From assembly GCF_024363565.1 (NCBI RefSeq), contig NZ_JAJEKE010000006.1, forward strand, positions 1-64,000: 64,000 nucleotides of DNA, given 5' to 3'. Of this stretch, positions 1-64,000 are shown piece by piece. Positions within the stretch are counted from its first letter, which is position 1, and every line of letters begins with the position of its first letter. The notes beneath the pieces were generated by a model. That model saw nothing but the letters and a program-made list of their open reading frames with translations. It was not told the origin of the DNA and did not search any database. Both the position numbers and the translations under genes were made by a program. This DNA is from Lutispora saccharofermentans. Lineage in GTDB: Bacteria > Bacillota > Clostridia > Lutisporales > Lutisporaceae.

Positions 1-3
1 TAG

Positions 4-24
4 AAAAAGGGCTTTCGCCCTTAT
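4..24 (-). terminator. Intrinsic terminator after mazF
   Basis: On the minus strand the mazF stop codon runs into a short GC-rich hairpin, AAGGGC-GAAA-GCCCTT, followed by a T run (TTTTTC). The stem has six pairs with a GAAA tetraloop. It would end the acpS-to-mazF transcript. Confidence 0.85.
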
Positions 25-386
25 ATCGTGTAATCGGCCAATCCAAAGCTTATCTGGATGCATTCATCCACTCTCTTCATAAGCTCATCGGATAGATGTC
101 CAATCCTCTCCTTTAATCTTTTCTTATCTATTGTTCTTATCTGTTCTAAAAGAATAACAGAATCTTTAGTAAGGCCATATTCTTCCGCGCTGATTTCAAT
201 GTGAGTAGGCAGTTTTGCCTTGTTAATCTGCGAAGTAATAGCAGCAACAATGATAGTAGGACTATATTTGTTGCCTATATCATTCTGAATAACAAGTACA
301 GGTCTGACTCCTCCCTGCTCAGAACCAACAACGGGGCTTAAATCTGCATAAAAAATGTCGCCTCTTTTTACAATCACATTATTCAC
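21..386 (-). CDS. mazF: MazF/NdoA (PemK-family) mRNA endoribonuclease toxin
   Basis: This is the toxin of a type II toxin-antitoxin pair; the family cuts mRNA at short specific sequences. The reading frame could extend upstream, but the start is placed at GTG 386, where the product begins [16 protein letters not shown], the usual N-terminus of the Bacillus NdoA group. Visible family features are the GDIFYADL strand, the [19 protein letters not shown] loop, and AITSQ. The predicted 122 residues match the usual length. The GTG start overlaps the stop of the antitoxin gene (GTGAATAA), with a GGAG just upstream inside mazE, so the two are translationally coupled. The position after alr matches the Bacillus alr-ndoAI-ndoA order. 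Confidence 0.93.
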
Positions 387-654
387 ACTCCGCAAGCCTT
401 GATTCATACCTGCATATAGTCTCATAATCAGCAGTAAGCCCAACCTCTGCTAGTGTAATATTTATCTCAGTCATCTCCAGATAACCTTTTTTCATGCTTT
501 CTATAAAATTCATCCTTTTCATTTCGCTCAAATAAAATTTCATTGCTTTTCTCACGAACTCGCTTCTATTACATTGTTCAGTACAAATTATGTTGTCAAC
601 TTCCTTTAAAAGGCTATCAGGCAAACTGACGACTATTCTTTTACATTCAGCCAC
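379..654 (-). CDS. mazE: Ribbon-helix-helix antitoxin of MazF (NdoAI/MazE type)
   Basis: This is the DNA-binding antitoxin partner of the downstream toxin. The start is GTG 654 because a clear GGAGG lies seven bases upstream; a longer frame to 690 has no comparable site. Residues 4-45 carry the ribbon-helix-helix pattern ([18 protein letters not shown], then [14 protein letters not shown]), which dimerises and binds the operator. The C-terminal half is charged and probably wraps the toxin. It is 91 residues, as in the Bacillus family. Its stop overlaps the toxin start by eight bases. Confidence 0.9.
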
Positions 655-832
655 ACTAGCACCTCCAGGTTTATCTATCGTCTTATCCAATATGTATGAA
701 AATAATAATAAAAATATTCGTCCTCAAGACAACAGTGTTCTGAATTTATGCTAACCATATGTAGACTATTATATACCAACTTTTACATTTAAGCTATATA
801 TAATATTTACCAACATGCTGTCTTTTAAGGTT

Positions 833-2017
833 TTAATCTCCATAGGGGGAAATTTGATTTACTATGTTTACTATTTTCCCATCTTTTACATATACTCTCG
901 GAATCCTCTTGCCAATCATGCAAACAATTTCATAATTAATAGTCCCAAGCTTTTCCGCTATTTCATCTATAGAAATAAAGGAATTTTTTTGTTTGCCAAA
1001 TAATACGACTTCATCCCCTACTTTTACATCCTCAATACCTGTAACGTCTATCATGCATTGATCCATGCATATCCTGCCTATTACCGGCACCCTGATGCCA
1101 TTCACCAAGGCTTGAGCCTTTCCTGTCAGCATTCGGGTATAACCGTCCGCATAGCCCAATGGCAATGATGCAATTTTGGTTTTTTGGGAAGCTATAAATT
1201 TTCTTCCGTAGCTGACGCTCTCTCCGGCATCGATCTCCTTTACATGGGTAATCTTAGCCTTTAGAGACATAACCTGTTTCAGGTTTATTCCGTCCAATTC
1301 CACATCCTTTGATGGCGCCAAGCCGTAAAGTATTATGCCAGCCCTGACCATATCCAGGTGCATTTGGGGAAGGTCTATTATAGCCGCACTGTTTCCGCAG
1401 TGCTTCAGCCTAATAAATATTCCTTCCTTCTCCAGTTTATCAGCAACTCGAATAAATTTGTCAAACTGTCCTTCAGTATAGCTTTTATCCTTTTCATCCG
1501 CAATAGCAAAGTGAGTGAACATGCCTTCTATTATCAAATTAGGAAGATTATATATATCTTTTATTTGGGTTACTGCAGTCTCGTCAGCCTTAAACCCTAT
1601 TCTCCCCATGCCTGTGTCAAGCTTTATGTGAACCTTTGCTGTCTTGTTTTGCCTCTTTGCCTCCATTGAAAGGCTCCTGGCCAATTCATAAGAATACACC
1701 GCTTGCTCAATATCATTGCCAACAATAGCCTTAGCCCTCTCAGGCTGAGTATAGCCTAAAATCAAAATTGGTTCCTTTATGCCGGATTTTCTTAATTCCA
1801 GAGCTTCATCCAATCCTGATACGGCAAATCTGTCCGCCCCGTTTTCCAACAAAGTTTGAGCAATATATTTTGCTCCGTGCCCGTATCCGTCAGCTTTGAT
1901 GACAGCTGTTACTTGGGCACTATCCTTCGCCAGCCTTCTGATCTCCCTCATGTTATCGGCTAAGTTGTCTAAATTTATTTCCGCCCAGGCAGGCCTTATA
2001 AGATCAATATTGTACAT
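833..2017 (-). CDS. alr: Alanine racemase
   Basis: This PLP enzyme interconverts L- and D-alanine for peptidoglycan and may also affect germination. The product is 394 residues, normal for the family. Residues near 39-47 contain AVIKADGYGHGA with the PLP-binding lysine. The C-terminal beta domain contains SYGRKFIAS with the second catalytic base (Tyr) and CMDQCMIDVT. The GxGRIGF segment (MGRIGF) that follows the barrel strands is also present. It lies downstream of a YdcC/GerS-type lipoprotein gene and upstream of mazEF, the common Firmicutes arrangement. Confidence 0.96.
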   Translation of the reverse strand: MYNIDLIRPAWAEINLDNLADNMREIRRLAKDSAQVTAVIKADGYGHGAKYIAQTLLENGADRFAVSGLDEALELRKSGIKEPILILGYTQPERAKAIVGNDIEQAVYSYELARSLSMEAKRQNKTAKVHIKLDTGMGRIGFKADETAVTQIKDIYNLPNLIIEGMFTHFAIADEKDKSYTEGQFDKFIRVADKLEKEGIFIRLKHCGNSAAIIDLPQMHLDMVRAGIILYGLAPSKDVELDGINLKQVMSLKAKITHVKEIDAGESVSYGRKFIASQKTKIASLPLGYADGYTRMLTGKAQALVNGIRVPVIGRICMDQCMIDVTGIEDVKVGDEVVLFGKQKNSFISIDEIAEKLGTINYEIVCMIGKRIPRVYVKDGKIVNIVNQISPYGD

Positions 2018-2082
2018 CCATAAACCCTCCTTTGCATTTTCAATAATATTATAGCACTTGTATGTATATCTTTATCAAAATA

Positions 2083-2712
2083 TTAAGAAAATTTTTGTTC
2101 TTCTATGTCGAATAGTGAATCGTCTGTTTCAGTACCGTATAAAAAGGTTTTATACTCTACTTCTAATGTCTTTGAATCATCTTCAGCAAATACGTTTAAG
2201 AGCAATGGCTGAGCATTCTTCGGATTTACATACAGCAAGGCTTTTTTAAAATAGGGATTATTGCCTGCAACGCTGCATTGAAAAACATAATAATCTCTGC
2301 CATCTTTCTCTTCCACAGTCCATTTTGCATCCGGTGCATTTCTATAATTTTCAAGAAAAGCAGATAGAAAAGAGTTGTGTTCCTTAGTCCCTGCAAAGGT
2401 ATCGGATTTGAAAGGCTTATCAATACCGACATGAAAAATGCCGCATTGCCCGTTATTGTAGATCATTATTTGCTTCATCACCAGATTGTCATCATAAAAC
2501 TCTATTCGGAATTTATCCGGTTTTTTATAATACTGCTTAAGATTGTAGTAAAATACGCTTCTGTTATTTTTAACAGCCATCCTTGCTTCGCTGCTGTAGC
2601 CGGGTGCATCTTCCATTTTTTTTAATACTTTTTCAGCGCTGGGTGCGGAAAACATGCATCCTCCAAGCAGCAAAGACACTATAACAATTATGGATAAAAC
2701 CTTCTGCCGCAT
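2083..2712 (-). CDS. YdcC/GerS-family lipoprotein (LolA-like fold)
   Basis: A 209-residue exported lipoprotein: the N-terminus MRQKVLSIIVIVSLLLGGC has a charged start, hydrophobic core and a lipobox ending in Cys19. The rest has the strand-rich pattern of LolA-like outer-membrane-lipoprotein sorting domains (KFRIEFYDDNLVMKQIMIYNNG and similar). In Bacillus ydcC sits between acpS and alr, and in Clostridioides difficile the related GerS is encoded with an alanine racemase and is needed for cortex modification in spores. The same position here supports that family. A role in spore germination is inferred from family and location only. Confidence 0.75.
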   Translation of the reverse strand: MRQKVLSIIVIVSLLLGGCMFSAPSAEKVLKKMEDAPGYSSEARMAVKNNRSVFYYNLKQYYKKPDKFRIEFYDDNLVMKQIMIYNNGQCGIFHVGIDKPFKSDTFAGTKEHNSFLSAFLENYRNAPDAKWTVEEKDGRDYYVFQCSVAGNNPYFKKALLYVNPKNAQPLLLNVFAEDDSKTLEVEYKTFLYGTETDDSLFDIEEQKFS

Positions 2713-2724
2713 TAGAGACCTCCT

Positions 2725-4260
2725 CTACTTTCCCCCTATATCCATAATTGTATGCGGTATATATTTGATTATGTCAGAGGCAACCATTCCCCACTGTCCG
2801 TATTTCTCCGCTGCCCTGTCACCGGCGGCACCATGTATATATGCACCGCATGAAGCCGCTTCCATGGGGCTCATTCCCTGGGCCAAAAAGCTTGCTATTA
2901 TGCCTCCGAGCACATCTCCGGAGCCTGCTGTGCCCATGCCCGGATTGCCGGTGGGGTTGATCCTGGTCTCTCCCCAGGGAGATGCAATGATCGTGCGATA
3001 TCCCTTCAGCACCACGATCACCCTGTACTTCTTCGCAAAGCTCTCCGCTGCCTCCAGTCTGTTTCCTTGAACCTCGCCTGTGCTGATACCCATAAGCCTT
3101 GCCATTTCTGCCGGATGAGGGGTTATTATGGTCGATTCCGGCCTTTGCAGCAAAATAGCCGGTTCTTCAGATATCACATTTAATGCATCCGCATCAAAGA
3201 TAGCAGGTTTATTGCAACTTATCGCCGCATCAAAAACGGCCTCTTTAACCTGAGAAGATGTTCTCAGCCCGGGTCCCATGAGAAAAACTGAGGCGTTGCG
3301 GAGTGCCAACATGATTTCTCCGCTGCTTTTTGAAGCCAGGCATCCCTCTCCATCATCCGTCAGCCCCCGGGTTATCACCACAGGTATCACACCCCGAACC
3401 GCATCAAATGAGCACAAAGGTACTGCCAGTTCTACAATTCCTGCTCCGCTCCGCAAGGCTGCCTTGGCGGCTAAAAGCCCTGCCCCTTCCATTCCTTTAG
3501 AACCTGCCGCTATCAATATTCTCCCGTAGGTCCCCTTATATCCATGAGCCTTTCTGGGCTTGATGCAGCCGCTGACATAATCTCTGTCCGTCAAGTATCT
3601 GCTGATCCCTACTCTATCATAAGCCTGCTCAGGAATTGATAATCCGCATACCGCAAGCTCTCCGCAATAATAAGGGCCATCATTTATAACAAGCCCTATT
3701 TTAGGCAGCCCTAAAGCAACCGTTTTATTTGCTTTGATGCAACTGCCTTCTGCAAAGCCGGTATCACAATTCAGGCCGGTAGGGCTATCTATGGAAAGCA
3801 CATATTTACGCTGCTTGTTTATTTTATCTACTATTGTCTCATAATTGCCCTTAAGCCTTCCTTTAAAACCGGTTCCCAGCATGGCATCGATAATCATATG
3901 GCTTCTGCCGAACATGATATCCAGGGCTTCTATATTTGAATCCTCCATGCTGAGAATAGGAATGCCAAGCTTCTTTATTATATTTAAGTTTGCCAAAGCA
4001 TCCCCGGTTATTTTTTTCTCGTCACCGCATATAAACACCACTGCTCTCCATCCCTTGGATGCGAGATGCCTGGCTGCCGCAAAGCCGTCGCCGCCGTTAT
4101 TTCCGGTTCCGCAGATCAAAGAAGCCTCCCCCTCTTTAGGCAGGCGTCCTCCCTCAATCTCTTTTTCTATTTCTTTTACAATCCCTAAAGCAGCATTCTC
4201 CATTAAAACAATGCCGGATATGCTGAATTCTTTAATTGATACTTCGTCCGCGCATCTCAT
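2725..4260 (-). CDS. nnr: Bifunctional NAD(P)HX epimerase / ADP-dependent NAD(P)HX dehydratase
   Basis: Repairs hydrated NAD(P)H. The N-terminal half (about residues 1-215) is the YjeF_N epimerase with CGTGNNGGDGFAAARHLASKG; the C-terminal half (about 225-505) is the ribokinase-like dehydratase with ITPHPAEMARL and GNPGMGTAGSGDVLGGIIA. The start is put at ATG 4260 with GGAG four bases upstream; TTG 4272 is also possible, and the open frame extends to 4338 without support. The first 29 bases overlap the end of acpS in another frame, so translation is probably coupled. Length (511 residues) is normal for the fused enzyme. Confidence 0.93.
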   Translation of the reverse strand: MRCADEVSIKEFSISGIVLMENAALGIVKEIEKEIEGGRLPKEGEASLICGTGNNGGDGFAAARHLASKGWRAVVFICGDEKKITGDALANLNIIKKLGIPILSMEDSNIEALDIMFGRSHMIIDAMLGTGFKGRLKGNYETIVDKINKQRKYVLSIDSPTGLNCDTGFAEGSCIKANKTVALGLPKIGLVINDGPYYCGELAVCGLSIPEQAYDRVGISRYLTDRDYVSGCIKPRKAHGYKGTYGRILIAAGSKGMEGAGLLAAKAALRSGAGIVELAVPLCSFDAVRGVIPVVITRGLTDDGEGCLASKSSGEIMLALRNASVFLMGPGLRTSSQVKEAVFDAAISCNKPAIFDADALNVISEEPAILLQRPESTIITPHPAEMARLMGISTGEVQGNRLEAAESFAKKYRVIVVLKGYRTIIASPWGETRINPTGNPGMGTAGSGDVLGGIIASFLAQGMSPMEAASCGAYIHGAAGDRAAEKYGQWGMVASDIIKYIPHTIMDIGGK

Positions 4261-4681
4261 TTGCTCCGACAAGCATGCTCTCAATATCCATCCACCTCTT
4301 TTCAATAGAAATCTCAGCCACAGCTGTTGCGGTAGCATAATTCCTGCTGTGAGATATAGTTATGTGAATATCGCCTATATAGTTGCCATCAGCATAGTCT
4401 TTCACTTTTCCGTTCAATCTTACAAAGGGCTTTCCTTTGACATCCCGGATTATCTCGATCTCCTTCCATTTGAAATTGCGAAGGCCGGTCCCTATGGATT
4501 TCAACACCGCTTCTTTAGCCGAGAAGCCTCCTGCAACATGTTGTGGGCTTAAAGCCTTGCCTTCCAAATATGCCAGCTCATCAGCAGTAAAAAGCCTGTC
4601 AACGAACCCCGGATATCTCTCCATGGCTTTCTTTATCCTATCTATTTCAATTATATCTGTTCCTATTCCATATATGATCAT
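4232..4681 (-). CDS. acpS: Holo-[acyl-carrier-protein] synthase
   Basis: Transfers 4'-phosphopantetheine from CoA to acyl carrier protein. The motifs GIGTDIIEIDRI at the N-terminus and GGFSAKEAVLKSIGTGLRN (magnesium-binding Glu and Lys) identify AcpS, and HITISHSRNYATATAVAE is the conserved C-terminal strand pair. The product is 149 residues, about 25 longer than usual; the extra tail is what overlaps the downstream nnr start. This is the first gene of the block that ends with mazF. Confidence 0.95.
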   Translation of the reverse strand: MIIYGIGTDIIEIDRIKKAMERYPGFVDRLFTADELAYLEGKALSPQHVAGGFSAKEAVLKSIGTGLRNFKWKEIEIIRDVKGKPFVRLNGKVKDYADGNYIGDIHITISHSRNYATATAVAEISIEKRWMDIESMLVGANEMRGRSIN

Positions 4682-4826
4682 TTTAATTCCTCCGATGCCT
4701 TAAGTCGTTAGAAATAATATTCTACATATAGTTAAAATTATCCTCCTAAAAAAACATTACAGGGAGTCTATACTAAAGCAGAATTATACTTTTCTATGAA
4801 TCATAAAATTTTTGATAATATAGAGA

Positions 4827-4857
4827 ACAGCGGCTTTGATTTTCTCAAAACCGCTGT
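4827..4857 (-). terminator. Hairpin downstream of the GyrI-like gene
   Basis: A 13-bp stem, ACAGCGGTTTTGA with its complement, lies in the 238-bp gap after the stand-alone GyrI-like gene. It lacks a strong T run on the minus strand, so it is a weak terminator or mRNA 3' end. The rest of the gap is AT-rich and contains the upstream region of acpS; I saw nothing else in it. Confidence 0.5.
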
Positions 4858-4919
4858 CCCACAGGTAATACAACTTTTATGGCATAGCTACTACCCACCG
4901 AGCAACATTTTTTTCTATT

Positions 4920-5393
4920 TTATTGTAATTTATTTACCGGAATATACATTTCAGTAAGATACTCGTTTTGAGACTGTTTTTCATCGTTCAAATAATGGTA
5001 ATAGATGCCTCCGTTTGCCACAAAACTATTTTCAGATATCCATTTCATCAGTTCATCTAACGTAGCATCCTGCTTTTCGTAGGGACCACGATCTATGGTT
5101 GTTGCAATGATGCGGGAAGGAAGTATGTGCGCTGTTACATCCCCTCTCGGTTCAACAGGAAGAGCAATCTCATATCCTACTTCCACATCAAGCGTTTCAA
5201 GCTCAATGTTATGAAAACATACAATGGGGCCGCTACTGGGCAGAGTTTTCTTTTCTTCAATAAGCGCAAGAATATCTCTACCCGCATTTGCCATGAAATC
5301 AGGATACTCTCTAAAGAAATTAATTGTCTTGCGAATAGACAAAACGTTCATTTCTGGTAGTTGCTTCAAGGTGATTTTGGATATTCTGGACAT
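4920..5393 (-). CDS. GyrI-like effector-binding domain protein
   Basis: A 157-residue stand-alone GyrI/SOUL-type domain of the kind found at the C-terminus of AraC and MerR regulators. Family-like segments are GYEIALPVEP, ATTIDRGPYEKQDATLDELMKWI and GGIYYHYLND near the end. There is no DNA-binding domain. A GGAGA sits seven bases before the ATG, which lies inside the end of the preceding DUF3788 gene. It probably binds a small hydrophobic ligand, perhaps the same as the AraC protein encoded two genes upstream. Confidence 0.8.
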   Translation of the reverse strand: MSRISKITLKQLPEMNVLSIRKTINFFREYPDFMANAGRDILALIEEKKTLPSSGPIVCFHNIELETLDVEVGYEIALPVEPRGDVTAHILPSRIIATTIDRGPYEKQDATLDELMKWISENSFVANGGIYYHYLNDEKQSQNEYLTEMYIPVNKLQ

Positions 5394-5841
5394 ACTGACT
5401 CTCCATTTCTATATTTATTTTAGGCTTCATCCGCAGTGCAAGCAGTTTCATAATATCTAAAACCGTATTGAAATTTTGCACATCCAGCATAAGCCATTTT
5501 TCGCCCTGACCGACTCTGGTTTCCCTAAATACTTTCTGGGCATATTCTGACAAAAAGGGAATTAAAAACTCGGCTTCGGGCATTTCTTTTCTTCCGATGA
5601 CTACAAGGACAATAAAGTACCCTTCCATAGGATAAAGCGTACAGAGAGATTTGCCGTTTTTACTATATTTTACGTTCCATCCGGGTTGCATAGAGCAATT
5701 GCTGTAATTGTATTTTGGTTCAGTCATGTAAATCTGATGAAGATGATTATTTAGGGTTTCCCACAAACTGCTTCGGACAAAATTAATAATTTGTTGTTGG
5801 TTTGGCTTATTATCCGCACCGTATTTACAACTCCATTCCAT
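5320..5841 (-). CDS. DUF3788 family protein
   Basis: A cytoplasmic protein of about 173 residues resembling DUF3788. The start is put at ATG 5841 (a second ATG is at 5844) because GAGGAGG lies just upstream; the frame open to 5937 overlaps the AraC gene and has no site. Recognisable family segments are PGWNVKYSKNGKSLCTLYP and KWLMLDVQ. The function is unknown. It overlaps the AraC stop by 17 bases and the next gene start by 74 bases, so the three genes form one tightly packed operon. Confidence 0.75.
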   Translation of the reverse strand: MEWSCKYGADNKPNQQQIINFVRSSLWETLNNHLHQIYMTEPKYNYSNCSMQPGWNVKYSKNGKSLCTLYPMEGYFIVLVVIGRKEMPEAEFLIPFLSEYAQKVFRETRVGQGEKWLMLDVQNFNTVLDIMKLLALRMKPKINIEMESQYVQNIQNHLEATTRNERFVYSQDN

Positions 5842-6772
5842 CATATTCCTCCTCGTATGATTCAATCGATATCGGGACAAGCCAAGTTTCCATATATGCT
5901 GATGTTTCTTTGATAGGATAATAAAGTTCAACAGCAAAATCTGTTGCTGCTAAATCATGCTTATGCATCCAGCGTTCCATAAAAGTCTGTGCTTTATATA
6001 CCGTTGAAGTGACAAGCTCTTCAAATGATTCTGCCTCAAAACCGCAAACAATGTATTCCATTTCCGGCATAGTAAAAATGGTAAAATCTTCTGATACGGT
6101 TTCAATTTCTACGCTGGCTTCAGCTCCTGCAAGATACATACAATATCCCTTTTTGGCATTACCTGCATAGACAACACCACATTCTTTGCCATCTGGCAGC
6201 AAACCGTAAATAGACGACTTTTGAGAATGAAAATCTTCCCACATAGTTCCGGTTACGGAAATACCACTGTCTTGTCCGCCCATAATATCCGTAAGGGGAA
6301 TCTCCTTAGCAATGCCGATAATAGGTTTTGGAACATCCAGCTTTTTACGTGTTACTTCTAACACAATCCCATCTGCAATTAAAGGAACATTTTCATCAAT
6401 CATTACATAGTTCAGCAAAAGATTAGGCTTTACATACTGATTCAACATAGTTCTAACATGGCGCATTTGTTCAGGTGTTATCTCAAAAATACTTTTGAAA
6501 GCTCGTGTAAAGTTAGAATGGCCGGAGAAGCAAAATTCCTCGGCAATATCTATCACTGTTCGGTTTGTATCTCTAAGCAATTCACACGCTTTTGATAAAC
6601 GCCGCATCTTTGTATACTCGCGTACCGGCAGTTTTACAAGTCGATGAAACAGCCTTTGAAAGTAAAAAGGCGATAATGCGGCTACCTGCGCAAGTTCTTC
6701 AATCGACAAGTCCTTTGTTAGGTTTTCTTCAATATAATCAATAGCCTGTTGAATAGACTCCCAAGCGTGCAT
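5825..6772 (-). CDS. AraC-family regulator with C-terminal GyrI-like ligand domain
   Basis: A 315-residue transcription regulator. Residues 8-107 form the two helix-turn-helix motifs of AraC proteins (LSIEELAQVAALSPFYFQRL and the second around FCFSGHSNFTRAFKSIF, followed by TPEQMR). Residues from about 120 onward form a GyrI-like ligand-binding domain (FTIFTMPEMEYIVCGFEA). This is the Rob/SoxS-like layout with N-terminal DNA-binding domain. Two further genes, DUF3788 and a free GyrI-like domain, follow in the operon. A structured leader with terminator lies upstream. The ligand is not known. Confidence 0.9.
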   Translation of the reverse strand: MHAWESIQQAIDYIEENLTKDLSIEELAQVAALSPFYFQRLFHRLVKLPVREYTKMRRLSKACELLRDTNRTVIDIAEEFCFSGHSNFTRAFKSIFEITPEQMRHVRTMLNQYVKPNLLLNYVMIDENVPLIADGIVLEVTRKKLDVPKPIIGIAKEIPLTDIMGGQDSGISVTGTMWEDFHSQKSSIYGLLPDGKECGVVYAGNAKKGYCMYLAGAEASVEIETVSEDFTIFTMPEMEYIVCGFEAESFEELVTSTVYKAQTFMERWMHKHDLAATDFAVELYYPIKETSAYMETWLVPISIESYEEEYDGMEL

Positions 6773-6904
6773 ATCAACACCTCCTATCTATAATTTACCA
6801 CAATAAGTCAATCCTTGCTTATCACACGATGCTCTTTTTGACGCTAATATCATCTAAAATGCCCTTTCCTACATAGCGGATATGGTAAAAGAATAACATT
6901 GATA

Positions 6905-7060
6905 TAAACAAAACGACCTCCCATTAAGGAGGTCTGTAAATTCGGCAGGCTCCATCCGTAGACTGGAGTTCCAGAAGCTATGTCACATGGACTATACAGC
7001 TTCTTTGAAATCCAGCATCAAATAAATTATTATATCCCGCTATATTATATGGTATAATTT
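6905..7060 (-). promoter_or_regulatory. Structured leader with terminator upstream of the AraC operon (candidate attenuator)
   Basis: The 325-bp gap between the divergent genes at 6772 and 7098 holds folded sequence on the minus strand. First comes a long hairpin AGAAGCT...AGCTTCT (arms 6973-6979 and 6998-7004, with inner TAT/ATA and GTC/GAC pairs), then a CTCCA...TGGAG hairpin. Next is GACCTCC-TTAATG-GGAGGTC (6915-6934) followed by GTTTTGTTT, which looks like an intrinsic terminator about 140 bases before the araC start. The region lies downstream of AT-rich promoter-like sequence near 7050. It does not match a riboswitch class I know. Confidence 0.45.
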
Positions 7061-7097
7061 AGTAGGCGTTACAAGCAGGAAATCTAGGAGGAATGGA

Positions 7098-7532
7098 ATG
7101 AACAAGAAAATATGTTTTGTTTCTAATTTGTGTTTGCTATTGTGGTTTTTTTTAGATATGGTTGGAATGAGTATTAATAGCCATATTTTAGTTACCAGGT
7201 CTTATAGAGATGATGCCATATTTTTTGTTATATTTTTAGTGTTATTTATTTGGTTTATTTTTAAGGATAAAATCGAGAAATATTTACTTACGGCATGGTT
7301 GTTTATGTGGTTTTTAACCCAGTTTTTAGCACATTGGTATTTTACTATTTTGGGCCCTTCACAAGAAAAGATGAATTATTTTGCTGATACAATAAAATTG
7401 ATATCATCTTCTCATATTTATATACCTGACCTATATCATATAATACTTCATACATTAATCTTTGTTTCCTTAATAAATATGATAATCTATTGTGTTACTT
7501 CAACAAAAACAAATATGACCAAAGCAAAATAG
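7098..7532 (+). CDS. Small integral membrane protein, function unknown
   Basis: A 144-residue protein with about four hydrophobic segments: residues 6-22, 42-58, 67-90 and 113-132. The sequence is rich in Phe, Trp and Leu, and an AGGAGG site lies before the ATG. A possible promoter is TATAAT near 7050. The gene is followed after 19 bases by a methyltransferase gene, so the two may be co-transcribed. I do not recognise a family. The AT content is higher than in neighbouring genes, which may indicate recent acquisition. Confidence 0.7.
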   Translation: MNKKICFVSNLCLLLWFFLDMVGMSINSHILVTRSYRDDAIFFVIFLVLFIWFIFKDKIEKYLLTAWLFMWFLTQFLAHWYFTILGPSQEKMNYFADTIKLISSSHIYIPDLYHIILHTLIFVSLINMIIYCVTSTKTNMTKAK

Positions 7533-7551
7533 TAGAATTATTAGGAGAAAA

Positions 7552-8412
7552 ATGATGGAAAAATCACTTTTTTCAATGCTTGAAGTATCAAGCACAATGC
7601 TTATCACACTATATGCAAGAGCGCTTGAAAGCATAAGCTGTAATCCGATCATTCACGATCCCAAGGCTGTGGAAATGATCGGAATTATAAAAAAAGAAGT
7701 CGCCGGTTCAGATAATCCAATTCACAGAAAAATTGTGAATGGGAAGTATAATCCTAAGCTAGCGGTTACTATGGCTCTCCGCAGCCGTCGATTTGACAGG
7801 TATGTTTATGATTTTTTAAAAAACAATCCCATGGGTACGGTGATTAACCTGGGATGCGGCTTGGATACGAGGTTTGACCGGGTCGACAATGGAAAAGTAA
7901 TATGGTTTGATATTGATTTTCCGGAAGTGATTGAACTGAGACGCCGGTTTATGAAGGAAAATGCAAGGCGCCAATTTATAGAAGGCTCGATTCTGGATAA
8001 TACTTGGACAAAAATTGTTAAAACAGGCGGGCCGTATCTTGTCCTTGCCGAAGGTGTTTTTATGTATCTTACAGAGCCCGATGTTAAAGATCTTCTGGCT
8101 ATGATTTATCACGAGCTGGGCTCTGCTGACATCGCCTGCGAGGTCACTAACCGCTATTGGGTAGACAAAATGAAAAACCGTTATATGCAATGGAAATTGA
8201 GACATCAATTGGGGATTACCGGCGGAGCTGTATTTACATTCGGTATACCTGACAGCCTCTATTTTGAAGAGTGGAATCCGAATTATAAATTTCTTGATGA
8301 GTGGACGTATTTTGATGATAATGAAAAAAAGTTAGGGTGGTTTAACCTGTTTTCTTTTATTGAAGTGTTGAGAAAGGTTCAGTGGACTGTCCATTATAAG
8401 ATCGGGGATTAA
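7552..8412 (+). CDS. Class I SAM-dependent methyltransferase, LCM family
   Basis: A 286-residue O-methyltransferase-like protein of the leucine carboxyl methyltransferase (LCMT/Ppm1) fold. Features are a substrate-binding N-terminal half with LAVTMALRSRRFDRYVYDFL, the SAM-binding motif GTVINLGCGLDTRFDRVDNG, the acidic WFDIDFPEVIELRRRF segment, and VLAEGVFMYL. Many bacterial members act on polyketides or small carboxylates; the substrate here is unknown. Two consecutive ATG codons follow a GGAG site. It ends at a shared terminator facing leuS. Confidence 0.88.
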   Translation: MMEKSLFSMLEVSSTMLITLYARALESISCNPIIHDPKAVEMIGIIKKEVAGSDNPIHRKIVNGKYNPKLAVTMALRSRRFDRYVYDFLKNNPMGTVINLGCGLDTRFDRVDNGKVIWFDIDFPEVIELRRRFMKENARRQFIEGSILDNTWTKIVKTGGPYLVLAEGVFMYLTEPDVKDLLAMIYHELGSADIACEVTNRYWVDKMKNRYMQWKLRHQLGITGGAVFTFGIPDSLYFEEWNPNYKFLDEWTYFDDNEKKLGWFNLFSFIEVLRKVQWTVHYKIGD

Positions 8413-8415
8413 AAC

Positions 8416-8445
8416 AGCCGGTGCAAAATCTGCACCGGCCATAAA
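8416..8445. terminator. Bidirectional terminator between the methyltransferase and leuS
   Basis: A nine-pair stem GCCGGTGCA / TGCACCGGC with a five-base loop is flanked by AAAA on the left and TTTTATTT on the right. It can terminate both converging genes. Confidence 0.85.
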
Positions 8446-8448
8446 ATT

Positions 8449-10890
8449 TTATTTAACCACTATATTGATCAATCTTCCTTTTACAACTATAACCTTGACT
8501 ATCTGTTTGCCTAAAACAGCCTCCTTGACCTCCTCATCAGCCATTGCTATCGCTTCAATCTCTTTTTGATCGCCGCTGGAAGGCACCATCACCCTGGATT
8601 TTACTTTGCCGTTGATCTGGACCGCTATCTCAATCTCATCCTTTATGAGAGCCTTTGGATCCCATTTAGGCCATGCCTGGTTGAAGATCGAGTATTCATA
8701 ACCAAGCTGCTCCCAAACTTCCTCTGAAAAATGAGGTGCAAAGGGAGCTAATATTCTTAACAAGTCAGCCAAAGCCGCTTCAAAGAATTCAACATTTTTA
8801 TTTTCTACCTCCTGGTCATACTTATATAAAGCGTTTAAAAACTCCATCATCCTTGCTATGGAGGTATTGAAATGGAATTCCTCCGTATCAGCTTCCACTT
8901 CCTTTATTGCTCTATGTCTTTCATAATTTAATTCCTTCTCAGCGGCTGCCATTTCGGTACTGCTATTAGTACCCCTCAGTTCGAGCACTCTCTCAGCTAT
9001 TCTTTCGACTCTGCTCAAGAATCTTGCAATGGCCTTTATAGCTCCGTCGCTCCAAGGTCCTCCTTCTTCGTAAGCAAAGCCAAACATGAGGTATAATCTG
9101 AATACATCTGAACCATATTCATTTATATAACTATCCGGGGAAATAACATTACCCTTGGATTTACTCATTTTGTTACCATCAGGGCCGAGTATTACGCCCT
9201 GGTGCCTTAAAGATGTAAAGGGCTCGTCAAACTTCAAATATCCCAAATCCCTCAATGCCTTAGTAAAGAATCTGGCATACAAAAGATGCATTGCTGCGTG
9301 CTCTGCACCGCCCACATATTTATCCACAGGCAGCATCTTGTCTATCCATTCCTTGTTCCATGCCTCGTCAGCATTTTTATTATCCGGATACCTTAAATAG
9401 TACCAAGAGGAGCAAACAAAGGTATCCAATGTATCCGCATCTCTCTTAGCCGGCCCTCCGCATTTGGGGCAGGTGGTGTTTATAAACTCCTCACACTTTT
9501 TGAGCGGTGATTCTCCATCGGGAGTAAATTCCACATCATATGGAAGCAGCACAGGCAGATCCTTTTCCGGTACCGGCACTGTCCCGCAATGCTCACAGTA
9601 AACTACAGGAATAGGAGAGCCCCAATATCTTTGTCTGGATACCAGCCAATCTCTCAATCTGTAGTTTATCTTTATTTCACCTTTGTTCTCTCTGGCCAGT
9701 TTATCTACAATCTTCATTCTGGCATCTGCAGATGTCATTCCGTCAAACTCACCGCTGTTGACCAATACTCCATATTCTACATAAGGCAGTGGAGCATCGC
9801 TGCCGTCAGCGCTTTCAATAACTCTCTTGATATGAAGATCAAACTTTTGTGCAAACTCATAATCTCTTTCGTCATGTGCCGGCACCGCCATTACACATCC
9901 GGTGCCATAGGTAGCCAGTACATAATCGGCAATCCATATCGGCAATCTTTCGCCGGTTATGGGATGAATGCTGTAGGCTCCTGTGAACACACCCGTTTTC
10001 TCTCTTGTAGTGGATAATCTGTCTATCTCGCTCTGCTTCTTCGCCCATTCTCTATATTCTTCTACGGAATTGCAGCAATCTCCGGACACAATCTTATCCA
10101 CTATTGGGCTTTCGGGAGCCAGCACCACATAGGTTACTCCGCATAATGTATCGGCTCTGGTGGTAAAGACTTTGAAAGCTATATCGGAATTTTCAACTTT
10201 AAACTCTATTTCAGCGCCCTCTGATTTGCCTATCCAATTCTTTTGTATCTTCTTTGTCTTATCCGGCCAATCAAGCTCCTCCAATTTTTGCAAAAGCTCT
10301 TCTGCATAGGCTGTTATTTTAAAGAACCACTGAGTAAGATTCTTCTTAGTAACTTCCGAATCACATCTCTCGCAATGGCTGTCTATTACCTGCTCATTGG
10401 CTAAAACTGTCTGGCAGCTGGGGCACCAGTTTACAGGCGCTTCTTTTCTATAGGCAAGGCCTGCATGGTAAAGCTGCAGGAATATCCATTGGGTCCATTT
10501 ATAGTATTCGGGCAAACAGGTAACCACTTCATAATCCCAGTCAAACATCGCTCCCATTTCTTTGAGCTGCTTTTCCATTGTCTGAATGTTTTTCATAGTA
10601 GAATCATGAGGGTGTATCCCTGTTTTTATTGCATAGTTTTCTGCCGGCAAGCCAAAAGCATCAAAACCCATAGGTTGAAATATCTCATAGCCCTGGAGCC
10701 TCTTGAATCTTGCCCAGGAGTCTGTAGGTCCGAAATTATACCAATGTCCTACATGAAGGTTTGCACCGGATGGGTAGGAAAACATCTCAAGGCAATAAAG
10801 CTTCTTATCCACTCTATCAGGATTGAACTTATACAGCTTGGTTTCCTCCCATTTTTTTTGCCATTTCCTATCGACTTCTACGTTATACAT
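8449..10890 (-). CDS. leuS: Leucyl-tRNA synthetase
   Basis: Charges tRNA-Leu. The class I signatures are the HIGH-like HVGHW near residue 48 and the KMSKS loop [14 protein letters not shown]; an editing domain ([19 protein letters not shown]) lies between. A zinc-binding-like CPSC...CERC pair precedes editing. The start is ATG 10890 ([14 protein letters not shown]) with GGAG eight bases upstream; the reading frame upstream to 11088 runs through the T-box leader and is not coding. Length is 813 residues, as expected. It is controlled by the T-box just upstream. Confidence 0.97.
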
Positions 10891-10912
10891 GCTTATCACT
10901 CCATCCATATTG

Positions 10913-11141
10913 ATAAAAAAATAAACCCCGTCTCCTGCAAAGAGACGGAGCAAACCGCGGTACCACTCTAATTGATCATCATTTAATAATCCACTTGAAG
11001 CCCTATAACGGCGGGCGCCGTCTTGCCCTACTATTTTCAGGCAGCAGCTCCTGGGCGAGTTTGAAGATTGAACGCCGCCATTTTCCACCGTTTCATGGCT
11101 CTCTATAAGCTTCGTATTCCTCTACTATTCCCATTCTTCAC
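10913..11141 (-). promoter_or_regulatory. T-box leader of leuS
   Basis: On the minus strand this leader has the T-box antiterminator signature AGTGGTACCGCGG (10955-10967) followed by a terminator hairpin CTCCGTCTC...GAGACGG and a T run. Upstream are the Stem I features (AGAGAGCC, GGTGGAAAATGGCGGCG). Uncharged tRNA-Leu would favour readthrough. Candidate leucine specifiers are CTT or CTC within the segment near 11060; I could not decide which. Confidence 0.93.
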
Positions 11142-11160
11142 TTTTATAATATTGTATGTG

Positions 11161-11189
11161 ATTTTATCGCAAAATTTCATCTTTGTCAA
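11161..11189 (-). promoter_or_regulatory. Sigma-A-type promoter of the leuS T-box transcript
   Basis: The minus strand has TTGACA (11184-11189), exactly 17 bases, and TAAAAT (11161-11166). The start of the T-box leader follows about 15-20 bases downstream. Confidence 0.75.
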
Positions 11190-11208
11190 TATTATATGGT
11201 GCATCAAG

Positions 11209-11237
11209 AAAAAAATGTGGTGCAAAACACCACATTT
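11209..11237 (-). terminator. Terminator at the end of the eut operon
   Basis: A ten-pair stem AAATGTGGTG / CACCACATTT followed by a run of T on the minus strand directly follows the eutQ stop. It separates the eut transcript from the leuS promoter. Confidence 0.92.
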
Positions 11238-11688
11238 ATAGCTCCGCCCAATTTGCAGGATATGTGACATAAATAAACCGTGCATGATCGGGGGCTGAGA
11301 ATTCAATGGAACTGTTCCTGGGTATAAAAATAACATCGCCGGCATTACCCTTTATCCTTTTCCCATTAATGATGATCTCCAGAGTGCCTTCTATCACATA
11401 GTCTATTTCGTCATATTTAAGGGTCCAGGGGAAGGAGCTCTTTTTCATCTCCATGAAGCCGCATCCCAGACGGGGGCTTTCCTCCAGAGCTACTATATCC
11501 TTGAGAAAAACCTGATCGCCGGGCTTTCCTGTATCAAAGGCTTCGCATTTTACAGTCGAGCCCTTGATGCTGATTATGCCGCTTTTATCTATTTCCCTCA
11601 TCATTTCTGCTTTAGAAGGCTGCATTTTTTCCATCACTATTTTTGCTATAGCATCTATTAAGGCTGTGTTATCAATATTAGGCAGCAT
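11236..11688 (-). CDS. eutQ: EutQ-like cupin
   Basis: A 150-residue ethanolamine-utilization protein. Residues 65-145 form a cupin barrel (YDEIDYVIEGTLEIIINGKR, GDVIFIPRNSSIEFSAPD). EutQ in enterobacteria has been reported to have acetate kinase activity and is needed under anaerobic conditions. The N-terminus (residues 5-23, IDNTALIDAIAKIVMEKM) is an amphipathic helix like those that target cargo to microcompartments. The start overlaps the eutH stop by 11 bases. It is the last gene of the locus. Confidence 0.85.
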   Translation of the reverse strand: MLPNIDNTALIDAIAKIVMEKMQPSKAEMMREIDKSGIISIKGSTVKCEAFDTGKPGDQVFLKDIVALEESPRLGCGFMEMKKSSFPWTLKYDEIDYVIEGTLEIIINGKRIKGNAGDVIFIPRNSSIEFSAPDHARFIYVTYPANWAEL

Positions 11689-12787
11689 GGCTTTTACCCT
11701 TTTTTATGCTTATGCCGCTCTTAGGTGCGATAAAGGATGCAAGAGCTATAGCAGTTACACCGGCTACGAGCTTGCCTACTATCATGGGGAATATCATTTC
11801 CCGGTTTACACCGGCGGTAAAGCCCAAATGATCTCCAAATACAAAGGCTGCGCTTACAGCAAAAGCAACATTCAGTACCTTGCCTCTTTCATCCATATCC
11901 TTCATCAGTCCGAACATGGGGATATTGTTAGCCAGGGTAGCCACCATGCCTGCCGCTGCCACATCATTCATCCCCAATACCTTGCCCATGCTCATGAGGG
12001 GCTTTTTAAAGACTTTGGTAATGAAATGCACCATTGGGAAGGCGCCTGCCAGCATTATAGCTATGGAGCCTACTATTTGTATGCCTTCGCTTATAGGTGC
12101 CATGCCCGGAATCACAACTATACCGGTAAGCGTCTCAATGATTATAGCAGCCGTGCCTATGGTTATGACCCATACCACGCCTTTGCCGAAAACATTAAAG
12201 CCTCTGATCATCTTATCCGGAATCTTCCATAGGCCCAATGCGATCAGCAAAGCGACAATGATTATCGGTACAAGATTCATCGTGATCATACCAATGCTGT
12301 AGCCTGCTACAAGGCCGCCGACGAAGCAGCCTATGGGAATGGTGATCATACCGGCCAAAATGCCTGTGGCCAGATATTTATGATCTTCTTTTTGTATTAT
12401 CCCCAATGCTACAGGGATTGTAAATACTATAGTAGGCCCCATCATGGAGCCCAGAATCAAACCGGCAAACAGCCCTGCTTCTTCAGTCTGAGCAAGCTGC
12501 AATGCCAGCGGATATCCTCCCATATCACAGGCAAGGAGAGTTGTAGCAAACATAGCTGGGTCAGCACCCAATGCCGTATATACGGGGACGATGACAGGCT
12601 TCAGTATGGTTGCCAGGACGGGGGCCAGGGATACGACTCCTACCATGGCGATGGCTAAAGAACCCATAGCCATAAAGCCTTCATCAAACTTCTCCCCCAG
12701 GCCGAATTTGTTTCCTATTATCTTGTCAATAGCACCCAAAACCATGAAAACTACCATGATATAGACAATAATCTCATTGATGCTCAT
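11678..12787 (-). CDS. eutH: Ethanolamine transporter EutH
   Basis: A 369-residue integral membrane protein with about ten to eleven hydrophobic segments spread along its length. Characteristic segments are IDKIIGNKFGLGEKFDEGF near the N-terminus, ACDMGGYPLALQLA, and FGDHLGFTAGVNREMI near the C-terminus. EutH imports ethanolamine when external supply or pH is low. It lies near the end of the operon, overlapping eutQ. The order in this locus, with eutH after the shell and electron-transfer genes, matches Firmicutes eut clusters. Confidence 0.94.
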   Translation of the reverse strand: MSINEIIVYIMVVFMVLGAIDKIIGNKFGLGEKFDEGFMAMGSLAIAMVGVVSLAPVLATILKPVIVPVYTALGADPAMFATTLLACDMGGYPLALQLAQTEEAGLFAGLILGSMMGPTIVFTIPVALGIIQKEDHKYLATGILAGMITIPIGCFVGGLVAGYSIGMITMNLVPIIIVALLIALGLWKIPDKMIRGFNVFGKGVVWVITIGTAAIIIETLTGIVVIPGMAPISEGIQIVGSIAIMLAGAFPMVHFITKVFKKPLMSMGKVLGMNDVAAAGMVATLANNIPMFGLMKDMDERGKVLNVAFAVSAAFVFGDHLGFTAGVNREMIFPMIVGKLVAGVTAIALASFIAPKSGISIKKGKSHAA

Positions 12788-12810
12788 TTAATTTCCCCCT
12801 TTACAAATTT

Positions 12811-13359
12811 TTATAGCAAACTCATAAATAATTCTTCCGATGGGTTAGAAATTACTGCTTTATTGATAAGGGTTCCTTCTTCTATGGATTCTCTGGCCGC
12901 GGACTCAACCGCTTCCGTTACGGCGCTCACGTCTCCGGACAGCACCACAAAGGATTTGCCGCCAATGCTTATACCCAGCCTTATATCAAGCAGACTCACT
13001 TGTGCTGCCTTTACCGCGTTATCTGCAGCTTTTACCGAGGCTGCAATATTAAAAAATTCCATTACACCTATGGCATTCACTTTTTCTATGGGGCTTGCTC
13101 CGTTGAAGGCATTCAATACCTGAGCACTGACATTAGGTATTATGAAATTTTCTACTGCAAACTGGCCTGCTCTGTCCAGTCCTGCAGCTATAGATGCCTT
13201 TACGGCACCCACATCTCCGCTTATCATTATAATGAATTTTCCGGGGCATACAGGCTTTGAAAATACCAGCCCCACTTCGGCTGCTTTCATCATGACATCA
13301 GCAGTTTCAACAGCCCTGGCAATGCTGTTCAATTCAATCATTCCAATAGATTTCAACAT
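12811..13359 (-). CDS. pduT: Tandem-BMC shell protein, PduT-like
   Basis: A 182-residue trimeric shell protein with two BMC domains (residues 4-85 and 94-175; each starts IGMIELNSIARAVETAD and IGVMEFFNIAASVKAAD). Residues 35-40 (SKPVCPG) place a Cys near the predicted pore of the first domain; in PduT a pore Cys binds a [4Fe-4S] cluster at the three-fold axis. That would allow electrons to cross the shell. The gene overlaps the pduS-like gene by seven bases, as expected for the PduS-PduT partnership. Confidence 0.87.
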   Translation of the reverse strand: MLKSIGMIELNSIARAVETADVMMKAAEVGLVFSKPVCPGKFIIMISGDVGAVKASIAAGLDRAGQFAVENFIIPNVSAQVLNAFNGASPIEKVNAIGVMEFFNIAASVKAADNAVKAAQVSLLDIRLGISIGGKSFVVLSGDVSAVTEAVESAARESIEEGTLINKAVISNPSEELFMSLL

Positions 13360-14705
13360 GGCATCACCCCATTGCTGGTTTTCTGTATGATTATAAAATC
13401 ATCAATTTTCATCACGGTCCCATCTATGCTTCCATGTATATTGGCACCAACATCCTCAAAATCCACAGAAGCTATAAGCTGTCCCGCATAAACTCTATCT
13501 CCCGCATTTACCAGCGGAGACGCAGCTTTCCCGATATGCTGCTTCAACGAAATAGAAACAGTATCGGTATCTACCCGCTTCAGCTCCAAAGGCCTTTTTA
13601 CATCGTATTTGTTCATATCAATCCTGGAAAACATCCTCGCTGCCGGAATTTTTCTATGTTCTCTGAGGCTTAAATCCTTAATGCCGCTGCCGTTGTCTTG
13701 GAATCTGATTCCCTTTTCCCTGAGCTTTTTCTTCACATATACATTTACCAGCCGCGGGGATATTCCCATGGGGCAGGCATATAGCTCGCAGATACCGCAT
13801 TCGCAGCATATCAGTGAGTCAATAAAGCTCTCGTCTATCTCTTCACTATATCCTATCTTTCTCATTATCTTATGGGGCCTCAAAGGATGTCCGATCAGGT
13901 ATCTCGGGCACATATCAGTGCAATAGCTGCATTGAATGCAGGCCGATCTGGTTTGATTTATCATATGCCGGAGGCTGAGGGCGTTCTTGCGGATCAGATG
14001 ATGGTCCGACGGTACGACTATTATTCCTCCATCGGTTTTGGTGATGCCCCTTTTGTCAATTTCTTCCGCCGCAATGATCTTTCCCATAACAGGGCCTCCG
14101 AGGATCACGTGAAAGCTGTCCAGCTTGCTGCCCCCTGCAGCGGATATGCATTCCCTCACGCTGATGCCTATAGGTACATCAAGGATTACAGGATCATTGA
14201 CTTCTCCCAATACGGACACATACTTTCTTATGACAGGCTTATCCTCCATGGCATAATAGATGTTGAGCAGTGTGCCCACATTGCTCACTACCGCTCCAAC
14301 CTGCATGGGTATTCCGCCAGGCGGTACCGTGCGGCCTGTAACCTCAAATACCAATATTTGTTCATCACCGGCGGGATATATGCTGTCCATAAAGAAGAAT
14401 TCCATATTCATATTCAGCTTTTCTGCAGCTTTTTTGAGGTGGTATGTTTCATCCGAATATTTCTTTTTAAGAGCAAATACGATCCTGTCAGCCTGAACCA
14501 GCCCAGCGGCCTTCTCAATTCCCAGCATGAGCTCGTCAGCCTTTTCCCTCATTATATGCTTATCTGTCTGCAGCAGCGGTTCACATTCTGCTCCGTTGAT
14601 GATGAAGTATTCCACCCTGGTGCTGAGTTTCTTGTGGGTGGGAAAACCGGCACCGCCTGCACCCACTACGCCTGCATTGTAGATTTTTCTTAATTCTTCC
14701 ATCAT
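13353..14705 (-). CDS. pduS: PduS/RnfC-like flavin and Fe-S oxidoreductase
   Basis: A 450-residue electron-transfer protein related to RnfC and to the Pdu cobalamin reductase PduS. The N-terminus GVVGAGGAGFPTHKKLS is the nucleotide/FMN-binding glycine loop. A SLBB-like segment follows, then two [4Fe-4S] motifs: CIQCSYCTDMCPRYLIGHP near residue 255 and CCECGICELYACPMG near residue 300. In 1,2-propanediol compartments PduS reduces cob(III/II)alamin using NADH and contacts PduT. Here it likely does the same for EutT, or passes electrons to the shell. Confidence 0.9.
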   Translation of the reverse strand: MMEELRKIYNAGVVGAGGAGFPTHKKLSTRVEYFIINGAECEPLLQTDKHIMREKADELMLGIEKAAGLVQADRIVFALKKKYSDETYHLKKAAEKLNMNMEFFFMDSIYPAGDEQILVFEVTGRTVPPGGIPMQVGAVVSNVGTLLNIYYAMEDKPVIRKYVSVLGEVNDPVILDVPIGISVRECISAAGGSKLDSFHVILGGPVMGKIIAAEEIDKRGITKTDGGIIVVPSDHHLIRKNALSLRHMINQTRSACIQCSYCTDMCPRYLIGHPLRPHKIMRKIGYSEEIDESFIDSLICCECGICELYACPMGISPRLVNVYVKKKLREKGIRFQDNGSGIKDLSLREHRKIPAARMFSRIDMNKYDVKRPLELKRVDTDTVSISLKQHIGKAASPLVNAGDRVYAGQLIASVDFEDVGANIHGSIDGTVMKIDDFIIIQKTSNGVMPC

Positions 14706-14719
14706 ATCACCTCACAGGC

Positions 14720-14995
14720 CTATTCCGGATATGCCTTCTCTACCTCTACCATATCGATGATACCAACTATAGCGGCATCAATAGGTATGCCATCCTTTCC
14801 AAGGACCTTCCTTGCCGAGCTTCCCTTTGTCACGAGAACAGTCTCCCCTATTCCTGCACCTACTATGTCTGCCGCTATAAATGTGGGAGCGTCTCCTTCC
14901 TTGCAATAATCCATGGGCTTCACTGCAAGGAACTTAAGGCCGTTTAAAGCGTCATCCTTCCTTGTTGCCCATACATTACCTATTACTTTTGCCAT
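14720..14995 (-). CDS. eutN: EutN/CcmL-family shell vertex protein
   Basis: A 91-residue pentamer-forming vertex protein. It begins MAKVIGNVWATRKDDALNGLKFLAV, the EutN/CcmL N-terminal strand, and continues with DIVGAGIGETVLVTKGSSARK and DAAIVGIIDMVEV, all typical. The start is put at ATG 14995; ATG 15001 or the frame to 15028 are possible. It closes the icosahedral shell corners. Confidence 0.93.
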   Translation of the reverse strand: MAKVIGNVWATRKDDALNGLKFLAVKPMDYCKEGDAPTFIAADIVGAGIGETVLVTKGSSARKVLGKDGIPIDAAIVGIIDMVEVEKAYPE

Positions 14996-15027
14996 TATCA
15001 TATCCTTATATCTCCTTTGCATAGGCA

Positions 15028-15693
15028 TTATTCTTTAAATAAGGACATATTGTTTGTTTTCATAAAGTCTCTGGCAAGCGGGGTCACAATGCTTCCTTTG
15101 CTTATCTGTATTGTTTTATGCCCTTGCTGTGCCAGCCTTCTGAGATCCTGCTCAGTTATAAGCTTCTTATCCAATCTGCACTGATCCCTTGATTTGCAAT
15201 CATCCCGGGAACTTTCTTCATTCTTTGAGTTATCATTTACGCCATTGTCATTGATATCCTTAATTATTTCTTGTGCCTTAAGCATTTTTATTCCATAACT
15301 TTTTAAGCAATCTTCATAGTGCTCCAGCTGTTTTTCCAAGCCCCTGTCAATGGTTGACTCATATTTTTTATATTCCATGCTGTCCTTTTCAACATAAATC
15401 TTTTTGCCTGTCAATCTCCCTTTAAGAATCAGCTTTGAGACATTAGTGCCCGGCACCAGCAGGGCAGAGCTCACCAGTTCAAATATCGACATCCCCCGGA
15501 TGATTATAAAATCGTAATCATCTATGGGCATATCATCTGAATAGCCTTCACAGCATGTATGGCATATGGCTGCTCTACCCAGTTCTTCTCCGGCAAGCTC
15601 ACCTTTCCCTATGAGCATTATTTTGGGGGAGCTTGATTCTATTCTTTTTATGACCTCCTTGACGACTCTATCAATTAAGATATTCGTATCCAA
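15028..15693 (-). CDS. Eut-locus conserved protein of unknown function (eut_hyp type)
   Basis: A 221-residue protein that appears in Firmicutes ethanolamine loci (I believe the family described as TIGR02536). The start is TTG 15693, placed by a GGGAG site seven bases upstream; the frame to 15726 runs into eutJ. The N-terminus LDTNILIDRVVKEVIKRIES is an amphipathic helix resembling an encapsulation peptide. The middle has a cysteine-rich ICHTCCEG and the strand DYDFIIIRGMS, like flavoprotein folds. After a polar linker comes a tail ITEQDLRRLAQQGHKTIQIS that resembles a segment found in EutT-type proteins. The function is not known. Confidence 0.7.
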   Translation of the reverse strand: MDTNILIDRVVKEVIKRIESSSPKIMLIGKGELAGEELGRAAICHTCCEGYSDDMPIDDYDFIIIRGMSIFELVSSALLVPGTNVSKLILKGRLTGKKIYVEKDSMEYKKYESTIDRGLEKQLEHYEDCLKSYGIKMLKAQEIIKDINDNGVNDNSKNEESSRDDCKSRDQCRLDKKLITEQDLRRLAQQGHKTIQISKGSIVTPLARDFMKTNNMSLFKE

Positions 15694-15706
15694 ACTATCA
15701 CTCCCT

Positions 15707-16531
15707 TTAATAACAACTAAGCGCAATACCGACAGGTGTAACCAGCAGCGGATTGTATGGCTTGACGGTTTTGATCCCTGTTTCTCTTTCGATGATGTCC
15801 TCTATGCCGGTCAAACAGGATGTGCCCCCGACAAGATATATATCCCTTACCTTGAAGCCTCTTATATGGCAATTGATGATGGAGGCCATTTTTTGAACCA
15901 CGGGAAGCACCAGAGGGGTTATTTCCTTATGCCTTGCTTTGTCCCTTTTTATATCATCCGCTTCTTCAAATCTGATCTTATAATTCCCTGCAATTACCAA
16001 AGACAGGTGTGTTCCTCCCGTCGGCTCGTCGGCCGTATATACGACTCGGCCGCCCTCAATAATTGATAATCCTGTGGTTCCACCTCCAATATCAACGACA
16101 GCACCATCTTTGATGCATAGCACCTTATTGGCAGCCGTAGGTTCATCCACTACGGATACCACTTCTATTCCCGCCGCTTCTACCACATAGCGGTGGGTGT
16201 CGCTGTCCCTTTTTCCTGTTCCCGGAGGTACTGCTATAGCTGCCTTGGAAATATCAGCGCTTATTCTTTGCTCTATTTCCCTCTTCAAGCTTTTGACGAT
16301 GCTGACTGCTCCCGAGTAATCCACAACAAGACCGTCACGGACGACCTTTGCCGATTCCATGGCGCATGCAACAGGTTTCCCCTTCCAATCCAGCACAGTT
16401 AGTGTTACATGTGAGGTCCCTAAATCCACCCCCACCTTTGGCTCTCCTTCTCTTTCAAAAGCACATTCTCCGGTCAGGGTCTGTTCAACCTCCATGATCA
16501 AAGAATCAGCCTTGCTCAAATCCTCCATCAT
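15707..16531 (-). CDS. eutJ: EutJ, Hsp70-like chaperone of the ethanolamine locus
   Basis: A 274-residue actin/Hsp70-type ATPase. It shows VGVDLGTSHVTLTVLD (phosphate 1), AVVDIGGGTTGLSIIEGG (phosphate 2) and IYLVGGTSCLTGIEDIIERETG (adenosine motif). EutJ is presumed to help fold or assemble Eut enzymes. It lies between pduL and the hypothetical gene on the same strand, with 14-bp spacing. Confidence 0.93.
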   Translation of the reverse strand: MMEDLSKADSLIMEVEQTLTGECAFEREGEPKVGVDLGTSHVTLTVLDWKGKPVACAMESAKVVRDGLVVDYSGAVSIVKSLKREIEQRISADISKAAIAVPPGTGKRDSDTHRYVVEAAGIEVVSVVDEPTAANKVLCIKDGAVVDIGGGTTGLSIIEGGRVVYTADEPTGGTHLSLVIAGNYKIRFEEADDIKRDKARHKEITPLVLPVVQKMASIINCHIRGFKVRDIYLVGGTSCLTGIEDIIERETGIKTVKPYNPLLVTPVGIALSCY

Positions 16532-16545
16532 AAACCTCCCGGTAT

Positions 16546-17166
16546 TTATATAATTTCTCCCATTGCACCTTCGACAAAGCCGCAGGCATTGGCTTCATCG
16601 TGATCTATATGGATAGCCAGCCGGCTCTTTTCTGTAATCCTTATTATCACATCCTCAAATACCAATGGCCTAACGCTGTGCACCCTTACCCTCACGATTT
16701 GTTTATCCGAAAGCCCATATCTAATGCCGTCTTCCGGAGTCATATGAATATGCCTTTTGGCAACTATGGTGCTGCTTCCGGCTTCAATAACCTTTCTGCA
16801 GCAGCTGATAAACAATGTTTCGCTATCCTCCAGATCTCCGGAAAGCCTCAAGGGAGCATTTACTCCCAATGCGATACTATCGGTGCGCGAAATCTCTACT
16901 TGAGTGCTTCCCCTTACGGGTCCAAGTATGGCAACATTCCTCAGCACGCTTTTCGGCCCGATTATATCCAATCTTTCCTTGCAGAGATATTCACCCGGCT
17001 GGGACAATTCTCTGATCTTCTCAAGCTCATAACCTTTTCCGAAGAGGCTGTCTACGTGCTCTTGAGAGAGGTGCACATGTCTTGCAGAGGCTTCAATGGG
17101 GATGTATTTGGCTTCCTCAATCTTCCTCAACACTTTCTCAACTATAAGCTCCAGGGTATCCACCAT
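16546..17166 (-). CDS. pduL: PduL-type phosphotransacylase (EutD function)
   Basis: Converts acetyl-CoA plus phosphate to acetyl-phosphate and CoA inside the compartment, regenerating CoA. The 206-residue product has two beta-barrel halves with the zinc-binding histidines in SARHVHLSQEHVD and KRHIHMTPEDG, and a closing AIHIDHDEANACG. The N-terminal helix (LELIVEKVLRKIEEA) is an amphipathic encapsulation peptide. This is the PduL family and not the Pta-type EutD of enterobacteria. Confidence 0.94.
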   Translation of the reverse strand: MVDTLELIVEKVLRKIEEAKYIPIEASARHVHLSQEHVDSLFGKGYELEKIRELSQPGEYLCKERLDIIGPKSVLRNVAILGPVRGSTQVEISRTDSIALGVNAPLRLSGDLEDSETLFISCCRKVIEAGSSTIVAKRHIHMTPEDGIRYGLSDKQIVRVRVHSVRPLVFEDVIIRITEKSRLAIHIDHDEANACGFVEGAMGEII

Positions 17167-17167
17167 A

Positions 17168-17929
17168 TTACCTCTCTTCCTTGTAATATCCGGTAATCTG
17201 TCTCAGCATCATGATGTAAATGCAGCTGCTCAACCTGTTCAAGGCTCTTATTATGTCAACCCGGTCCACGCCTTCTTCGGTTTTAAAGGCTTTAACCGCT
17301 GCGATCTCGACTTCGCGCATAGCGCTTCTGATGCTGTTCAGCAATATAGCCGTCTCGCCCATCTCCCAGGAGGGGAGTATATGCTTTGTGTTAAAATATT
17401 TCTGCGGATTATGGGACATCTCTCTCAGCTTTTTCTCATCCAGATCCAATATCTCCACCTCCGGCAGGGCTTCATTCAATACCTCTGCTCTCATGATGCT
17501 GCGGCACAAAGTCAATGCCTCTTCCAGATCCTTTACTATACCCATATATTTCTGCTTTGAGGCGGATACTTGCACTTCCATGATCTTGCTTTGAAGGCTG
17601 TCCAGCTTCCCCCTCATAGCGATGCGAGGATGATCTTTAAGCACCAGTTTATTGCCGTGGAGCTGGGTCATGTATTCGGGTTTATCTGTGAAATAGCCTC
17701 CCCCAAACACCGCAGAATACTTGGGCGTGATGCATTCTTTCTGCTCCTTTTCCGTTTTGTCTTCCGCGGCTTTGGCTGACTCTCTGCCTCTTACGACTAA
17801 TTCTATTTCCCTCTCCTTTAAATACTGTCTGGCTGAAGGCGTGATCTTTACATCAGGTTCCACAAAGTATTGGCTTACTTTTTTATTCCTCAGTTCGACT
17901 CTAAGTGAAGTCTCCGTCAATACACTCAT
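17168..17929 (-). CDS. eutT: EutT-like corrinoid adenosyltransferase
   Basis: Makes adenosylcobalamin, the cofactor of ethanolamine ammonia-lyase, from ATP and cob(I)alamin. The 253-residue product has the EutT pattern LVLKDHPRIAMRGKLDSLQ near residue 100, and an N-terminal segment ITPSARQYLKEREIELVV. The C-terminal part is helical (MGETAILLNSIRSAMREVE...). The HX11CCX2C metal motif of the enteric enzyme is not visible, so metal use may differ. It is one base from pduL. Confidence 0.88.
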   Translation of the reverse strand: MSVLTETSLRVELRNKKVSQYFVEPDVKITPSARQYLKEREIELVVRGRESAKAAEDKTEKEQKECITPKYSAVFGGGYFTDKPEYMTQLHGNKLVLKDHPRIAMRGKLDSLQSKIMEVQVSASKQKYMGIVKDLEEALTLCRSIMRAEVLNEALPEVEILDLDEKKLREMSHNPQKYFNTKHILPSWEMGETAILLNSIRSAMREVEIAAVKAFKTEEGVDRVDIIRALNRLSSCIYIMMLRQITGYYKEER

Positions 17930-17959
17930 ATCTTCACATCCTTCTATGAATAAATGAGG

Positions 17960-17980
17960 CAGGGGGCACCAGTCCCCCTG
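17960..17980 (-). repeat. Intergenic hairpin between eutM and eutT
   Basis: A seven-pair stem CAGGGGG / CCCCCTG with a seven-base loop lies in the 66-bp gap, with no T run. It may stabilise or mark a processing site in the long eut mRNA after the abundant shell protein gene. It does not fit the EutV hexaloop pattern. Confidence 0.6.
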
Positions 17981-17995
17981 ATTTATACTGGTTTA

Positions 17996-18280
17996 TTAGC
18001 CTTCTAATTTAGGCAGGATCATCTCCACTTCACTGTGAGGCCTCGGAATGACATGTACTGATATCAGTTCTCCTACTCTCTCAGCAGCTGCTGCACCGGC
18101 GTCAGTTGCGGCCTTGACTGCACCTACATCTCCTCTTACCATAACGGATACAAGGCCTCCTCCTACAAGGACCTTTCCTATAAGGGTTACATTTGCAGCC
18201 TTTACCATGGCATCTGCCGCTTCTATTGCTCCTACCAGACCTTTGGTTTCGATCATTCCCAATGCGTTTGTATTAGACAT
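17996..18280 (-). CDS. eutM: BMC-domain hexameric shell protein EutM
   Basis: A 94-residue single-BMC protein that forms the flat facets of the shell. The full signature is present: [20 protein letters not shown], then [20 protein letters not shown], and [15 protein letters not shown] at the end. It has standard length and is followed downstream by the hairpin described above. It is one of five shell genes here of the single- or tandem-BMC type (with EutS, EutL, PduT-like and the extended BMC protein). Confidence 0.97.
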
Positions 18281-18295
18281 TCATATTCCTCCTCT

Positions 18296-19738
18296 TTAAT
18301 CATGATTTTCTTTGCTTAATCTCTCCAATACCAGCTTTACAATGTTGTCTATGTTTAAGCCGTCCTCTTTGCCGCCGCGCAAGTCTTCGGCCTCCAGCAC
18401 CCCATAAGTTACTCTCCTTATGTTTATGAGGTTCATAGGACCCACGTTATCCGATGTGGCACTTCCCCCGGCGGCGCCGCAGCCCAATGTGAGGGACGGC
18501 AGAAGATTTGTTGTCGCACCTATTGCACCTTGTGAAGAGGGTGTATTTATCAGCATTCTGGATACGGGCTTTTTTAGTGCAAACTCCCTGATCACATTCT
18601 CATCCCGTGAATGTATCACGAGGGAGTGCCCTAATCCGCCGTGCTTCAAAAGCTCTATACATCTTTCACAAGCTTTATGCCAGTCCTCCTCGGAGTAAAA
18701 TGCCAATATGGGTGACAGCTTTTCTATTGAGAAAGGATAATCCCTTCCTACTCCTGCTTGTTCGCATACAAGGACTTTGGTGTCTTTGGGCACATCAATG
18801 CCGGCCATGGCAGCAATCCGCTCTGCAGGCTGCCCCACTATCCTGGGATTTAGTCCGCCGTTTGGCTTTATTATCAGTTGTGCAAGCTTTTCCAGGTCAT
18901 CCCCGTATACAAAATGGGCTCCTTGCCTCACCAGCTCTTTTTTGACATCTTTCTTTATGCAATCCTCCGTAACTATTGCCTGCTCGGATGCACATATGGT
19001 GCCGTTATCAAAGGTTTTGCTGTCCAATATCCTTTTTATCGCCTTGGGAATATCGGCGCTTCTCTCGATAAAAGCAGGTACATTTCCGGGGCCTACACCC
19101 AAAGCCGGAGTTCCGGAGCTATATGCCGCCTTCACCATGGCATAGCCTCCCGTAGCCAATATGAGGGAAGAAAGTCTCATCAGTTCGGCAGTTCCTTCAG
19201 CAGTGGGGAAGCTCATGCAGCTTATCAAGCCCTCCGGCGCTCCCAGCTTTTCGGCCATATCCTTCATAATATTTACAGCTTCCATTATGCAGCCCTTTGC
19301 AGAGGGATGAGGGCTTAAGATTATCGCATTTCCCGATTTTACTGCAATCAAAGCTTTGAAGATCGCCGTTGAAGTGGGATTCGTAGAAGGCACAAGCCCG
19401 GCGATCACACCTACAGGAGTTCCTATCTCAATTATTTTTCTGTCCTTATCTTCATTTATTACACCGATGGTTTTCATATCCTTAATGCTTTCGTACAGCT
19501 TCCTGCTTGCAAATCGGTTCTTTATTACCTTATCTTCATATTTGCCGAAGCCCGTTTCCTTTACGGCCAGATCTGCAAGGTATTCTGCATTTGACCAGCT
19601 CACTTCAGCTATACATCTCACTATTTCATTGATTTCCGCTTGATCAAAGGATGCAAACTCCTGCTGGGCGATCCTTGCTTTTTGAACCAGAGTTCTCACT
19701 TCTTGAATTGACTTCAGGTCTCCATCAACTATCTCCAT
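18296..19738 (-). CDS. eutE: Acetaldehyde dehydrogenase (CoA-acylating), EutE
   Basis: Oxidises acetaldehyde with NAD+ and CoA to acetyl-CoA inside the compartment. The 480-residue product has ALDH features: [20 protein letters not shown], the catalytic Cys in [14 protein letters not shown], and [16 protein letters not shown]. The start is ATG 19738 after AAAGGAGGG. It lacks the usual N-terminal targeting helix of enteric EutE; instead the C-terminus after a Gly-rich linker ends [20 protein letters not shown], an amphipathic helix. The first 14 bases overlap the preceding shell gene. Confidence 0.95.
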
Positions 19739-20273
19739 CTGCTCTTCCCTCCTTTCCCAAGCAATCCAGTATAGCATTTATCAGCTCTTGCTTTTTGCCG
19801 AAGTTTATCTGGTTCTTATCCAAAGAAATGTTTTCCAGCGACCTGGCAATCATCCTGAGCTTTGCCACGTTCATCTTAGATAATTTGTTTATGTCAGGAT
19901 ATGAATCATCGTTATTTGATTTCCTGCCATCATCTCTGTCATTTTTCAGCGTTTTCACAGCAGAGTTGTCTGCTTTATCATCTCTTGGCTTTGTATGAAT
20001 GAGCTTTTGAACATCCGGTGACGGCCTGGGTATGACATGAGTAACTGCTTTCAGCCCAAGCATTTCTACGGCAGCTTTGGCGGCATCAATGGCAGCTTTT
20101 ACTGCCCCCACATCTCCCATGACCTTTATGAGCATATATCCGCCCTTTACTCTTTCAGAGCCTATCAATCTTACATTGGCAGCTTTTAAACATGCATCTG
20201 CAGCCTCTATATGTGCTATATAGCCATAGGTTTCCACCATGCCCAGTGCGGTTTGATCATTAAGGCTTTCCAT
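19725..20273 (-). CDS. BMC shell protein with C-terminal SAP/Rho_N-like domain
   Basis: A 182-residue protein with a normal BMC domain at residues 1-95 (ALGMVETYGYIAHIEAADAC; HVIPRPSPDV), then a charged Asp/Asn/Lys-rich linker (about 96-130), and a helical tail (about 131-178). The tail reads LSKMNVAKLRMIARSLENI then KKQELINAILDCL, the pattern of SAP or Rho_N nucleic-acid-binding domains. In E. coli EutK the BMC domain is also followed by a small helix-turn-helix-like domain with proposed nucleic-acid binding, but this one seems unrelated in sequence. Its position matches eutK (between eutL and eutE). Confidence 0.85.
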   Translation of the reverse strand: MESLNDQTALGMVETYGYIAHIEAADACLKAANVRLIGSERVKGGYMLIKVMGDVGAVKAAIDAAKAAVEMLGLKAVTHVIPRPSPDVQKLIHTKPRDDKADNSAVKTLKNDRDDGRKSNNDDSYPDINKLSKMNVAKLRMIARSLENISLDKNQINFGKKQELINAILDCLGKEGRADGDS

Positions 20274-20286
20274 TTTGAATCACTTA

Positions 20287-20940
20287 CTAATATTTGGTCG
20301 GGTTTTCCGCTACGAACTGAACTGCAGCTGCAAAAGCGTCACAGGCGGCCTTGCAGGCTGATTGGCTGCCTGTCAGCAGCCCGCCGCCGAAGTTTGTTTC
20401 TGATGGTGGTCCATAGAAGGCTGCCATTTTTACGTCTGCAGATTTCAGGGCTGCGTCAAGGGCATACATGGCTTCTAAAGGAGGAGCTATGAGATATGCT
20501 ATTGCAGCTCCTTCCTCCACACCTGCTACCTTAGATAAGAATGACCCTGTTCTGGATATGCAGTGTGCATAATATGGTATGGTATTGTCATCATTGGCAC
20601 TGTAAAAGCATGCGTCATTCTGGATGAATTCAACGGCCGCATTTAAGCCGCTCCTAACTTCCGCAGGATTTGGGCCTGCAATGATGCCTATGAATTCTCC
20701 CGCTAATTTTGTGCTGGCATTGGCTGAACCTGCATAAAAGGATTTTGCATAGACCACCTGAACATCCGCCTTTTTGGTAGCCTCATCCAAAGCTGTATAG
20801 GACACGTCATCTATATCAGTCGTAAGCATGCCCAAGCTGCGCTGATGGGGCTCCAGTTTGAATTCTGCAGCCATGTCCGGGTCCACATTGGATATGATCT
20901 TTACGCTCAGCACCGTCGCTTTAATAGGATCATTTTTCAT
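20287..20940 (-). CDS. eutL: Tandem-BMC shell protein EutL
   Basis: A 217-residue trimeric shell protein with a gated pore, made of two permuted BMC domains. Recognisable segments include DPDMAAEFKLEPHQRSLGML near the N-terminus and FYGPPSETNFGGGLLTGSQ and ACDAFAAAVQFVAENPTKY at the C-terminus. EutL is thought to pass larger molecules or ethanolamine through its pore. It is followed by the EutK-position gene after 13 bases. Confidence 0.96.
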   Translation of the reverse strand: MKNDPIKATVLSVKIISNVDPDMAAEFKLEPHQRSLGMLTTDIDDVSYTALDEATKKADVQVVYAKSFYAGSANASTKLAGEFIGIIAGPNPAEVRSGLNAAVEFIQNDACFYSANDDNTIPYYAHCISRTGSFLSKVAGVEEGAAIAYLIAPPLEAMYALDAALKSADVKMAAFYGPPSETNFGGGLLTGSQSACKAACDAFAAAVQFVAENPTKY

Positions 20941-20973
20941 CTATCATCCCTCCAACTTCATAGATTTGACCTT

Positions 20974-21870
20974 TCATATCTTAAGGTCCAAGCCGCTGGC
21001 TTTTTTATCAAGCATCAGCTTTATAAGATCCGCTATATGGGCTCCGGCCTCTACTGCCGGAGTTCCGCCCCTGTGAATATTGGAAACCACGTTTCTTCTG
21101 GCCTCAGGCATCCCTACCTTTGCTCTATATGCTATGTATGCGCTCATGCTTTCTGCCGTGACAAGCCCCGGCCTCTCGCCTATCAAAACACAGGTTACTT
21201 CTGCTCCCAGAACCTCTGAAACATGGTCCATGGCAGGCACTCTTCCATATTTTAAGAAAAACGGAGTTCCCACCGATATCCCATAGTTTTTCAGCCCCTG
21301 GATTATGACCGGCAAAATATCTGATGCATTGGCTTCTATCGCAGTAGAGCTTAAACCATCGGAAACATAGATTTGAACTTGCGGTGCTTTAGTGCACTTG
21401 CTCTTTAGAGCCTCCACGGCTTCATCATCAAGAATCCTTCCTAAATCAGGACGGGTCAGGTAATGATCCTTATCCTTGCATTTAGTCTTTACTGCGAACA
21501 AATTCATCTTGCTTATCAAGGCTTCCGATACATCCGTAAAAACCGCATCCTGAGCTGCAGCATGGTCTGCCCTGAATCTCAGCATGGTTTCTGTTTTGTA
21601 TCTCGGTCCTGCTCTCCATACCCCAATCCTTGCAGGAGTGCTCTCCTTCATCTTCAACAGGCCCTGGAGATTTTCCGGCTCTGGCACCAGTACCTGTTTT
21701 CTAAGCTCTATTTTTGCTATATCATTTATATTCTCATCTGCGGCATCCTGAGAAGCATCTAAATTGCAGCAGCTTTCCGAGCTGTCATTTGATTCCTTTG
21801 CCGGAGCAGCGCTTCCGATTTCCGCTATTACCTGTTCGATTATTTTTCTCAATTCAATTTCAGATATCAT
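20974..21870 (-). CDS. eutC: Ethanolamine ammonia-lyase small subunit
   Basis: The light chain of the adenosylcobalamin-dependent lyase that converts ethanolamine to acetaldehyde and ammonia. The 298-residue product has a typical N-terminal targeting helix ([20 protein letters not shown]) followed by a low-complexity linker and the catalytic part with [24 protein letters not shown] and [20 protein letters not shown]-like segments. [12 protein letters not shown] near the end is conserved. It lies directly after eutB, 18 bases apart. Confidence 0.96.
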
Positions 21871-21888
21871 TCACTTCACCCCTCTGGA

Positions 21889-23253
21889 TTATTTTAAAAA
21901 GATCGATGCGTCGCCGGCACTTCCTGTCAGCTGACCATCCTTCCATATGCCCATGGATTCCATCCATGCCTCAAATTCTTTAGAGGGCCTTAATTTAAGC
22001 AGCTGCCTGAGCGAAGCAGCATCATGATACCCTGTGCACTGATAGTTGAGCATGACATCATCTCCATGAGGTATGCCCATGAAATAATTGCAGCCTGCAG
22101 AGGTAAGCAGTACAGCCAGGTTTTCTATATCATTTTGATCGGCCTTCATATGATTCGTATAGCAGGCATCAACCCCCATGGATATTCCCGTGAGTTTTCC
22201 CATGAAGTGATCTTCCAGACCGGCCCTTATCACTTCTTTGCTGTTATATAGATACTCAGGCCCGATAAATCCTACAACTGTGTTCAGCATAAAGGGATTG
22301 TATCTTTTTGCCAGTCCATAGCACCTCGCTTCCATAGTGACCTGATCCGCACCATGATGGGCATCAGAGGACAGCTCCGAACCCTGGCCCGTTTCAAAAT
22401 ACATGACATTGGGGCCTGCCGAGGTTCCGCATTTTGTAACCAGATCATGTGCTTCATCCAGCAATGCAACAGATATGCCGAAGGCTTCATTACCCTTTTG
22501 AGATCCTGCTATGCTCTGGAAAAAGAGATCGCTGGGAGCACCCTTTCTCACGGCTTCCATCTGCGTTGTCACATGAGCCAAAACGCAGCTCTGCGTGGGG
22601 ATCTTCCACTTTTCTTTTATTTCGGCAAACAAATTGAGAACTGCCGTAACGTTGTCAACAGTATCCTCAACAGGGTTAAGGCCGATAACCGCATCTCCCA
22701 CGCCATAGCTCAAGCCTTCATACACGGATAATTCTACTCCTTTAATATTGTCTGTAGGATGATTGGGCTGAAGCCTGAAGGATATAGTCCCGGTCAGGCC
22801 TATGGTGGTATTGCAGTGGGCAGTTACTCTGATCTTGCTTGCTCCATATATTAAATCAAGATTGCTCATCAGCTTTGCAACCGCTGCGACCATTTCACTG
22901 GTCAAGCCCCTGCTTATTCTCCTGATCTGCTCAGCAGTCGTCTCGTTTGAAAGGAGCCATTCCCTAAGCTCAGATACAGACCAATTTTTTATTTCACCAT
23001 ATATGCTCTCATTGACAGCATCCTGAATGACCCTTGTGACCTCGTCTTCTTCATAGGGAACTACAGGATTGTTTCTCAGATCGGACAAGGTAAGATGGCT
23101 CAGAACATCCTTTGCGGCTATTCTCTCTGCCATGCTTTCTGCACATACACCGGCCAATTTGTCACCGGATCTTTCCTCATTTGCTTTTCCCAAAACCTCT
23201 TTAACATCTTTAAACTGATATACATGTCCGAAAAGCTTTGTTTTTAGTCTCAT
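21889..23253 (-). CDS. eutB: Ethanolamine ammonia-lyase large subunit
   Basis: Catalytic heavy chain of the adenosylcobalamin-dependent lyase; its barrel binds the cofactor and the substrate. The 454-residue length is normal. Conserved segments are YGVGDAVIGLNPVEDTVDNV, QSCVLAHVTTQMEAVRKGAP and GQGSELSSDAHHGADQVTME (substrate region). No stops or gaps. It is in line with eutA and eutC. Confidence 0.97.
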   Translation of the reverse strand: MRLKTKLFGHVYQFKDVKEVLGKANEERSGDKLAGVCAESMAERIAAKDVLSHLTLSDLRNNPVVPYEEDEVTRVIQDAVNESIYGEIKNWSVSELREWLLSNETTAEQIRRISRGLTSEMVAAVAKLMSNLDLIYGASKIRVTAHCNTTIGLTGTISFRLQPNHPTDNIKGVELSVYEGLSYGVGDAVIGLNPVEDTVDNVTAVLNLFAEIKEKWKIPTQSCVLAHVTTQMEAVRKGAPSDLFFQSIAGSQKGNEAFGISVALLDEAHDLVTKCGTSAGPNVMYFETGQGSELSSDAHHGADQVTMEARCYGLAKRYNPFMLNTVVGFIGPEYLYNSKEVIRAGLEDHFMGKLTGISMGVDACYTNHMKADQNDIENLAVLLTSAGCNYFMGIPHGDDVMLNYQCTGYHDAASLRQLLKLRPSKEFEAWMESMGIWKDGQLTGSAGDASIFLK

Positions 23254-23268
23254 CTAATCACCTCTTTA

Positions 23269-24702
23269 CTAAAAATTAAAGATTAGGGTCTTAATGACTA
23301 CAGGTACGACTCTCCCATCGCCCAAAGGTTTACCGATGTCAATGTAATCTCCGTTTTCAACGCTGATGCCGTCAATGCATACTACATGCTTTTCGCCGCG
23401 CAGCTTAGAGTACAGTGTTTGGCCGAGAGCCTTGGCCATATCATTTTCCACCACTATTATTAAATACTCCTGAGTTCCCAGATGCTTTCCCATTCCCCGG
23501 ATTATACTCTCTGCTATGGTTACCAGCTGTGAGAATGCAGGATTCTTCACCCCCTTCAAAGCTAATGCAACTTGCTGGCCTCCCGATTGTAAATCATATA
23601 GCTCCAGCTTTTGAGATATGCTTTCAGCAAGCCTTTCTGTGATTTCTGGTCCATCCTCATGGGATGCTTTCAGAATGGGTATATTCTTAAGCGGAAAGCA
23701 TTTTTTTGTATAGGTTATAGTGCTGCCGCTTATCTCCACCGTATGAGCACCCGCTCCCACCACTGTAGCCCTGATGGTTTCATAAGGCTTCTTCATCTTG
23801 ATCCTCTGCGGGATCGATGATTTCCGTATAGCTTTTCCAAGCAAAATACCGATATCGTCGAATTTAAATATTTCCCCATCCCCGGGATTATAAATATGAT
23901 CCGCTACGCCTCCGGAAAAGGTTATGTAATCAATGGCATAGCTTCTTCGCAGATCCCTGCCCGTCAGCATCATTTCCAGGGCTTTTGATTTTGGGGCTAA
24001 GCCCAGAACCTCTTCCAAGGTTTTGGTCATTTCCGCGCAAACAGCTTCAGCCGTTCCTACTGTGACGCTTTGATTTTCCCTTATACTTATTCTGGCGCCT
24101 TCTGCCAATTTTTTTATCTTTGGCGCTATATATTCAACAACTTGCGTATTTTTACTCAACCTGAGCAATCTTCCTCCGATATCAAGACATGCGGTATCAA
24201 TAACCTCTCCATCTTTAAATACAGCGACATTTGTTGTTCCTCCGCCTATATCCAGATTCGCTGCCACACATCCTTCATCTCTGGAGAGGCGCTCCGTTCC
24301 GGCACCCTTTCCCGCTATTATTGCTTCCAAGTCCGGTCCTGCAGTAGCGACAACAAATTCTCCTGCCAGCCCTGCAAGGCTTTCCAGCACTGAAGAAGCA
24401 TTTTCCTTCCTCGCTGTTTCACCGGTGATTATGACTGCGCCTGTGCTTATTTGTCCCGGTGAAAGCCCCGCCTTCTCATACTCATTCTCAATTATTGCTC
24501 TAACCCTTGCTGCATCAATGGTTTCATAATTTATCAGAGGAGTGAAATATATCTTGCTTTCGTAGATTATTTTCTTTTCTTTGATCTCTATCCTTGGCAC
24601 TGAAAAATCCGAGGCTGTGTTTTCGATCAAAATACTGCTGAACACCAATTGTGTAGTTGATGTCCCGATATCAATTCCCACGCTTAATATCTCTTCTTTC
24701 AA
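23269..24702 (-). CDS. eutA: Ethanolamine ammonia-lyase reactivating factor EutA
   Basis: Exchanges damaged cofactor from EutBC using ATP. The 477-residue protein has the actin-like ATPase motifs VGIDIGTSTTQLVFSS, ANLDIGGGTTNVAVFKDGE, and FSGGVADHIYNP. It is the first gene after the EutV-type leader at 24725-24805, so its expression, and that of the following genes, can be raised by ethanolamine and EutVW. The spacing to eutB is 15 bases. Confidence 0.95.
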   Translation of the reverse strand: MKEEILSVGIDIGTSTTQLVFSSILIENTASDFSVPRIEIKEKKIIYESKIYFTPLINYETIDAARVRAIIENEYEKAGLSPGQISTGAVIITGETARKENASSVLESLAGLAGEFVVATAGPDLEAIIAGKGAGTERLSRDEGCVAANLDIGGGTTNVAVFKDGEVIDTACLDIGGRLLRLSKNTQVVEYIAPKIKKLAEGARISIRENQSVTVGTAEAVCAEMTKTLEEVLGLAPKSKALEMMLTGRDLRRSYAIDYITFSGGVADHIYNPGDGEIFKFDDIGILLGKAIRKSSIPQRIKMKKPYETIRATVVGAGAHTVEISGSTITYTKKCFPLKNIPILKASHEDGPEITERLAESISQKLELYDLQSGGQQVALALKGVKNPAFSQLVTIAESIIRGMGKHLGTQEYLIIVVENDMAKALGQTLYSKLRGEKHVVCIDGISVENGDYIDIGKPLGDGRVVPVVIKTLIFNF

Positions 24703-24724
24703 TATTCATCCCCCTTTAAAAAAG

Positions 24725-24805
24725 GTCGCTGTATGCAAAGAAGCCAAAAGGATATATTATATCCTTTTGGCTTCTTTGCCCTACATAGAGTACTCCGATG
24801 TACTC
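24725..24805 (-). promoter_or_regulatory. EutV (ANTAR) dual-hairpin antiterminator before eutA
   Basis: Directly after the eutW stop, the minus strand has two small hairpins: GAGTAC-ATCGGA-GTACTC (24788-24805) and GGC-AAAGAA-GCC (24769-24780). Both have six-base loops with A at position 1 and G at position 4, the known EutV recognition pattern. The second hairpin overlaps the 5' arm of a 20-pair terminator stem (arms 24735-24754 and 24760-24779). Formation of the hairpin pair would exclude the terminator. The T run after the long stem is not adjacent (TTTTTT follows 12 bases later). Confidence 0.88.
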
Positions 24806-26236
24806 CTATTCATTTTTAAAATCAAATTCTATCCTGGTGCCGTAGGCAGAAGAATCGATGTTCAGGTTTCCGTTAAGCTTATCTCTTACAATGCTCTTTA
24901 CTATATTAAGGCCCAGGCTTCCCGGCCTTATGGATTTGACACTAAAGCCCACACCGTCATCTACGATGGAGATGTTCGAATACATTATGCCTTTTTGAAT
25001 ATTCACCTTTATGCGGCCTCTGCTCCGGCCGATGAAGGCATACTGCAGGGAATTCTGCAAAAGCTCATTTACCACCAAAGCAATGGAAGTAGCCTTATCG
25101 GAATCTATCATTATTATATCTCCCGCGACCTCAAGGCTTATATCCTTATTAGGCACCATTCCGTAGCTTATAATATAGTCCTTGAGCTTCTCAATGATGG
25201 TCTTTATATCTACATCGTCAACTCCGTTTTGAGCAAGTATTTCATGTGTTACTGCTATGCTCAATATCCGGTTTATGCTCTCGCTGAAAAATTTTTTGGC
25301 CTGTTCGTTGTCTATCCGGCGTGACTGCAGTCTTAGAATGCTCGCTATAGTCTGCAGGTTATTCTTGACTCTATGGTGTATTTCCCTTATCGCAAAGGAT
25401 TTGAGTATCAGCTCCTTTTCCTTTTCTTTTACTTCTGTGATATCTTTGATCAGCATCGTTAGGCCTTTGATCTTGTCCTTATTATTAGTTACTGCATATT
25501 TGACCTGCAAAGCCAGCTTTCCTACATTTATATCAAATATTTTGCAGCTTCTTTCCAATACAACGGAATTAAATGTGCTGCCGTCCAAAACCAGATTGTT
25601 AAAATGCATGCCTATTATATCATCCTTATAGCCCAGCTTTCTATACAGCTCGTTTGCAACGGGGTTTGCATATGTAGTGATACCTTTTTCGTCAAATATT
25701 ACAATAGCATCATTAAGATGATAGGTAATGCTGTTCTCTCCATCTGCATCCTTAAAGGAAAGCAAGGTTTCAGTCAGCTGCTGAGCCGTTTCAGCTAATA
25801 TTTCCATATGCCTGTTGTGATTGAGGTCCTCTGTGATATCCTGTTCCATTATGAGAACGGCTATTGTTTTGCCGCCCTTGTCTTTTATGGGCACTACGCT
25901 TTGCTTTACCACGGCATTCTCCTGAGTTATCGCCTTCAAATCCCTGGTGACCATGCCGGTTTCCAGGGTCCTCAATGCAGCGGGCTCGTTCTCTCTTAAA
26001 GCCAATTCCCCTACCACAGAATATTTGTACATGGAAGGGTACATGGATGGTTTTGCTTCTGCCACTACAATAGCTACATTTGGGTCTCTCGTCAGGCAAT
26101 CTATGAAGACATCCGCCTTAACCAGATCAGCGATTATCGGCAGGATTTCTGCCATCTTTTCCAGCTTGCCGATATCATCCGGCTTAAGATCCGTGTGTAT
26201 TTCACATAACTCATTGAGTATTTCTTTTATAACCAT
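24806..26236 (-). CDS. eutW: EutW sensor histidine kinase
   Basis: Ethanolamine-sensing kinase of the EutVW two-component system. Residues 1-140 resemble the PdtaS-type N-terminal sensor (VIKEILNELCEIHTDLKPDD; EPAALRTLETG). A PAS domain follows at about 165-270. The HisKA_2 region has EIHHRVKNNLQTIASILRLQ with the phosphorylated His, and HATPase ends include VVNELLQNSLQYAFIG and SIVDDGVGF. No transmembrane segment is seen, so it is cytoplasmic. It is one base from eutV. Confidence 0.95.
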   Translation of the reverse strand: MVIKEILNELCEIHTDLKPDDIGKLEKMAEILPIIADLVKADVFIDCLTRDPNVAIVVAEAKPSMYPSMYKYSVVGELALRENEPAALRTLETGMVTRDLKAITQENAVVKQSVVPIKDKGGKTIAVLIMEQDITEDLNHNRHMEILAETAQQLTETLLSFKDADGENSITYHLNDAIVIFDEKGITTYANPVANELYRKLGYKDDIIGMHFNNLVLDGSTFNSVVLERSCKIFDINVGKLALQVKYAVTNNKDKIKGLTMLIKDITEVKEKEKELILKSFAIREIHHRVKNNLQTIASILRLQSRRIDNEQAKKFFSESINRILSIAVTHEILAQNGVDDVDIKTIIEKLKDYIISYGMVPNKDISLEVAGDIIMIDSDKATSIALVVNELLQNSLQYAFIGRSRGRIKVNIQKGIMYSNISIVDDGVGFSVKSIRPGSLGLNIVKSIVRDKLNGNLNIDSSAYGTRIEFDFKNE

Positions 26237-26815
26237 TTATAAGGCTTCCCTTTCATTGACCAATATCGTTTCTGCAATTTGCTTCATGGGACAGCGCTTA
26301 TCCATGCTGAGCTTTCTCATGTGGTTATAGGCTTCGTCTTCATTTAAGCCATACTTTTTCATCATCAGTCCTTTAGCGATATCAATGACCTTTCTGTTTT
26401 CAAGGCTTTCCTTCATCCTATTGTAATCTTGCTTTATTCTTTTCAGCTCTTCTCCCTTTGAAACAGCTATTTCTATAGAAGTCAGCAAAGTCTTTTCATC
26501 CACAGGCTTTATGAGATAACCCATTACTCCGGCCTCCTTCGCCTGCTCAACAAACTCGTTTCCGCTGTATGCGGAAAGCAGTATCACCGACAGGGCCAGG
26601 TTCTCATTTACAATGACCTTTGCCGCCTTAATGCCATCCAAAAAAGGCATTTTTACATCCATTAAAACTAAATCAGGTTTCTTTTTTCTGCACATTTCTA
26701 CCGCATCAAAACCGTCTGAAGCTTCACCTGCAACCAAGTACCCATTTTCCTGCAGTATTTCACATAGGTCCATTCTAGTAATAGGCTCATCATCGGCTAT
26801 TACTATCCTTCTCAT
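26237..26815 (-). CDS. eutV: EutV response regulator with ANTAR RNA-binding domain
   Basis: A 192-residue antiterminator. The receiver domain (1-120) has DDEP near the N-terminus and DLVLMDVKMPFLDG with the phospho-acceptor Asp. The ANTAR domain at 135-190 reads RKVIDIAKGLMMKKYGLNED and ends in CPMKQIAETIL. It binds dual hairpins in nascent RNA and prevents termination. The start is ATG 26815 after GGGGG; the frame extends to 26869 without support. The two candidate targets in the window are before eutA and eutS. Confidence 0.96.
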   Translation of the reverse strand: MRRIVIADDEPITRMDLCEILQENGYLVAGEASDGFDAVEMCRKKKPDLVLMDVKMPFLDGIKAAKVIVNENLALSVILLSAYSGNEFVEQAKEAGVMGYLIKPVDEKTLLTSIEIAVSKGEELKRIKQDYNRMKESLENRKVIDIAKGLMMKKYGLNEDEAYNHMRKLSMDKRCPMKQIAETILVNEREAL

Positions 26816-26902
26816 AATAGTACCCCCTTTGCACATTGGTTTAACTTTGCCCCTTTGCACAGCAGCCATTATGTCCCTCTTCTGATTTATATATATGTTT
26901 CA

Positions 26903-27331
26903 CTATAAATATTCCAAATATTTTTTTAGTTCATATAATCCTTCTTCGGTGTAGGAACTGATCATAAATATCCTGTCCGCTCCTGCGCTTGTCAGGCATT
27001 TCATTGCACTTTCAATATTTCCTTCATAGCGGTCTATCTTTGTTATGACTCCGATGGTATGCTTATTAAACATCGTTGCAAAACCCGGCGGATAAAAGCA
27101 TACCTCATCGCAAGGGTCCTGAAGCAGCAAAATCGCATCACATTCTATGGATGATACCAATAATGCCTTGTAATAGCTTTTGTTCTCCAGATACTCTCCC
27201 GGGGTATCAATCATGCTCGAGAAAAATTCCAAGGACTGGGTCTTTCTATTTTCTGAAGGCTGGTTTAGCAGCTTTTGAATCAATGTGGTTTTGCCGGCGC
27301 CGCTTTTACCGATGAGTATGACGCTTTTCAT
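26903..27331 (-). CDS. eutP: EutP GTPase/ATPase-like P-loop protein
   Basis: A 142-residue P-loop protein with GKSGAGKTTLIQKLL at residues 9-23, IDTPGEYLEN (switch), and GVITKIDRYEG (NKxD-like). EutP/PduV proteins are small GTPase-like; EutP has also been reported to have acetate kinase activity in one species. Start at ATG 27331, with AGGTG upstream; a GTG at 27340 is also in frame. It lies between eutS and eutV. Confidence 0.9.
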   Translation of the reverse strand: MKSVILIGKSGAGKTTLIQKLLNQPSENRKTQSLEFFSSMIDTPGEYLENKSYYKALLVSSIECDAILLLQDPCDEVCFYPPGFATMFNKHTIGVITKIDRYEGNIESAMKCLTSAGADRIFMISSYTEEGLYELKKYLEYL

Positions 27332-27340
27332 TCGATTCAC

Positions 27341-27718
27341 CTAAGACTTCGTTATGTTTGCGGTATTGAAGAAAAGCTGTCCTTGAAGGAGCTCTATTAT
27401 AGAATTCATAGCAGCTTCAATGCTTGCGATGTCCCCTGTTATCACCAGGGAACCGCTGAATCTGTCTAAGAATCCGATTTCTACTGAGGCTGCTTTTGTT
27501 GCAATATCGGCAGCGATAATGGCCGCTTCACTGGGGGTTATGGTGAGTATGCCAAGGGCTGCCTGCTTGTCTTCGCTTATCCCAAGCTTTTTATAAATCG
27601 TATGCTGCGGGCTGGCAATGATATGGGCAAGGGTGATCTGTTTGCCCGGAACGTATTCTTGTATTATTCTTTGTTTATTCTCTACCCCATTTTTATCATC
27701 CCCTCTTACACCAAACAT
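27341..27718 (-). CDS. eutS: BMC shell protein EutS (circularly permuted)
   Basis: A 125-residue permuted BMC protein of bent hexamer type. It has [20 protein letters not shown] and the second part [20 protein letters not shown] followed by [20 protein letters not shown], all characteristic. The first ten residues ([10 protein letters not shown]...) are extra compared with the usual start, but no alternative start codon suits. It is the first gene of the operon. Its GGGAAG ribosome site lies within the leader hairpin described for 27719-27792. Confidence 0.94.
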
Positions 27719-27792
27719 AAAAGCTTCCCTATCAAGACATAGTCTTGCAGCGGAAGCTTCATCGCTCTATATTGTACACCGTCGTACAATAT
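27719..27792 (-). promoter_or_regulatory. EutV-type dual-hairpin leader of eutS overlapping the ribosome binding site
   Basis: On the minus strand, hairpin 1 is ATATTGTAC-GACGGT-GTACAATAT (27769-27792, nine pairs, six-base loop). Hairpin 2 is AGC-GATGAA-GCT (27755-27766); AGCGATGAAGCTTCC matches the described EutV box AGCAANGRRGCUY except that loop position 1 is G. The GCTTCC at its 3' side pairs instead with GGAAGCTT at 27721-27728 to form an eight-pair stem enclosing CAAGAC/GTCTTG. This alternative stem holds the eutS Shine-Dalgarno sequence and is followed by TTTT. Confidence 0.8.
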
Positions 27793-27818
27793 TATATATA
27801 TTCAATTGTAATAGCATT

Positions 27819-27903
27819 TATATATAACGTGAAAAAGATTTTATAGCAATAATGTTATCAGTCAGCATAACAGCTATGTAGAATATTTAATGCGTTATAT
27901 ATA
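27819..27903 (-). repeat. MITE-like repeat copy A (85 bp, deletion form)
   Basis: Ends are the perfect inverted pair TATATATAACG / CGTTATATATA. The interior (read on minus) is ATTCTACATAGCTGTTATGC, CTGACTGATAACATTATTGC and TATAAAATCTTTTTCACG, nearly identical to the two ends of the longer copy at 36119-36312. Joining the two ends of copy B at its GATAAC direct repeat gives copy A precisely. The element sits between the eutS leader and an unrelated coiled-coil gene. No transposase is encoded. Confidence 0.78.
27821..27849 (-). promoter_or_regulatory. Promoter-like pair inside repeat copy A, facing eutS
   Basis: Minus strand TTGCTA (27844-27849), 17 bases, TATATA (27821-27826). The predicted transcript would begin a few bases before the eutS dual-hairpin leader. 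The equivalent pair exists with identical spacing in copy B. Confidence 0.55.
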
Positions 27904-27943
27904 GTAATTCTGCTTTTATTCCAGTATCATTTATATTTGTCCG

Positions 27944-28552
27944 TCAAGCCTTCAGCAAGCTTTCATCCAATTTATCCATTTCGTCTACGCCCACAATGCC
28001 GTGCAAATATGAATAAAGCCTGTTAACCCGCTCATCCATATCCACTTTTTTTTGAATCAGTTCCATCAGGGCTTCTCTGATCCTGCTTATATCCTGCTGC
28101 ATCTCATCGGCTTCCTGTTTGCTTTCATTGATAAGCTCATAGGTTCTCTTCACAGTTTCTTTCAATAGTATGGCATTTTCTTGGTCTATTGCAGAAGGCA
28201 ATGCCTCAAGCTCTTCCAATATCAATGGTATCCTTTGGTTTATGTGCAGGATCTCTTTTTGGGATTCTTTCAGCGGTCCTAAAAAGGCTTCATTATTATT
28301 TTCATTGAGCTCGTTTGAAAGATGGAGTATTTTATTCATCGAAATCTTTTTTCTTTTTTCCAGTTCCTTAAGCTCCTGCTCCAGATTTTTTTCCTTTGCG
28401 AGAAGCTCTTCCAGCTTTGCTATCGATTTCTGCATGCTTCTTGATTTAAAATTAGAAAACAGTTGTATCCATTCAGGGGTATAAATTAAAATAGGAATTT
28501 TATTTTTTCTTATCGTTGCACCATCTATATCAGGTTCTTTCAAAATCATCAC
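27944..28552 (-). CDS. Coiled-coil protein of unknown function
   Basis: A 202-residue soluble protein, almost entirely helical, with long runs of Glu, Lys and Leu (about residues 38-180) predicted to form a coiled coil. I do not recognise a family. Two possible starts occur at the N-terminus (MMILKEPDIDG...). It lies upstream of the repeat and eutS on the same strand but is not a known eut gene. No signal peptide or membrane segment. The reading frame has normal codon use for this genome, so it is likely real. Confidence 0.7.
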   Translation of the reverse strand: MMILKEPDIDGATIRKNKIPILIYTPEWIQLFSNFKSRSMQKSIAKLEELLAKEKNLEQELKELEKRKKISMNKILHLSNELNENNNEAFLGPLKESQKEILHINQRIPLILEELEALPSAIDQENAILLKETVKRTYELINESKQEADEMQQDISRIREALMELIQKKVDMDERVNRLYSYLHGIVGVDEMDKLDESLLKA

Positions 28553-28635
28553 CCCTGCTTCCTAATGATCCCCAAATCCTTTATTAATACTAATGATAGC
28601 ACAAGAGCAAATTTGAGTATATAGTAGCATATACT

Positions 28636-28662
28636 CAAAAAGGAAGTCCAAAAGGACTCCCT
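28636..28662 (-). terminator. Terminator-like hairpin facing the coiled-coil gene
   Basis: Minus strand GGGAGTCC-TTTT-GGACTTCC followed by TTTTTGAG. It has nearly the same stem as the terminator at 29031-29061. It would stop transcripts leaving the palindromic element on the minus strand. Confidence 0.75.
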
Positions 28663-28687
28663 AATATCAATGGCAAACTCCATAAGC

Positions 28688-28900
28688 AATAGCATCCATG
28701 TATAGTCACGTATAGTATATAAAAATTGATGACACTAATTCACTGAGCCTAAGAAAATCCTAACGCTTTCCAAAGGTCATCCGTGACCTGGGAAGCTTGC
28801 TCGGCGTCCGTGCCTCACATACGGCTTTTCTAAGGCTCAGCTCATAAGGGTCATTGACAATTTTTATATAAGCATACTTAGTCTATACATGGATGCTATT
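28688..28900. repeat. Large near-palindromic element (213 bp), possible MITE or structured RNA
   Basis: The 520-bp gap 28553-29072 contains no gene. It holds three nested inverted pairs: AATAGCATCCATGTATAG (28688-28705) with its exact complement at 28883-28900; TATATAAAAATTG (28716-28728) with 28858-28870; and TGAGCCTAAGAAAA (28744-28757) with one mismatch to 28826-28839. The centre holds a further hairpin, GCTTTCC...GGGAAGC around AGGTCA/TGACCT. The element is flanked by two near-identical terminators on the minus strand. No transposase or coding potential was seen. Confidence 0.7.
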
Positions 28901-29030
28901 TTACTGCAGCGAAATATATAAAAGTTACGAGTTACGAGAGCTAGCGGGGTCATAGAGGAATACATGCATCCTGAGTTCTAAAACTCGTGCCCAGATATAC
29001 ATACCATTCTACTTATCGGTGCTGTATCAA

Positions 29031-29061
29031 AAAACTTAAGGAAGTCCAAAAAGACTTCCTT
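29031..29061 (-). terminator. Terminator after oppA
   Basis: Minus strand AAGGAAGTC-TTTTTG-GACTTCCTT followed by AAGTTTTTT. It ends the substrate-binding protein transcript just after the stop codon. Confidence 0.88.
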
Positions 29062-29072
29062 GCGATGGAAAT

Positions 29073-30743
29073 TTATTTTATATATGTGTAAATTAAGTCG
29101 GGATCTGCTCCCACCAAAGACCTTACATAATTAACTAGTTTATCTGATTGTACATATGCATTGCAGCCCCAGAATATAGGAACAATAGGCAGCTCATCTA
29201 AAAGTATTTTTTCGGCTTCAAATAATTTTTCGCCCCGCAGCTTTAGATCCGGCGTAGACTTAGCCGCCTTAACCATATCATCAAAAGCTGTATTGCTGAA
29301 TCTGCCTCTATTTACCCCATTTCCGGTTAAGTATACATCGATATAGGTCATAGCATCATCATAATCAGGGAACCAGTTGCCATAGGCGATATCAAAATCG
29401 CCATCATCAAGCAATTGGAAATATTGCTTTTTGGGTACCTGAACTATCTCAGTTTTTACGCCTAAAGTCTTTGAAAGCATATCCTGTACTGCTTCCATGT
29501 GAGTTCTTCTTATTGCATCATCTCTTGTTAGAAGCTTAAATGTAGGCAATTTTTCTACTGTCGTATTCAGTTCTTTCAAAGCCAGCCCTAAATACTCTTT
29601 TGCCTTTGCCTCATCAGCCTTAAGGGGAAGTGGATCATAAGGCGATTCAGCTGTATACTTATCACTAGCACCTGCAATTATCGGAGGAACATATCTGGTC
29701 GCCGGCAGTGCTCCATTTTTGGCTACTGATTTTGCAAAATCCTCTCTATTTATAGCGTATGATATCGCTTTCCTGAAATTTTTATTATTAAGAATCCCGA
29801 ACATATTTTTATCCTTGTTATTAAAGTTAAAGGATAGATAATAAGCGCCTCCATTAGGCATAAACTTTGCTTCACCCTTTTGTATATAAATCTCACTCAT
29901 ATCACTTGGTATTGATGCAGAAAGCAACTCTCCGGTGTCATATAGGCTAATAGCCGTTTTGGGATCAGGTATGATTACAAGATCTATTAAGTCTGCTTTA
30001 ACTTTATCTTTATCCCAGTAATTTTCATTTTTAGCAAGAACAATTTTCTCCTCATGCTTCCATTCTTGAACAACAAAGGGACCATTGTAAACCATCTTGT
30101 CTGATCCTGAAGAAAACTCCTCCCCGTATTTTTCAACTATGTCTTTGCGTGATGGCCAATAAGGTAAAAATCCGAGAACTCTCAGGAAATATCCTGTAGG
30201 AGCCTCCAATTGTATTTCAAGAGTTTTTTCATCTATAGCCTTTACTCCTACTTCCGCTTTGTCAACTTCATTTTTATAGAATTTTTCTCCGTTTTTAATT
30301 AAGAAACCCATTATTTCAGAGTAAGCTCCAGCAGTATTAGGATCAAGTAGCCTTATTATTGAATATTCAAAGTCTTGGGCTTTTACAACAGCACCATCAC
30401 TCCACTTTGCATCTCTTAAATGGAAAGTATAAGTTATACCGTCAGAGGAAACCTCCCAGCTTTCTGCCATACCTGGTTGTATTTTTCCATCATACACTCT
30501 GGTCAAGCCTTCTAAAGTATGTCCTAAAACAAAAATCGATGTCAAATCACTGCCTTTTTGAGGGTCCATTTGAGGTGGCTCAGCATCCAAAGATAGATTA
30601 AGAACCATTTTCTCATCTGTTGATCCTTGGCCTTCTGCCTGCGCATTATCTGTAGTAGAGGCTTTAGGACTACATGCTGTAAAAACTAAGCTGATAATAA
30701 GCAACATGGAAACAACAAGCAACAAAGTTTTTCTTTTCATCAT
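29073..30743 (-). CDS. oppA: Oligopeptide ABC transporter substrate-binding lipoprotein (OppA family)
   Basis: A 556-residue extracellular peptide-binding protein. The N-terminal lipoprotein signal ends in VFTACSPKAS with lipobox Cys23. Family segments are the SBP_bac_5 core: LTRVYDGKIQPGMAESWEVS, TYTFHLRDAKWSDG, and IAYGNWFPDYDDAMTYIDV near the C-terminus. No permease or ATPase genes follow, so it probably shares another Opp/Dpp system. It is encoded just downstream of dppA and the muropeptide genes, which suggests it imports murein-derived peptides, an inference. Confidence 0.93.
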   Translation of the reverse strand: MMKRKTLLLVVSMLLIISLVFTACSPKASTTDNAQAEGQGSTDEKMVLNLSLDAEPPQMDPQKGSDLTSIFVLGHTLEGLTRVYDGKIQPGMAESWEVSSDGITYTFHLRDAKWSDGAVVKAQDFEYSIIRLLDPNTAGAYSEIMGFLIKNGEKFYKNEVDKAEVGVKAIDEKTLEIQLEAPTGYFLRVLGFLPYWPSRKDIVEKYGEEFSSGSDKMVYNGPFVVQEWKHEEKIVLAKNENYWDKDKVKADLIDLVIIPDPKTAISLYDTGELLSASIPSDMSEIYIQKGEAKFMPNGGAYYLSFNFNNKDKNMFGILNNKNFRKAISYAINREDFAKSVAKNGALPATRYVPPIIAGASDKYTAESPYDPLPLKADEAKAKEYLGLALKELNTTVEKLPTFKLLTRDDAIRRTHMEAVQDMLSKTLGVKTEIVQVPKKQYFQLLDDGDFDIAYGNWFPDYDDAMTYIDVYLTGNGVNRGRFSNTAFDDMVKAAKSTPDLKLRGEKLFEAEKILLDELPIVPIFWGCNAYVQSDKLVNYVRSLVGADPDLIYTYIK

Positions 30744-30811
30744 ATTTCCCCCTCTTAATTTTATTGGCTTATATATTACGTGAATATATAACAGATAGAA
30801 AAAATGTTTAA

Positions 30812-30854
30812 TAAAAATCCAGTAGAAAATAAAGACTATTTTCTACTGGATTTT
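30812..30854 (-). terminator. Terminator between dppA and oppA
   Basis: A perfect 18-pair stem AAAATCCAGTAGAAAATA with its complement, loop GTCTT, followed on the minus strand by TTTTATTA. It separates the dppA transcript from oppA. The remaining gap to dppA is AT-rich without other structure. Confidence 0.9.
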
Positions 30855-31012
30855 GAACACTTGGAATTGTATCCAAAGCAGCAGTGCATAGATAATAATT
30901 TTTTATTCAACTATCAAAATGCATTGCGTAATATTCAGAATATTATGTGTTATTTATATATTCTATGTGATTTTAAATATACCTTCTCACTTTAATAAAA
31001 ATTCTATATAAC

Positions 31013-31864
31013 CTACAGATAGTTCGAATCGGCTACAGAATACGCCAATGTCCTCAGGACAGAGAATACTTTAAAAGCTTGAATATAGTCGTCGCACTCA
31101 TAGGTCGTGACGCGCTCGCTTACTCTGATTACACCGGGCACATAGGTGGCCTTGTGAGCCATAGCAGGTGTATTCCATACCAGTTCTATTTTAATAGGAG
31201 GCTTAGATTTGTATAAATATCCATATTTTTCTATATCCTCCACCACTCTTCTGGAAGCTTCCCGAAGCTCACTTCTTACAGTCTCCACAGGCCTGCATAA
31301 TGCAGAGAATCTTCCAAGGGCTTTCTTGGTCTCCACGGTTTCAATGGTCGGGAAGAACTGTTTTGCCTGTGCTACAGTGGTGTCGTCGCCTGAAAGCATC
31401 AATACAGGCACATTGAAATAGCCTGCTACCTCAGCATTTATTTCCGCTTCGCCTACTTCCTTTCCGTTTATCTTGAAGCTGTATAATATAGACGGGCTAT
31501 ATGTGTGATCCATTATCGCAAATGGAGTTCCGAATCTTCCATGATACCCTATAAAAATTACTCCGTCAAAAGTATCATCGATGCTATCCATCATTGAAAG
31601 AGTCTTATCGGAACCGCAGGCGAGTAAGAAATCTCCCTTCAGCATTCCGATAGGTATATTGAGCATATCGCCGTGAGAATCCCCAATAACTGCAATGCCG
31701 CCGCCTTCGTTTATGCCCTTTATGACTGCATTGGCCTCTTCAGCCATAAGCTGCCGGCCTTCCCTATATAAATCATTGTTTTCTACTCCTACCTGATTTG
31801 GACTGACAATGCCTCCGATACCTTCCATGTCAACAGATACATAAATTTTTTTCACATATACCAC
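31013..31864 (-). CDS. dppA: D-aminopeptidase DppA (M55 family)
   Basis: A 283-residue zinc peptidase that cleaves D-amino acids from D-Ala-D-Ala-type peptides. The N-terminal SVDMEGIGGIVSPNQVG carries the metal-binding Asp-x-Glu, and GDSHGDMLNIPIGML and FIGYHGRFGTPFAIMDHTYS carry the other ligands. SGDDTTVAQAKQFFP is also typical. It is grouped with YkfC-like, DgcA and beta-lactamase-like genes, a common muropeptide salvage set. Confidence 0.93.
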   Translation of the reverse strand: MVYVKKIYVSVDMEGIGGIVSPNQVGVENNDLYREGRQLMAEEANAVIKGINEGGGIAVIGDSHGDMLNIPIGMLKGDFLLACGSDKTLSMMDSIDDTFDGVIFIGYHGRFGTPFAIMDHTYSPSILYSFKINGKEVGEAEINAEVAGYFNVPVLMLSGDDTTVAQAKQFFPTIETVETKKALGRFSALCRPVETVRSELREASRRVVEDIEKYGYLYKSKPPIKIELVWNTPAMAHKATYVPGVIRVSERVTTYECDDYIQAFKVFSVLRTLAYSVADSNYL

Positions 31865-31895
31865 CCTTTCATATAAATAATAAATAATTTATGCC

Positions 31896-32717
31896 TTATC
31901 TCCCAAATACAGTTCCCACTCCATTTATCATTTTGTGCAAATCTTCCCTATAATCATCACTTCCCGGATTGATGCTGTTTATCAATACCCTTCCTTCCCG
32001 GCCGGTAGAGTGAATATAATTTCCTTCACCTATATACATGGCCACATGGCCCGGGAAAAACATCAGATCTGCCGGTTTTATATGTTCCAATGAAATGGAT
32101 TTCATGTATTCTTCTTTCAAATTGGCATCCCTATATATTATTATACCATTTAGCATATATGACATGGATACAAATCCTGAACAATCTATACCCATAGGGC
32201 TCTTGCCTCCCCATCTGTACTGGGTTCCCATGTAGGCAAAAGCTGTGTCTATGATGCTCTTTCTTGCCGCCTCTTCATCCCGCTTCAAATCAAAACAAGG
32301 CATCTTCCTGAATACTTCTTTGCGAATCCAGCCCCTTCTTTTATCTATAAGCTCAACTTCACCCCATCTTTCTTCTTCTCTGCCTGTCATATGGACAAAT
32401 GCTCCCATTGTCAGTGTTTCCAGCTGATAGCTGGCATATTTCGGTTCGGCCAATACATCGACTATCCTACCGGATATATAGCAGTCTGCATTTTCCTGCC
32501 ACTCAATTGCCCTATTGCTATCGATTAAAATATTGCTTTCGTGGACATAGCCCTCATAATCGTAATGTGCTTTAACTCTGTACCATCCGTCATCAAGGGC
32601 CTCTACCAGCTCCAGCACCATGCCGTATAAGCTCTCATCCGCAATTTCGCTGTCAAAGGAAGGCTTCAATTTCAAAGGTATGACATTCTTTCTGGTAATG
32701 GCAAGCTTATTATTCAT
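31896..32717 (-). CDS. NlpC/P60 endopeptidase with SH3-like domains (YkfC type)
   Basis: A 273-residue protein expected to cut gamma-D-glutamyl bonds in murein peptides. Residues 1-120 contain two SH3-like domains (RKNVIPLKLKPSFDS, DGWYRVKAHYDYEG). The catalytic NlpC/P60 domain has MGIDCSGFVSMSYMLNG (Cys nucleophile), PGHVAMYIGEGNYIHSTG (His) and further residues. There is no signal peptide, so it likely acts on internalised peptides. Start ATG 32717 has GGAGG eight bases upstream and overlaps the dgcA stop. Confidence 0.9.
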   Translation of the reverse strand: MNNKLAITRKNVIPLKLKPSFDSEIADESLYGMVLELVEALDDGWYRVKAHYDYEGYVHESNILIDSNRAIEWQENADCYISGRIVDVLAEPKYASYQLETLTMGAFVHMTGREEERWGEVELIDKRRGWIRKEVFRKMPCFDLKRDEEAARKSIIDTAFAYMGTQYRWGGKSPMGIDCSGFVSMSYMLNGIIIYRDANLKEEYMKSISLEHIKPADLMFFPGHVAMYIGEGNYIHSTGREGRVLINSINPGSDDYREDLHKMINGVGTVFGR

Positions 32718-33807
32718 CAAAGGCACCTCCGTCAAAATCAATGTTTTTTATGCCAAGTCCTGCTCCATCACTGAGTATTAATTTGTTTTTCGAGAGCTCT
32801 ACTCCACCTGAAATAGGCTCCTTTTCTATCAAGTCAACAGCATCCAAATCAGCTCTGGTAATATTCAATTTGCCCCCTGCAAAATGAGCTGCTGCAGCTA
32901 TGCCCACCTTGCTTTCGATCATGCAGCCTATCATGCACTCTACCCCGCAGCTTTCCGCCATAGCGTTTATCTTCTGCGCATTGTGAAGGCCGCCGCATTT
33001 CATAAGCTTTATATTCAGTATATCGGCAGCTCTCTCTTTGAGCAAAATAAAGCAATCATGGGGAGAAAACAAAGCCTCATCTGCCATAATGGGGGTTTCA
33101 ACATTGCTGGTAATATATTTCAGCCCTTCTATATCAATAGCCTTCACAGGCTGCTCCACCAACTCAATATCAAAGCCTTGATCCTCCATAGCCCTTATGG
33201 TTTTTATAGCTTCCTTCGGTGTCCATCCCTGGTTGGCATCAAGCCTTAACTGTACATCAGGCCCCACAGCGTCTCTGATGGCCTTAACCCTCCTGATATC
33301 CAGCTTGCCATCTACCCCTACCTTAGTCTTCAATGTCTTATATCCATTTTTGACATAGTTTATCGCATCCGCAGCCATCTCCTCAGGTGAGTTAACGCTT
33401 ATGGTTATATCTGACTCGATCTCTTTCCGCGCACCTCCGAATAACCTGTACAAGGGTATATTGAATCTTTTGGCGAAAAGGTCATAAAGCGCTATATCCA
33501 CTGCAGCCTTAGCGCTCGTATTATGAACTGCCGAGGATTCAACCTTTCTCATTATGGCTTCCAGCTCTTCGATATCCATTCCTACTACCGAAGGTGCTAT
33601 ATAGTTCTTAATTGCACCTTCTATTGATTCATTGGTATCACCTGTAATTACGGCTGTGGGAGAAGCGCTGCCATAGCCTATGTCTCCTGTATCTGCGGTA
33701 AGCTTTACTATTAAAGCATCTGCAACAGATACCTGCCTCAGTGCCGTCTTGAACGGTTTTTTTAATTTCATGGAAATCAGCTCCGTCTCAACGGAAACAA
33801 TTCTCAT
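32710..33807 (-). CDS. dgcA: Dipeptide epimerase (L-Ala-D/L-Glu epimerase)
   Basis: An enolase-superfamily enzyme that interconverts L-Ala-D-Glu and L-Ala-L-Glu from murein. The 365-residue product has the substrate-loop KLKKPFKTALRQ, the catalytic lysines in KTLKTKVGVDG and KLMKCGGLH, and metal-ligand strands LRLDANQGW, ELVEQPV and MADEALF. The start is ATG 33807 with AGGAGG seven bases upstream. In a row with the muropeptide peptidase genes, which supports the assignment. Confidence 0.95.
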   Translation of the reverse strand: MRIVSVETELISMKLKKPFKTALRQVSVADALIVKLTADTGDIGYGSASPTAVITGDTNESIEGAIKNYIAPSVVGMDIEELEAIMRKVESSAVHNTSAKAAVDIALYDLFAKRFNIPLYRLFGGARKEIESDITISVNSPEEMAADAINYVKNGYKTLKTKVGVDGKLDIRRVKAIRDAVGPDVQLRLDANQGWTPKEAIKTIRAMEDQGFDIELVEQPVKAIDIEGLKYITSNVETPIMADEALFSPHDCFILLKERAADILNIKLMKCGGLHNAQKINAMAESCGVECMIGCMIESKVGIAAAAHFAGGKLNITRADLDAVDLIEKEPISGGVELSKNKLILSDGAGLGIKNIDFDGGAFDE

Positions 33808-33818
33808 TGGGCCACCTC

Positions 33819-34598
33819 CTAAATTTTCGCGCAAAAATGCTCATACACTGTTTCAGAAACCTTGCCTATGATATGCTTTGCCAATACATTGCTTTCTGCC
33901 TCGGTAACAAATACTCCCAGCAGATAAACTGCATCCGGCAGATAAAAAATACCTATATCATGATTAAGATTTTCCAAGTCTCCCGATTTATGTGCTACTA
34001 CAATATCCTCAGCAATATATCTTTTAAGCAAATCCTTATGCTTTTGCCTCTTCAAAATGTTCAATGCCAGATCGCACATATTTCTGTCAAGTATCCTTCC
34101 TTTATAAAGGGCTTCCATCATATAAGCCATATCCCGGGCAGTAGTCAGGTTCTGCCTTCCCTGCCTTGCAGCTTCAAAATCCATCATCTTCCTGTTCAAA
34201 GCCGTACCTTTAAGCTGCATCCGCTCTGCTTGAGCATTGATATTGTCATAGCCTAAAATATCTATAAGTACATTGGTAGCAGTGTTATCGCTTATGATGA
34301 TCATAAGGGTTATGAGATCCCGTATACTGTAGCAGGCCACATCCAGCTCCGATATTATGCTGAAATCAACCTTTTCAGAAGGTTTGATGAAGACCATCTC
34401 CTCAAGGGAAAGCCTGCTCTCCATAACTTGTTTCAACGCTTCGATCATTATAAGGATTTTTATGGTGCTGGCAGAAGGAACCACCCTTGCTGCGTCCAAT
34501 TCAAGCACCGCTTCTTCTTTAAGCAAATCCTTCAGCACTATGGAAACCTTTGCACTCATCCCGTCAAAGCAGCTTAATATATCATCTTTAAGCATCAA
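33819..34598 (-). CDS. Class A beta-lactamase-like serine hydrolase, apparently cytoplasmic
   Basis: A 259-residue serine hydrolase of the penicillin-binding fold. The SxxK motif STIK is at residues 44-47 (PSASTIKILIMIEAL), SDN at SDNTATNVLIDILGY, TTARDMAYMMEAL after the omega loop, and the KSG triad HKSGDLENLNHD near 210. No signal peptide is visible, unlike secreted beta-lactamases, which is odd. The linkage to muropeptide genes suggests action on peptide intermediates rather than on antibiotics. Not a proven resistance gene. Confidence 0.82.
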   Translation of the reverse strand: MMLKDDILSCFDGMSAKVSIVLKDLLKEEAVLELDAARVVPSASTIKILIMIEALKQVMESRLSLEEMVFIKPSEKVDFSIISELDVACYSIRDLITLMIIISDNTATNVLIDILGYDNINAQAERMQLKGTALNRKMMDFEAARQGRQNLTTARDMAYMMEALYKGRILDRNMCDLALNILKRQKHKDLLKRYIAEDIVVAHKSGDLENLNHDIGIFYLPDAVYLLGVFVTEAESNVLAKHIIGKVSETVYEHFCAKI

Positions 34599-34623
34599 AT
34601 CCCTCCTAGGCTTTATTTATAAA

Positions 34624-34668
34624 CAAAAAATTCGGAAGAAAAAGCTATGATAACTCTTTCTGCCGAAC
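34624..34668 (-). terminator. Terminator-like hairpin 26 bases before the beta-lactamase-like gene
   Basis: Minus strand TTCGGCAGAAAGAG... pairs with CTTTTTCTTCCGAA, followed by TTTTTTG. It lies in a 239-bp gap with no upstream gene on that strand, so it is more likely a leader attenuator than the end of an operon. The rest of the gap shows no recognised riboswitch. Confidence 0.55.
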
Positions 34669-34837
34669 TTCATTTACGATAATAAATGCTGCGACATAAA
34701 TACGATCAGAAAAGTCAATGGCATTACTGCCATTGAGGCTATCCCAACCTTAAAATATATATTCTATATATTTTGAAAAATTCCTCTTACATTAATAGTA
34801 TTTTTATGATAGCTTATATAAAGAGGAGGGATTAAAT

Positions 34838-35176
34838 TTGAAATATACTACTGATACTACTTATATAGTAGGAAATTCCAAATCTCAGCAAAACAACCCC
34901 ATAACTCATGTATACGGGGCATTCTTTATGGGCTTCGTCGTCAACAGCCAGACCGAAGAAATAATCGATGTGGAATGCAATTCCATACTTCCTCTTACAA
35001 ATGAGTTCATAAAAACCATATTCATCGGAAAAAGCATCAGGCATGATTATGAGCAAATAAGAGCTGAAGTAGAAAAAAGATATCTGGGTTCATCCCAAAG
35101 AGCTGTTCTCGTCGCCTTCAAAGATGCTCAGAAGAAGTATGTTGATTTTAAATCAGGGAAAGAGGTTCAGCTATAA
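34838..35176 (+). CDS. DUF3870 family protein
   Basis: A 112-residue soluble protein of the uncharacterised DUF3870 family, with YGAFFMGFVVNSQTEEIIDV, CNSILPLTNEFIKTIFIGKS and RYLGSSQRAVLVAFKDAQKK. Start is TTG 34838 after GAGGAGGG seven bases upstream. It overlaps the converging radical SAM gene by six bases at its 3' end. The function is unknown. Confidence 0.85.
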   Translation: MKYTTDTTYIVGNSKSQQNNPITHVYGAFFMGFVVNSQTEEIIDVECNSILPLTNEFIKTIFIGKSIRHDYEQIRAEVEKRYLGSSQRAVLVAFKDAQKKYVDFKSGKEVQL

Positions 35177-36097
35177 TCCGTACTTCTTTCCCTGCCAGCT
35201 ATCCCTTTCAACAAGCTTATCATCTATTGCATTCAGCACTTCCCATTTATTGAGGCTCCACCAGGGGCCTATAAGGGTAGCCCGCGGTCCGTCTCCGGTA
35301 AGCCTGTGTATCACCATATCCGGCGGAAGCTTTTCGAGACAGTCCGCTACCAAACCCACATATTCATCCCTTTCCATCAGCTTAAGCGTGCCTTCTTCGT
35401 ATAGTTTCACCATAGGTGTATCTTTCATGAGATGGAGAAGGTGGAGCTTGATTCCCTGAGTTTTTGTACCCGCAACAAAATTGACGGTTTCAAGCATATC
35501 GACGTTAGTCTCGCCGGGCAATCCCAATATGCAGTGGGTGACGACATCAATATTTCTCTTTTTTAATTCTTCAACCGCGCTTACATAGGTCTCCATAGCA
35601 TATCCCCGGTTGATCAGCCTGGCTGTATCTTCATGAATGGTCTGCAGCCCTAATTCCACCCACAAATATGTACGGCTGTTCAATTCCTCCAGCAATTCAA
35701 GGATGTCGGTCGGCAAACAATCAGGCCTTGTTGCAATGGCCAGACCGATTACATTCTCCTTCTCAAGTATGGTATTATATTTTTCTCTCAAAACATCAAC
35801 AGGCGCATAAGTATTTGTATAAGCTTGAAAATATCCTATGTATTTTCCGCTCCTCCATTTTTTTTGCATCATAGCCTTGGCTTCCTCAAATTGAAGTGAC
35901 AGATCTTTGTTTTTCATGGTGAAGTCCCCGGAGCCTCTGGGGCTGCAAAATATGCACCCGTTTTTGGATACCCTTCCATCCCTGTTGGGACAGGTAAAAC
36001 CGCCGTCTAAGGATATTTTAAATATCTTTTCTCCGAATTTCTGCCTCAAAAAATAGTTGAGGCTATAATATCTTTTGTTACCCCATTCCATAGACAT
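35171..36097 (-). CDS. TIGR01212-family radical SAM protein (YhcC-like)
   Basis: A 308-residue radical SAM enzyme. The cluster Cys set is TCPNRDGRVSKNGCIFCSPR, giving C-x11-C-x2-C, an unusual spacing that is typical of this family. Further segments are GYFQAYTNTYAPVDVLREKY, ATRPDCLP and LHLMKDTPMVKLYE. Start is ATG 36097 (MSMEWGNKRYY) after GGGAGAG; the frame up to 36232 runs into a mobile repeat. The true substrate is unknown. Confidence 0.9.
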   Translation of the reverse strand: MSMEWGNKRYYSLNYFLRQKFGEKIFKISLDGGFTCPNRDGRVSKNGCIFCSPRGSGDFTMKNKDLSLQFEEAKAMMQKKWRSGKYIGYFQAYTNTYAPVDVLREKYNTILEKENVIGLAIATRPDCLPTDILELLEELNSRTYLWVELGLQTIHEDTARLINRGYAMETYVSAVEELKKRNIDVVTHCILGLPGETNVDMLETVNFVAGTKTQGIKLHLLHLMKDTPMVKLYEEGTLKLMERDEYVGLVADCLEKLPPDMVIHRLTGDGPRATLIGPWWSLNKWEVLNAIDDKLVERDSWQGKKYGL

Positions 36098-36118
36098 AAA
36101 CAACTCTCCCGAATCAAT

Positions 36119-36312
36119 TGTATATAAGTTGCAATAAAATTCTACATAGCTGTTATGCTGACTGATAACGATTGCGAAAGCTCCGGGACAAAGACTTTGT
36201 AAGCTTGCATAGGGTTGCGTCAAAACTAACAAACTCTAAGCCCCTTCACGATGCACTCTTATATCAGTCAGGATAACATTATTGCTGTAAAATCTTTTTA
36301 ACGTTATATATA
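36119..36312 (+). repeat. MITE-like repeat copy B (about 194 bp, full form)
   Basis: The right end is CGTTATATATA (36302-36312), with an imperfect left end TATATAAGTTG. Arms TTATGCTGACTGATAAC and TATCAGTCAGGATAAC are inverted with one mismatch. The centre has a hairpin ACAAAG-A-CTTTGT framed by AAGCT/AGCTT. The 335-bp gap from 36098 to 36432 otherwise shows only AT-rich sequence. Copy A at 27819-27903 equals this element with the segment between its two GATAAC repeats removed. A recombination or excision event is implied. Confidence 0.75.
36282..36310 (+). promoter_or_regulatory. Promoter-like pair in repeat copy B, facing the cyclophilin gene
   Basis: TTGCTG (36282-36287), 17 bases, TATATA (36305-36310). 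The layout is the same as in copy A. The cyclophilin start is about 120 bases downstream. Confidence 0.5.
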
Positions 36313-36432
36313 GCTTAAAAGTTACTATATTATTATAATATATTTTCCGGTTTATTGCCGCATAATATATTTTACATAGCCCTCCATTTATTATAGAATA
36401 GGTTTGATATACATATGAAAGGAAGATTTTGC

Positions 36433-36954
36433 ATGAACACTAATCCAATTGTAACAATCGAAATGGAAAATGGAAAAACTATAAAAATCGAGCTGTATCC
36501 GGATGTAGCTCCGAATACTGTAAAAAGCTTCATATCACTTGTGAACAGGGGCTTCTATGATGGGCTCATATTCCATAGGGTCATCCCCGGCTTTATGATT
36601 CAGGGCGGATGCCCTCAAGGATCAGGTACAGGCGGCCCCGGCTATTCTATAAAAGGAGAGTTTTCATCCAACGGATTCAAAAATGATTTAAAGCATGACA
36701 GGGGTGTCATCTCCATGGCCCGTTCCATGCATCCCGACTCGGCAGGCTCCCAATTCTTCATCATGGTAGAAGCAGCACCGCATTTAGATGGTGCTTATGC
36801 TGCATTCGGCAAAGTAACAGAAGGAATTGAGGCCGCAGATGAGATCGTAGATTCTCCGACAGATTTCAGAGATAGGCCTATGAATGACCAAAGGATGAAA
36901 AAGGTCACCGCAGAGACCTTCGGCGTCAGCTATGATGAGCCGGAAAAGCTGTAA
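36433..36954 (+). CDS. Peptidyl-prolyl cis-trans isomerase (cyclophilin type)
   Basis: A 173-residue cytoplasmic cyclophilin that speeds proline isomerisation. The signatures are NRGFYDGLIFHRVIPGFMIQ, GDGTGGPGY-like GTGGPGYSIKGE, GVISMARSMHPDSAGSQFFI and YAAFGKVTEG. Start is ATG 36433 after AAAGGAAG; the frame from 36415 has an ATG but poorer context. It has no signal peptide. A GC-rich hairpin (GGGCGC...GGCGCCC) immediately follows the stop. Confidence 0.95.
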   Translation: MNTNPIVTIEMENGKTIKIELYPDVAPNTVKSFISLVNRGFYDGLIFHRVIPGFMIQGGCPQGSGTGGPGYSIKGEFSSNGFKNDLKHDRGVISMARSMHPDSAGSQFFIMVEAAPHLDGAYAAFGKVTEGIEAADEIVDSPTDFRDRPMNDQRMKKVTAETFGVSYDEPEKL

Positions 36955-36975
36955 GGGTGGGCGCTGAGGCGCCCC

Positions 36976-37992
36976 CTACAACAGCGCTATCTTATGCGCT
37001 TCGCAGATGCTTATCATTTCCTGGGGCCATATGGAAGCCTGTATCTCCCCTATATGCGCCTTTCTGAGGAAAAACATGCATATCCTTGACTGGCCTATGC
37101 CTCCTCCAATGGTCAAGGGAAGCTTATCCTCCATCAGCATTTGATGATACTCAAGCTTAAGCCGGTCTTCGCAATCGGACAATTTGAGCTGTCTGAGCAA
37201 AGCATCCTTGTCCACCCTGATTCCCATAGAAGATAATTCCAATGCCATATCCAAAACAGGATACCAGAAAAGTATGTCTCCGTTCAGCATCCAATCATCA
37301 TAATCGGGAGATCTTCCGTCATGTCTTTTACCGGATTTCAGCTTACCGCCAATACCTGTAATAAATACCGCACCTTTTTCTTTTGCAATGGCATTCTCTC
37401 TCTCCTTGGGGCTTTTATCCGGGTACATATCCTCAAGCTCCTGAGAAGTTATAAAAGTTATTTCATCCGGAAGTATTTCTTCATAGTCTTTGTAAATGCC
37501 TTGCATACATCTCTCCGTATTCTTAAAGGCCTTGTAAATCTTTCTTACACAGTCTTTGAGAAAATCAATGTTTCTGTCTTCCTTCATTATTATCTTTTCC
37601 CAATCCCATTGGTCCACATAGATGGAATGAATATTGTCAAGATCTTCATCCCTTCTAATTGCATTCATATCCGTGTATAAACCCTCATAAGGCTTGAAGC
37701 CGTATTTGTAAAGCGCCATTCTCTTCCACTTGGCCAGAGATTGCACTATTTCTATCCTCTTCCCCTCTATGGATTTGACATCAAAAGACACAGGCCTTTC
37801 CACGCCGTTTAAGTAGTCATTCAGCCCTGTATCTGTAGTAACAAACAAAGGCGCCGAGACCCTTGTAAGATTCAGCTGCTCCGACAGGCTTTTTTCAAAA
37901 TAATCCTTAATCCTCTTGATAGCTATTTGTGTCTCCAGAACATCATGCATAGACCTATAACCCTTAGGTCTTATAAAAGTAACCTTTCCCAT
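36976..37992 (-). CDS. asnA: Aspartate-ammonia ligase (asparagine synthetase A)
   Basis: Makes asparagine from aspartate, ammonia and ATP. The 338-residue protein matches the AsnA family: [59 protein letters not shown] and [21 protein letters not shown]. Start is ATG 37992 with GGAGGG seven bases upstream; a TTG at 38007 precedes it in frame. The gene is preceded by a T-box leader, so its expression answers to uncharged tRNA-Asn. Confidence 0.96.
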
Positions 37993-38021
37993 TTTTTTGC
38001 CCTCCAATATTGAAAAATTAA

Positions 38022-38310
38022 ATAAAAAAACCCTTCATCCCTGAAATAAAGGGACGAAAGGCATTGCTTCCGCGGTACCACCCTGATTAACACATGGTTC
38101 ACTCTGCCGATACGGAATAACCTGTATTCGATATCGCCCAGGTATAACGTCCTGGCTGCGTCTAAGTCTACTATCCTAAGATTTCGGTTAGAAATTCCGG
38201 GATGTTCTTCAAATGGGTTATCGTATCGGCCTCTCACCATCGCCGACTCGCTATGACTACCTTCCCAAATTACTCTTCCCATCATAATCTTTATACTGCT
38301 ATGCATTTTT
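38022..38310 (-). promoter_or_regulatory. T-box leader of asnA
   Basis: The minus strand has GGTGGTACCGCGG (38070-38082), followed by a terminator with arms CGTCCCT and AGGGATG and a run of seven T. Stem I features lie upstream (GGGAAGAG, GGTGAGAGGCC). AAC, an asparagine codon, occurs in the TTCTAACCGAAATC segment and is a candidate specifier; I cannot place the loop with certainty. Confidence 0.93.
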
Positions 38311-38315
38311 ATACA

Positions 38316-38344
38316 GTATAATCTAATTTAAATTTGGTGTCAAT
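38316..38344 (-). promoter_or_regulatory. Promoter of the asnA leader
   Basis: Minus strand TTGACA (38339-38344), 17 bases, TATACT (38316-38321), a near-consensus sigma-A promoter just before the T-box. Confidence 0.85.
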
Positions 38345-38368
38345 ATTTTTTTAATAAACGGTGAATAT

Positions 38369-38397
38369 TGTTTTGAATTTTCATTCATGTTATACTT
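38369..38397 (+). promoter_or_regulatory. Promoter of the zinc-ribbon gene
   Basis: TTGTTT (38369-38374), 17 bases, TATACT (38392-38397), 45 bases before the start codon. Confidence 0.55.
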
Positions 38398-38442
38398 TAT
38401 ACAGCAATATTGACCTACAAATATTGTATTGGAGGGTGTTAT

Positions 38443-39150
38443 ATGAATTTAATTGAGTTCTTAAAGAGGCAAAATATTATCCCTGAAAAGAAATCCGAGA
38501 AATTCATTAAGATACTAGAACAATATTCCGAAAACGATGTGCTATACCCTGATGTGGTCAAGGAGCTTGACCTTACAGTCACTGAACACGAAAGACTGTT
38601 TAATGAATTGGAAAAAAGAGATTATATATCTGCAATATATATAATACAATGCCCATACTGTAATGAATTGGGCAACACATATGTAGATGAAAATGATATA
38701 CCTTTTATGGACCATTGCAGATTCTGTGAAGCTGAGTTCAACCATCAGGAAAATCATATGCAGGCATACAGGCTGTATTTCAACTATGATGAGGAAGTCG
38801 ATGTTATCGAGGAATTAAACGATAAAATTGCAGCAAATCAAGACAGGATCATGGAAATAACAGATGAAATCCGCTCTCTGGAGAATGCCCGCAAAACTCT
38901 CCAGCTTGAAAATATTAATTTCATAACGACAAAAAATGAATTGATAAAGAATAAAAATGAGAGCAAAGCATACTCTAAAATGGTCGCAAGGGGCTCCAAT
39001 GTAAAATTTCTCGGAAAGTATCTTGATAATAAAAAACTGAATTTGAAATGCTTCCGCTGCGGAGATGATATGGAATTTTTCGATGTAAACGGCAAAATAA
39101 TGGGCGCTTGCCCTGGATGCGACAACGAGGTCGAAATGGAATTCCACTAG
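38443..39150 (+). CDS. Zinc-ribbon protein with coiled coil, function unknown
   Basis: A 235-residue protein not recognised as a named family. Residues 1-60 look like a small helical domain (LIEFLKRQNIIPEKKSEKF). A first zinc ribbon is CPYCNELGNTY...HCRFC, a coiled coil of about 60 residues follows (residues 125-170), and a second zinc ribbon closes the protein, CFRCGDD...ACPGC. Start ATG 38443 has GGAGGG six bases upstream. Perhaps a nucleic-acid or adaptor protein; no function is claimed. Confidence 0.75.
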   Translation: MNLIEFLKRQNIIPEKKSEKFIKILEQYSENDVLYPDVVKELDLTVTEHERLFNELEKRDYISAIYIIQCPYCNELGNTYVDENDIPFMDHCRFCEAEFNHQENHMQAYRLYFNYDEEVDVIEELNDKIAANQDRIMEITDEIRSLENARKTLQLENINFITTKNELIKNKNESKAYSKMVARGSNVKFLGKYLDNKKLNLKCFRCGDDMEFFDVNGKIMGACPGCDNEVEMEFH

Positions 39151-39173
39151 ATGATGATATATTTGATATGAAA

Positions 39174-39196
39174 TAAGCTGCCCGGTGGGCAGCTTA
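39174..39196. terminator. Bidirectional terminator between the zinc-ribbon and DUF1540 genes
   Basis: A ten-pair stem TAAGCTGCCC / GGGCAGCTTA with a three-base loop lies between two converging genes. T runs on both sides are short. Confidence 0.7.
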
Positions 39197-39211
39197 TTGA
39201 TTTCCGATTAT

Positions 39212-39385
39212 TTATTTAGGAGCAAAGGTTGCACAATCTGTTTCTTCAGTGTTCTTAGCATTTCTTGGCTGAATTTCAATGCTTGAAGCTGTGCAGTGAT
39301 CATCTGAAGCATGATAGTGGCATGTATCGACTACACATTTTACTCCGGGAAGATGACTATCTGTATGACCTACTCTACCTTGCAT
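39212..39385 (-). CDS. Small Cys-rich DUF1540 protein
   Basis: A 57-residue protein with the DUF1540 pattern: VKCVVDTCHYHASDDHCTAS and then TEETDCATF, with four conserved Cys. Such small proteins may bind metal. Start is ATG 39385 with GGAGG ten bases upstream; in-frame ATGs up to 39415 have weaker context. The function is unknown. Confidence 0.85.
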   Translation of the reverse strand: MQGRVGHTDSHLPGVKCVVDTCHYHASDDHCTASSIEIQPRNAKNTEETDCATFAPK

Positions 39386-39453
39386 TTTTATATCTACCTC
39401 CATTAATATTTTCAATATTATTATCTAATTCTGCAATCGATGTTATGCTGAGA

Positions 39454-40143
39454 TTATATTCCAATTATCTTGATCGCCTGGGATATCGTTATCTCGTTCT
39501 CCTTCACAATGGAATCATATGCCAAGACCTTCACGCCTTTATCCGAGCAGCGTTTAAGCTCCTCTGAGAAATCAGGGTCCATGACAAAGTTTGGAGAAAA
39601 AGCTTCCACACCTTTCATCTGAATCAAAAAAATCACATAACCTTCATAACCCTGGGAAACAGCATGGCTCATCTCAGCCAAATGTTTCCTCCCCCGCTCG
39701 GTAGGAGCATCTGGAAACATTGCCAACCCGCCATCTTCAAGGGTCACGCCCTTGACCTCAATAAAGCCCCTGCTGTCTTCCTTTTCAAAGTACATATCGA
39801 ACCTTGAATTACCATAAGTCACTTCTCTCTTCAAGTATTTTACACCAGAAATCAATGGAATCTTGCCTTGTTTCACACCCTCAAATACGACGGCATTGGG
39901 TATTTGAGAATCGATATTTATGAGCGTATCCCCCTTGTAGGCTGCTATCAGAGAGTAAGCAGTCTTTCGGTTGGGATTCTTTGATGCTTCCAATATCACC
40001 TTTGTCCCTTCCATCAGGATTTCTTTGCATCTTCCCGTGTTTCTTACATGTACTATTTCTTCTTTTCCGTCAAGCAAGACATGGGCGATAAATCTATTTG
40101 GCCTTTTTATAAACAGAGCTTCTTTCGTATCTTTATATTGCAT
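39454..40143 (-). CDS. sfsA: SfsA DNA/RNA nuclease family protein
   Basis: The family was first named sugar fermentation stimulation protein; it has a PD-(D/E)xK-like fold. The 229-residue protein has KRPNRFIAHVLLDG, HVRNTGRCKEILMEGTKVIL, SRFDMYFEKEDSRGFIEVKG (putative active site) and VIFLIQMKGVEAFSPN. Start is ATG 40143 with GAGG six bases upstream. It is downstream of the peroxiredoxin. Confidence 0.94.
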   Translation of the reverse strand: MQYKDTKEALFIKRPNRFIAHVLLDGKEEIVHVRNTGRCKEILMEGTKVILEASKNPNRKTAYSLIAAYKGDTLINIDSQIPNAVVFEGVKQGKIPLISGVKYLKREVTYGNSRFDMYFEKEDSRGFIEVKGVTLEDGGLAMFPDAPTERGRKHLAEMSHAVSQGYEGYVIFLIQMKGVEAFSPNFVMDPDFSEELKRCSDKGVKVLAYDSIVKENEITISQAIKIIGI

Positions 40144-40209
40144 GTTAAACCTCTTCAAATACATCAAAATATTAATCGTTTGCTGCAATCAATCTAAAAT
40201 ATCAAAAGC

Positions 40210-40707
40210 TTAAAGCGTCGGCTTCCCTGCCTCCCAGTTTACGGGGCACGGCTTCTGAGTTTGATGCGCAGCAAGAACCCTAAGTATCTCATTAACGTTT
40301 CTTCCTATGGACAAATCATGAACCGAGGCATACCTTATCACTCCGTCAGGGTCTATTATGAATGTGCCTCTATAGGCTATGCCTGTTTCCTCATCCAGGA
40401 CATCATAGCTCCTTGACAAACTTTTTGTGTAATCCGATAAAATCGGGTAATCTACTTCTCCTATGGATTCCAACCATGCTTTGTGGCTATATACACTGTC
40501 AGGGTTTGCTCCTATGACTTGAGCATTGAACTTTTCAAAATCCTTTAACCTACGGTTAAACTCCGGCACCTCGCTTCCTCAAATAGGAGTGAAGTCAAGG
40601 GGATAGAAAAATAATACGACCCACTTTCCTGCATAATCTTTCATTGAGACTTTGCCTTTTGTGCTGTCCAAAGTAAAATCAGGCGCTTTTGTTCCTATTT
40701 TTATCAA
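40210..40707 (-). CDS. prxU: Selenocysteine-containing peroxiredoxin (in-frame TGA read as Sec43)
   Basis: Reduces peroxides. Upstream of the 120-residue frame starting MPEFNRR, the sequence continues in frame through TGA 40579-40581 as [15 protein letters not shown] and then [22 protein letters not shown]. The U sits exactly where AhpC/Prx enzymes have the peroxidatic Cys (FYPLDFTFVC). The resolving Cys is in [10 protein letters not shown] at the C-terminus. The total is 165 residues, as in 2-Cys Prx. Start is TTG 40707, with GAGGAGG seven bases upstream. Selenocysteine peroxiredoxins (PrxU) are known in clostridia. The alternative is a broken gene, which I consider unlikely given the intact coding sequence on both sides. 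Confidence 0.93.
40544..40560 (-). promoter_or_regulatory. Candidate SECIS hairpin of the selenoprotein peroxiredoxin gene
   Basis: Minus strand TTTAACC-GTA-GGTTAAA forms a seven-pair hairpin whose loop holds GU and begins 25 bases after the TGA. Bacterial SECIS elements place the loop about 16-37 bases after UGA, so distance and loop both fit. Confidence 0.7.
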
Positions 40708-40902
40708 GTTCATTCCTCCTCGGTTAATTAATCATATATGGTTAATATTCTATCCCATCATGCCAAAATTATTAAGCGTCAAGCTTGCCGTTAATTTATA
40801 TTATAACTTAAAAGATAAATTTTGGAGCCTTCCATACCTTCATATTTTCTTCATAATATTTATATATAATGAATTCAGTAAAAAATTAGAGGAGGTTTTT
40901 AA

Positions 40903-41208
40903 ATGAAAAGGACACTGCTTATAATAACCATTGTTTCCATCTTGGCTATAGCTTTGTCATCAATAGTTCTTGCTGCCGAAGATAAAACACCGCAATGGTT
41001 CAAGGATATGATGGATTGGAGAGCCGATCAGATAGACCAGGCCCAAAAGGATGGTGCCATATCTCAAAAGGAAGCTGAAGGTTATAAACAGGGCCTTGAG
41101 CAGATGAAAAAATGGCATGAAGAAAACGGATTCGGATATGGAATGATGGGAAGAGGCGGATGCCATGGCTCTGGCATGCCTTATTGGAACAGCCCTTCAA
41201 ATAATTAA
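40903..41208 (+). CDS. Exported DUF2680-type protein
   Basis: A 101-residue secreted protein with an N-terminal signal (MKRTLLIITIVSILAIALSS, cleavage near VLA-AED). The mature part has WFKDMMDWRADQIDQAQKDG, typical of DUF2680, and a Gly-, Met- and His-rich tail (YGMMGRGGCHGSGMP). The function is unknown; the tail may bind metal. A GGAGG site lies before the ATG. Confidence 0.82.
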   Translation: MKRTLLIITIVSILAIALSSIVLAAEDKTPQWFKDMMDWRADQIDQAQKDGAISQKEAEGYKQGLEQMKKWHEENGFGYGMMGRGGCHGSGMPYWNSPSNN

Positions 41209-41219
41209 AGCCGAAAGCT

Positions 41220-41254
41220 AATAAGCTGTATGGGGACTTCCCATACAGCTTATT
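41220..41254. terminator. Bidirectional terminator, DUF2680 / desulfurase
   Basis: A perfect 15-pair stem AATAAGCTGTATGGG with its complement and a GACTT loop lies between two converging genes; both sides carry TTATT-like ends. Confidence 0.9.
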
Positions 41255-41262
41255 ATAACGGA

Positions 41263-42417
41263 TTATATGCTATTTAATATTTTATTTAATGCATCCAGAG
41301 CATAAATTATTTCTTTCTCCGTATTGAAGTGGCTGAAAGAAAAACGGACAGTTCCCTGGGGGAAGGTATCCAGAGTCTTATGAGCCGAAGGTGCACAATG
41401 AAGCCCGCATCGGGTCATTATGCCAAAGTCCTTATCCAGCAAATAGGATACCTCTGCATTATCCTTTCCTTCGCAATCTATTGATACGACAGCTGTTCTG
41501 CCTTCAATTCCGTCTAATCCTGCAAGCCTTACCCCTTCTAAAGCTTTAATGCCGTTAATGAATAAACCAGTAAGCTCCATTTCTGCCTTCCTGATATTCT
41601 CTATACCTTCTTTTTCAATGTATTTCAAAGCCTCGTTCAATCCGAAAATACCAGGTATATTTATAGTACCGCATTCAAATTTATCCGGCATGAAGGGCGG
41701 AATTTCTTCAGAGTCCGACATGCTTCCGGTCCCTCCCGATATCAAGGGTTCCATTAGGTCCGCCATTTCATCGGTGATGATAAAGCCGCCTATGCCCTGA
41801 GGCCCTAGAAGTCCCTTATGGCCAGTAAAAGCCAGGGCATCAATATTCATTTTCTTCATATCTATTTCAACTGCCCCTGCGGTTTGTGCAGAATCCACAA
41901 TAAATTTGATGCTGTTTTGCCTGCACAGCTCTCCCACTTCAGATATGGGCATGATCGTACCGCACACATTTGAAGCATGAGTCATTATCACTGCCTTTGT
42001 ATTATCCTTTATGCATTCCAGTATATCATTGGGGTTCAATTTCCCCTGAATGTCACATTTAACCTTCGTATATTCTACACCCTTTTTATGCAGCTGCATC
42101 ACAGGCCTCATGACTGCATTGTGCTCCATAGAAGTAACAATACAATGGTCTCCGGGCTTCAGAAGGCCTTTAATTATGAAATTTAAGCTTTGAGTTATAT
42201 TCTGAGTAAATATTACATTTTTACTGTTTGAATAACCAAAAAGACTGCATAGCCTTTCCCTTGCATCCAAGACTACTTCGGCTGTCGAGTAGGCACTTTT
42301 ATAGCCGCCTCTGTTTATATTGCTGCCTATATTTTCTATGTAATTTATCATAGCATGAGCTACACCTGGCGCCTTAGGATATGATGTAGCTCCATTATCC
42401 AAATATACTCGCTCCAC
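41263..42417 (-). CDS. Class V aminotransferase: cysteine desulfurase or selenocysteine lyase family
   Basis: A 384-residue PLP enzyme of the NifS/CsdB type. Features are YLDNGATSYPKAPGVAHAM (N-terminus), VIFTQNITQSLNFIIKGL, SMEHNAVMRPV, DSAQTAGAVEID (PLP Asp), FTGHKGLLGPQGIGGF (PLP Lys) and the C-terminal active region RCGLHCAPSAHKTL with the Cys. This subgroup is found next to YedE selenium transporters and is thought to release selenium or sulfur for selenophosphate. The neighbouring genes support selenium use. No assay exists here. Confidence 0.87.
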   Translation of the reverse strand: MERVYLDNGATSYPKAPGVAHAMINYIENIGSNINRGGYKSAYSTAEVVLDARERLCSLFGYSNSKNVIFTQNITQSLNFIIKGLLKPGDHCIVTSMEHNAVMRPVMQLHKKGVEYTKVKCDIQGKLNPNDILECIKDNTKAVIMTHASNVCGTIMPISEVGELCRQNSIKFIVDSAQTAGAVEIDMKKMNIDALAFTGHKGLLGPQGIGGFIITDEMADLMEPLISGGTGSMSDSEEIPPFMPDKFECGTINIPGIFGLNEALKYIEKEGIENIRKAEMELTGLFINGIKALEGVRLAGLDGIEGRTAVVSIDCEGKDNAEVSYLLDKDFGIMTRCGLHCAPSAHKTLDTFPQGTVRFSFSHFNTEKEIIYALDALNKILNSI

Positions 42418-42584
42418 GCAGATCCCTCCTATATTTTATATTACTACAAATCCATCCTATTATCTACAAAATCATGCATTGATAGTTTCTATAGTCCCAT
42501 ATCGGATTATAGATATATTGAATGACAATTATTTAACGATTTGTAATATACTTAATTTGCAATACTTTATAGGAGGTATGAAAA

Positions 42585-43670
42585 TTGAAAGAAAATAAAG
42601 GAATTATTTTTACCGGGGCCGTAGTCGGTATTATAGCTGTGTTATTAGTCAAGTTGGGCAACCCCGGCAACATGGGTTTTTGCATAGCTTGCTTTATCAG
42701 GGACATTGCAGGCGCCTTAGGACTTCACAGAGCAGAAGTGGTGCAATATGTACGTCCTGAGATAATAGGCCTTGTCATCGGCGCTTTTTTAATGGCCATT
42801 GCCGGCAAAGAGTTCAGTGTGCGCGGCGGATCTGCACCCTTCTCCAGATTTATATTGGGCTTCATAGTGATGGTCGGTGCTTTAATGTTCTTAGGCTGTC
42901 CCTTAAGAATGATACTGAGACTTGCAGGCGGCGATCTAAATGCTATAGTAGGACTGGCAGGCTTCACAGCCGGGATATTCCTTGGCATAGTTTTTCTTAA
43001 CAAGGGCTTTAGCTTGAAAAGAACATATAGTCTCCCAACCTTTGAGGGATTACTTTTCCCCGGTGTTATAGCCGCATTATTCGTTATATTGCTTGCTGTT
43101 CCGTCCCTTCTCATCTTCAGCGAAAAAGGACCGGGAGCGGCTCATGCACCTATCATAGCAGCTTTGGCTGCCGGACTTATAGTAGGAGCATTGGCTCAGA
43201 AAACCAGATTATGCACGGTAGGCGGCATAAGAGACCTGATATTATTTAAGGACTGGCATCTTATTTCCGGCTTCATCGCCATATTAGCTGCAGCATTAAT
43301 TGGCAGCATAATCCTGGGACAATTCAAGCTTGGCTTTGCAGCTCAACCTATAGCCCATACGGATGGATTATGGAATTTCCTTGGCATGGCTTTAGCCGGC
43401 TTTGGCTCAGTCTTGCTGGGAGGATGCCCGTTAAGACAGCTGATACTGGCCTCCGAAGGTAATATAGATTCAGTGATAACTATAATGGGGCTTACCTTTG
43501 GTGCCGCCTTTGCTCATAATTTCAAGCTGGCCTCATCTGCCAATGGCCCTACACCAAATGGACAAATAGCGGTAGTTCTTGGTTTTATTGTGGTATTCGC
43601 TATTGCGTATTTCAATATTGAGAAGTCTGCTGACTTAAAAATGAAGGAGGATGTGCAAATTGAAGCATAG
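42585..43670 (+). CDS. yedE: YedE-type putative selenium transporter
   Basis: A 361-residue membrane protein with roughly nine to eleven hydrophobic segments. Family features are the duplicated YeeE/YedE repeat with conserved Cys: NMGFCIACFIRDIAGALGLH near residue 30, LFLGCPLRMILRLAGGDLNA near 105, and LGGCPLRQLILASEGNID near 290. YedE is linked by gene context to selenoprotein use and to the TusA-like partner that follows. The start is TTG 42585 after GGAGG. Confidence 0.9.
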   Translation: MKENKGIIFTGAVVGIIAVLLVKLGNPGNMGFCIACFIRDIAGALGLHRAEVVQYVRPEIIGLVIGAFLMAIAGKEFSVRGGSAPFSRFILGFIVMVGALMFLGCPLRMILRLAGGDLNAIVGLAGFTAGIFLGIVFLNKGFSLKRTYSLPTFEGLLFPGVIAALFVILLAVPSLLIFSEKGPGAAHAPIIAALAAGLIVGALAQKTRLCTVGGIRDLILFKDWHLISGFIAILAAALIGSIILGQFKLGFAAQPIAHTDGLWNFLGMALAGFGSVLLGGCPLRQLILASEGNIDSVITIMGLTFGAAFAHNFKLASSANGPTPNGQIAVVLGFIVVFAIAYFNIEKSADLKMKEDVQIEA

Positions 43671-43872
43671 TACAATAGATGCAAGAGGAAGATCTTGTCC
43701 AGAACCTGTTCTAATGACAAAAAAAGCACTTTTAAAAAGTCCCGAAGGTCTGGAAGTGCTGGTTGACAATACGACAGCAAAAGAAAATATAAGCCGCTTT
43801 GCTGGAAACTCCGGATATAAAGTGGAGGTTGCACAAAAGGGCAGCGATTATATCCTCATCCTGACCAAGTAG
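43660..43872 (+). CDS. TusA/SirA-like sulfur- or selenium-carrier protein (YedF N-terminal type)
   Basis: A 70-residue carrier with the TusA signature DARGRSCPEPVLMTKKALL holding the active Cys. The start is TTG 43660 with GGAGG nine bases before; the frame has an ATG at 43651 that abuts the site. It overlaps the yedE stop by 11 bases, so the two are coupled. In YedF this domain is fused to a DUF3343; here the two are separate genes. Confidence 0.88.
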   Translation: MKHSTIDARGRSCPEPVLMTKKALLKSPEGLEVLVDNTTAKENISRFAGNSGYKVEVAQKGSDYILILTK

Positions 43873-43879
43873 GACCACC

Positions 43880-44116
43880 ATGGAGTATATCGTGACTTTT
43901 TTTACACATTTCGGCGCAATAAAATACAGCAGATTTTTATCAGGGAAGGGCATACCTTCAGAAACCATGCCGGTTCCAAGAAAGCTCAGCTCCAGCTGCG
44001 GTGTATGTGTTAAATTCAGAGCCTCCGAAGAGATTTCGTCAATGGTCAGCGATGATATTGAGAGAATATTTTTGCTGGAAGGCTCTGAAGCTAAACTTAT
44101 ATATGACAATAAATAG
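43880..44116 (+). CDS. DUF3343 protein (YedF C-terminal type)
   Basis: A 78-residue protein with FTHFGAIKYSRFLSGKGIPS, MPVPRKLSSSCGVCVKFRAS and ERIFLLEG, matching DUF3343. It contains a CGVC motif that may carry sulfur or selenium. It follows the TusA-like gene by seven bases in the same operon. A function in selenium delivery is inferred from context. Confidence 0.87.
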   Translation: MEYIVTFFTHFGAIKYSRFLSGKGIPSETMPVPRKLSSSCGVCVKFRASEEISSMVSDDIERIFLLEGSEAKLIYDNK

Positions 44117-44144
44117 GGGTAAAGAGCAACTTTGCTCTTTACCC
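44117..44144. terminator. Bidirectional terminator between DUF3343 and DUF1858 genes
   Basis: A stem GGGTAAAGAGCA / TGCTCTTTACCC with a short loop separates two converging genes. It has an ATTT side on the right. Confidence 0.88.
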
Positions 44145-44150
44145 ATTTAA

Positions 44151-44348
44151 TCATTGCTTCACTGCTTCATTTAATTTCTCCAGTAATGACTCTACATTAA
44201 AACCGTGAACCATGGCTGCCTCTTCCAGAGTTTCCGCTTGTGCCGACGGTCAGCCTACACAGCCCATTCCGAAGCTCATAAGAATCTCAATGGCTTCCGG
44301 ATATTTTCTTACTATTTCTCCTATGGTCATATCTTTATTTATTGACAT
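44151..44348 (-). CDS. DUF1858 protein with in-frame TGA (candidate selenocysteine at residue 33)
   Basis: A 65-residue protein with the DUF1858 (hybrid-cluster-associated) pattern. Start is ATG 44348 after AGGAGG seven bases upstream. It reads MSINKDMTIGEIVRKYPEA to FGMGCVG, then TGA at 44250-44252, then PSAQAETLEEAAMVHGFN and ends KLNEAVKQ. In the family the motif is GMGCxGCP, so the TGA takes the place of the second Cys. Intact sequence on both sides and the selenium genes next to it favour selenocysteine. The short frame ending at TGA would be a truncated protein. Confidence 0.88.
44220..44230 (-). promoter_or_regulatory. Candidate SECIS hairpin of the DUF1858 gene
   Basis: Minus strand CTCT-GGA-AGAG begins 19 bases after the TGA, loop at about 23 bases. 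Stem is only four pairs and the loop lacks U, so this is weaker than the other two. Other folds are possible. Confidence 0.35.
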
Positions 44349-44459
44349 CCATACACCTCCTAAATTCTTTTCTATCTTATTATTCCTCATATCGCTTAAA
44401 TAAACCGGCCTTGAAGTATCATCAAACAAAATTGCCGGCATATGATTTAATTTCATACG

Positions 44460-46493
44460 TTATACCTTAAATTTTGAAACCATCTCCACAAGCTTATCGG
44501 CATGTTCTTTGGTATATCGCATCTGCTGTATAACATCAGCTGATCTTTCCATCACTTCACTTGATTTTTTAGCTATATTTGTTGTTCCTTCCGCTCCTTC
44601 ATTAGTTGCCAGGCTTACCTCGTCTATAGCTTTTACCATTCCTTGCACGGTTGACTTCAGCATAGAGAAGGAAGAGGTGAAATCTCCTACCAGTTCTTCG
44701 AAATATATAGCATCCTTGCTGTATTGTTCGCAGGTATTGACCAAGATTCCATAGTCCTTTATTGCCTTTTTATCTACAAAATCCAGAAGCTCATTGGAGC
44801 TGTCAACCAGTTTATCTACAGATTCCAATACGCCCTGAGTTACTTCTTGAATCTTCGTAACAGCATTCTTTGAGTCTTCTGCAAGCTTTCGTATCTCATC
44901 AGCTACAACAGCAAAGCCTCTGCCTGCCTCTCCTGCCCTGGCAGCCTCTATTGCTGCATTTAAGGCCAATAAATTGGTTTGAGAAGTAATCGATAATATA
45001 GAGTCCGACAAAATCCTTATCTCGTTTATTGTCTTTGATTCCTCAATAGCACTCCTTAGCTTATCATTTGTCTTAGAAAATACTTTATATGCGCTCTCCT
45101 TGGACTGCAATGCATCCTCCTTCAAGCCCAGGGCACGGCTGTTTATATCCTTTGCAGAAGATACACCGGCGCTGGCCTTTTCCCATATTCCATCCAAAAC
45201 CTGCTCTATTTCGTGAGAATTCGCATTCATCTCTTCCATTGCTGCTGCCGTTTCCTCCATCCCGGCAGATATTTCTTCGGTAGTTGCCGATACTTCTTCA
45301 ACACTCTCATTCCATTTTCTGATATTGCTCTCCGTATTGTTCACCGCATCAGTGATGTTTTCTGAGGTGTCTATAACACTGCTTATTATCCTTTGCTGAG
45401 CCTCTGCCATTTGATTTATAGCCGAAGCGATCTCTCCTATCTCATCATTTGTCTTTATATCTGCCCTAACGGTTAGATTTCCTTGAGAAATCGCACGAAT
45501 GTTGCTGAGCAGGGGAGGAATAGGTTTCAAGGTTGCTTTTGTGATCATGAATAATACCAAGCCTATTATGATCAAGCTTATTAAGCTTACGACAATATTT
45601 TGCTTGGTCGATTTATAAACCTCTGACATGACCTTGTTCTTTTCAACGGTAACTCCTATAGACCAGCCATTTGATTTGATCGGCGCATAAGCAATTATTT
45701 TTTTAGATGAATCCAGATCATAGGTTCCATACCCGCTCTCCCCGGCAATCATCCTCGATCCTATGGCACCTATATCGCCCTCAAGCTCAGGCAATACTTC
45801 GCTCAATACTTTTTCCTGATCCGGATGATATAGAACCATGCCTTCGTTGTCCAGCAAGAAGGTATATCCGTCATTTTCTATCTCATACTGTCCGATGATC
45901 GCCGGCAAGCTGTCTATTGCAAGATCCGCACCGATGGCGCCCAGCATTTCTCCCCCATCATAAACTGGTGCCGCTATGGTAATCACCATTTTGCCGGTGA
46001 TCGCATCTACATAAGCTCCGCTATATATCAACCCATTTTTTTCAACGACCCTTTTATACCATACCCTCTCCTTTAAAGAAAAATCATCCAGACCTACCCA
46101 TCCGTCCTGGGCTAATATAGTATCGGCCTTTTTGGGCCCCACATATATGGAAAGAATGTTGGAATCCAGTTCTTTTATTGCATTGAGCTCCTTAATAACT
46201 GCGTCGTAGCCTTCAAAGGCACTGAGAGTCTCCCTGTTGTCGGCTATCTTCATATACTCTTTAAAAATTCCGTTTTTTACAGCTTGCTCTAATATAATAC
46301 CGTTCTTGTAAAAAAATTTGTCTATTGATTCGGCTATGAGCTTTGAATCAGATATAATATTTTCAGCAACATAGCCTTCCAAGGTTTTCTGGTTGGTATT
46401 AAGATTGAAATAGCAAATAGCTGTAAAAATTAATAGCACCATAAGTAAACTGCTAAATAGTATCTTCCCGACTATACTTTTTTTTGCCTGCAT
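44460..46493 (-). CDS. Methyl-accepting chemotaxis protein with double-Cache sensor
   Basis: A 677-residue transducer. Residues 1-30 and 275-300 are membrane segments bracketing a Cache sensor ([39 protein letters not shown]). A HAMP domain follows at about 305-360 ([19 protein letters not shown]), then the signalling coiled coil with the hairpin tip [20 protein letters not shown] and [13 protein letters not shown]. The ligand is unknown. It is a single gene with no che genes nearby. Confidence 0.95.
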
Positions 46494-46826
46494 TTTATTA
46501 CCTCGCTCTCATAAATAATTTTACAGGTCATGTTTAATAGCAATAACTTAGTGGCAAAACTATATATCCGTGTTAATTCTATTTTATCTATTATTCAGAA
46601 TTTTTCAAATACTCCCCGCATATTTTGCATAAATATGTGAGATGTTGTAGTATTTTGGTGCAATTGATAATTTTGCACAAGCATAATTTAATATGGATTG
46701 TGGCAATTGATAATAGTTATTGTATATGTTATTATCAAATTAGTGGCCTTTAGCCATCGAATAAAGCTAAAATACTTGGATGACTTTAGCGTTGATAAAA
46801 TTTTTGATTATATAAGGAGGAGTAAC
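46494..46826 (+). promoter_or_regulatory. Upstream region of the flavodiiron gene with repeated CAATTGATAAT
   Basis: The 333-bp gap has no gene. It contains CAATTGATAAT at 46661-46671 and again at 46704-46714 (43 bases apart), and the inverted form ATTATCAA at 46731-46738. These look like repeated operator half-sites for an unknown regulator, possibly of the oxidative-stress type. Nothing else was recognised in it. Confidence 0.4.
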
Positions 46827-48017
46827 ATGGGATTTAAAATTACAGAAAAAGTAACATGGGTCGGTAAAACGGATTGGGGATTAAGGACTTTTCACGGAGG
46901 AGAATACTCCACTCATAGGGGCTCATCCTACAATGCCTATTTGGTGCGTGACAAAAAAACAGTGCTGATCGACACCGTATGGCAGCCCTTTGCTAAAGAA
47001 TTTATCGATGAGCTGAAAAAAGAAATCGATTTGAATGAAATAGACTACATAGTTGCCAATCACGGAGAGATCGATCACAGCGGTGCTTTGCCGGAGCTGA
47101 TGAAGCTGATTCCAAACACACCGATCTACTGCACTGCAAATGGAGTGAAATCCTTAAAGGGACATTATCATCAAGACTGGAATTTTGTAACCGTAAAAAC
47201 AGGCGATGTGCTGGACATAGGAGAGAGCAAATTGACCTTCATAGAAGCAAGGATGCTTCACTGGCCTGATACCATGTTTACCTACATGTCCGGCGAGAAT
47301 ATCCTATTCAGCAATGATGGTTTCGGACAGCATTTAGCCGCTGAACCAATGTTTAATGATTTGGTGGACCAGGCAGAATTATTCCAGGAAACCATGAAAT
47401 ATTATGCAAATATCTTGACGCCCTTCAGCACCTTTGTGGCAAAGAAAGTTGAAGAAGTTTTGAGCTTAAATCTTCCTTTGGATATGATATGTCCAAGTCA
47501 TGGTATAATATGGAGAAAAGATCCGGCACAGATAGTAAAAAAATATCTTGAATGGGCAAATAATTATCAGGAGAATCAAATCACCATCATATATGACAGC
47601 ATGTGGCACGGAACCAGAAGAATGGCTGAATATATATTGGAGGGCATAAAAGAAGCAGATAAGGATGTCACCGTTAAAATATATAATGCAGATCATACCG
47701 ACAAAAACGACATATTGACAGAGGTATTCAAATCCAAAGCCGTATTGGTGGGCTCTCCTACCATAAACAAGGGACTATCCTATGCCGTCATGGGATTATT
47801 GGAGATGATGCGGGGCTTGTCGTTTAAGAATAAAAAGGGTGCAGGCTTTGGAGCCTATGGCTGGAGCGGAGAATCCGCTAAAATCATCAGTGATGAACTG
47901 GCCAGAGCGGGCTTTACAGTGGTAAGCGAACCTATCAAGGAATTGTGGAACCCTGATGAAGAAGCACTAAACAGATGCAAAGAATTCGGAAAGAATTTTG
48001 TTGAAAAGATAAAGTAA
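46827..48017 (+). CDS. fprA: Flavodiiron protein (A-type flavoprotein, FprA)
   Basis: A 396-residue oxygen- or NO-reducing enzyme. The metallo-beta-lactamase domain contains the iron ligands HGEIDHSGALPELM (H-x-E-x-D-H), ARMLHWPDTMF, LFSNDGFGQH and CPSHGIIWRKD. The C-terminal flavodoxin domain has IIYDSMWHGTRRMAEYILEG (FMN phosphate loop) and SPTINKGLSYAV. Start is ATG 46827 after AGGAGG. It protects anaerobes by reducing O2 to water; the direct electron donor is usually rubredoxin, which is not in this window. Confidence 0.96.
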   Translation: MGFKITEKVTWVGKTDWGLRTFHGGEYSTHRGSSYNAYLVRDKKTVLIDTVWQPFAKEFIDELKKEIDLNEIDYIVANHGEIDHSGALPELMKLIPNTPIYCTANGVKSLKGHYHQDWNFVTVKTGDVLDIGESKLTFIEARMLHWPDTMFTYMSGENILFSNDGFGQHLAAEPMFNDLVDQAELFQETMKYYANILTPFSTFVAKKVEEVLSLNLPLDMICPSHGIIWRKDPAQIVKKYLEWANNYQENQITIIYDSMWHGTRRMAEYILEGIKEADKDVTVKIYNADHTDKNDILTEVFKSKAVLVGSPTINKGLSYAVMGLLEMMRGLSFKNKKGAGFGAYGWSGESAKIISDELARAGFTVVSEPIKELWNPDEEALNRCKEFGKNFVEKIK

Positions 48018-48062
48018 GCAAAAAGAATAAGCAGCGATGACTGCTTATTCTTTTGCTTTTTT
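48017..48062. terminator. Bidirectional terminator between fprA and the PNPOx-like gene
   Basis: A 13-pair stem AAAGAATAAGCAG / CTGCTTATTCTTT with TTGCTTTTTT downstream on the plus strand. The minus side is used by the converging gene. Confidence 0.88.
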
Positions 48063-48515
48063 CCCCGTAATATGTTCAATGTCTATCCTTACTACTTTTA
48101 TCTTGTTAAAATCATTTGATATGTACTTTTTGCCGCTTTCCGTATAATCAGGCGCATATTTCTCGATCAGCGCAAAAAGAGCGGCCTTCTTTTCATTGTC
48201 GTCCGTTACTATATTAGCCCTGCCGAATACTATGACGCTCTCGTACTTTGTGCTGAACTTTTCCGGTATCACCTTAGCATCACCGACTACGCAAAAGGAA
48301 ACCTTGCTGTTTTTCTCTATATTGTCAAGCTTGTGGCCTTCCGTCGCGCAGTGGAAGTAAAGAGCATCATCCTTGCATGCATAGTTCAAAGGCACTCCAT
48401 AAGGATAGCCGTCACTGCCTATAGTTGATAAAGTGCCGTACTCGCATTTATGTAATAATTCTATAGCTGCTTCATGAGTAATAGCCTTATTGTCTCTTCT
48501 CATCTCTCTGAACAT
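48045..48515 (-). CDS. Pyridoxamine 5'-phosphate oxidase-family flavin protein
   Basis: A 156-residue split-barrel FMN-binding protein (PNPOx-like, Nim group). It has MRRDNKAITHEAAIELLHK, EYGTLSTIGSDGYPYGVPL and ALYFHCATEGHKLDNIEKN. The start is ATG 48515 after GGGGG; the frame is open to 48596. Members reduce flavins, nitro groups or heme, but the substrate here is unknown. Confidence 0.87.
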   Translation of the reverse strand: MFREMRRDNKAITHEAAIELLHKCEYGTLSTIGSDGYPYGVPLNYACKDDALYFHCATEGHKLDNIEKNSKVSFCVVGDAKVIPEKFSTKYESVIVFGRANIVTDDNEKKAALFALIEKYAPDYTESGKKYISNDFNKIKVVRIDIEHITGKKAKE

Positions 48516-48611
48516 GATAAATCCCCCTTTTTTAATATTGACCTCCGGATGAAACTTACAACCCATCGGATTGAATATATATTTGAAATATAACATATGT
48601 AAAATTCTACA

Positions 48612-49961
48612 TCAATCAGTAATTTGACCTGTACATTTTGTTTGAGCAATATGAATCAAAGATTCCTTCTTGTTTAATCCGGGTTCTTCAATAACACAGT
48701 TCAAAAGCTCATTTAGGATTTCGCCCATCTGCACCCCCGGCTTAAACCCTATATGCTTTAGATCATCACCGTTGATTGCCAGATCCTCAATATTTACAGG
48801 CTCATTTTTAATGATTATATCCCTCACCGTGCTTTCCATCTCTGCTGCTGCAGCTATAAGCTTCTGCTTTTTTTTACACATCGCATCGGCTTTTTGGAGG
48901 CTTAATAAATCGAATATATTTTCTTTTCCTATCTCGCCTATCAATCTCTTCAGCTTGCTTCTTTCATTGCTTCTATAATGTCGCATGTGGTAGTCCACCA
49001 ATAATGCAACCTGCTTTATTATTTTGTTGGAGCACCTCAAACGTTTAAGCGCCTTGACAGCAATTTCTGCCCCCTTTTCATTGTGCCCGTAGAAATGCCC
49101 TATCCCTTCATCGTCCAATGTATAGGAGTACGGCTTTCCTGCGTCATGGAAAAGCGCCGCCAGGCGGATGTGAAGAGTATCAGGGGTTTGCTCCAGAACA
49201 CACAGGGTATGCTCAAATACATCTTTATCATGGTGAGGGTTGTTTTGTTCAAACCCTACAGTAGCCAGTATTTCAGGCAGCACAAATTTAATCAGCCCTG
49301 CTTCCAGCATAGTTTTTATCCCATAAGACGGATTGGGTCCTATAAGAATTTTGAAAAGCTCTTCTCTCACCCTTTCGGCGCTTATCATGCCGATCATCCC
49401 TGCAAGCTGCTCTACTGCTGTAAGCGTAAGCTTATCGATGCTGAAGCCAAGGTTTGCCGCAAATCTTACAGCCCTGATCATTCTTAAGCCATCTTCCCGG
49501 AATCTGTCTTCAGGATTGCCCACAGTGCGTATCAGTCCCTGACCGATGTCCTTGATCCCTCCGAATGGGTCTATCAGGCCTTCGCCCTGGTTCCAGGCTA
49601 TAGAGTTGATAGTAAAGTCTCTTCTGCTCAAATCTTCTTCTATGGACTTCTCAAAGCGGACCCAATCCGGGTGCCTGCCGTCACTATAGGCACCTTCGCT
49701 TCTAAAGGTCGTGACTTCAGCCTTTCCCTCTTGGTATATCACCGTCACAGTGCCGTATCTCTCACCGGTAGCGACAACTCTTTTATCATAAAACGCTTTC
49801 AAAACTTCGTCAGGCATGGCTGAAGTAGTGATGTCCCAGTCCTTCGGAGATCTTCCCATCAATATATCTCTGATGCATCCGCCTACAAGATAAGCCTCAT
49901 ACCCGTTGTCAGATAATCTTTGCAATATATTTTCTACAAAGCCGGGGATATCAATTATCAT
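48612..49961 (-). CDS. CCA tRNA nucleotidyltransferase
   Basis: Adds or repairs the CCA end of tRNA. The 449-residue class II enzyme has AYLVGGCIRDILMGRSPKD, WDITTSAMPDEVLKAF, FTINSIAWNQGEGLIDPFGG and RFREDGLRMIRAVRFAANLG. A C-terminal HD domain has IRLAALFHDAGKPYSYTLDD and VDYHMRHYRSNERSKLKR. No truncation. The subtype (CCA-adding, A-adding or CC-adding) cannot be read from sequence alone. Confidence 0.95.
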   Translation of the reverse strand: MIIDIPGFVENILQRLSDNGYEAYLVGGCIRDILMGRSPKDWDITTSAMPDEVLKAFYDKRVVATGERYGTVTVIYQEGKAEVTTFRSEGAYSDGRHPDWVRFEKSIEEDLSRRDFTINSIAWNQGEGLIDPFGGIKDIGQGLIRTVGNPEDRFREDGLRMIRAVRFAANLGFSIDKLTLTAVEQLAGMIGMISAERVREELFKILIGPNPSYGIKTMLEAGLIKFVLPEILATVGFEQNNPHHDKDVFEHTLCVLEQTPDTLHIRLAALFHDAGKPYSYTLDDEGIGHFYGHNEKGAEIAVKALKRLRCSNKIIKQVALLVDYHMRHYRSNERSKLKRLIGEIGKENIFDLLSLQKADAMCKKKQKLIAAAAEMESTVRDIIIKNEPVNIEDLAINGDDLKHIGFKPGVQMGEILNELLNCVIEEPGLNKKESLIHIAQTKCTGQITD

Positions 49962-50052
49962 GGATTCATCTCCTCAATCGAATGATTTCAGCAGCGGCAT
50001 AATTTGACATAATATGCGTTTTCCCGGGAAATATGTATGAATGTCGCATAGT

Positions 50053-50082
50053 AAAAAGCAGCAGGCTTAAAGCCTGGCTGCC
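50053..50082 (-). terminator. Terminator after the ABC-F gene
   Basis: Minus strand GCAGCCAGGC-TTTAA-GCCTGCTGC followed by TTTTTAC. It ends the ABC-F transcript before the CCA transferase. Confidence 0.88.
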
Positions 50083-50141
50083 CGGAAATAGTCCTTTTCT
50101 TGTAAATATTGTACCATATTTGCCTAATTATTCAAGGGTCG

Positions 50142-51893
50142 TTAATTCCTTAACTTGATCATATCCTTATATTTATTTAGCTGTCTCGCTGTCTCAATAT
50201 ACTTGTTATTTAACTTATTTTTTTCCTCCTCATCCAAACCTCCATCCAATCTGCCCCCCATATAAGCCAGCTCGCATTCCAAAAGGTTGATGGTTTCCTT
50301 GATCTTCGCATAATTTACAGGGCTTTCATCTATTGCTTTTTCCTCTCTGGACTTTTCCAGATAATGCTCATAATCGCCCTCATATATCTTTAATTTTCGA
50401 TTTTCTATTTTGATTATTTTGTTTGAAATTTTGCTTATAAAATACCTGTCGTGCGACACCAGCAAAATACTTCCGCAATAATCCTCCAGCACTTCTTCTA
50501 TTTTTTCCCTGGATTCGATATCCATGTAATTGGTTGGTTCGTCCAATATCAGCAGGCTGGCTCCTGAGATGATCAGCTTTGCAAATGCAACCCTGCACTT
50601 CTCTCCCATGCTCAAAATTCCTGCTTTCTTAAACACTTCATCGCCTTTAAACAAGAGACATGCCAGCAGGAGCCTTGCTTCGGCTTCGCTTGCACCTTCC
50701 ATAATTATATTTTCCAGTACGGTTTTGTCATAATCCAGGCCATTAAGCTCTTGTGCAAAGTAGCCAATTTTTGTTGAAGGGCTCACGACCACCGATCCTT
50801 CATATTCATGGTCATCATCATTAATTATTTTCAATAAGGTTGTCTTGCCTGCTCCATTTTCCCCTATAAGAGCTATTTTATCCATTCGCGTCACATTGAA
50901 GGAGGCCGAATCCAAAATATTTTTATCGCCGAAGGATTTGCTCAGGTTTCTAACTTGTATCAAATAAGGCGGCAGTTTCTTATTTACTATGTTCTTATTA
51001 ATGATATCAAAGGCGGGGGTTGCAACTTTTTTTGGTTTTTCAACCTTCTCTTGCTCTACCCTTTCCAATTCCTTTTCTTTTGCCTTCAGAACATTCATAT
51101 GCTTTTTGGCCTTGGCCCGATAAAAGTCACTTTGCCCTGCTGCTTTATGTGCCCTCTCAAACCATTGCCGCCTTTCGCCTATTGCCCTTCTCAGATGCTC
51201 CATCTTTACTTGCTGTTTTTCATACTCCTTCTCTACATTTTTCAACTCGATATCCTTTTGATTTTTATATGAAGTGTAGTTGCCTTCATAAGCCTTGATG
51301 CCTCCTGAGGTCATCTCCCATATTTTATTTGCCGCTTTATCAAGAAAATACCTGTCATGTGATATGATGAGCATAGGCTTTTCGATATTATTAAGCATCT
51401 CCTCTATCCACCGGAGGCCTTCCATATCAAGATAGTTGGTAGGCTCATCAAGAACAAGCAGATCATAATCTGCCAGCATTGCCTTGCAGAGCACCACTTT
51501 TGTCTTCTCGCCCCCACTTAGCTCTGAGATATCTTGGCCCCACAGATCTTCTTTTATGCCCGAGGCGTTCAAAGCCTTATTTATTATATATTCGGCACCC
51601 ATATGCTTATTCGATTCCGTCAGTATTTTGGAAAGCTCTTTAAATGCTGTCGCCCCTGATTCAAATACAGGATGCTGGTCGATATAAAAAACCTTCATGT
51701 TTGTAGGAGAGCAGGTGATCCTGCCCGAATCAGGGGTATCATTGCGGGATAGTATTTTAGCCAGAGTGGTTTTACCGATGCCATTTGCACCGATAAGCCC
51801 AATTTTATCGTTTTGGCTGATGCGTCCGGATACATTTATCAATATTTCCCTTTCTCCAAAGGATTTGCTTATGTTTTCAAAATTCAGATTCAA
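50142..51893 (-). CDS. ABC-F family ATPase (ribosome-protection-like)
   Basis: A 584-residue protein with two ABC domains and no membrane part. The first Walker A is GANGIGKTTLAKIL and signature LSGGEKTKVVLCKAM; the second Walker A is GENGAGKTTLLKII and signature LSMGEKCRVAFAKL. Each half ends in DEPTNYLDME or DEPTNYMDIE. The linker between them (about 210-300) is charged and helical. Start is TTG 51893 after GGGAG eight bases upstream; the frame open to 51950 has no site. A leader with attenuator precedes it, typical of antibiotic-resistance ABC-F genes. Its antibiotic range cannot be told. Confidence 0.93.
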   Translation of the reverse strand: MNLNFENISKSFGEREILINVSGRISQNDKIGLIGANGIGKTTLAKILSRNDTPDSGRITCSPTNMKVFYIDQHPVFESGATAFKELSKILTESNKHMGAEYIINKALNASGIKEDLWGQDISELSGGEKTKVVLCKAMLADYDLLVLDEPTNYLDMEGLRWIEEMLNNIEKPMLIISHDRYFLDKAANKIWEMTSGGIKAYEGNYTSYKNQKDIELKNVEKEYEKQQVKMEHLRRAIGERRQWFERAHKAAGQSDFYRAKAKKHMNVLKAKEKELERVEQEKVEKPKKVATPAFDIINKNIVNKKLPPYLIQVRNLSKSFGDKNILDSASFNVTRMDKIALIGENGAGKTTLLKIINDDDHEYEGSVVVSPSTKIGYFAQELNGLDYDKTVLENIIMEGASEAEARLLLACLLFKGDEVFKKAGILSMGEKCRVAFAKLIISGASLLILDEPTNYMDIESREKIEEVLEDYCGSILLVSHDRYFISKISNKIIKIENRKLKIYEGDYEHYLEKSREEKAIDESPVNYAKIKETINLLECELAYMGGRLDGGLDEEEKNKLNNKYIETARQLNKYKDMIKLRN

Positions 51894-51929
51894 AATATCA
51901 TCTCCCTTAATGTTTGTAGAGAGAGGATG

Positions 51930-52145
51930 GAAAAACAAAAACTGCAGCAAAACACTTAGTGCTCGGCTGCAGCATTAAACTTGCAAAATGCAATTATACA
52001 AACAACAGTAACTTCAGTATATGATAAGTGTTTTAACCATCATCTCTCAACGATGCCTGTGAAAGCGCACAATTCATCTGCGGGCATCGGTTCAAGAAAT
52101 ATTCGATTAATAATAGTTAAAACACGTTCCTCATTTCACACCTCA
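51930..52145 (-). promoter_or_regulatory. Attenuator leader of the ABC-F gene
   Basis: The 319-bp gap upstream of the ABC-F gene has a terminator hairpin (CTGCAG...CTGCAG, inner CACTTAGTG) followed by TTTTTGTTTTT on the minus strand (51930-51972). Upstream, GTTTTAAC-type arms pair over ten bases (52116-52125 with 52028-52037), and CGATGCC/GGCATCG pair (52051-52057 with 52083-52089). The first arm lies inside a tiny leader ORF. Ribosome position on that ORF could switch the pairing. Confidence 0.75.
52117..52134 (-). CDS. Five-codon leader peptide MRNVF
   Basis: A tiny ORF, ATG to TAA, with GAGG exactly six bases before the ATG. Its last codons (GTG TTT TAA) form the 5' arm of the ten-pair stem of the leader. 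It is far too short for automatic gene finding. Such peptides cause drug-dependent ribosome stalling in erm and ABC-F leaders; the role here is inferred from the layout. Confidence 0.5.
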   Translation of the reverse strand: MRNVF

Positions 52146-52212
52146 AAAATTCTAGTTATTTGCTATTAATTTTAGCATCATACTCAATATTATTCAATGT
52201 TTTAAAAGTTTA

Positions 52213-53172
52213 TTACGGCAAAAACTTTTCATTCTTGATCAAATCGCCCTGATAGCTCTTTACCTTATCAGTCAGCTTAAAACCATCTTTTTTTATAGCT
52301 TCATAGTATGCCTTCAGCACCTGAGCCAGATTGCTGTCCTGTGCAACGGCCTTTTCATATGCAGCCTTAGCATCAGCATTCATCTTTTTATTTTCATAGG
52401 CAAAAAGCGGAGTGTTATTTAAGCCGTATGCCGCAAAGGTCACATATTTTTTATATAAGTCTTTCACTTCTTCGTACTTTGCCGAATCCTTATGCTGTGA
52501 CAAAAACTTCTCTTGTTTGAAGGCTCTGTCAAACAATTCATCCCAGCTTATTACCAATGCTGCATCCTTTGCAGGCACCTTGTCAGACTCTGCTGTCATA
52601 AGGGTTATATAGTCCTTGATATCGACAGCTGCATAGGAAGAATATTTTTCATAGAAGCTGTAATCAATGATCGGGAAAAACATGCCTTCCGCTGTCTCTA
52701 TCTTATAGCCTAGTTTTATGGTCTCTTCGAGGACCTTTTTTACCTCTTCGTCCTTAACATCAGCCGCATCAATGCTTGACAAGTCATATTCAGGCTTGTA
52801 CAGTTCTTCAAGGGTGCTTTGAATATTACCGGTAGTATAGTATTTATCTTCCAGATTAGGCAGATAATCCTTTTGTATTCCTTCCAGCTTGATTATTAGC
52901 TTAGAAGCATTCTCCGGCGATAAAGCGCTGATATTCTTATCTGCGAAGGAAATATATTCGGAAATATTGTTTTCTTTAGCAATAATGGTTTCATATTCCT
53001 TCATGATGCTCTCTTGCCTGGCTTCGTCAAAGCCAGAACCATTTTGGCTTTTATCCGGTTCAGTGATATTTGTACCTCCCGGTGCCGCCGGTTTATCAAC
53101 ATTAGCGCAGCCTGTATTGATTGATACGCTCATAGCCAATACTGCTGCTATCAATAGCTTTTTATTTATCAC
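52213..53172 (-). CDS. Helical lipoprotein of unknown family
   Basis: A 319-residue exported lipoprotein with the N-terminal signal MINKKLLIAAVLAMSVSINTGC and lipobox Cys22. A low-complexity linker follows (AAPGGTNITEPDKSQNGS), then a mostly helical region rich in Lys and Glu with Tyr (EYISFADKNISALSPENASK). I suspect the DUF3829-type group but cannot confirm. It is transcribed divergently from an LCP gene; the role may be in the cell envelope. Confidence 0.72.
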   Translation of the reverse strand: MINKKLLIAAVLAMSVSINTGCANVDKPAAPGGTNITEPDKSQNGSGFDEARQESIMKEYETIIAKENNISEYISFADKNISALSPENASKLIIKLEGIQKDYLPNLEDKYYTTGNIQSTLEELYKPEYDLSSIDAADVKDEEVKKVLEETIKLGYKIETAEGMFFPIIDYSFYEKYSSYAAVDIKDYITLMTAESDKVPAKDAALVISWDELFDRAFKQEKFLSQHKDSAKYEEVKDLYKKYVTFAAYGLNNTPLFAYENKKMNADAKAAYEKAVAQDSNLAQVLKAYYEAIKKDGFKLTDKVKSYQGDLIKNEKFLP

Positions 53173-53359
53173 GAAAAATCCTCCTTTAATGTAAAATCAA
53201 CAGATTTAATATCTTAGACGCAAAAACATCAACATTTTCTTTGCAAAAACACATGAATTTTTTGGCATTGCCGTTTATGAAAAGAAATATCTTTTCTGCA
53301 AATAATATATTTAAGCATTTTATTCGATAGTTAATCTCTGAAAGGTGGCAAATATAAAA

Positions 53360-54325
53360 ATGACTATTCATATAAAAAAACCGGCACGTGCTGTTATCAT
53401 AGCCTTACTTATCATGCTTATTGCATGCAGCTGCAACAGTACCGGCAAAATCAATGCAAATGCTGTTGAGACCAAAGTACCGGAGGCCAAAGAAGTCAAG
53501 GAAACCAAAGAAGTTAAAGAAAATAAGGAAGATAAGGAAATCATCGAGGACAATAAATCTGCTCAAGGTGAAATTAAATTTCCGTTTAAACCGACCCCAA
53601 GTCAAATCAATAAAAATATATTGATATTAGGAATAGATGCCAGAAAGAACGAACCGGCCAGAGCCGACACAATTATTTTGGTGAATATAAGAAATGAGAG
53701 AGTCAATTTTATTTCCATACCCAGGGATACTTTGATAAAGCTAAAAGGGAAAGGCACCCACAAGATCAATGCATCCTATGCTTTCGGCGGCATTGGACTA
53801 TGTAAATCTACTGTAGAAAATCTTCTTGACACAAAGATTGACAATTACCTCGTATTTAATTTCAGAGCTATACAAAAAGGTGTGGACGCTCTGGGCGGAT
53901 TCACTGTGACAATTCCCCAGACAATAAAGATAAGGGACCGGGAGCTTAATAAATGCTTTACGCTAAAAAAAGGCAGCATCAAGCTCAATGGGATACAGAC
54001 TCTCGAATATTTGAGATATAGAAGCGATGGCAAAGGAGACATAGGCAGGGTTTACAGGCAGCAGGAGTTCATAAAGGATCTGCAGAGCAGCTTCTTAAAA
54101 CTGGAGAATGTACCTCTGATACCCAAAGCTTACTTGGCTATCCGCGATGAGATCAAAACAGATATGGATGCTTCCCATATGGCGTCCTATTTTATCAGCG
54201 GTTATAAGCTGAGAAATAATTTTGAGTATCACACATTAAAAGGTTACAGCAAATTTATAGATAAGGTTTCTTATTATATACTCTATCAAAGCAGCATAAA
54301 AAGCATCAAAGATGTATTAAAATAA
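53360..54325 (+). CDS. LytR-CpsA-Psr (LCP) family protein
   Basis: A 321-residue envelope enzyme that transfers anionic polymers or glycopolymers to peptidoglycan. Residues 1-27 are the signal/anchor (ARAVIIALLIMLIACSC). A Lys/Glu-rich stalk follows (EVKETKEVKENKEDKE, about residues 45-68). The catalytic domain has NILILGIDARKNEPARADT, FISIPRDTLIK (conserved Arg), INASYAFGG and LEYLRYRSDGKGDIGRVYRQ. The start is ATG 53360 (GTG at 53345 also possible). A terminator follows the stop. Confidence 0.93.
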   Translation: MTIHIKKPARAVIIALLIMLIACSCNSTGKINANAVETKVPEAKEVKETKEVKENKEDKEIIEDNKSAQGEIKFPFKPTPSQINKNILILGIDARKNEPARADTIILVNIRNERVNFISIPRDTLIKLKGKGTHKINASYAFGGIGLCKSTVENLLDTKIDNYLVFNFRAIQKGVDALGGFTVTIPQTIKIRDRELNKCFTLKKGSIKLNGIQTLEYLRYRSDGKGDIGRVYRQQEFIKDLQSSFLKLENVPLIPKAYLAIRDEIKTDMDASHMASYFISGYKLRNNFEYHTLKGYSKFIDKVSYYILYQSSIKSIKDVLK

Positions 54326-54339
54326 ATCGCTCATACAGC

Positions 54340-54376
54340 AAAGGCATCCGCTTGAGGTAAAGCGAATGCCTTTTTC
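54340..54376 (+). terminator. Terminator after the LCP gene
   Basis: A stem AAAGGCATTCGCTT-like (AAAGGCATCCGCTT / AAGCGAATGCCTTT) with TTTTT to the right. One wobble pair is present. Confidence 0.88.
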
Positions 54377-54475
54377 ATTGTTGTCAGAGTGATATAATGG
54401 AACCTTCATGATAGATAGTTATCTTTTATAAGCTTTATATCAGCATATGCATTTTGCATTTTTAATAATGTGGCT

Positions 54476-55190
54476 TTATCTATTTTTCATGGCCTCTTCA
54501 ACGGCAACCGCAACTGCGACGGTGGCGCCAACCATTGGGTTATTGCCCATTCCTATGAAACCCATCATTTCAACATGAGCCGGGACAGAGGATGAACCAG
54601 CGAACTGGGCATCAGAATGCATTCTTCCCATTGTATCCGTCATGCCATAGGATGCATTCTTCCCATTGTATCCGTCATGCCATAGGATGCAGGGCCTGCT
54701 GCCATATTATCAGGATGGAGGGTCCTCCCGGTGCCTCCTCCCGATGCTACTGAAAAGTATTTCTTGCCTGACTCATAACATTCCTTCTTATAAGTGCCTG
54801 CGACAGGATGCTGAAATCTTGTAGCAGAAATGCAAAGCATTTTGTTTCTTCTTTTAACAGCATTGCACCAAGATTGCCATGTCCGATACCCACTTTTCTT
54901 TGATCTGCAACAGAATCCGGTATGCAGAATGCTTGAAGGCCTTCCCCGATGGCCTCTGCAGCACCAACTGCCTCTTTGTACTCCTTCTTAATAGCTATAG
55001 CTGCACCAGCCATATAAGCCCAGCATGCATTTTCGAAGCATATAGGCTGGATGGATTTAACTATGCCATATACATCGATTCCTTGTTCATCACATATTCT
55101 TTTTGCATGTTCTATAGAATCAATACCATATTTATTTAAAACATCATTGATTTTATTGATTCTTCTTTCATAACCTTCAAATAATTCCAT
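54476..55190 (-). pseudogene. GGGtGRT protein gene with an internal deletion and a frameshifting duplication
   Basis: The 5' part (55190 to about 54840) encodes the start of the GGGtGRT family (MELFEGYERRINKINDVL ... GNLGAMLLKEETKCFAFL). It is then joined, out of frame, to the later part TRFQHPVAGTYKKECYESGK and SVASGGGTGRTLHPDNMAAG; the roughly 130-residue middle is absent. Near the 3' end a 35-bp direct duplication (54620-54689) adds a second frameshift before the remaining end (VEMMGFIGMGNNPMVGATVA). No full protein can be made without two frame changes. The true stop TAA is at 54476. An assembly error is possible. Confidence 0.8.
54620..54689. repeat. 35-bp tandem duplication inside the GGGtGRT gene
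   Basis: Two identical 35-base units occupy 54620-54654 and 54655-54689 (beginning CATTCTTCCCATTGTATCCG). The extra unit is not a multiple of three, so it shifts the frame. It occurs once more in part at the flanks. Confidence 0.92.
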
Positions 55191-55211
55191 ATTTCTGCTG
55201 ACCTCCTACAA

Positions 55212-55904
55212 TCATTCTTTCCTGGGATCTATAACTTTTACCGCTTCACCATATCTTCCGTAAGCACCTTTTGCTTTCGCCAATGCTTCATTTGCGTCGA
55301 CCCCGTTTTTTACCATATCCATCATTTTACCAAAATGCACAAATTCATAACCGATTATCTCATCGTTTTCATCCAACCCAATGCTTGTAATATAGCCTTC
55401 TGCCAGCTCCAGATATCTAGGGCCCTTAGCAGCAGTACCATACATTGTGCCTACCTGGCTTCGAAGCCCTTTGCCTAAATCCTCAAGGCTTGCTCCTACA
55501 GGAAGCCCTCCTTCAGAAAAAGCTGTTTGGCTTCTACCATATACGATCTGCAAAAATAGCTCTCTCATAGCGGTATTGATCGCATCACATACAAGATCTG
55601 TGTTCAAAGCTTCAAGAATAGTTTTACCAGGCAATATCTCCGCCGCCATAGCCGATGAATGGGTCATACCGGAGCATCCCAGAACTTCAATCAGTGCTTC
55701 CTCTATCATCCCATCTTTTATATTAAGAGTAAGCTTGCAGGCTCCTTGCTGAGGTGCGCACCAACCAACGCCATGGGTTAAACCTGAAATATCTTTTATT
55801 TCCTTCGCTTTTGTCCAATTCCCTTCTTGGGGAATAGGAGCAGAACCATGACCAGCTGCTCTTGCTACACAGTACATGTTTTTAACTTCACAATTAAAAT
55901 CCAA
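55212..55904 (-). CDS. IscU/NifU-like iron-sulfur scaffold protein
   Basis: A 230-residue protein with an IscU-like domain. Features are ARAAGHGSAPIPQEGNWTKA near the N-terminus, GVGWCAPQQGACKLTLNIKD, EVLGCSGMTHSSAMAAEIL and FSEGGLPVGASLEDLGKGLR. This variant is regularly encoded next to GGGtGRT genes in Clostridia, as here. It likely supports Fe-S cluster handling but its exact role is not established. The start is TTG 55904 after GGGAG. Confidence 0.87.
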   Translation of the reverse strand: MDFNCEVKNMYCVARAAGHGSAPIPQEGNWTKAKEIKDISGLTHGVGWCAPQQGACKLTLNIKDGMIEEALIEVLGCSGMTHSSAMAAEILPGKTILEALNTDLVCDAINTAMRELFLQIVYGRSQTAFSEGGLPVGASLEDLGKGLRSQVGTMYGTAAKGPRYLELAEGYITSIGLDENDEIIGYEFVHFGKMMDMVKNGVDANEALAKAKGAYGRYGEAVKVIDPRKE

Positions 55905-55974
55905 TTGAGATCTCTCCCTTTCTTTTATATGTTAATGTATTTATTAAAAAATTACTTTGCAATCCTATTCACAT

Positions 55975-56015
55975 GAAAAAACTCCTATTTTAGTAAAGAA
56001 ACACTAAAATAGGAG
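55975..56015 (-). terminator. Terminator-like hairpin upstream of the scaffold gene
   Basis: Minus strand GGCTCCTATTTTAGT... with complementary ACTAAAATAGGAG and TTTTTTC. It lies in the 279-bp gap 55905-56183. It may end a short leader of the scaffold gene or back up the next terminator. Confidence 0.75.
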
Positions 56016-56115
56016 CCATCAGCCTAAAGCATTTACAGTGAGCCCCATCACTGCCTAATATTTTATCATATATTCTATTGAAATAGTATAAATATTTATA
56101 GATTCTTATGCGATC

Positions 56116-56177
56116 AAAAATTAAGATAACGGAAGAGAATCCCTGCATGAAAACATTGCAGGGATTCTCTTCCGTTA
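56116..56177 (-). terminator. Terminator of the hydrogenase operon
   Basis: A perfect 21-pair stem starting TAACGGAAGAGAATCCCTGC with its complement, followed by CTTAATTTTTG on the minus strand. It comes six bases after the stop of the Mop gene. Confidence 0.92.
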
Positions 56178-56183
56178 CAGCTT

Positions 56184-56402
56184 TCAGTGCCTTACAAACA
56201 CGACATTTATAGCCTTTACCAATGCATCGACCTTATCGCCTTTTTGAAAACCAACCTCATCTAAGCTTTCCTTCGTCATCACGGACGTAAATCTTAATGC
56301 ATCGCCGGCTCATGTGCCGCGCATTTTTATTTCTGCCATAATGCCGTCCGCCTTGATTTCTTCAATTTCGCCCGATATTTTGTTTCTTACTCCTGCATTC
56401 AA
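56184..56402 (-). CDS. Molybdopterin-binding (Mop) protein with in-frame TGA (candidate Sec31)
   Basis: A 72-residue Mop/TOBE domain protein, usually for molybdate or tungstate storage. The start is TTG 56402 with GGAGG eight bases upstream. It reads MNAGVRNKISGEIEEIKADG and AEIKMRGT, then TGA at 56310-56312, then AGDALRFTSVMTKESLDEVG and FQKGDKVDALVKAINVVFVR. Both parts are typical of the family and in the same frame, so reading TGA as selenocysteine gives a complete domain. It is the last gene of the hydrogenase operon. Without readthrough the protein would be a 30-residue fragment. Confidence 0.88.
56274..56287 (-). promoter_or_regulatory. Candidate SECIS hairpin of the Mop gene
   Basis: Minus strand CGTC-CGTGAT-GACG is a small hairpin beginning 22 bases after the TGA; its loop contains GU at about 28 bases. 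The stem is short (four pairs). Confidence 0.4.
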
Positions 56403-56484
56403 AATCCATACCTCCATAATATTTTTTTGTAACGCAATAATATTATTTGTAAAAATTTTTTTTAAAATACATGATTTCAAGCCT

Positions 56485-57495
56485 TCAGCATATCCTTGGC
56501 AGCATATTCCCTTCCAAGGATGCCAGTATCCTTTTTCCTCCAAAAAAATTTTCTATATAAACATTTGTGTTTTCAGCATCTTCAACGCAACCAATTATCT
56601 GGGCCTCCTTGCCATCATCAAGGACTCTGATTCGAGCGAGTATTTCAGTTGATTCCGCCTTATCAGCTACAATTACGGCCCTTCCTTCGCAGGCTAAATA
56701 TAAAGGGTCTATTCCTAATAGTTCATTTAAGGCCTGTACTTCTTTTCTTATGGGGATGTTCTCCTCGAATATGTGTATGCTTTTTCCGGCGTGTTCTGCA
56801 ATTTCATTTAGAGCAGTGGCAATTCCGCCTCTTGTAGGATCTTTCATCAGCTTTATGCTCTCCATATACCCATGGAGAGCTTTAATGATATGGTTTATTG
56901 GCGCGCAATCACTCATAAAGCTTCCATCTACCTTTAAGCCATAGCGATCCCTGGATATCGCTGTGCCATGCTCTGCTATCGTGCCTGTTACGATGATATC
57001 ATCGCCCGGCATAATTTTTTTGGTCACATAGCTTTTATCCAATATTCCAACACCTGAGGTATTGATAAAAATTCCGTCGGCACAGCCTTTCTCAACGACC
57101 TTCGTATCACCCGTAATAATTTTGACTCCCGATGCATCAGCAGTGCGGGCCATAGATTCAGCAATCCGATCCAAAGCTCCTATTGGAAAGCCTTCTTCTA
57201 TTATCAATCCGCAGCTCAGATATAAAGGCTTTGCCCCCGCTACCGCCAAGTCATTCACGGTGCCGCATACAGCAAGCTTGCCTATATCCCCTCCGGAAAA
57301 AAATATAGGCTTTACTACAAAAGAATCAGTTGTAAAAGCGAATCTGCCTGATTGTGCTTCAAACACTGCAGAATCCAGTCCGTCGATGAGCTTCTGATTA
57401 TTGAAATGCCTATAAAAGATATCTTTTATTAAATTTCTTGTGCTAATGCCTCCGCTGCCGTGGGCCAAAGTAATTTTATCTTCGTTCAAATACAT
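56485..57495 (-). CDS. hypE: Hydrogenase maturation protein HypE
   Basis: Dehydrates the carbamoyl group on its C-terminal Cys to the cyanide ligand of the NiFe site. The 336-residue product has LAHGSGGISTRNLIKDIF, FTTDSFVVKPIFFSGGDIGK, GTVNDLAVAGAKPLYLS, and the C-terminal end LPRIC with the modified Cys. The first ATG at 57495 has AGAAGG only two bases upstream; TTG 57489 has better spacing and may be used. It overlaps the hypD stop. Confidence 0.95.
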   Translation of the reverse strand: MYLNEDKITLAHGSGGISTRNLIKDIFYRHFNNQKLIDGLDSAVFEAQSGRFAFTTDSFVVKPIFFSGGDIGKLAVCGTVNDLAVAGAKPLYLSCGLIIEEGFPIGALDRIAESMARTADASGVKIITGDTKVVEKGCADGIFINTSGVGILDKSYVTKKIMPGDDIIVTGTIAEHGTAISRDRYGLKVDGSFMSDCAPINHIIKALHGYMESIKLMKDPTRGGIATALNEIAEHAGKSIHIFEENIPIRKEVQALNELLGIDPLYLACEGRAVIVADKAESTEILARIRVLDDGKEAQIIGCVEDAENTNVYIENFFGGKRILASLEGNMLPRIC

Positions 57496-58565
57496 CACCT
57501 TCTATATCTGTAATATACAGAACAAGAACCTTCTGTCGATACCATACAAGGGCCATAAGGGTTTGCCGGGCTGCATGCGGAATCAAACAAGCGGCATTCC
57601 CCGGGGCTCCTTTTTCCCATGAGTATATCACCGCAGCTGCATTCCATTGCGGCTTCATGGTCCCGCGGGCTGAGATTAAAATTATATACAGCGTCATACT
57701 TCATATATCTTTCCTTTAATACCAATGCCGAATCACCTACTAAGCCTATTCCCCTCCATAGACCTTTAGAAGCGGTGAATACCTCCCCCATCAATGATTT
57801 TGCCTTTTCATTGCCATTAAAGCTGACACAGCGCTTATATATATTCTTTAGTTCTGGCTTTTTGTCCCCGCATTTGCTTTGCACTATTAAATATATTGCC
57901 CCCAATATATCGGCGGCATCAAAGCCTGATATGACGGAGCAGATATCATGCTTATCAGGCAGGAAGCGGAAATATTCCTCCCCCATTACGGTGGCTACAT
58001 GACCGGGGCATATCATTCCGCCGAGCTCTCCATCATGTTTTTCCAGCACTATTTCCAGAATCGGCGGCATCAGCCTTATGGAGGTCAATACGTTAATATT
58101 GTGTATCGATTTTTCTTCAGCATGCCTTATCATAGCTGCAATAGCAGGCGCTGTGGTTTCAAAGCCGACTGCAAGGAAAACGACCGTCCTATCCCTGTTA
58201 TTTTCAGCTATTTCCAATGCTTCTAGAGGCGAGTAAACAACTGCCGGCTTTTTATCCTTTGTCCTGCTATTATCCAGACTTGTTTCTGTCCCTTTAACCC
58301 TTACCATATCTCCGAAGGTGGCTACAATGACATTGTCCATCATCATAAGCCTGACCGCATCATCAATAAAGCTTGCCGGAGCGACACAGATAGGGCAGCC
58401 CGGACCGGATAAAAGCTTTATACCGGGAGGCAGCACCGAGGAAATGCCGTATTTTGCAATAGATTGGGTATGAGTTCCGCAAACTTCCATTATTTTTATT
58501 TCTTTGACCTCAGCCATATATGTCCATATAGCCTTTATCAGCTCAGCAATAAGGTTGTTACCCAT
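57495..58565 (-). CDS. hypD: Hydrogenase maturation protein HypD
   Basis: Fe-S protein that, with HypC, holds the Fe(CN)2CO group during assembly. The 356-residue product has EVCGTHTQSIAKYGISSVLP, LSGPGCPICVAPASFIDDAV, VGFETTAPAIAAMIRHAEEK and CPGHVATVMG. The C-terminal [4Fe-4S] region has GDILMGKRSPGECRLFDSAC and YGPCMVSTEGSC. It follows hypC by three bases. Confidence 0.96.
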   Translation of the reverse strand: MGNNLIAELIKAIWTYMAEVKEIKIMEVCGTHTQSIAKYGISSVLPPGIKLLSGPGCPICVAPASFIDDAVRLMMMDNVIVATFGDMVRVKGTETSLDNSRTKDKKPAVVYSPLEALEIAENNRDRTVVFLAVGFETTAPAIAAMIRHAEEKSIHNINVLTSIRLMPPILEIVLEKHDGELGGMICPGHVATVMGEEYFRFLPDKHDICSVISGFDAADILGAIYLIVQSKCGDKKPELKNIYKRCVSFNGNEKAKSLMGEVFTASKGLWRGIGLVGDSALVLKERYMKYDAVYNFNLSPRDHEAAMECSCGDILMGKRSPGECRLFDSACSPANPYGPCMVSTEGSCSVYYRYRR

Positions 58566-58568
58566 ATT

Positions 58569-58790
58569 TCAATGAACCTCTTCCTGCATAACAGTAAATA
58601 CTTTTTCCAGATAAGAAAAATGCTCTTGATCAATCCTTTGAATTGCACATCCTGCATGAATCAATACCATATCCTCTTCCTTCGGATCTTCCAATAATCC
58701 GATAAACACCGAAGCCATAACCCCCATAATATCAACAGCAGCATAATAGCCGCTTATTGATATTATTTTGCCAGGCACCGCAATGCACAT
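58569..58790 (-). CDS. hypC: Hydrogenase maturation chaperone HypC
   Basis: A 73-residue chaperone starting MCIAVPGKIISISGYYAAVD; Cys2 binds the precursor large subunit and HypD. The rest has DYVLIHAGCAIQ-like DMVLIHAGCAIQRID. The ATG overlaps the HypF stop as TAATG, with GGAGG just before, so translation is coupled. It is of standard length. Confidence 0.96.
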   Translation of the reverse strand: MCIAVPGKIISISGYYAAVDIMGVMASVFIGLLEDPKEEDMVLIHAGCAIQRIDQEHFSYLEKVFTVMQEEVH

Positions 58791-60526
58791 TATGGCACCT
58801 CCCTGTTGTATAAGGCGGATGCTGCAGCCAACTGGCCTATGGATATGCCATTGTCATTTATTGGGATATGCTGATTATAATACACATCAAAGCCCTCCCC
58901 TCTCAGCCTCTCCAAAACGCCCTTCAATAGATACGTATTTTCAAAGCAGCCGCCGCTCAATACCACGGTCTCAACATTTGATATTTTCCTTATCTTTAAC
59001 GCCATATCCAGCGTTATATCGCATATGGTATTGTGAAACCTTGAGGATATTGTCCCGATTGCTATATTATTATCCATATCCCTCATTATGCCTTCAATTA
59101 TTCCTTTATAATCTATTTCAAGCCGTCCTCCATTATTTTCATATATTTTATATTCATAGCCTGCTTTCTCATAGGGGTTCAATATGCTCTCCAGCAATAT
59201 TGCAGCCTGGGCATCATAATTAATCCGTTGGCAAATGCCAAGCAAGGAAGCTGCACAGTCAAACAACCTTCCAAGGCTTGAAGAAGCATAGCAATTATAG
59301 CCGGTTTTTAGGGCCTGCTCCACAACGGCTGATTTTTCCTTATTCCATTGGGAAATATTCCGCTTCTCTGCATAACCAATAGAATGCAGATAGCTTAATG
59401 CGGTTCTCCAGGGCTCCTTGACGGATTGATCGCCGCCTTGAAGGCTTACATACTTAAAATGCCCTGCCCTATGGAAGGCTTCTCTGCTGCCGATAAAAAA
59501 TTCTCCTCCCCATATTGCACCGTCTGTTCCCCAGCCGGTACCGTCATATATTATCCCTATTGTCTTCCGGTGAAGGCTATGCTCTGCCATACAGCTTGCC
59601 ATATGGGCATGATGATGCTGGACGGCCGCCTTTATCCCTTCCAGCTTTGATGCATATTGGGCCGTGGTATAATAGGGATGCATATCATAGGCAATGACTG
59701 AAGGCTGTGAACCTATATCCTGCAAATATCTGTCTAAGGCATGCTGATATATTTCAAAGACCTCCTTATTTCCTAAGTCTCCAAAGCATCTGCTCAAGTA
59801 TCCATATCCGTCTTTTAAAACGCTGAAAGCGCCTTTTAGTTCCGAACCTAAGGCAAGTACCTCATATCTCCCCTTCCCCATATGGATTTTAAAAGGAGCA
59901 AAGCCTCTTCCTCCTCTTATTACGGATTCCCTGCCTTCAAAGACTTTGAAAACCGAATCCTCCAGAGGTATATCGATCTCATTATCATGATATAGAAAGT
60001 AATCAGCTATACCCGATAAGTGGGCTATTGCACCGGCATCCTTATATTGTATCGGTGAGTTGCTTATATTGCCGCTGGTCATTATCAATAAATCCAGGTC
60101 ATCACAAAACAGCGAAGCATGGATATCAGTATAGGGCAGCATTATTCCCAATCTTTTCATGCCTGGCGCTATATTTCCGGTCAAGTCACAGGAAGCCTTT
60201 TTGTGAAGCAAGACAATAGGCATCCTGCAGCTTTGAAGAAGACATTCCTCTTCGCAGCTTACCAGGCACTCCTTTTTGACCGTCTCCATATCCTTAGCCA
60301 TCAATGCAAAAGGCTTGTCTTTTCTTCTTTTTCTGTCTCTAAGCTTTTGGACTGCTCCCTCATTCCTCGCATTGCAGGCAAGATGATATCCGCTGATCCC
60401 TTTTACTGCAACTATATTTCCTCCCGCAAGAAGCTCCCCAGCTTTGACAAGCACATTGCTGCAGCTTATTTCTTTTCCATCGTTAGTTTTCAATGACAGC
60501 ATCATTTCTTTTTCCTTCCAGAACAT
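58790..60526 (-). CDS. hypF: HypF-like carbamoyltransferase lacking the acylphosphatase and zinc-finger domains
   Basis: Makes and transfers the carbamoyl group to HypE. Ordinary HypF has about 750 residues: acylphosphatase, two zinc fingers, YrdC-like, and Kae1-like domains. This gene has 578 residues and starts inside the linker. YrdC (about 25-215) has GNIVAVKGISGYHLACNA and RDRKRRKDKPFALMAKD; Kae1-like (about 240-578) has AVQHHHAHMASCMAEHSL and IYDGTGWGTDGAIWGGEFF. The full-length N-terminus is absent and the region upstream encodes the HypA-like gene, so truncation appears native. It overlaps that gene by 44 bases. Confidence 0.9.
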   Translation of the reverse strand: MFWKEKEMMLSLKTNDGKEISCSNVLVKAGELLAGGNIVAVKGISGYHLACNARNEGAVQKLRDRKRRKDKPFALMAKDMETVKKECLVSCEEECLLQSCRMPIVLLHKKASCDLTGNIAPGMKRLGIMLPYTDIHASLFCDDLDLLIMTSGNISNSPIQYKDAGAIAHLSGIADYFLYHDNEIDIPLEDSVFKVFEGRESVIRGGRGFAPFKIHMGKGRYEVLALGSELKGAFSVLKDGYGYLSRCFGDLGNKEVFEIYQHALDRYLQDIGSQPSVIAYDMHPYYTTAQYASKLEGIKAAVQHHHAHMASCMAEHSLHRKTIGIIYDGTGWGTDGAIWGGEFFIGSREAFHRAGHFKYVSLQGGDQSVKEPWRTALSYLHSIGYAEKRNISQWNKEKSAVVEQALKTGYNCYASSSLGRLFDCAASLLGICQRINYDAQAAILLESILNPYEKAGYEYKIYENNGGRLEIDYKGIIEGIMRDMDNNIAIGTISSRFHNTICDITLDMALKIRKISNVETVVLSGGCFENTYLLKGVLERLRGEGFDVYYNQHIPINDNGISIGQLAAASALYNREVP

Positions 60527-60755
60527 ATATTATTGCCGTATTTTCCTCAATATCCTCTTTTCTTATATCCGCTGTTGTCCATTCTCCCATTATTGAATCG
60601 TTCTGCTCCTTTAGAAATTCAATAAACTCCTCCTCGTCAATATGGCTGTTTCTGCTGACTTCCATGACAACCCTATCAAGCCTTATGATATCGTACTTAT
60701 CGCATATTTTTATTAATTCCTCATATATGCCCTTGATTAAAAATGTATCATGCAT
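60483..60755 (-). CDS. HypA-like protein without the zinc-ribbon half
   Basis: A 90-residue protein that resembles the N-terminal nickel-binding half of HypA: it begins MHDTFLIKGIYEELIKICDK (HypA starts MHE-S-...), and has a DRVVMEVSRN strand. The usual HypA C-terminus contains CxxC...CxxC; here it is replaced by Glu-rich sequence with no Cys pairs (ADIRKEDIEENTAIIYVLEG). Only His2 and the acidic residues could bind nickel. It lies between the protease gene and hypF, with overlaps at both ends. Confidence 0.75.
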   Translation of the reverse strand: MHDTFLIKGIYEELIKICDKYDIIRLDRVVMEVSRNSHIDEEEFIEFLKEQNDSIMGEWTTADIRKEDIEENTAIIYVLEGKRNDAVIEN

Positions 60756-61209
60756 GATATCCCTCCCCCAAAATAAATATAATCTTATCCTTCACCCTCT
60801 CACAAACTATTGGCAGAATCTCCTCCATGGCCCGGCTCAATCCCCAATTCGGCTCAATGTCATAAATCTCAATAGCCAATACGGCGCCTTTAATCTCAAT
60901 GCCGTATATATTCAGCCAAAGCAACAGGTTTGCTTCATGCTGGGAATTGCATCTACCGCATCTCATCATTGCTTCTTCGATAGGTATGAGCCTCACAGTT
61001 CCCGGTGTCTCTCCACTGCAGGCAGCGTCCAGAATTATTATAAAATCTCCTTTTTTTATTGTTCTCAAGCAATATTCAACATCCGTCTCTCCCAATACAA
61101 CTTCAAAGCCGGATTCTACTAAAAAATCCTCCAGTTGTTCAGCCACCGATAAGCCTATAGCATCATCCCCCATGATCCTGTTCCCTATTGCAATTACCTT
61201 CTTATGCAT
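60748..61209 (-). CDS. Hydrogenase maturation protease (HyaD/HybD family)
   Basis: A 153-residue endopeptidase that removes the C-terminal tail of the NiFe large subunit after nickel insertion. It has AIGNRIMGDDAIGLSVAEQL (metal-binding Asp), VLGETDVEYCLRTIKKGD, FIIILDAACSGETPGTVRLI and ending QHEANLLLWL. The target is likely the large subunit immediately upstream. It starts five bases after that gene's stop. Confidence 0.93.
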   Translation of the reverse strand: MHKKVIAIGNRIMGDDAIGLSVAEQLEDFLVESGFEVVLGETDVEYCLRTIKKGDFIIILDAACSGETPGTVRLIPIEEAMMRCGRCNSQHEANLLLWLNIYGIEIKGAVLAIEIYDIEPNWGLSRAMEEILPIVCERVKDKIIFILGEGYHA

Positions 61210-61214
61210 AGGGC

Positions 61215-62621
61215 TTATACAATCTTAATTTTGAAGGGCTCTGCTTCATCGCTTATAACATGGGTAGCACAGGATACGCAGGGGTCAAAGGTTCTTGCAA
61301 TTCTTCCAAGCTCAACAGGATTTTTTATATCTTCGACTCTTGTACCTGCTAAAGCCTTTTCAACCGGCCCCAAAAGGCCCTTTGAATCATGGGGAGATAA
61401 GTTCCAGGCCGTGGGAGTTATGATATCATAATTAGAAATCTTTTTATCCTCAATGGCGATCCAATGCCCCAAAGCACCCCGTGTTGTATCAATAAGTCCC
61501 GTGCCTTTTGCGCTTTGCGGAATGTCATATATTCTCTGGGATGACCTTTTCAATTCTATCCTATTCAGCAGGGCCTTCATTATATGCCCTATTTTATCAA
61601 TCTCCAATACCCTTGCCATGGTCCTGTCCATTGCAGAGATGCCTCTTCTGTAATCGCCGCTCAGGAACATCCTTGCCAGGGGGCCCACTTCCATTGGCAG
61701 CCCTTCATAGCGAGGGCATTTCACCCATGTGTACGCATCATCCTTGTGAAAATCTTCCTCAACGGGCTGCCCCGGCGGCTGCCTTTCATTTACCGGAGCT
61801 TTGTACCAGGAGCTATAGATGCTTTCTGTAACCTTGCTCAGGTCAGCCTTTTCATATATTCCGTCATAAAACACCCTTGGACTTATATATCTGATCTCTT
61901 TGTCTTGATAATCAAAAACTCCATAGCTTAAAAGATTCCCATACCCTTCTCCCATAAAATAATATTCAGGGTAATACTCTCCAATGATATTTGCATCATA
62001 AATCATGACAATCTCAACGAAGGCAATTATTTTATCCAATATTGATTTCACTTTTATATATTTATCTGCTTCCATATCCACCGTGACCCCTCCGGCAAAT
62101 ATGCCGTGATTATGCGGAGCCTTTCCGCCCAAGGCCGCCAGCATCTCATGGGCCATCCGGCTGTATTCCAGGGATTCAAAGTAATGCTTGGTCAGCAAAT
62201 TATCCAGCTTCTGAGGTAATCTGAAATCGTCATGGGATTCATACCTCAGAGCGGATATATTCACTCCTCTTACATAATCGGGTAAGGTATACTGGTAAAA
62301 ATGCCTTATATGATTTTGTATAAATTCACATCCATGCATAAAGTCTCTGATATATTTATCATTTAGCTCCGGAAGTACTCCGAGCGCTTCTTCCAGGGCC
62401 AAAGACGAAGCCATGGAATGTGCCGTCGAACAAATGCCGCAGATCCTTTCTGTAAAATATATTGCATCTAAAGGCGGCCTGCCTTTAAGCATGCGTTCGA
62501 AGCCTCTGAACAAAAGACCGCTGCATTTCGCATCCGCAACTATATGGTTTTCTATCTCCACCTTTATCTCCATAAAACCGCTTATTCTTGTAACCGGATT
62601 GATGATTACGGTTTCTGCCAT
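61215..62621 (-). CDS. NiFe hydrogenase large subunit
   Basis: Holds the Ni-Fe site that oxidises or makes H2. The 468-residue product has the L1 motif FTERICGICSTAHSMASS and the C-terminal L2 motif FDPCVSCATH, giving the four Cys ligands. The protein continues for 14 residues after the L2 His, the tail that the protease removes. The start is ATG 62621 after GGAGG (the frame extends to 62642). Cytoplasmic or membrane-side location cannot be told. It stands downstream of a small subunit with an altered cluster motif. Confidence 0.95.
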   Translation of the reverse strand: MAETVIINPVTRISGFMEIKVEIENHIVADAKCSGLLFRGFERMLKGRPPLDAIYFTERICGICSTAHSMASSLALEEALGVLPELNDKYIRDFMHGCEFIQNHIRHFYQYTLPDYVRGVNISALRYESHDDFRLPQKLDNLLTKHYFESLEYSRMAHEMLAALGGKAPHNHGIFAGGVTVDMEADKYIKVKSILDKIIAFVEIVMIYDANIIGEYYPEYYFMGEGYGNLLSYGVFDYQDKEIRYISPRVFYDGIYEKADLSKVTESIYSSWYKAPVNERQPPGQPVEEDFHKDDAYTWVKCPRYEGLPMEVGPLARMFLSGDYRRGISAMDRTMARVLEIDKIGHIMKALLNRIELKRSSQRIYDIPQSAKGTGLIDTTRGALGHWIAIEDKKISNYDIITPTAWNLSPHDSKGLLGPVEKALAGTRVEDIKNPVELGRIARTFDPCVSCATHVISDEAEPFKIKIV

Positions 62622-62638
62622 GATGCACCTCCACTCGT

Positions 62639-63514
62639 TCAATATCTCACAAAAGGTTCCATCCCATCAGGGAATCTTTCCTGAGCACATCCTATGCAGG
62701 GGGTATTATCCCTTATAGGCCAGCTCACATAGCTGTTCCACTGCCTTACAGGACAGTCCGTCTTGGTAGCAGGCCCCCTGCAGCCTATTTTAAACATGCA
62801 TTCTTTATCACCCAGCTTTTTTGCAAATATTCCCCGGTCAAAATACGACCTCCTGGTGCAGCGGTCATGAATAGTGATCCCATAGAATATTACAGGCCTG
62901 TTTTGCTCATCAAGCTCCGGCCTGCCAAAGTACAGCAGGTGGGCAATGGTGCCGATAACCCAATCGGGATGGCCTGGACAGCCCGGAACTTTTATAACCT
63001 CTCTGCTTAGGACATTGTCTATGCTGACACTCCCTGATGGGTTCGGCTCTGCTGCCGACAGCCCCCCGTAAGAGGCGCAGGTTCCTGCAGCCAACACGTA
63101 TTTAGCTTTCTCCCCGGCTGCTTTGATTGCTTCCAATGCAGTGATAAATCTGCCGCCATGGCGGGCTATAATATTGTAATTTCCGTTGTCCTTTGTTGCT
63201 GCTGCCCCTTCAACAACTAAAATAAATTCCGTGTTAAGAGTATCTGCGAGCTTTTCATAAGCCATTTCACCCTCAGCCTGCATCAAGCTGTTGGAATAAG
63301 TCATATTCACCATGCTTTTCAGCAGGTATCCCACACCCGGATTATCCGCATTCAGGAGTGATATGATATTTCCTGAACATCCCGCAGCCTCAAGCCATAT
63401 CAGATTCATCTTGCTCTCCGGCATTTGCCGGCTCTTTTCTATGGCTAAATCGATTATTCTTGCTGCGGTCACATTTTTAGCATCAACAACAGGGCATAGA
63501 ACAGGATTTTTCAT
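62639..63514 (-). CDS. NiFe hydrogenase small subunit with one proximal-cluster Cys replaced by Asn
   Basis: Carries the iron-sulfur relay. The 291-residue product has WLEAAGCSGNIISLLNADNP near residue 46, where the usual proximal motif is CxGC; the second Cys is Asn49. Other ligands are present: GTCASYGG, VPGCPGHPDW, IHDRCTRRSYFDRG, CMFKIGCRGP and TPCIGC. A Cys-to-Asp change at the same site is known for actinobacterial group 1h enzymes, so this may be a related unusual cluster. No twin-arginine signal is seen. Start is ATG 63514 after GGAGG; ATG 63520 is also in frame. Confidence 0.93.
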   Translation of the reverse strand: MKNPVLCPVVDAKNVTAARIIDLAIEKSRQMPESKMNLIWLEAAGCSGNIISLLNADNPGVGYLLKSMVNMTYSNSLMQAEGEMAYEKLADTLNTEFILVVEGAAATKDNGNYNIIARHGGRFITALEAIKAAGEKAKYVLAAGTCASYGGLSAAEPNPSGSVSIDNVLSREVIKVPGCPGHPDWVIGTIAHLLYFGRPELDEQNRPVIFYGITIHDRCTRRSYFDRGIFAKKLGDKECMFKIGCRGPATKTDCPVRQWNSYVSWPIRDNTPCIGCAQERFPDGMEPFVRY

Positions 63515-63530
63515 CAACACACCTCCGAGT

Positions 63531-63839
63531 CTAAGCCTTTATTATGCCAACCTTAGGCAGTACGCTCAATATTTTGGGATTGCCATGGCAGCTTAGGAAT
63601 TGACTTGTCAGGTCCTTGCCCGCATAAAGCCCGAAATGTGTGCCTCCGCCCCAGAAAGCTTCATTGCTCACATCATAAACAATACTATTTACAGCCACAT
63701 ATGCAGGCCTGCCTCCGCTTCCATTATACATAGCCAATTCATCCAGAGTAAATTCCTTTCGATAAGCTCTCATCATCTTATGTCCTAAATTGTAGTAATA
63801 ACACCGTAAACATCTTCTATACAATGGACAATTCCACAT
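63531..63839 (-). CDS. Cytochrome b5-like heme/steroid-binding domain protein
   Basis: A 102-residue protein with the MAPR-type cytochrome b5-like fold: KEFTLDELAMYNGSGGRPAY, VNSIVYDVSNEAFWGGGTHF and AGKDLTSQFLSCHGNPKILS. The first 21 residues have Cys (CPLYRRCLRC), possibly metal binding. Start is ATG 63839 after GGGGAGG. It is the first gene of the hydrogenase operon, 10 bases before the small subunit, so it is likely an electron partner. No membrane segment was seen. Confidence 0.85.
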   Translation of the reverse strand: MWNCPLYRRCLRCYYYNLGHKMMRAYRKEFTLDELAMYNGSGGRPAYVAVNSIVYDVSNEAFWGGGTHFGLYAGKDLTSQFLSCHGNPKILSVLPKVGIIKA

Positions 63840-63912
63840 CTGCTGACCTCCCCTTATATCTTTCTGTAAATTATATGAGATAAAATTTATATAAATTCAA
63901 TTCAAAAACTAT

Positions 63913-63941
63913 TTGACAATTTATACTTTCTTTTGTATACT
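63913..63941 (+). promoter_or_regulatory. Strong promoter reading out of the window
   Basis: TTGACA (63913-63918), 17 bases, TATACT (63936-63941). The promoted gene lies beyond the right edge. The 160-bp gap also holds the upstream region of the hydrogenase operon on the other strand. Confidence 0.75.
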
Positions 63942-64000
63942 TAATCATAAATATCAATGGCTATGAAGAGGATCAGTAAATAGAAGGATTCTAAAAGGAA

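Follow-up and report, generated by a model that had tools for sequence, protein, structure and literature searches.

The two related repeats that precede eutS (copy A) and a cyclophilin gene (copy B) in Lutispora saccharofermentans are very probably copies of one family of non-autonomous IS630-family (Tc1/mariner type) transposons, in which the outward promoter of the original prediction is the transposon end itself and B is unneeded by the cyclophilin gene. Both copies lie exactly where they had been placed in the window, that is, the whole 64,000-nucleotide stretch that was analyzed (G000:C34:1-64000), and the genome searched (G000) comprised 4.32 Mb in 37 contigs and was 96.55% complete. 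The positions of the features are collected in Table 1.

Table 1. Features of the repeat copies, the eutS locus, and the cyclophilin locus (window coordinates; P-end, the end bearing the promoter-like motif)
Feature	Position	Strand	Remarks
Copy A, 85-bp IS630-type MITE (deletion form)	27819..27903	-	TA-flanked; P-end toward eutS
Copy B, 192-194-bp MITE with inner fold-back	36119..36312	+	P-end toward cyclophilin gene
TTGCTA-17-TATATA of copy A, 8/12 matches	27821..27849	-	Terminal inverted repeat plus adjoining sequence
Inner fold-back segment of B	36150..36277	-	Also occurs in many copies lacking TATATATAACG ends
Response regulator with ANTAR domain (EutV-like)	26237..26869	-	
eutS	27341..27718	-	
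eutS leader	27718..27790	-	ANTAR (EutV) antiterminator type by resemblance
Candidate TTCACG-17-TACAAT (9/12)	27805..27833	-	-35 inside A, -10 in flank
Candidate CTGACT-16-TAAAAT (9/12)	27838..27865	-	Wholly inside A
Candidate TTGACG-18-TGGAAT (9/12 by eye)	27947-27918		Just upstream of A
Cyclophilin-type peptidyl-prolyl isomerase gene	36415..36954	+	
TTTACA-17-TAGAAT, the cyclophilin gene's own promoter candidate (10/12)	36371..36399	+	Downstream of B

A genome-wide search for elements with these ends, which had been proposed as a check, revealed a multi-copy family dozens strong. Across the whole 4.32-Mb genome, the terminal sequence TATATATAACG occurred 49 times, compared with 24 times for the reversed control, and many of the occurrences formed facing pairs. 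At least 67 places matched query B, at least 69 matched query A, and at least 42 matched the inner piece, with overlap among these sets. The TATATATAACG count and the matches to A and B together exclude the possibility that A and B are merely two chance copies. The elements end in TATATATAACG/CGTTATATATA, are inserted at TA, and are short and transposase-free; 24 copies, ranging from 66 to 345 bp, were tabulated. Elements for which both ends were read had lengths of 66, 83, 85, 142, 148, 191-194, 207, 227, 237, 282, and 345 bp. In the 148- and 207-bp forms (L057, L055, L056, and L060), a GTCATTCTGAG...CAGAATGAC hairpin replaces the usual fold-back. Solitary TATATATAACG matches were also considered as full insertion sequences (IS); several lay within coding-like sequence, and none was complete in the stretches taken. 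Among the 22 genomes of the bacterial family, query B was matched at 1e-5 in this genome and in G002 only, and the 22-base element end was also present in a Clostridiaceae MAG (UBA7994, three records), a Clostridia MAG, and a Deltaproteobacteria MAG.

Comparison of insertion sites across relatives, another proposed check, revealed relatives lacking the element at the site of B and at that of the 345-bp copy on contig C37. Among the five congeners compared, both flanks of the B site were present without the element in G001, G004, and G005; G002 had approximately 360 bp of unrelated sequence there, and in G003 one flank only was shown. The C37 site was empty in G001 (ATTATGGTAGGAAG) and G005 and fell in an assembly gap in G002. 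A single TA was present at the empty C37 site, compared with two TA around the element (G001 and G005), and duplication of the TA target was likewise seen at the B site with G004. Empty sites were resolved at these two places only, among flank comparisons covering 9 of 22 tabulated copies, some of them single or short; for five copies (C1b, C29a, C29b, C33b, and C37), of which C29b reaches Ns, a single relative contig contained both flanks. The site of A has no empty counterpart because the gene order there differs in relatives. The C29a copy was common to this genome and G002, whereas two other sites were occupied by elements of different lengths, 227 bp here versus 58 bp in G002 at C1b and 282 versus 191 bp at C33b, implying that interiors have been lost in place.

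A source for the ends was found in a relative. An element on G001:C40, 1,175 bp in length with the ends TATATATAACGTGATAAAG.../TATATATAACGTGAAAATGATTTTACA..., has TATATATAACGTG ends around a two-frame transposase that matched the IS630 family model NF033545 (E values of 5.6e-40 and 7e-21) and also DDE_3. The P-end of A matched the two ends of this IS at 25 and 23 of 30 positions (the next best place in the locus gave 19/30), and the Q-end of A matched them at 20/30 and 21/30, so that terminal repeats are common to the family and an IS630-family element. The genome under study retains a remnant of a transposase of the same type on C14 (77 amino acids, 66% identical); an intact autonomous copy was not found in it, its two DDE_3 matches being an IS630 on C13 and one fragment. 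The C13 IS630 was rejected as the cognate element, with no TATATATAACG-type ends seen in its sequence or self-matches, and L108 was rejected as an autonomous element, with no transposase between its ends. A contig of the Deltaproteobacteria MAG, for which misbinning is possible, carries an IS630-like element (L109:4949-6081) whose right end equals the Q-end over 22 bases. Adjoining it is a gene that we take to resemble a REP-associated (RAYT-type) transposase. Taken together, the multi-copy family, the TA target, the empty sites, and the ends shared with the cognate G001:C40 element bear out the claim that A and B are MITEs and imply that they are IS630 derived. An IS630 transposase would recognize the TATATATAACG... 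terminal repeats and insert the element at TA, duplicating the TA.

The ends common to A and B were readily confirmed, copy A matching the two ends of copy B with E values of 5e-12 and 7e-11. The original prediction further held that A is B without the piece between two GATAAC repeats. This is right in substance, since A equals a 193-bp copy elsewhere on the contig (C34:90414-90606) minus 108 bp, with a 6-bp GATAAC junction repeat and two mismatches; taken literally it fails, with 27 mismatches against B, because the left end of B is a diverged variant (TGTATATAAGTTGCAATAAA). Derivation of A from B itself was therefore dropped, and a common form of approximately 192 bp is taken as the source of both. 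Parts of the long imperfect inverted repeat inside the element would have been lost between short direct repeats such as GATAAC, presumably by slippage, giving the 85-bp form A. The 66-bp form is similarly derivable from the ~192-bp form, at a TGCTG junction repeat; for the 83-bp form, testing gave no clear junction repeat (0-1 base).

The inner fold-back of B is abundant in copies without TATATATAACG ends, many of which have GATTTTACTGCAATAA-like flanks instead. As a repeat in its own right (36150-36277 in the window; loci L003-L132), it numbers dozens of copies, 126 to 344 bp long, in which modular insertions occupy two places. Another small hairpin, AAGGTGAATTGC...GCCCTGGGGCA (L005, L012, L019, and L110), recurs as a module in and beside fold-back elements at varying positions. 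For the inner piece of B, the folding energy is -49.3 kcal/mol (z, -5.8). In the outer arms of 38 distinct inner copies, 88.4% of cells were paired, compared with 83.7% with shuffled partners; none of 5,000 shuffles scored as high, and 44 cells were double changed, although these covariation counts are not independent events because the copies are related. Such covarying arms and so stable a fold would be expected if the repeats were immobile and served as conserved regulatory or structured RNA elements. That alternative is nevertheless highly improbable: it is weakened by the empty sites, the TA duplication, the IS630 ends, and the relatedness of the inner copies, and at the gathering threshold Rfam reported no family match at the repeats in the window.

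The motifs on which the promoter claim was based are present as described, with TTGCTA-17-TATATA in A directed toward eutS and TTGCTG-17-TATATA in B directed toward the cyclophilin gene. On the transposon reading, TTGCTR-17-TATATA would be the transposon end read outward, with TATATA made up of the tip plus the TA target. The two motifs match the promoter consensus at 8 and 7 of 12 positions, respectively, and neither rises above shuffled sequence, so that the family carries no outward promoter motif above chance. TTGCTR-17-TATATA was intact in 8 of 17 P-ends. Orientation toward the neighboring gene, which had been noted for A and B, is not a property of the family: the P-end faced a gene start in 7/17 copies, with neighbors assigned by mechanical ORF choice, and no orientation bias was apparent. 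These 17 were counted from the 24 tabulated copies, six of which had no P-end label and one of which (C11) was mislabeled; the fraction is 7/18 if C11 is kept. Copy A contains the stretch TATAAAAT, and it alone among the 17 copies has TGCTATAAAAT, which is close to an extended -10, where the others have TGCTGTAAAAT or a near variant; to judge from the sequence, this change could reflect selection for promoter use.

The proposal that B acts as an outward promoter for the cyclophilin gene was rejected, because a better candidate, TTTACA-17-TAGAAT, is found downstream of B, and relatives that lack B have conserved it. This candidate was identical in G002 and similar in G004 and G005, and the G004 and G005 sites lack B. 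On these comparisons B looks dispensable for transcription of the cyclophilin gene.

The eut gene set of the window comprises eutS, eutP, an ANTAR response regulator, and a sensor kinase. The eutS leader contains a hairpin at 27790-27771 and a small hairpin at 27767-27754, the latter overlapping a terminator-like stem at 27760-27721. Its first hairpin loop is GACGGT; the loop G4 is present, and the first loop base is G in both hairpins. In EutV/ANTAR-controlled eut operons, as outlined in PMC3369931, two small hairpins with hexaloops bearing A1 and G4 precede a terminator, and the ANTAR response regulator is encoded in the operon. The window's leader resembles this type in its two hairpins, terminator stem, and operon ANTAR regulator but differs in the first loop base, which is G instead of A; in G001 and G008 the first hairpin has A1 and G4, as in the EutV/ANTAR type. 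The leader is conserved in G001 and similar in G008, where both partners of a pair in the first stem have changed, and Rfam gave no report for it at the gathering threshold. Elsewhere in the window, Rfam identified two T-box leaders and a fluoride riboswitch (10938-11147, 38047-38294, and 56003-56061).

Upstream of this leader, both G001 and G008 have TTGACA-17-TAAAAT (11/12; shuffle p values of 0.02 and 0.01, respectively). That promoter was not found in the window's eutS intergenic region, which holds 13 sites at 8/12 or better (8.9 in shuffles), two of them at 9/12 and none at 10/12 or better. The region homologous to G001 extends only to 27792, which leaves 27 bp before A, and gene order breaks at this spot. 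The gene upstream (27944-28552), which is on the same strand and ends 40 bp upstream of A, is separated from eutS by approximately 22 kb in G001 and has other neighbors in G002 and G004. Upstream of this gene is a palindrome, TTTGAGTATATAGTAGCATATACTCAAA, at 28609-28650, which G002 has in identical form and G004 in part. eutS was present in 4 of the 22 family genomes, including this one, and the same junction without A was seen in none.

Since A occupies the expected position of the eutS promoter and is suitably spaced from the ANTAR-type leader, its AT-rich end may, with less than even probability, contribute to eut operon transcription. If A were the working promoter of the operon, the ancestral one would have been lost in the adjacent rearrangement, and polymerase would start from the end of A, just upstream of the ANTAR leader, using TTGCTA-17-TATATA, the straddling TTCACG-17-TACAAT, or TGCTATAAAAT. 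The promoter seen in G001 and G008 with no comparable site in the window, the end of G001 homology so near to A, the base change that brings A alone closer to an extended -10, and the precedent of Correia promoters (PMC10969869) all speak for this reading, which we consider possible but on balance doubtful: all candidate sites are at chance level, TTGACG-18-TGGAAT just upstream of A scores equally well by eye, readthrough from the upstream gene is possible, and the element end does not usually point toward gene starts. Thus, of the claim that a mobile element supplies the eutS promoter, the position of A and the missing ancestral promoter are in favor, whereas the candidates in and near A are not. 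Alternatively, A may do no more than ride along or form a hairpin in the 5' leader, with readthrough or a promoter lying upstream accounting for eutS transcription, a credible arrangement to which we give somewhat less than an even chance. TTGACG-18-TGGAAT, the closely preceding same-strand gene, and the fold of A (-15.4 kcal/mol; z, -2.6) are consistent with it, although TTGACG-18-TGGAAT coincides in part with the upstream gene's stop codon. The fuller proposal that an MITE end replaced the lost ancestral promoter of an ANTAR-controlled ethanolamine operon and that the change from TGCTGTAAAAT to TGCTATAAAAT improved it is rather unlikely.

Modular construction is a feature of ERIC elements. 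In the account of PMC3049150, BOX and ERIC are intergenic fold-back repeats like the A/B family, BOX being modular as well, and the likeness considered here is one of architecture. Precedents are known both for IS630/TA MITEs and for promoter-bearing MITEs in the accounts consulted. The former include RUP (repeat unit of pneumococcus), an intergenic MITE of approximately 107 bp with a TA target and ends common to the IS630 element IS630-Spn1 (PMC2229807); the A/B family shares its intergenic location, TA target, and IS630-type ends but differs in end sequence and in its span of 66 to 345 bp, which is due to the internal fold-back and its deletions. The latter include the Correia elements (NEMIS) of Neisseria, small elements with terminal repeats whose sigma70-like promoters can drive neighboring genes (PMC10969869 and PMC3049150); promoter activity was measured there, whereas the A/B family has a weak sequence match only. 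A literature search for nested MITEs in Clostridia, or for eutS with miniature inverted repeats, found nothing on point among the papers listed. The A/B family thus offers a concrete clostridial case of an IS630 MITE family with empty sites, a cognate IS, and an in-place deletion series, and it illustrates how easily the end of a TA-target transposon imitates a -10 box. If A does drive the eut genes, a transposon end would have been domesticated as the promoter that feeds an RNA antitermination switch.

Follow-up and report, generated by a model that had tools for sequence, protein, structure and literature searches.

Sec-Mop, an apparently undescribed family of predicted selenoproteins with the molbindin fold in anaerobic bacteria

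In a stretch of 64,000 nucleotides of the Lutispora saccharofermentans genome (contig NZ_JAJEKE010000006.1, positions 1 to 64,000, hereafter the window), a small gene for a Mop/TOBE (molbindin) protein carries an in-frame UGA at codon 31 that is predicted, close to certainly, to be decoded as selenocysteine (Sec or U) under the direction of a downstream SECIS hairpin. This degree of confidence comes from more than 30 relatives in other anaerobic bacteria, distributed over several GTDB classes, in which both the UGA and the hairpin are kept. The proteins, here called Sec-Mop, apparently constitute an undescribed selenoprotein family tying selenium to molybdenum/tungsten handling. Taken as a whole, the reading that Sec-Mop is a SECIS-directed selenoprotein, forms an oxyanion-binding hexamer, bears a chemically active Sec and is synthesized in a selenium-dependent manner appears to us quite probable.

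The gene, its in-frame UGA and its relatives

The gene and its local signals are as follows.

56184..56402 (-), Mop/TOBE (molbindin) gene of 72 aa with Sec at residue 31, running from a TTG start to a TGA stop (sequence and homologues)
56310..56312 (-), in-frame UGA predicted to be read as selenocysteine, codon 31, kept in all close homologues; position at the tip of the beta2-beta3 hairpin from an AlphaFold model
56411..56415 (-), Shine-Dalgarno GGAGG, 8 nt 5' of the TTG at 56402 (sequence)
56128..56176 (-), perfect 20-bp inverted repeat aacggaagagaatccctgca / tgcagggattctcttccgtt directly 3' of the stop, likely terminator (sequence)

The minus-strand frame from 56402 to 56184 contains one internal TGA (56312-56310) and is otherwise intact to the terminal TGA, in agreement with the first-pass annotation, which had described a single in-frame TGA inside a 72-codon Mop gene. 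Its further statements, that the two flanks of the TGA belong to the same family in the same frame and that a GGAGG precedes the TTG at 56402, were also borne out: Pfam TOBE (PF03459) matched both flanks in one frame and one profile (30.6 bits over residues 6-67, cut-off 22.3), and the GGAGG was found at 56415-56411. With the TIGR00638 Mop model, the window protein scored 34.4 bits, below the curated cut-off of 55, and the scores elsewhere were 40-51 in other Sec forms and 57.5 in one non-Sec sister.

When genome_contigs was scanned once with the window protein, TGA was found at the equivalent place or places in all 20 loci, two of which matched over the second half only, with the upstream part readable through Sec codons. 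Further whole genomes also had the TGA, including those of isolates, closed chromosomes and one relative of the same genus; four of the Sec-Mop carriers are single-contig genomes (G503, G691, G408 and G649), and the named carriers are Clostridium drakei SL1, Sporotomaculum syntrophicum FB, Ca. Formimonas warabiya DCMF and Syntrophomonas wolfei subsp. methylbutyratica. With the TGA kept in every close homologue, its conservation is far beyond chance. The occurrence of Cys or Sec at residue 31 in close homologues had been proposed as a check, and the outcome was Sec (TGA) in all and Cys in none; Cys was likewise not found at the Sec position among all genome_contigs loci, whole-genome homologues, the sister clade and ordinary Mops.

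Many Sec-Mop genes have two TGAs, either as 'MUVGGU' or as Sec14 and Sec28, and the sequences were sorted by arrangement: type A, 'M-U-V-G-G-U', with Sec28 and Sec32; type B, 'M-R-G-T-U', represented by the window gene, with Sec31 and one residue deleted; type C, 'M-[STA]-[VM]-[DE]-G-U', with Sec32; and type D, 'G-x-[IV]-U ... M-U-M-G', with Sec14, Sec28 and a shorter hairpin. An RLGGU variant was present in one later genome (L124). Neither Sec nor Cys occupies the Sec places in the sister clade E ('VGDNEITSVMT') or in ordinary Mops, including the second Mop of the same genome (G000:C22:35128-35325). After masking of Sec, a tree placed types A, B and C together (92/89) and B inside A, indicating that the window lineage probably lost Sec28, while D stood beside E without resolution; the tree is based on 72 columns, and many of its forks are open. 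The first-pass annotation had held that homologues with neither Cys nor Sec would speak against its proposal. Such homologues were found in the sister clade and among ordinary Mops, and none in the Sec clade; since they either fall outside the clade of Sec genes or have no hairpin, they constitute a control, not a refutation.

The downstream hairpin and the decoding machinery

56270..56291 (-), predicted bacterial SECIS hairpin UUUA-CGUC-[CGUGAU]-GACG-AAGG, inner stem 56287-56284 with 56277-56274 (synonymous-site comparison)

A hairpin with GU in its loop, as had been noticed earlier, was located at 56291-56270 with the loop CGUGAU, and in all Sec-type sequences compared the loop begins 23-26 nt downstream of the last UGA. 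The peptide TSVMT following the beta-hairpin is nearly the same in Sec genes and in clade E, whereas its codons separate the two (ACG 30/30 where Thr is encoded, TCC 31/32, GTG 31/32 and last ACG 31/32 for 32 Sec-type genes; ACG 0/8, TCC 0/10 and last ACG 0/10 for 10 clade-E genes without TGA, which mostly use ACT/ACC, TCG, GTT/GTA, ATG and ACT/ACC). At other conserved residues of the Sec genes, the codon choice varies freely. Since one clade-E gene (L137), a non-Sec gene, has ACG TCA GTG ATG ACG, the codon separation is strong but not absolute.

The 10 TGA-less sister genes, with their different codons for TSVMT, cannot form the hairpin. When written as (CUC)A(CGUC)CGUGAU(GACG)C(GAG), its inner pairs were kept at 95/96 in 24 distinct Sec sequences versus 18/36 in 9 clade-E sequences, and the outer pair 30-47 was C-G in 16 and U-A in 5 Sec sequences, pairing being possible in 1/9 of clade E. 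An alternative hairpin in the same region, UCAC-GUCC-GUGA, also fits most sequences, and in C. drakei its pair 30-39 compensates and the preferred hairpin is down one pair; GU is in the loop of both. From the synonymous sites, the predicted SECIS hairpin is under RNA-level selection in the TGA-bearing genes.

In type A genes (L010, L018, L027, G503, G439, G691 and others), a second short inverted repeat was observed directly 3' of the second TGA, ahead of the SECIS hairpin; its pairing partners change (GGAU/AUCC, GGGG/CCCC, GGCC/GGCC), and it is possibly part of a two-hairpin recoding signal for two UGAs. Syntrophomonas-type genes (G408, G649, G554, G537 and others) have an extra UGA at residue 14 in beta1, 65 nt 5' of the SECIS loop.

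The window contains other TGA-bearing genes:

40579..40581 (-), in-frame TGA (TPIU) in the gene of a selenoprotein peroxiredoxin
44250..44252 (-), in-frame TGA (CVGU) in the gene of a selenoprotein with DUF1858, next to yedE

The first-pass annotation had pointed to other Sec genes in the window, naming the peroxiredoxin, and the DUF1858 protein can be added to it. It had also asked for selA, selB, selC and selD, and all four are present in this genome, clustered as selC-selB-selA-selD within about 5 kb of contig C3 (tRNA-Sec, 72.6 bits and tRNA-SeC by ARAGORN; selB, 400 bits; selD, itself TGA-containing, 401 bits; selA, between selB and selD, recognised by sequence and not by profile). SelB was found in 18/18 Sec-Mop genomes and 12/12 comparison genomes. 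In a phylum sample, 15/15 Sec-Mop genomes had SelB versus 263/398 overall (p = 0.0035), a co-occurrence that is supportive but weak because SelB is also present in the non-Sec sisters and in 66% of the phylum sample.

The original proposal of Sec in a Mop-type protein is thus supported by TGA conservation, by the hairpin at synonymous sites and by the presence of selA, selB, selC and selD. It is very improbable that the UGA is instead read by near-cognate readthrough or as another residue such as Trp or Arg: the sequence alone would be compatible with this, but SelB accompanies Sec-Mop in all 18 carrier genomes tested, tRNA-Sec is present in this one, the SECIS-like hairpin keeps a constant distance and other UGA selenoproteins lie in the window. 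The chance that the UGA is an ordinary stop or a sequencing error, leaving a pseudogene or two short peptides, is next to negligible. A 30-residue first part and an in-frame second part could in principle arise in this way, but the same TGA site recurs in independent genomes of several GTDB classes, the frame is intact to the end and the hairpin is kept at synonymous sites. Sequencing error in particular, which had been named as a possible refutation, was excluded together with a pseudogene because the TGA is kept across independent genomes in every close homologue, including that of the same genus.

Predicted fold, gene neighbourhoods and the role of Sec

Molbindins of the Mop/Tub type are hexamers with eight molybdate or tungstate ions. 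An AlphaFold2 monomer model of the window protein, built with 16 relatives, had a pLDDT of 87 and contained strands at residues 7-18, 22-31 and 34-43, then a helix, and strands at 57-62 and 67-71; in this model beta2 ends with Sec31, at the beta2-beta3 turn. The top Foldseek matches in the PDB were C. pasteurianum MopII, ModE, ModG, S. ovata Mop and E. limosum Tub. In Tub, tungstate is liganded by the backbones of Arg6 and Ala61, by Ser4 and Lys60 through their side chains and by Ser40 from the adjacent subunit, and is also held on the threefold axis by the backbones of Ala20-Asn22 (PMC11980592). Arg6, Lys63, Ala64 and Thr43 of the window protein are equivalent to the Tub type-2 ligands Arg6, Lys60, Ala61 and Ser40, so that 4/5 of the type-2 set (Ser4, Arg6, Ser40, Lys60, Ala61) are kept, Ser40 as Thr43. 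Ser4 is replaced by Gly4 in the whole subfamily, and oxyanion binding may be altered by this replacement. By homology, the protein is likely a hexamer binding molybdate/tungstate.

The neighbouring genes that bear on the function are listed below.

56485..57498 (-), hypE, immediately upstream, local neighbour only (TIGR02124, 419 bits)
57495..58565 (-), hypD, upstream, local neighbour only (TIGR00075, 382 bits)
42585..43670 (+), putative selenium transporter of the YedE family, no other copy found in the genome (TIGR04112, 517 bits)
41263..42417 (-), class-V aminotransferase (Sec lyase/cysteine desulfurase-like), beside yedE (PF00266, 290 bits)

The first-pass annotation had placed the gene at the end of a hydrogenase operon. 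The upstream hypD-hypE pair indeed exists here, but clustering of the genes around 42 loci gave no conserved operon and no conserved hyp linkage, hypD/hypE adjoining the Sec-Mop gene in this genome only, and for this reason the hydrogenase context was dropped as a general explanation. The neighbours that recur are YedE, YedF, a SirA/TusA-like protein, a TIGR01977/Sec-lyase-like aminotransferase, a double-cubane reductase with its activase and a Se/S-carrier DUF3343 protein; MFS_MOT1 molybdate transporters also recur near subfamily loci, and SelD, recognised by sequence, adjoins at one locus (G537). The only YedE of the present genome lies 12.6 kb from the Sec-Mop gene, in the window. In 6 genomes (G000, G018, G503, G435, G537, G693), YedE was no more than 13.5 kb away from the gene, against 0.22 expected (Poisson 1e-7), where the distance was chosen post hoc and G000 and G018 are of one genus. 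Selenium neighbours occur at about one third of the loci and are mostly not in the same operon. Non-Sec sister genes (G693, G713, G453, G578) have the same kind of neighbours, indicating that the selenium link is a property of the subfamily and not of Sec alone, and that Sec is unnecessary for whatever ties the protein to selenium genes.

A role in the maturation of selenium-dependent Mo hydroxylases was considered and rejected, as YqeB, the marker of these enzymes, was present in just 8/18 Sec-Mop genomes. At one locus (L019), a molybdenum hydroxylase (Ald_Xan_dh_C) fragment lies downstream of Sec-Mop, at +728 after the Mop start. In the window, the peroxiredoxin and DUF1858 TGA genes flank the class-V aminotransferase and yedE, making up a small selenium island.

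The comparison shows UGA codon 31 to be under selection as a Sec codon, directed by the downstream hairpin, with selA, selB, selC and selD at hand. In the mechanism that we propose, the product would assemble into a hexamer that, judging from the fold and the conserved ligand residues, holds molybdate/tungstate, possibly another oxyanion, at its subunit interfaces and buffers the metal for Mo/W enzymes. Its selenolate, from its position on the beta2-beta3 hairpin and its neighbours, would have a chemical role, serving as a soft ligand or, in proteins with two Sec (UxxxU), as a redox-active pair. Since synthesis of the protein needs Sec, the oxyanion store would be formed only if there is enough selenium for the Sec/Mo or Sec/W enzymes served.

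A chemical role of Sec is favoured over a pure selenium-dependent translational gate because its positions are fixed, the UxxxU spacing is maintained, the hairpin is lengthened and two Sec are kept; the gate and a selenium-carrier role are both still live. In a more specific form, the Mop hexamer would be an oxyanion storage or carrier particle, as opposed to a thiol-type enzyme, whose hairpin selenolates coordinate or reduce Mo/W (or hold Se), coupling selenium to Mo/W supply in a way for which sulfur is unfit, hence the lack of a Cys form; this we offer tentatively, as an idea that may well prove wrong.

That Sec has no chemistry of its own and the UGA simply stops translation at codon 14-32 under low selenium, with the molybdate/tungstate store made only when selenium is available, seems somewhat unlikely. 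The Sec positions and number do vary (31/32 alone, 28+32, 14+28), Cys never substitutes, Cys partners are generally absent and Sec-less sister proteins exist, all as would be expected from such a switch; however, one UGA would be enough for it, yet most lineages keep two, only three positions carry Sec, type A keeps the UxxxU spacing constant, and around Sec the hairpin loop is longer in types A-C than in the sister clade. It is unlikely that the protein, instead of storing molybdate/tungstate, is a carrier of selenium or a binder of selenium oxyanions, whether by holding selenite/selenate in the TOBE pocket or by holding reduced Se for SelD on the selenolates. The linkage with YedE, YedF, SirA-like, Se/S-carrier, Sec-lyase-like and once SelD genes in both Sec and non-Sec forms, together with the change of Ser4 to Gly4 in the pocket, is consistent with this, but most of the molybdate/tungstate ligand residues are retained, a MOT1-type molybdate transporter recurs nearby and many loci are without selenium neighbours.

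Relation to known systems and a further feature of the window

Like Tub (tungbindin) of Eubacterium limosum and Mop of Clostridium pasteurianum/Sporomusa ovata, Sec-Mop is a single TOBE domain of about 70 aa with the same predicted fold, retaining Arg6, Lys60/63, Ala61/64 and Ser/Thr at 40/43. It differs from them in that one Sec or a pair of them lies at or close to the beta2-beta3 hairpin, the loop of this hairpin is longer in types A-C, Gly replaces Ser4 throughout the subfamily and selenium genes are often found nearby. ModG and the C-terminal di-Mop domain of ModE share the fold (predicted here) and the oxyanion-site residues, but their domains are tandem or fused and without Sec, whereas Sec-Mop is a single free domain.

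An inventory of 2026 lists 119 prokaryotic selenoprotein families/subfamilies, most of them thioredoxin-like or redox proteins, and the Mop/TOBE family is absent from it (PMC13188914). As in the selenoproteins listed there, Sec-Mop combines a UGA with a downstream SECIS hairpin, and its carriers are mostly anaerobes. Cys homologues exist for almost all prokaryotic selenoproteins (PMC12013277), unlike Sec-Mop, of which no Cys form was found; methods based on Sec/Cys pairs would therefore miss it. The selenium cluster defined by comparative genomics, YedE-YedF-SirA-Sec lyase-DUF3343-CoA activase-dehydratase (PMC5322559), comprises largely the genes that recur beside the Sec-Mop subfamily, and Mop/TOBE is not mentioned in the main text of that paper. 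NCBIfam of June 2026 has a generic Mop model only and none for the Sec form, and no described Mop/TOBE selenoprotein was found in the open-access literature. The suspicion voiced at the outset that no Mop selenoprotein had been described was upheld in all three sources.

A selenoprotein family is thereby apparently added on the molbindin/TOBE fold, known for oxyanion binding rather than thiol redox chemistry. As standard translation reads Sec-Mop genes as truncated, the protein is probably missing from the annotations of those acetogens, syntrophs and sulfate reducers that rely on formate dehydrogenases containing Sec, Mo and W. It would provide a concrete link from selenium to Mo/W supply that is testable in cultured organisms.

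Elsewhere in the window, the GGGtGRT gene (54100-55190, minus strand; Pfam PF14057) has an ORF covering only the first ~121 of 327 profile positions and a frameshift beside a duplicated stretch (SYGMTDTMGRMH, present twice), and is either a pseudogene or an assembly error.
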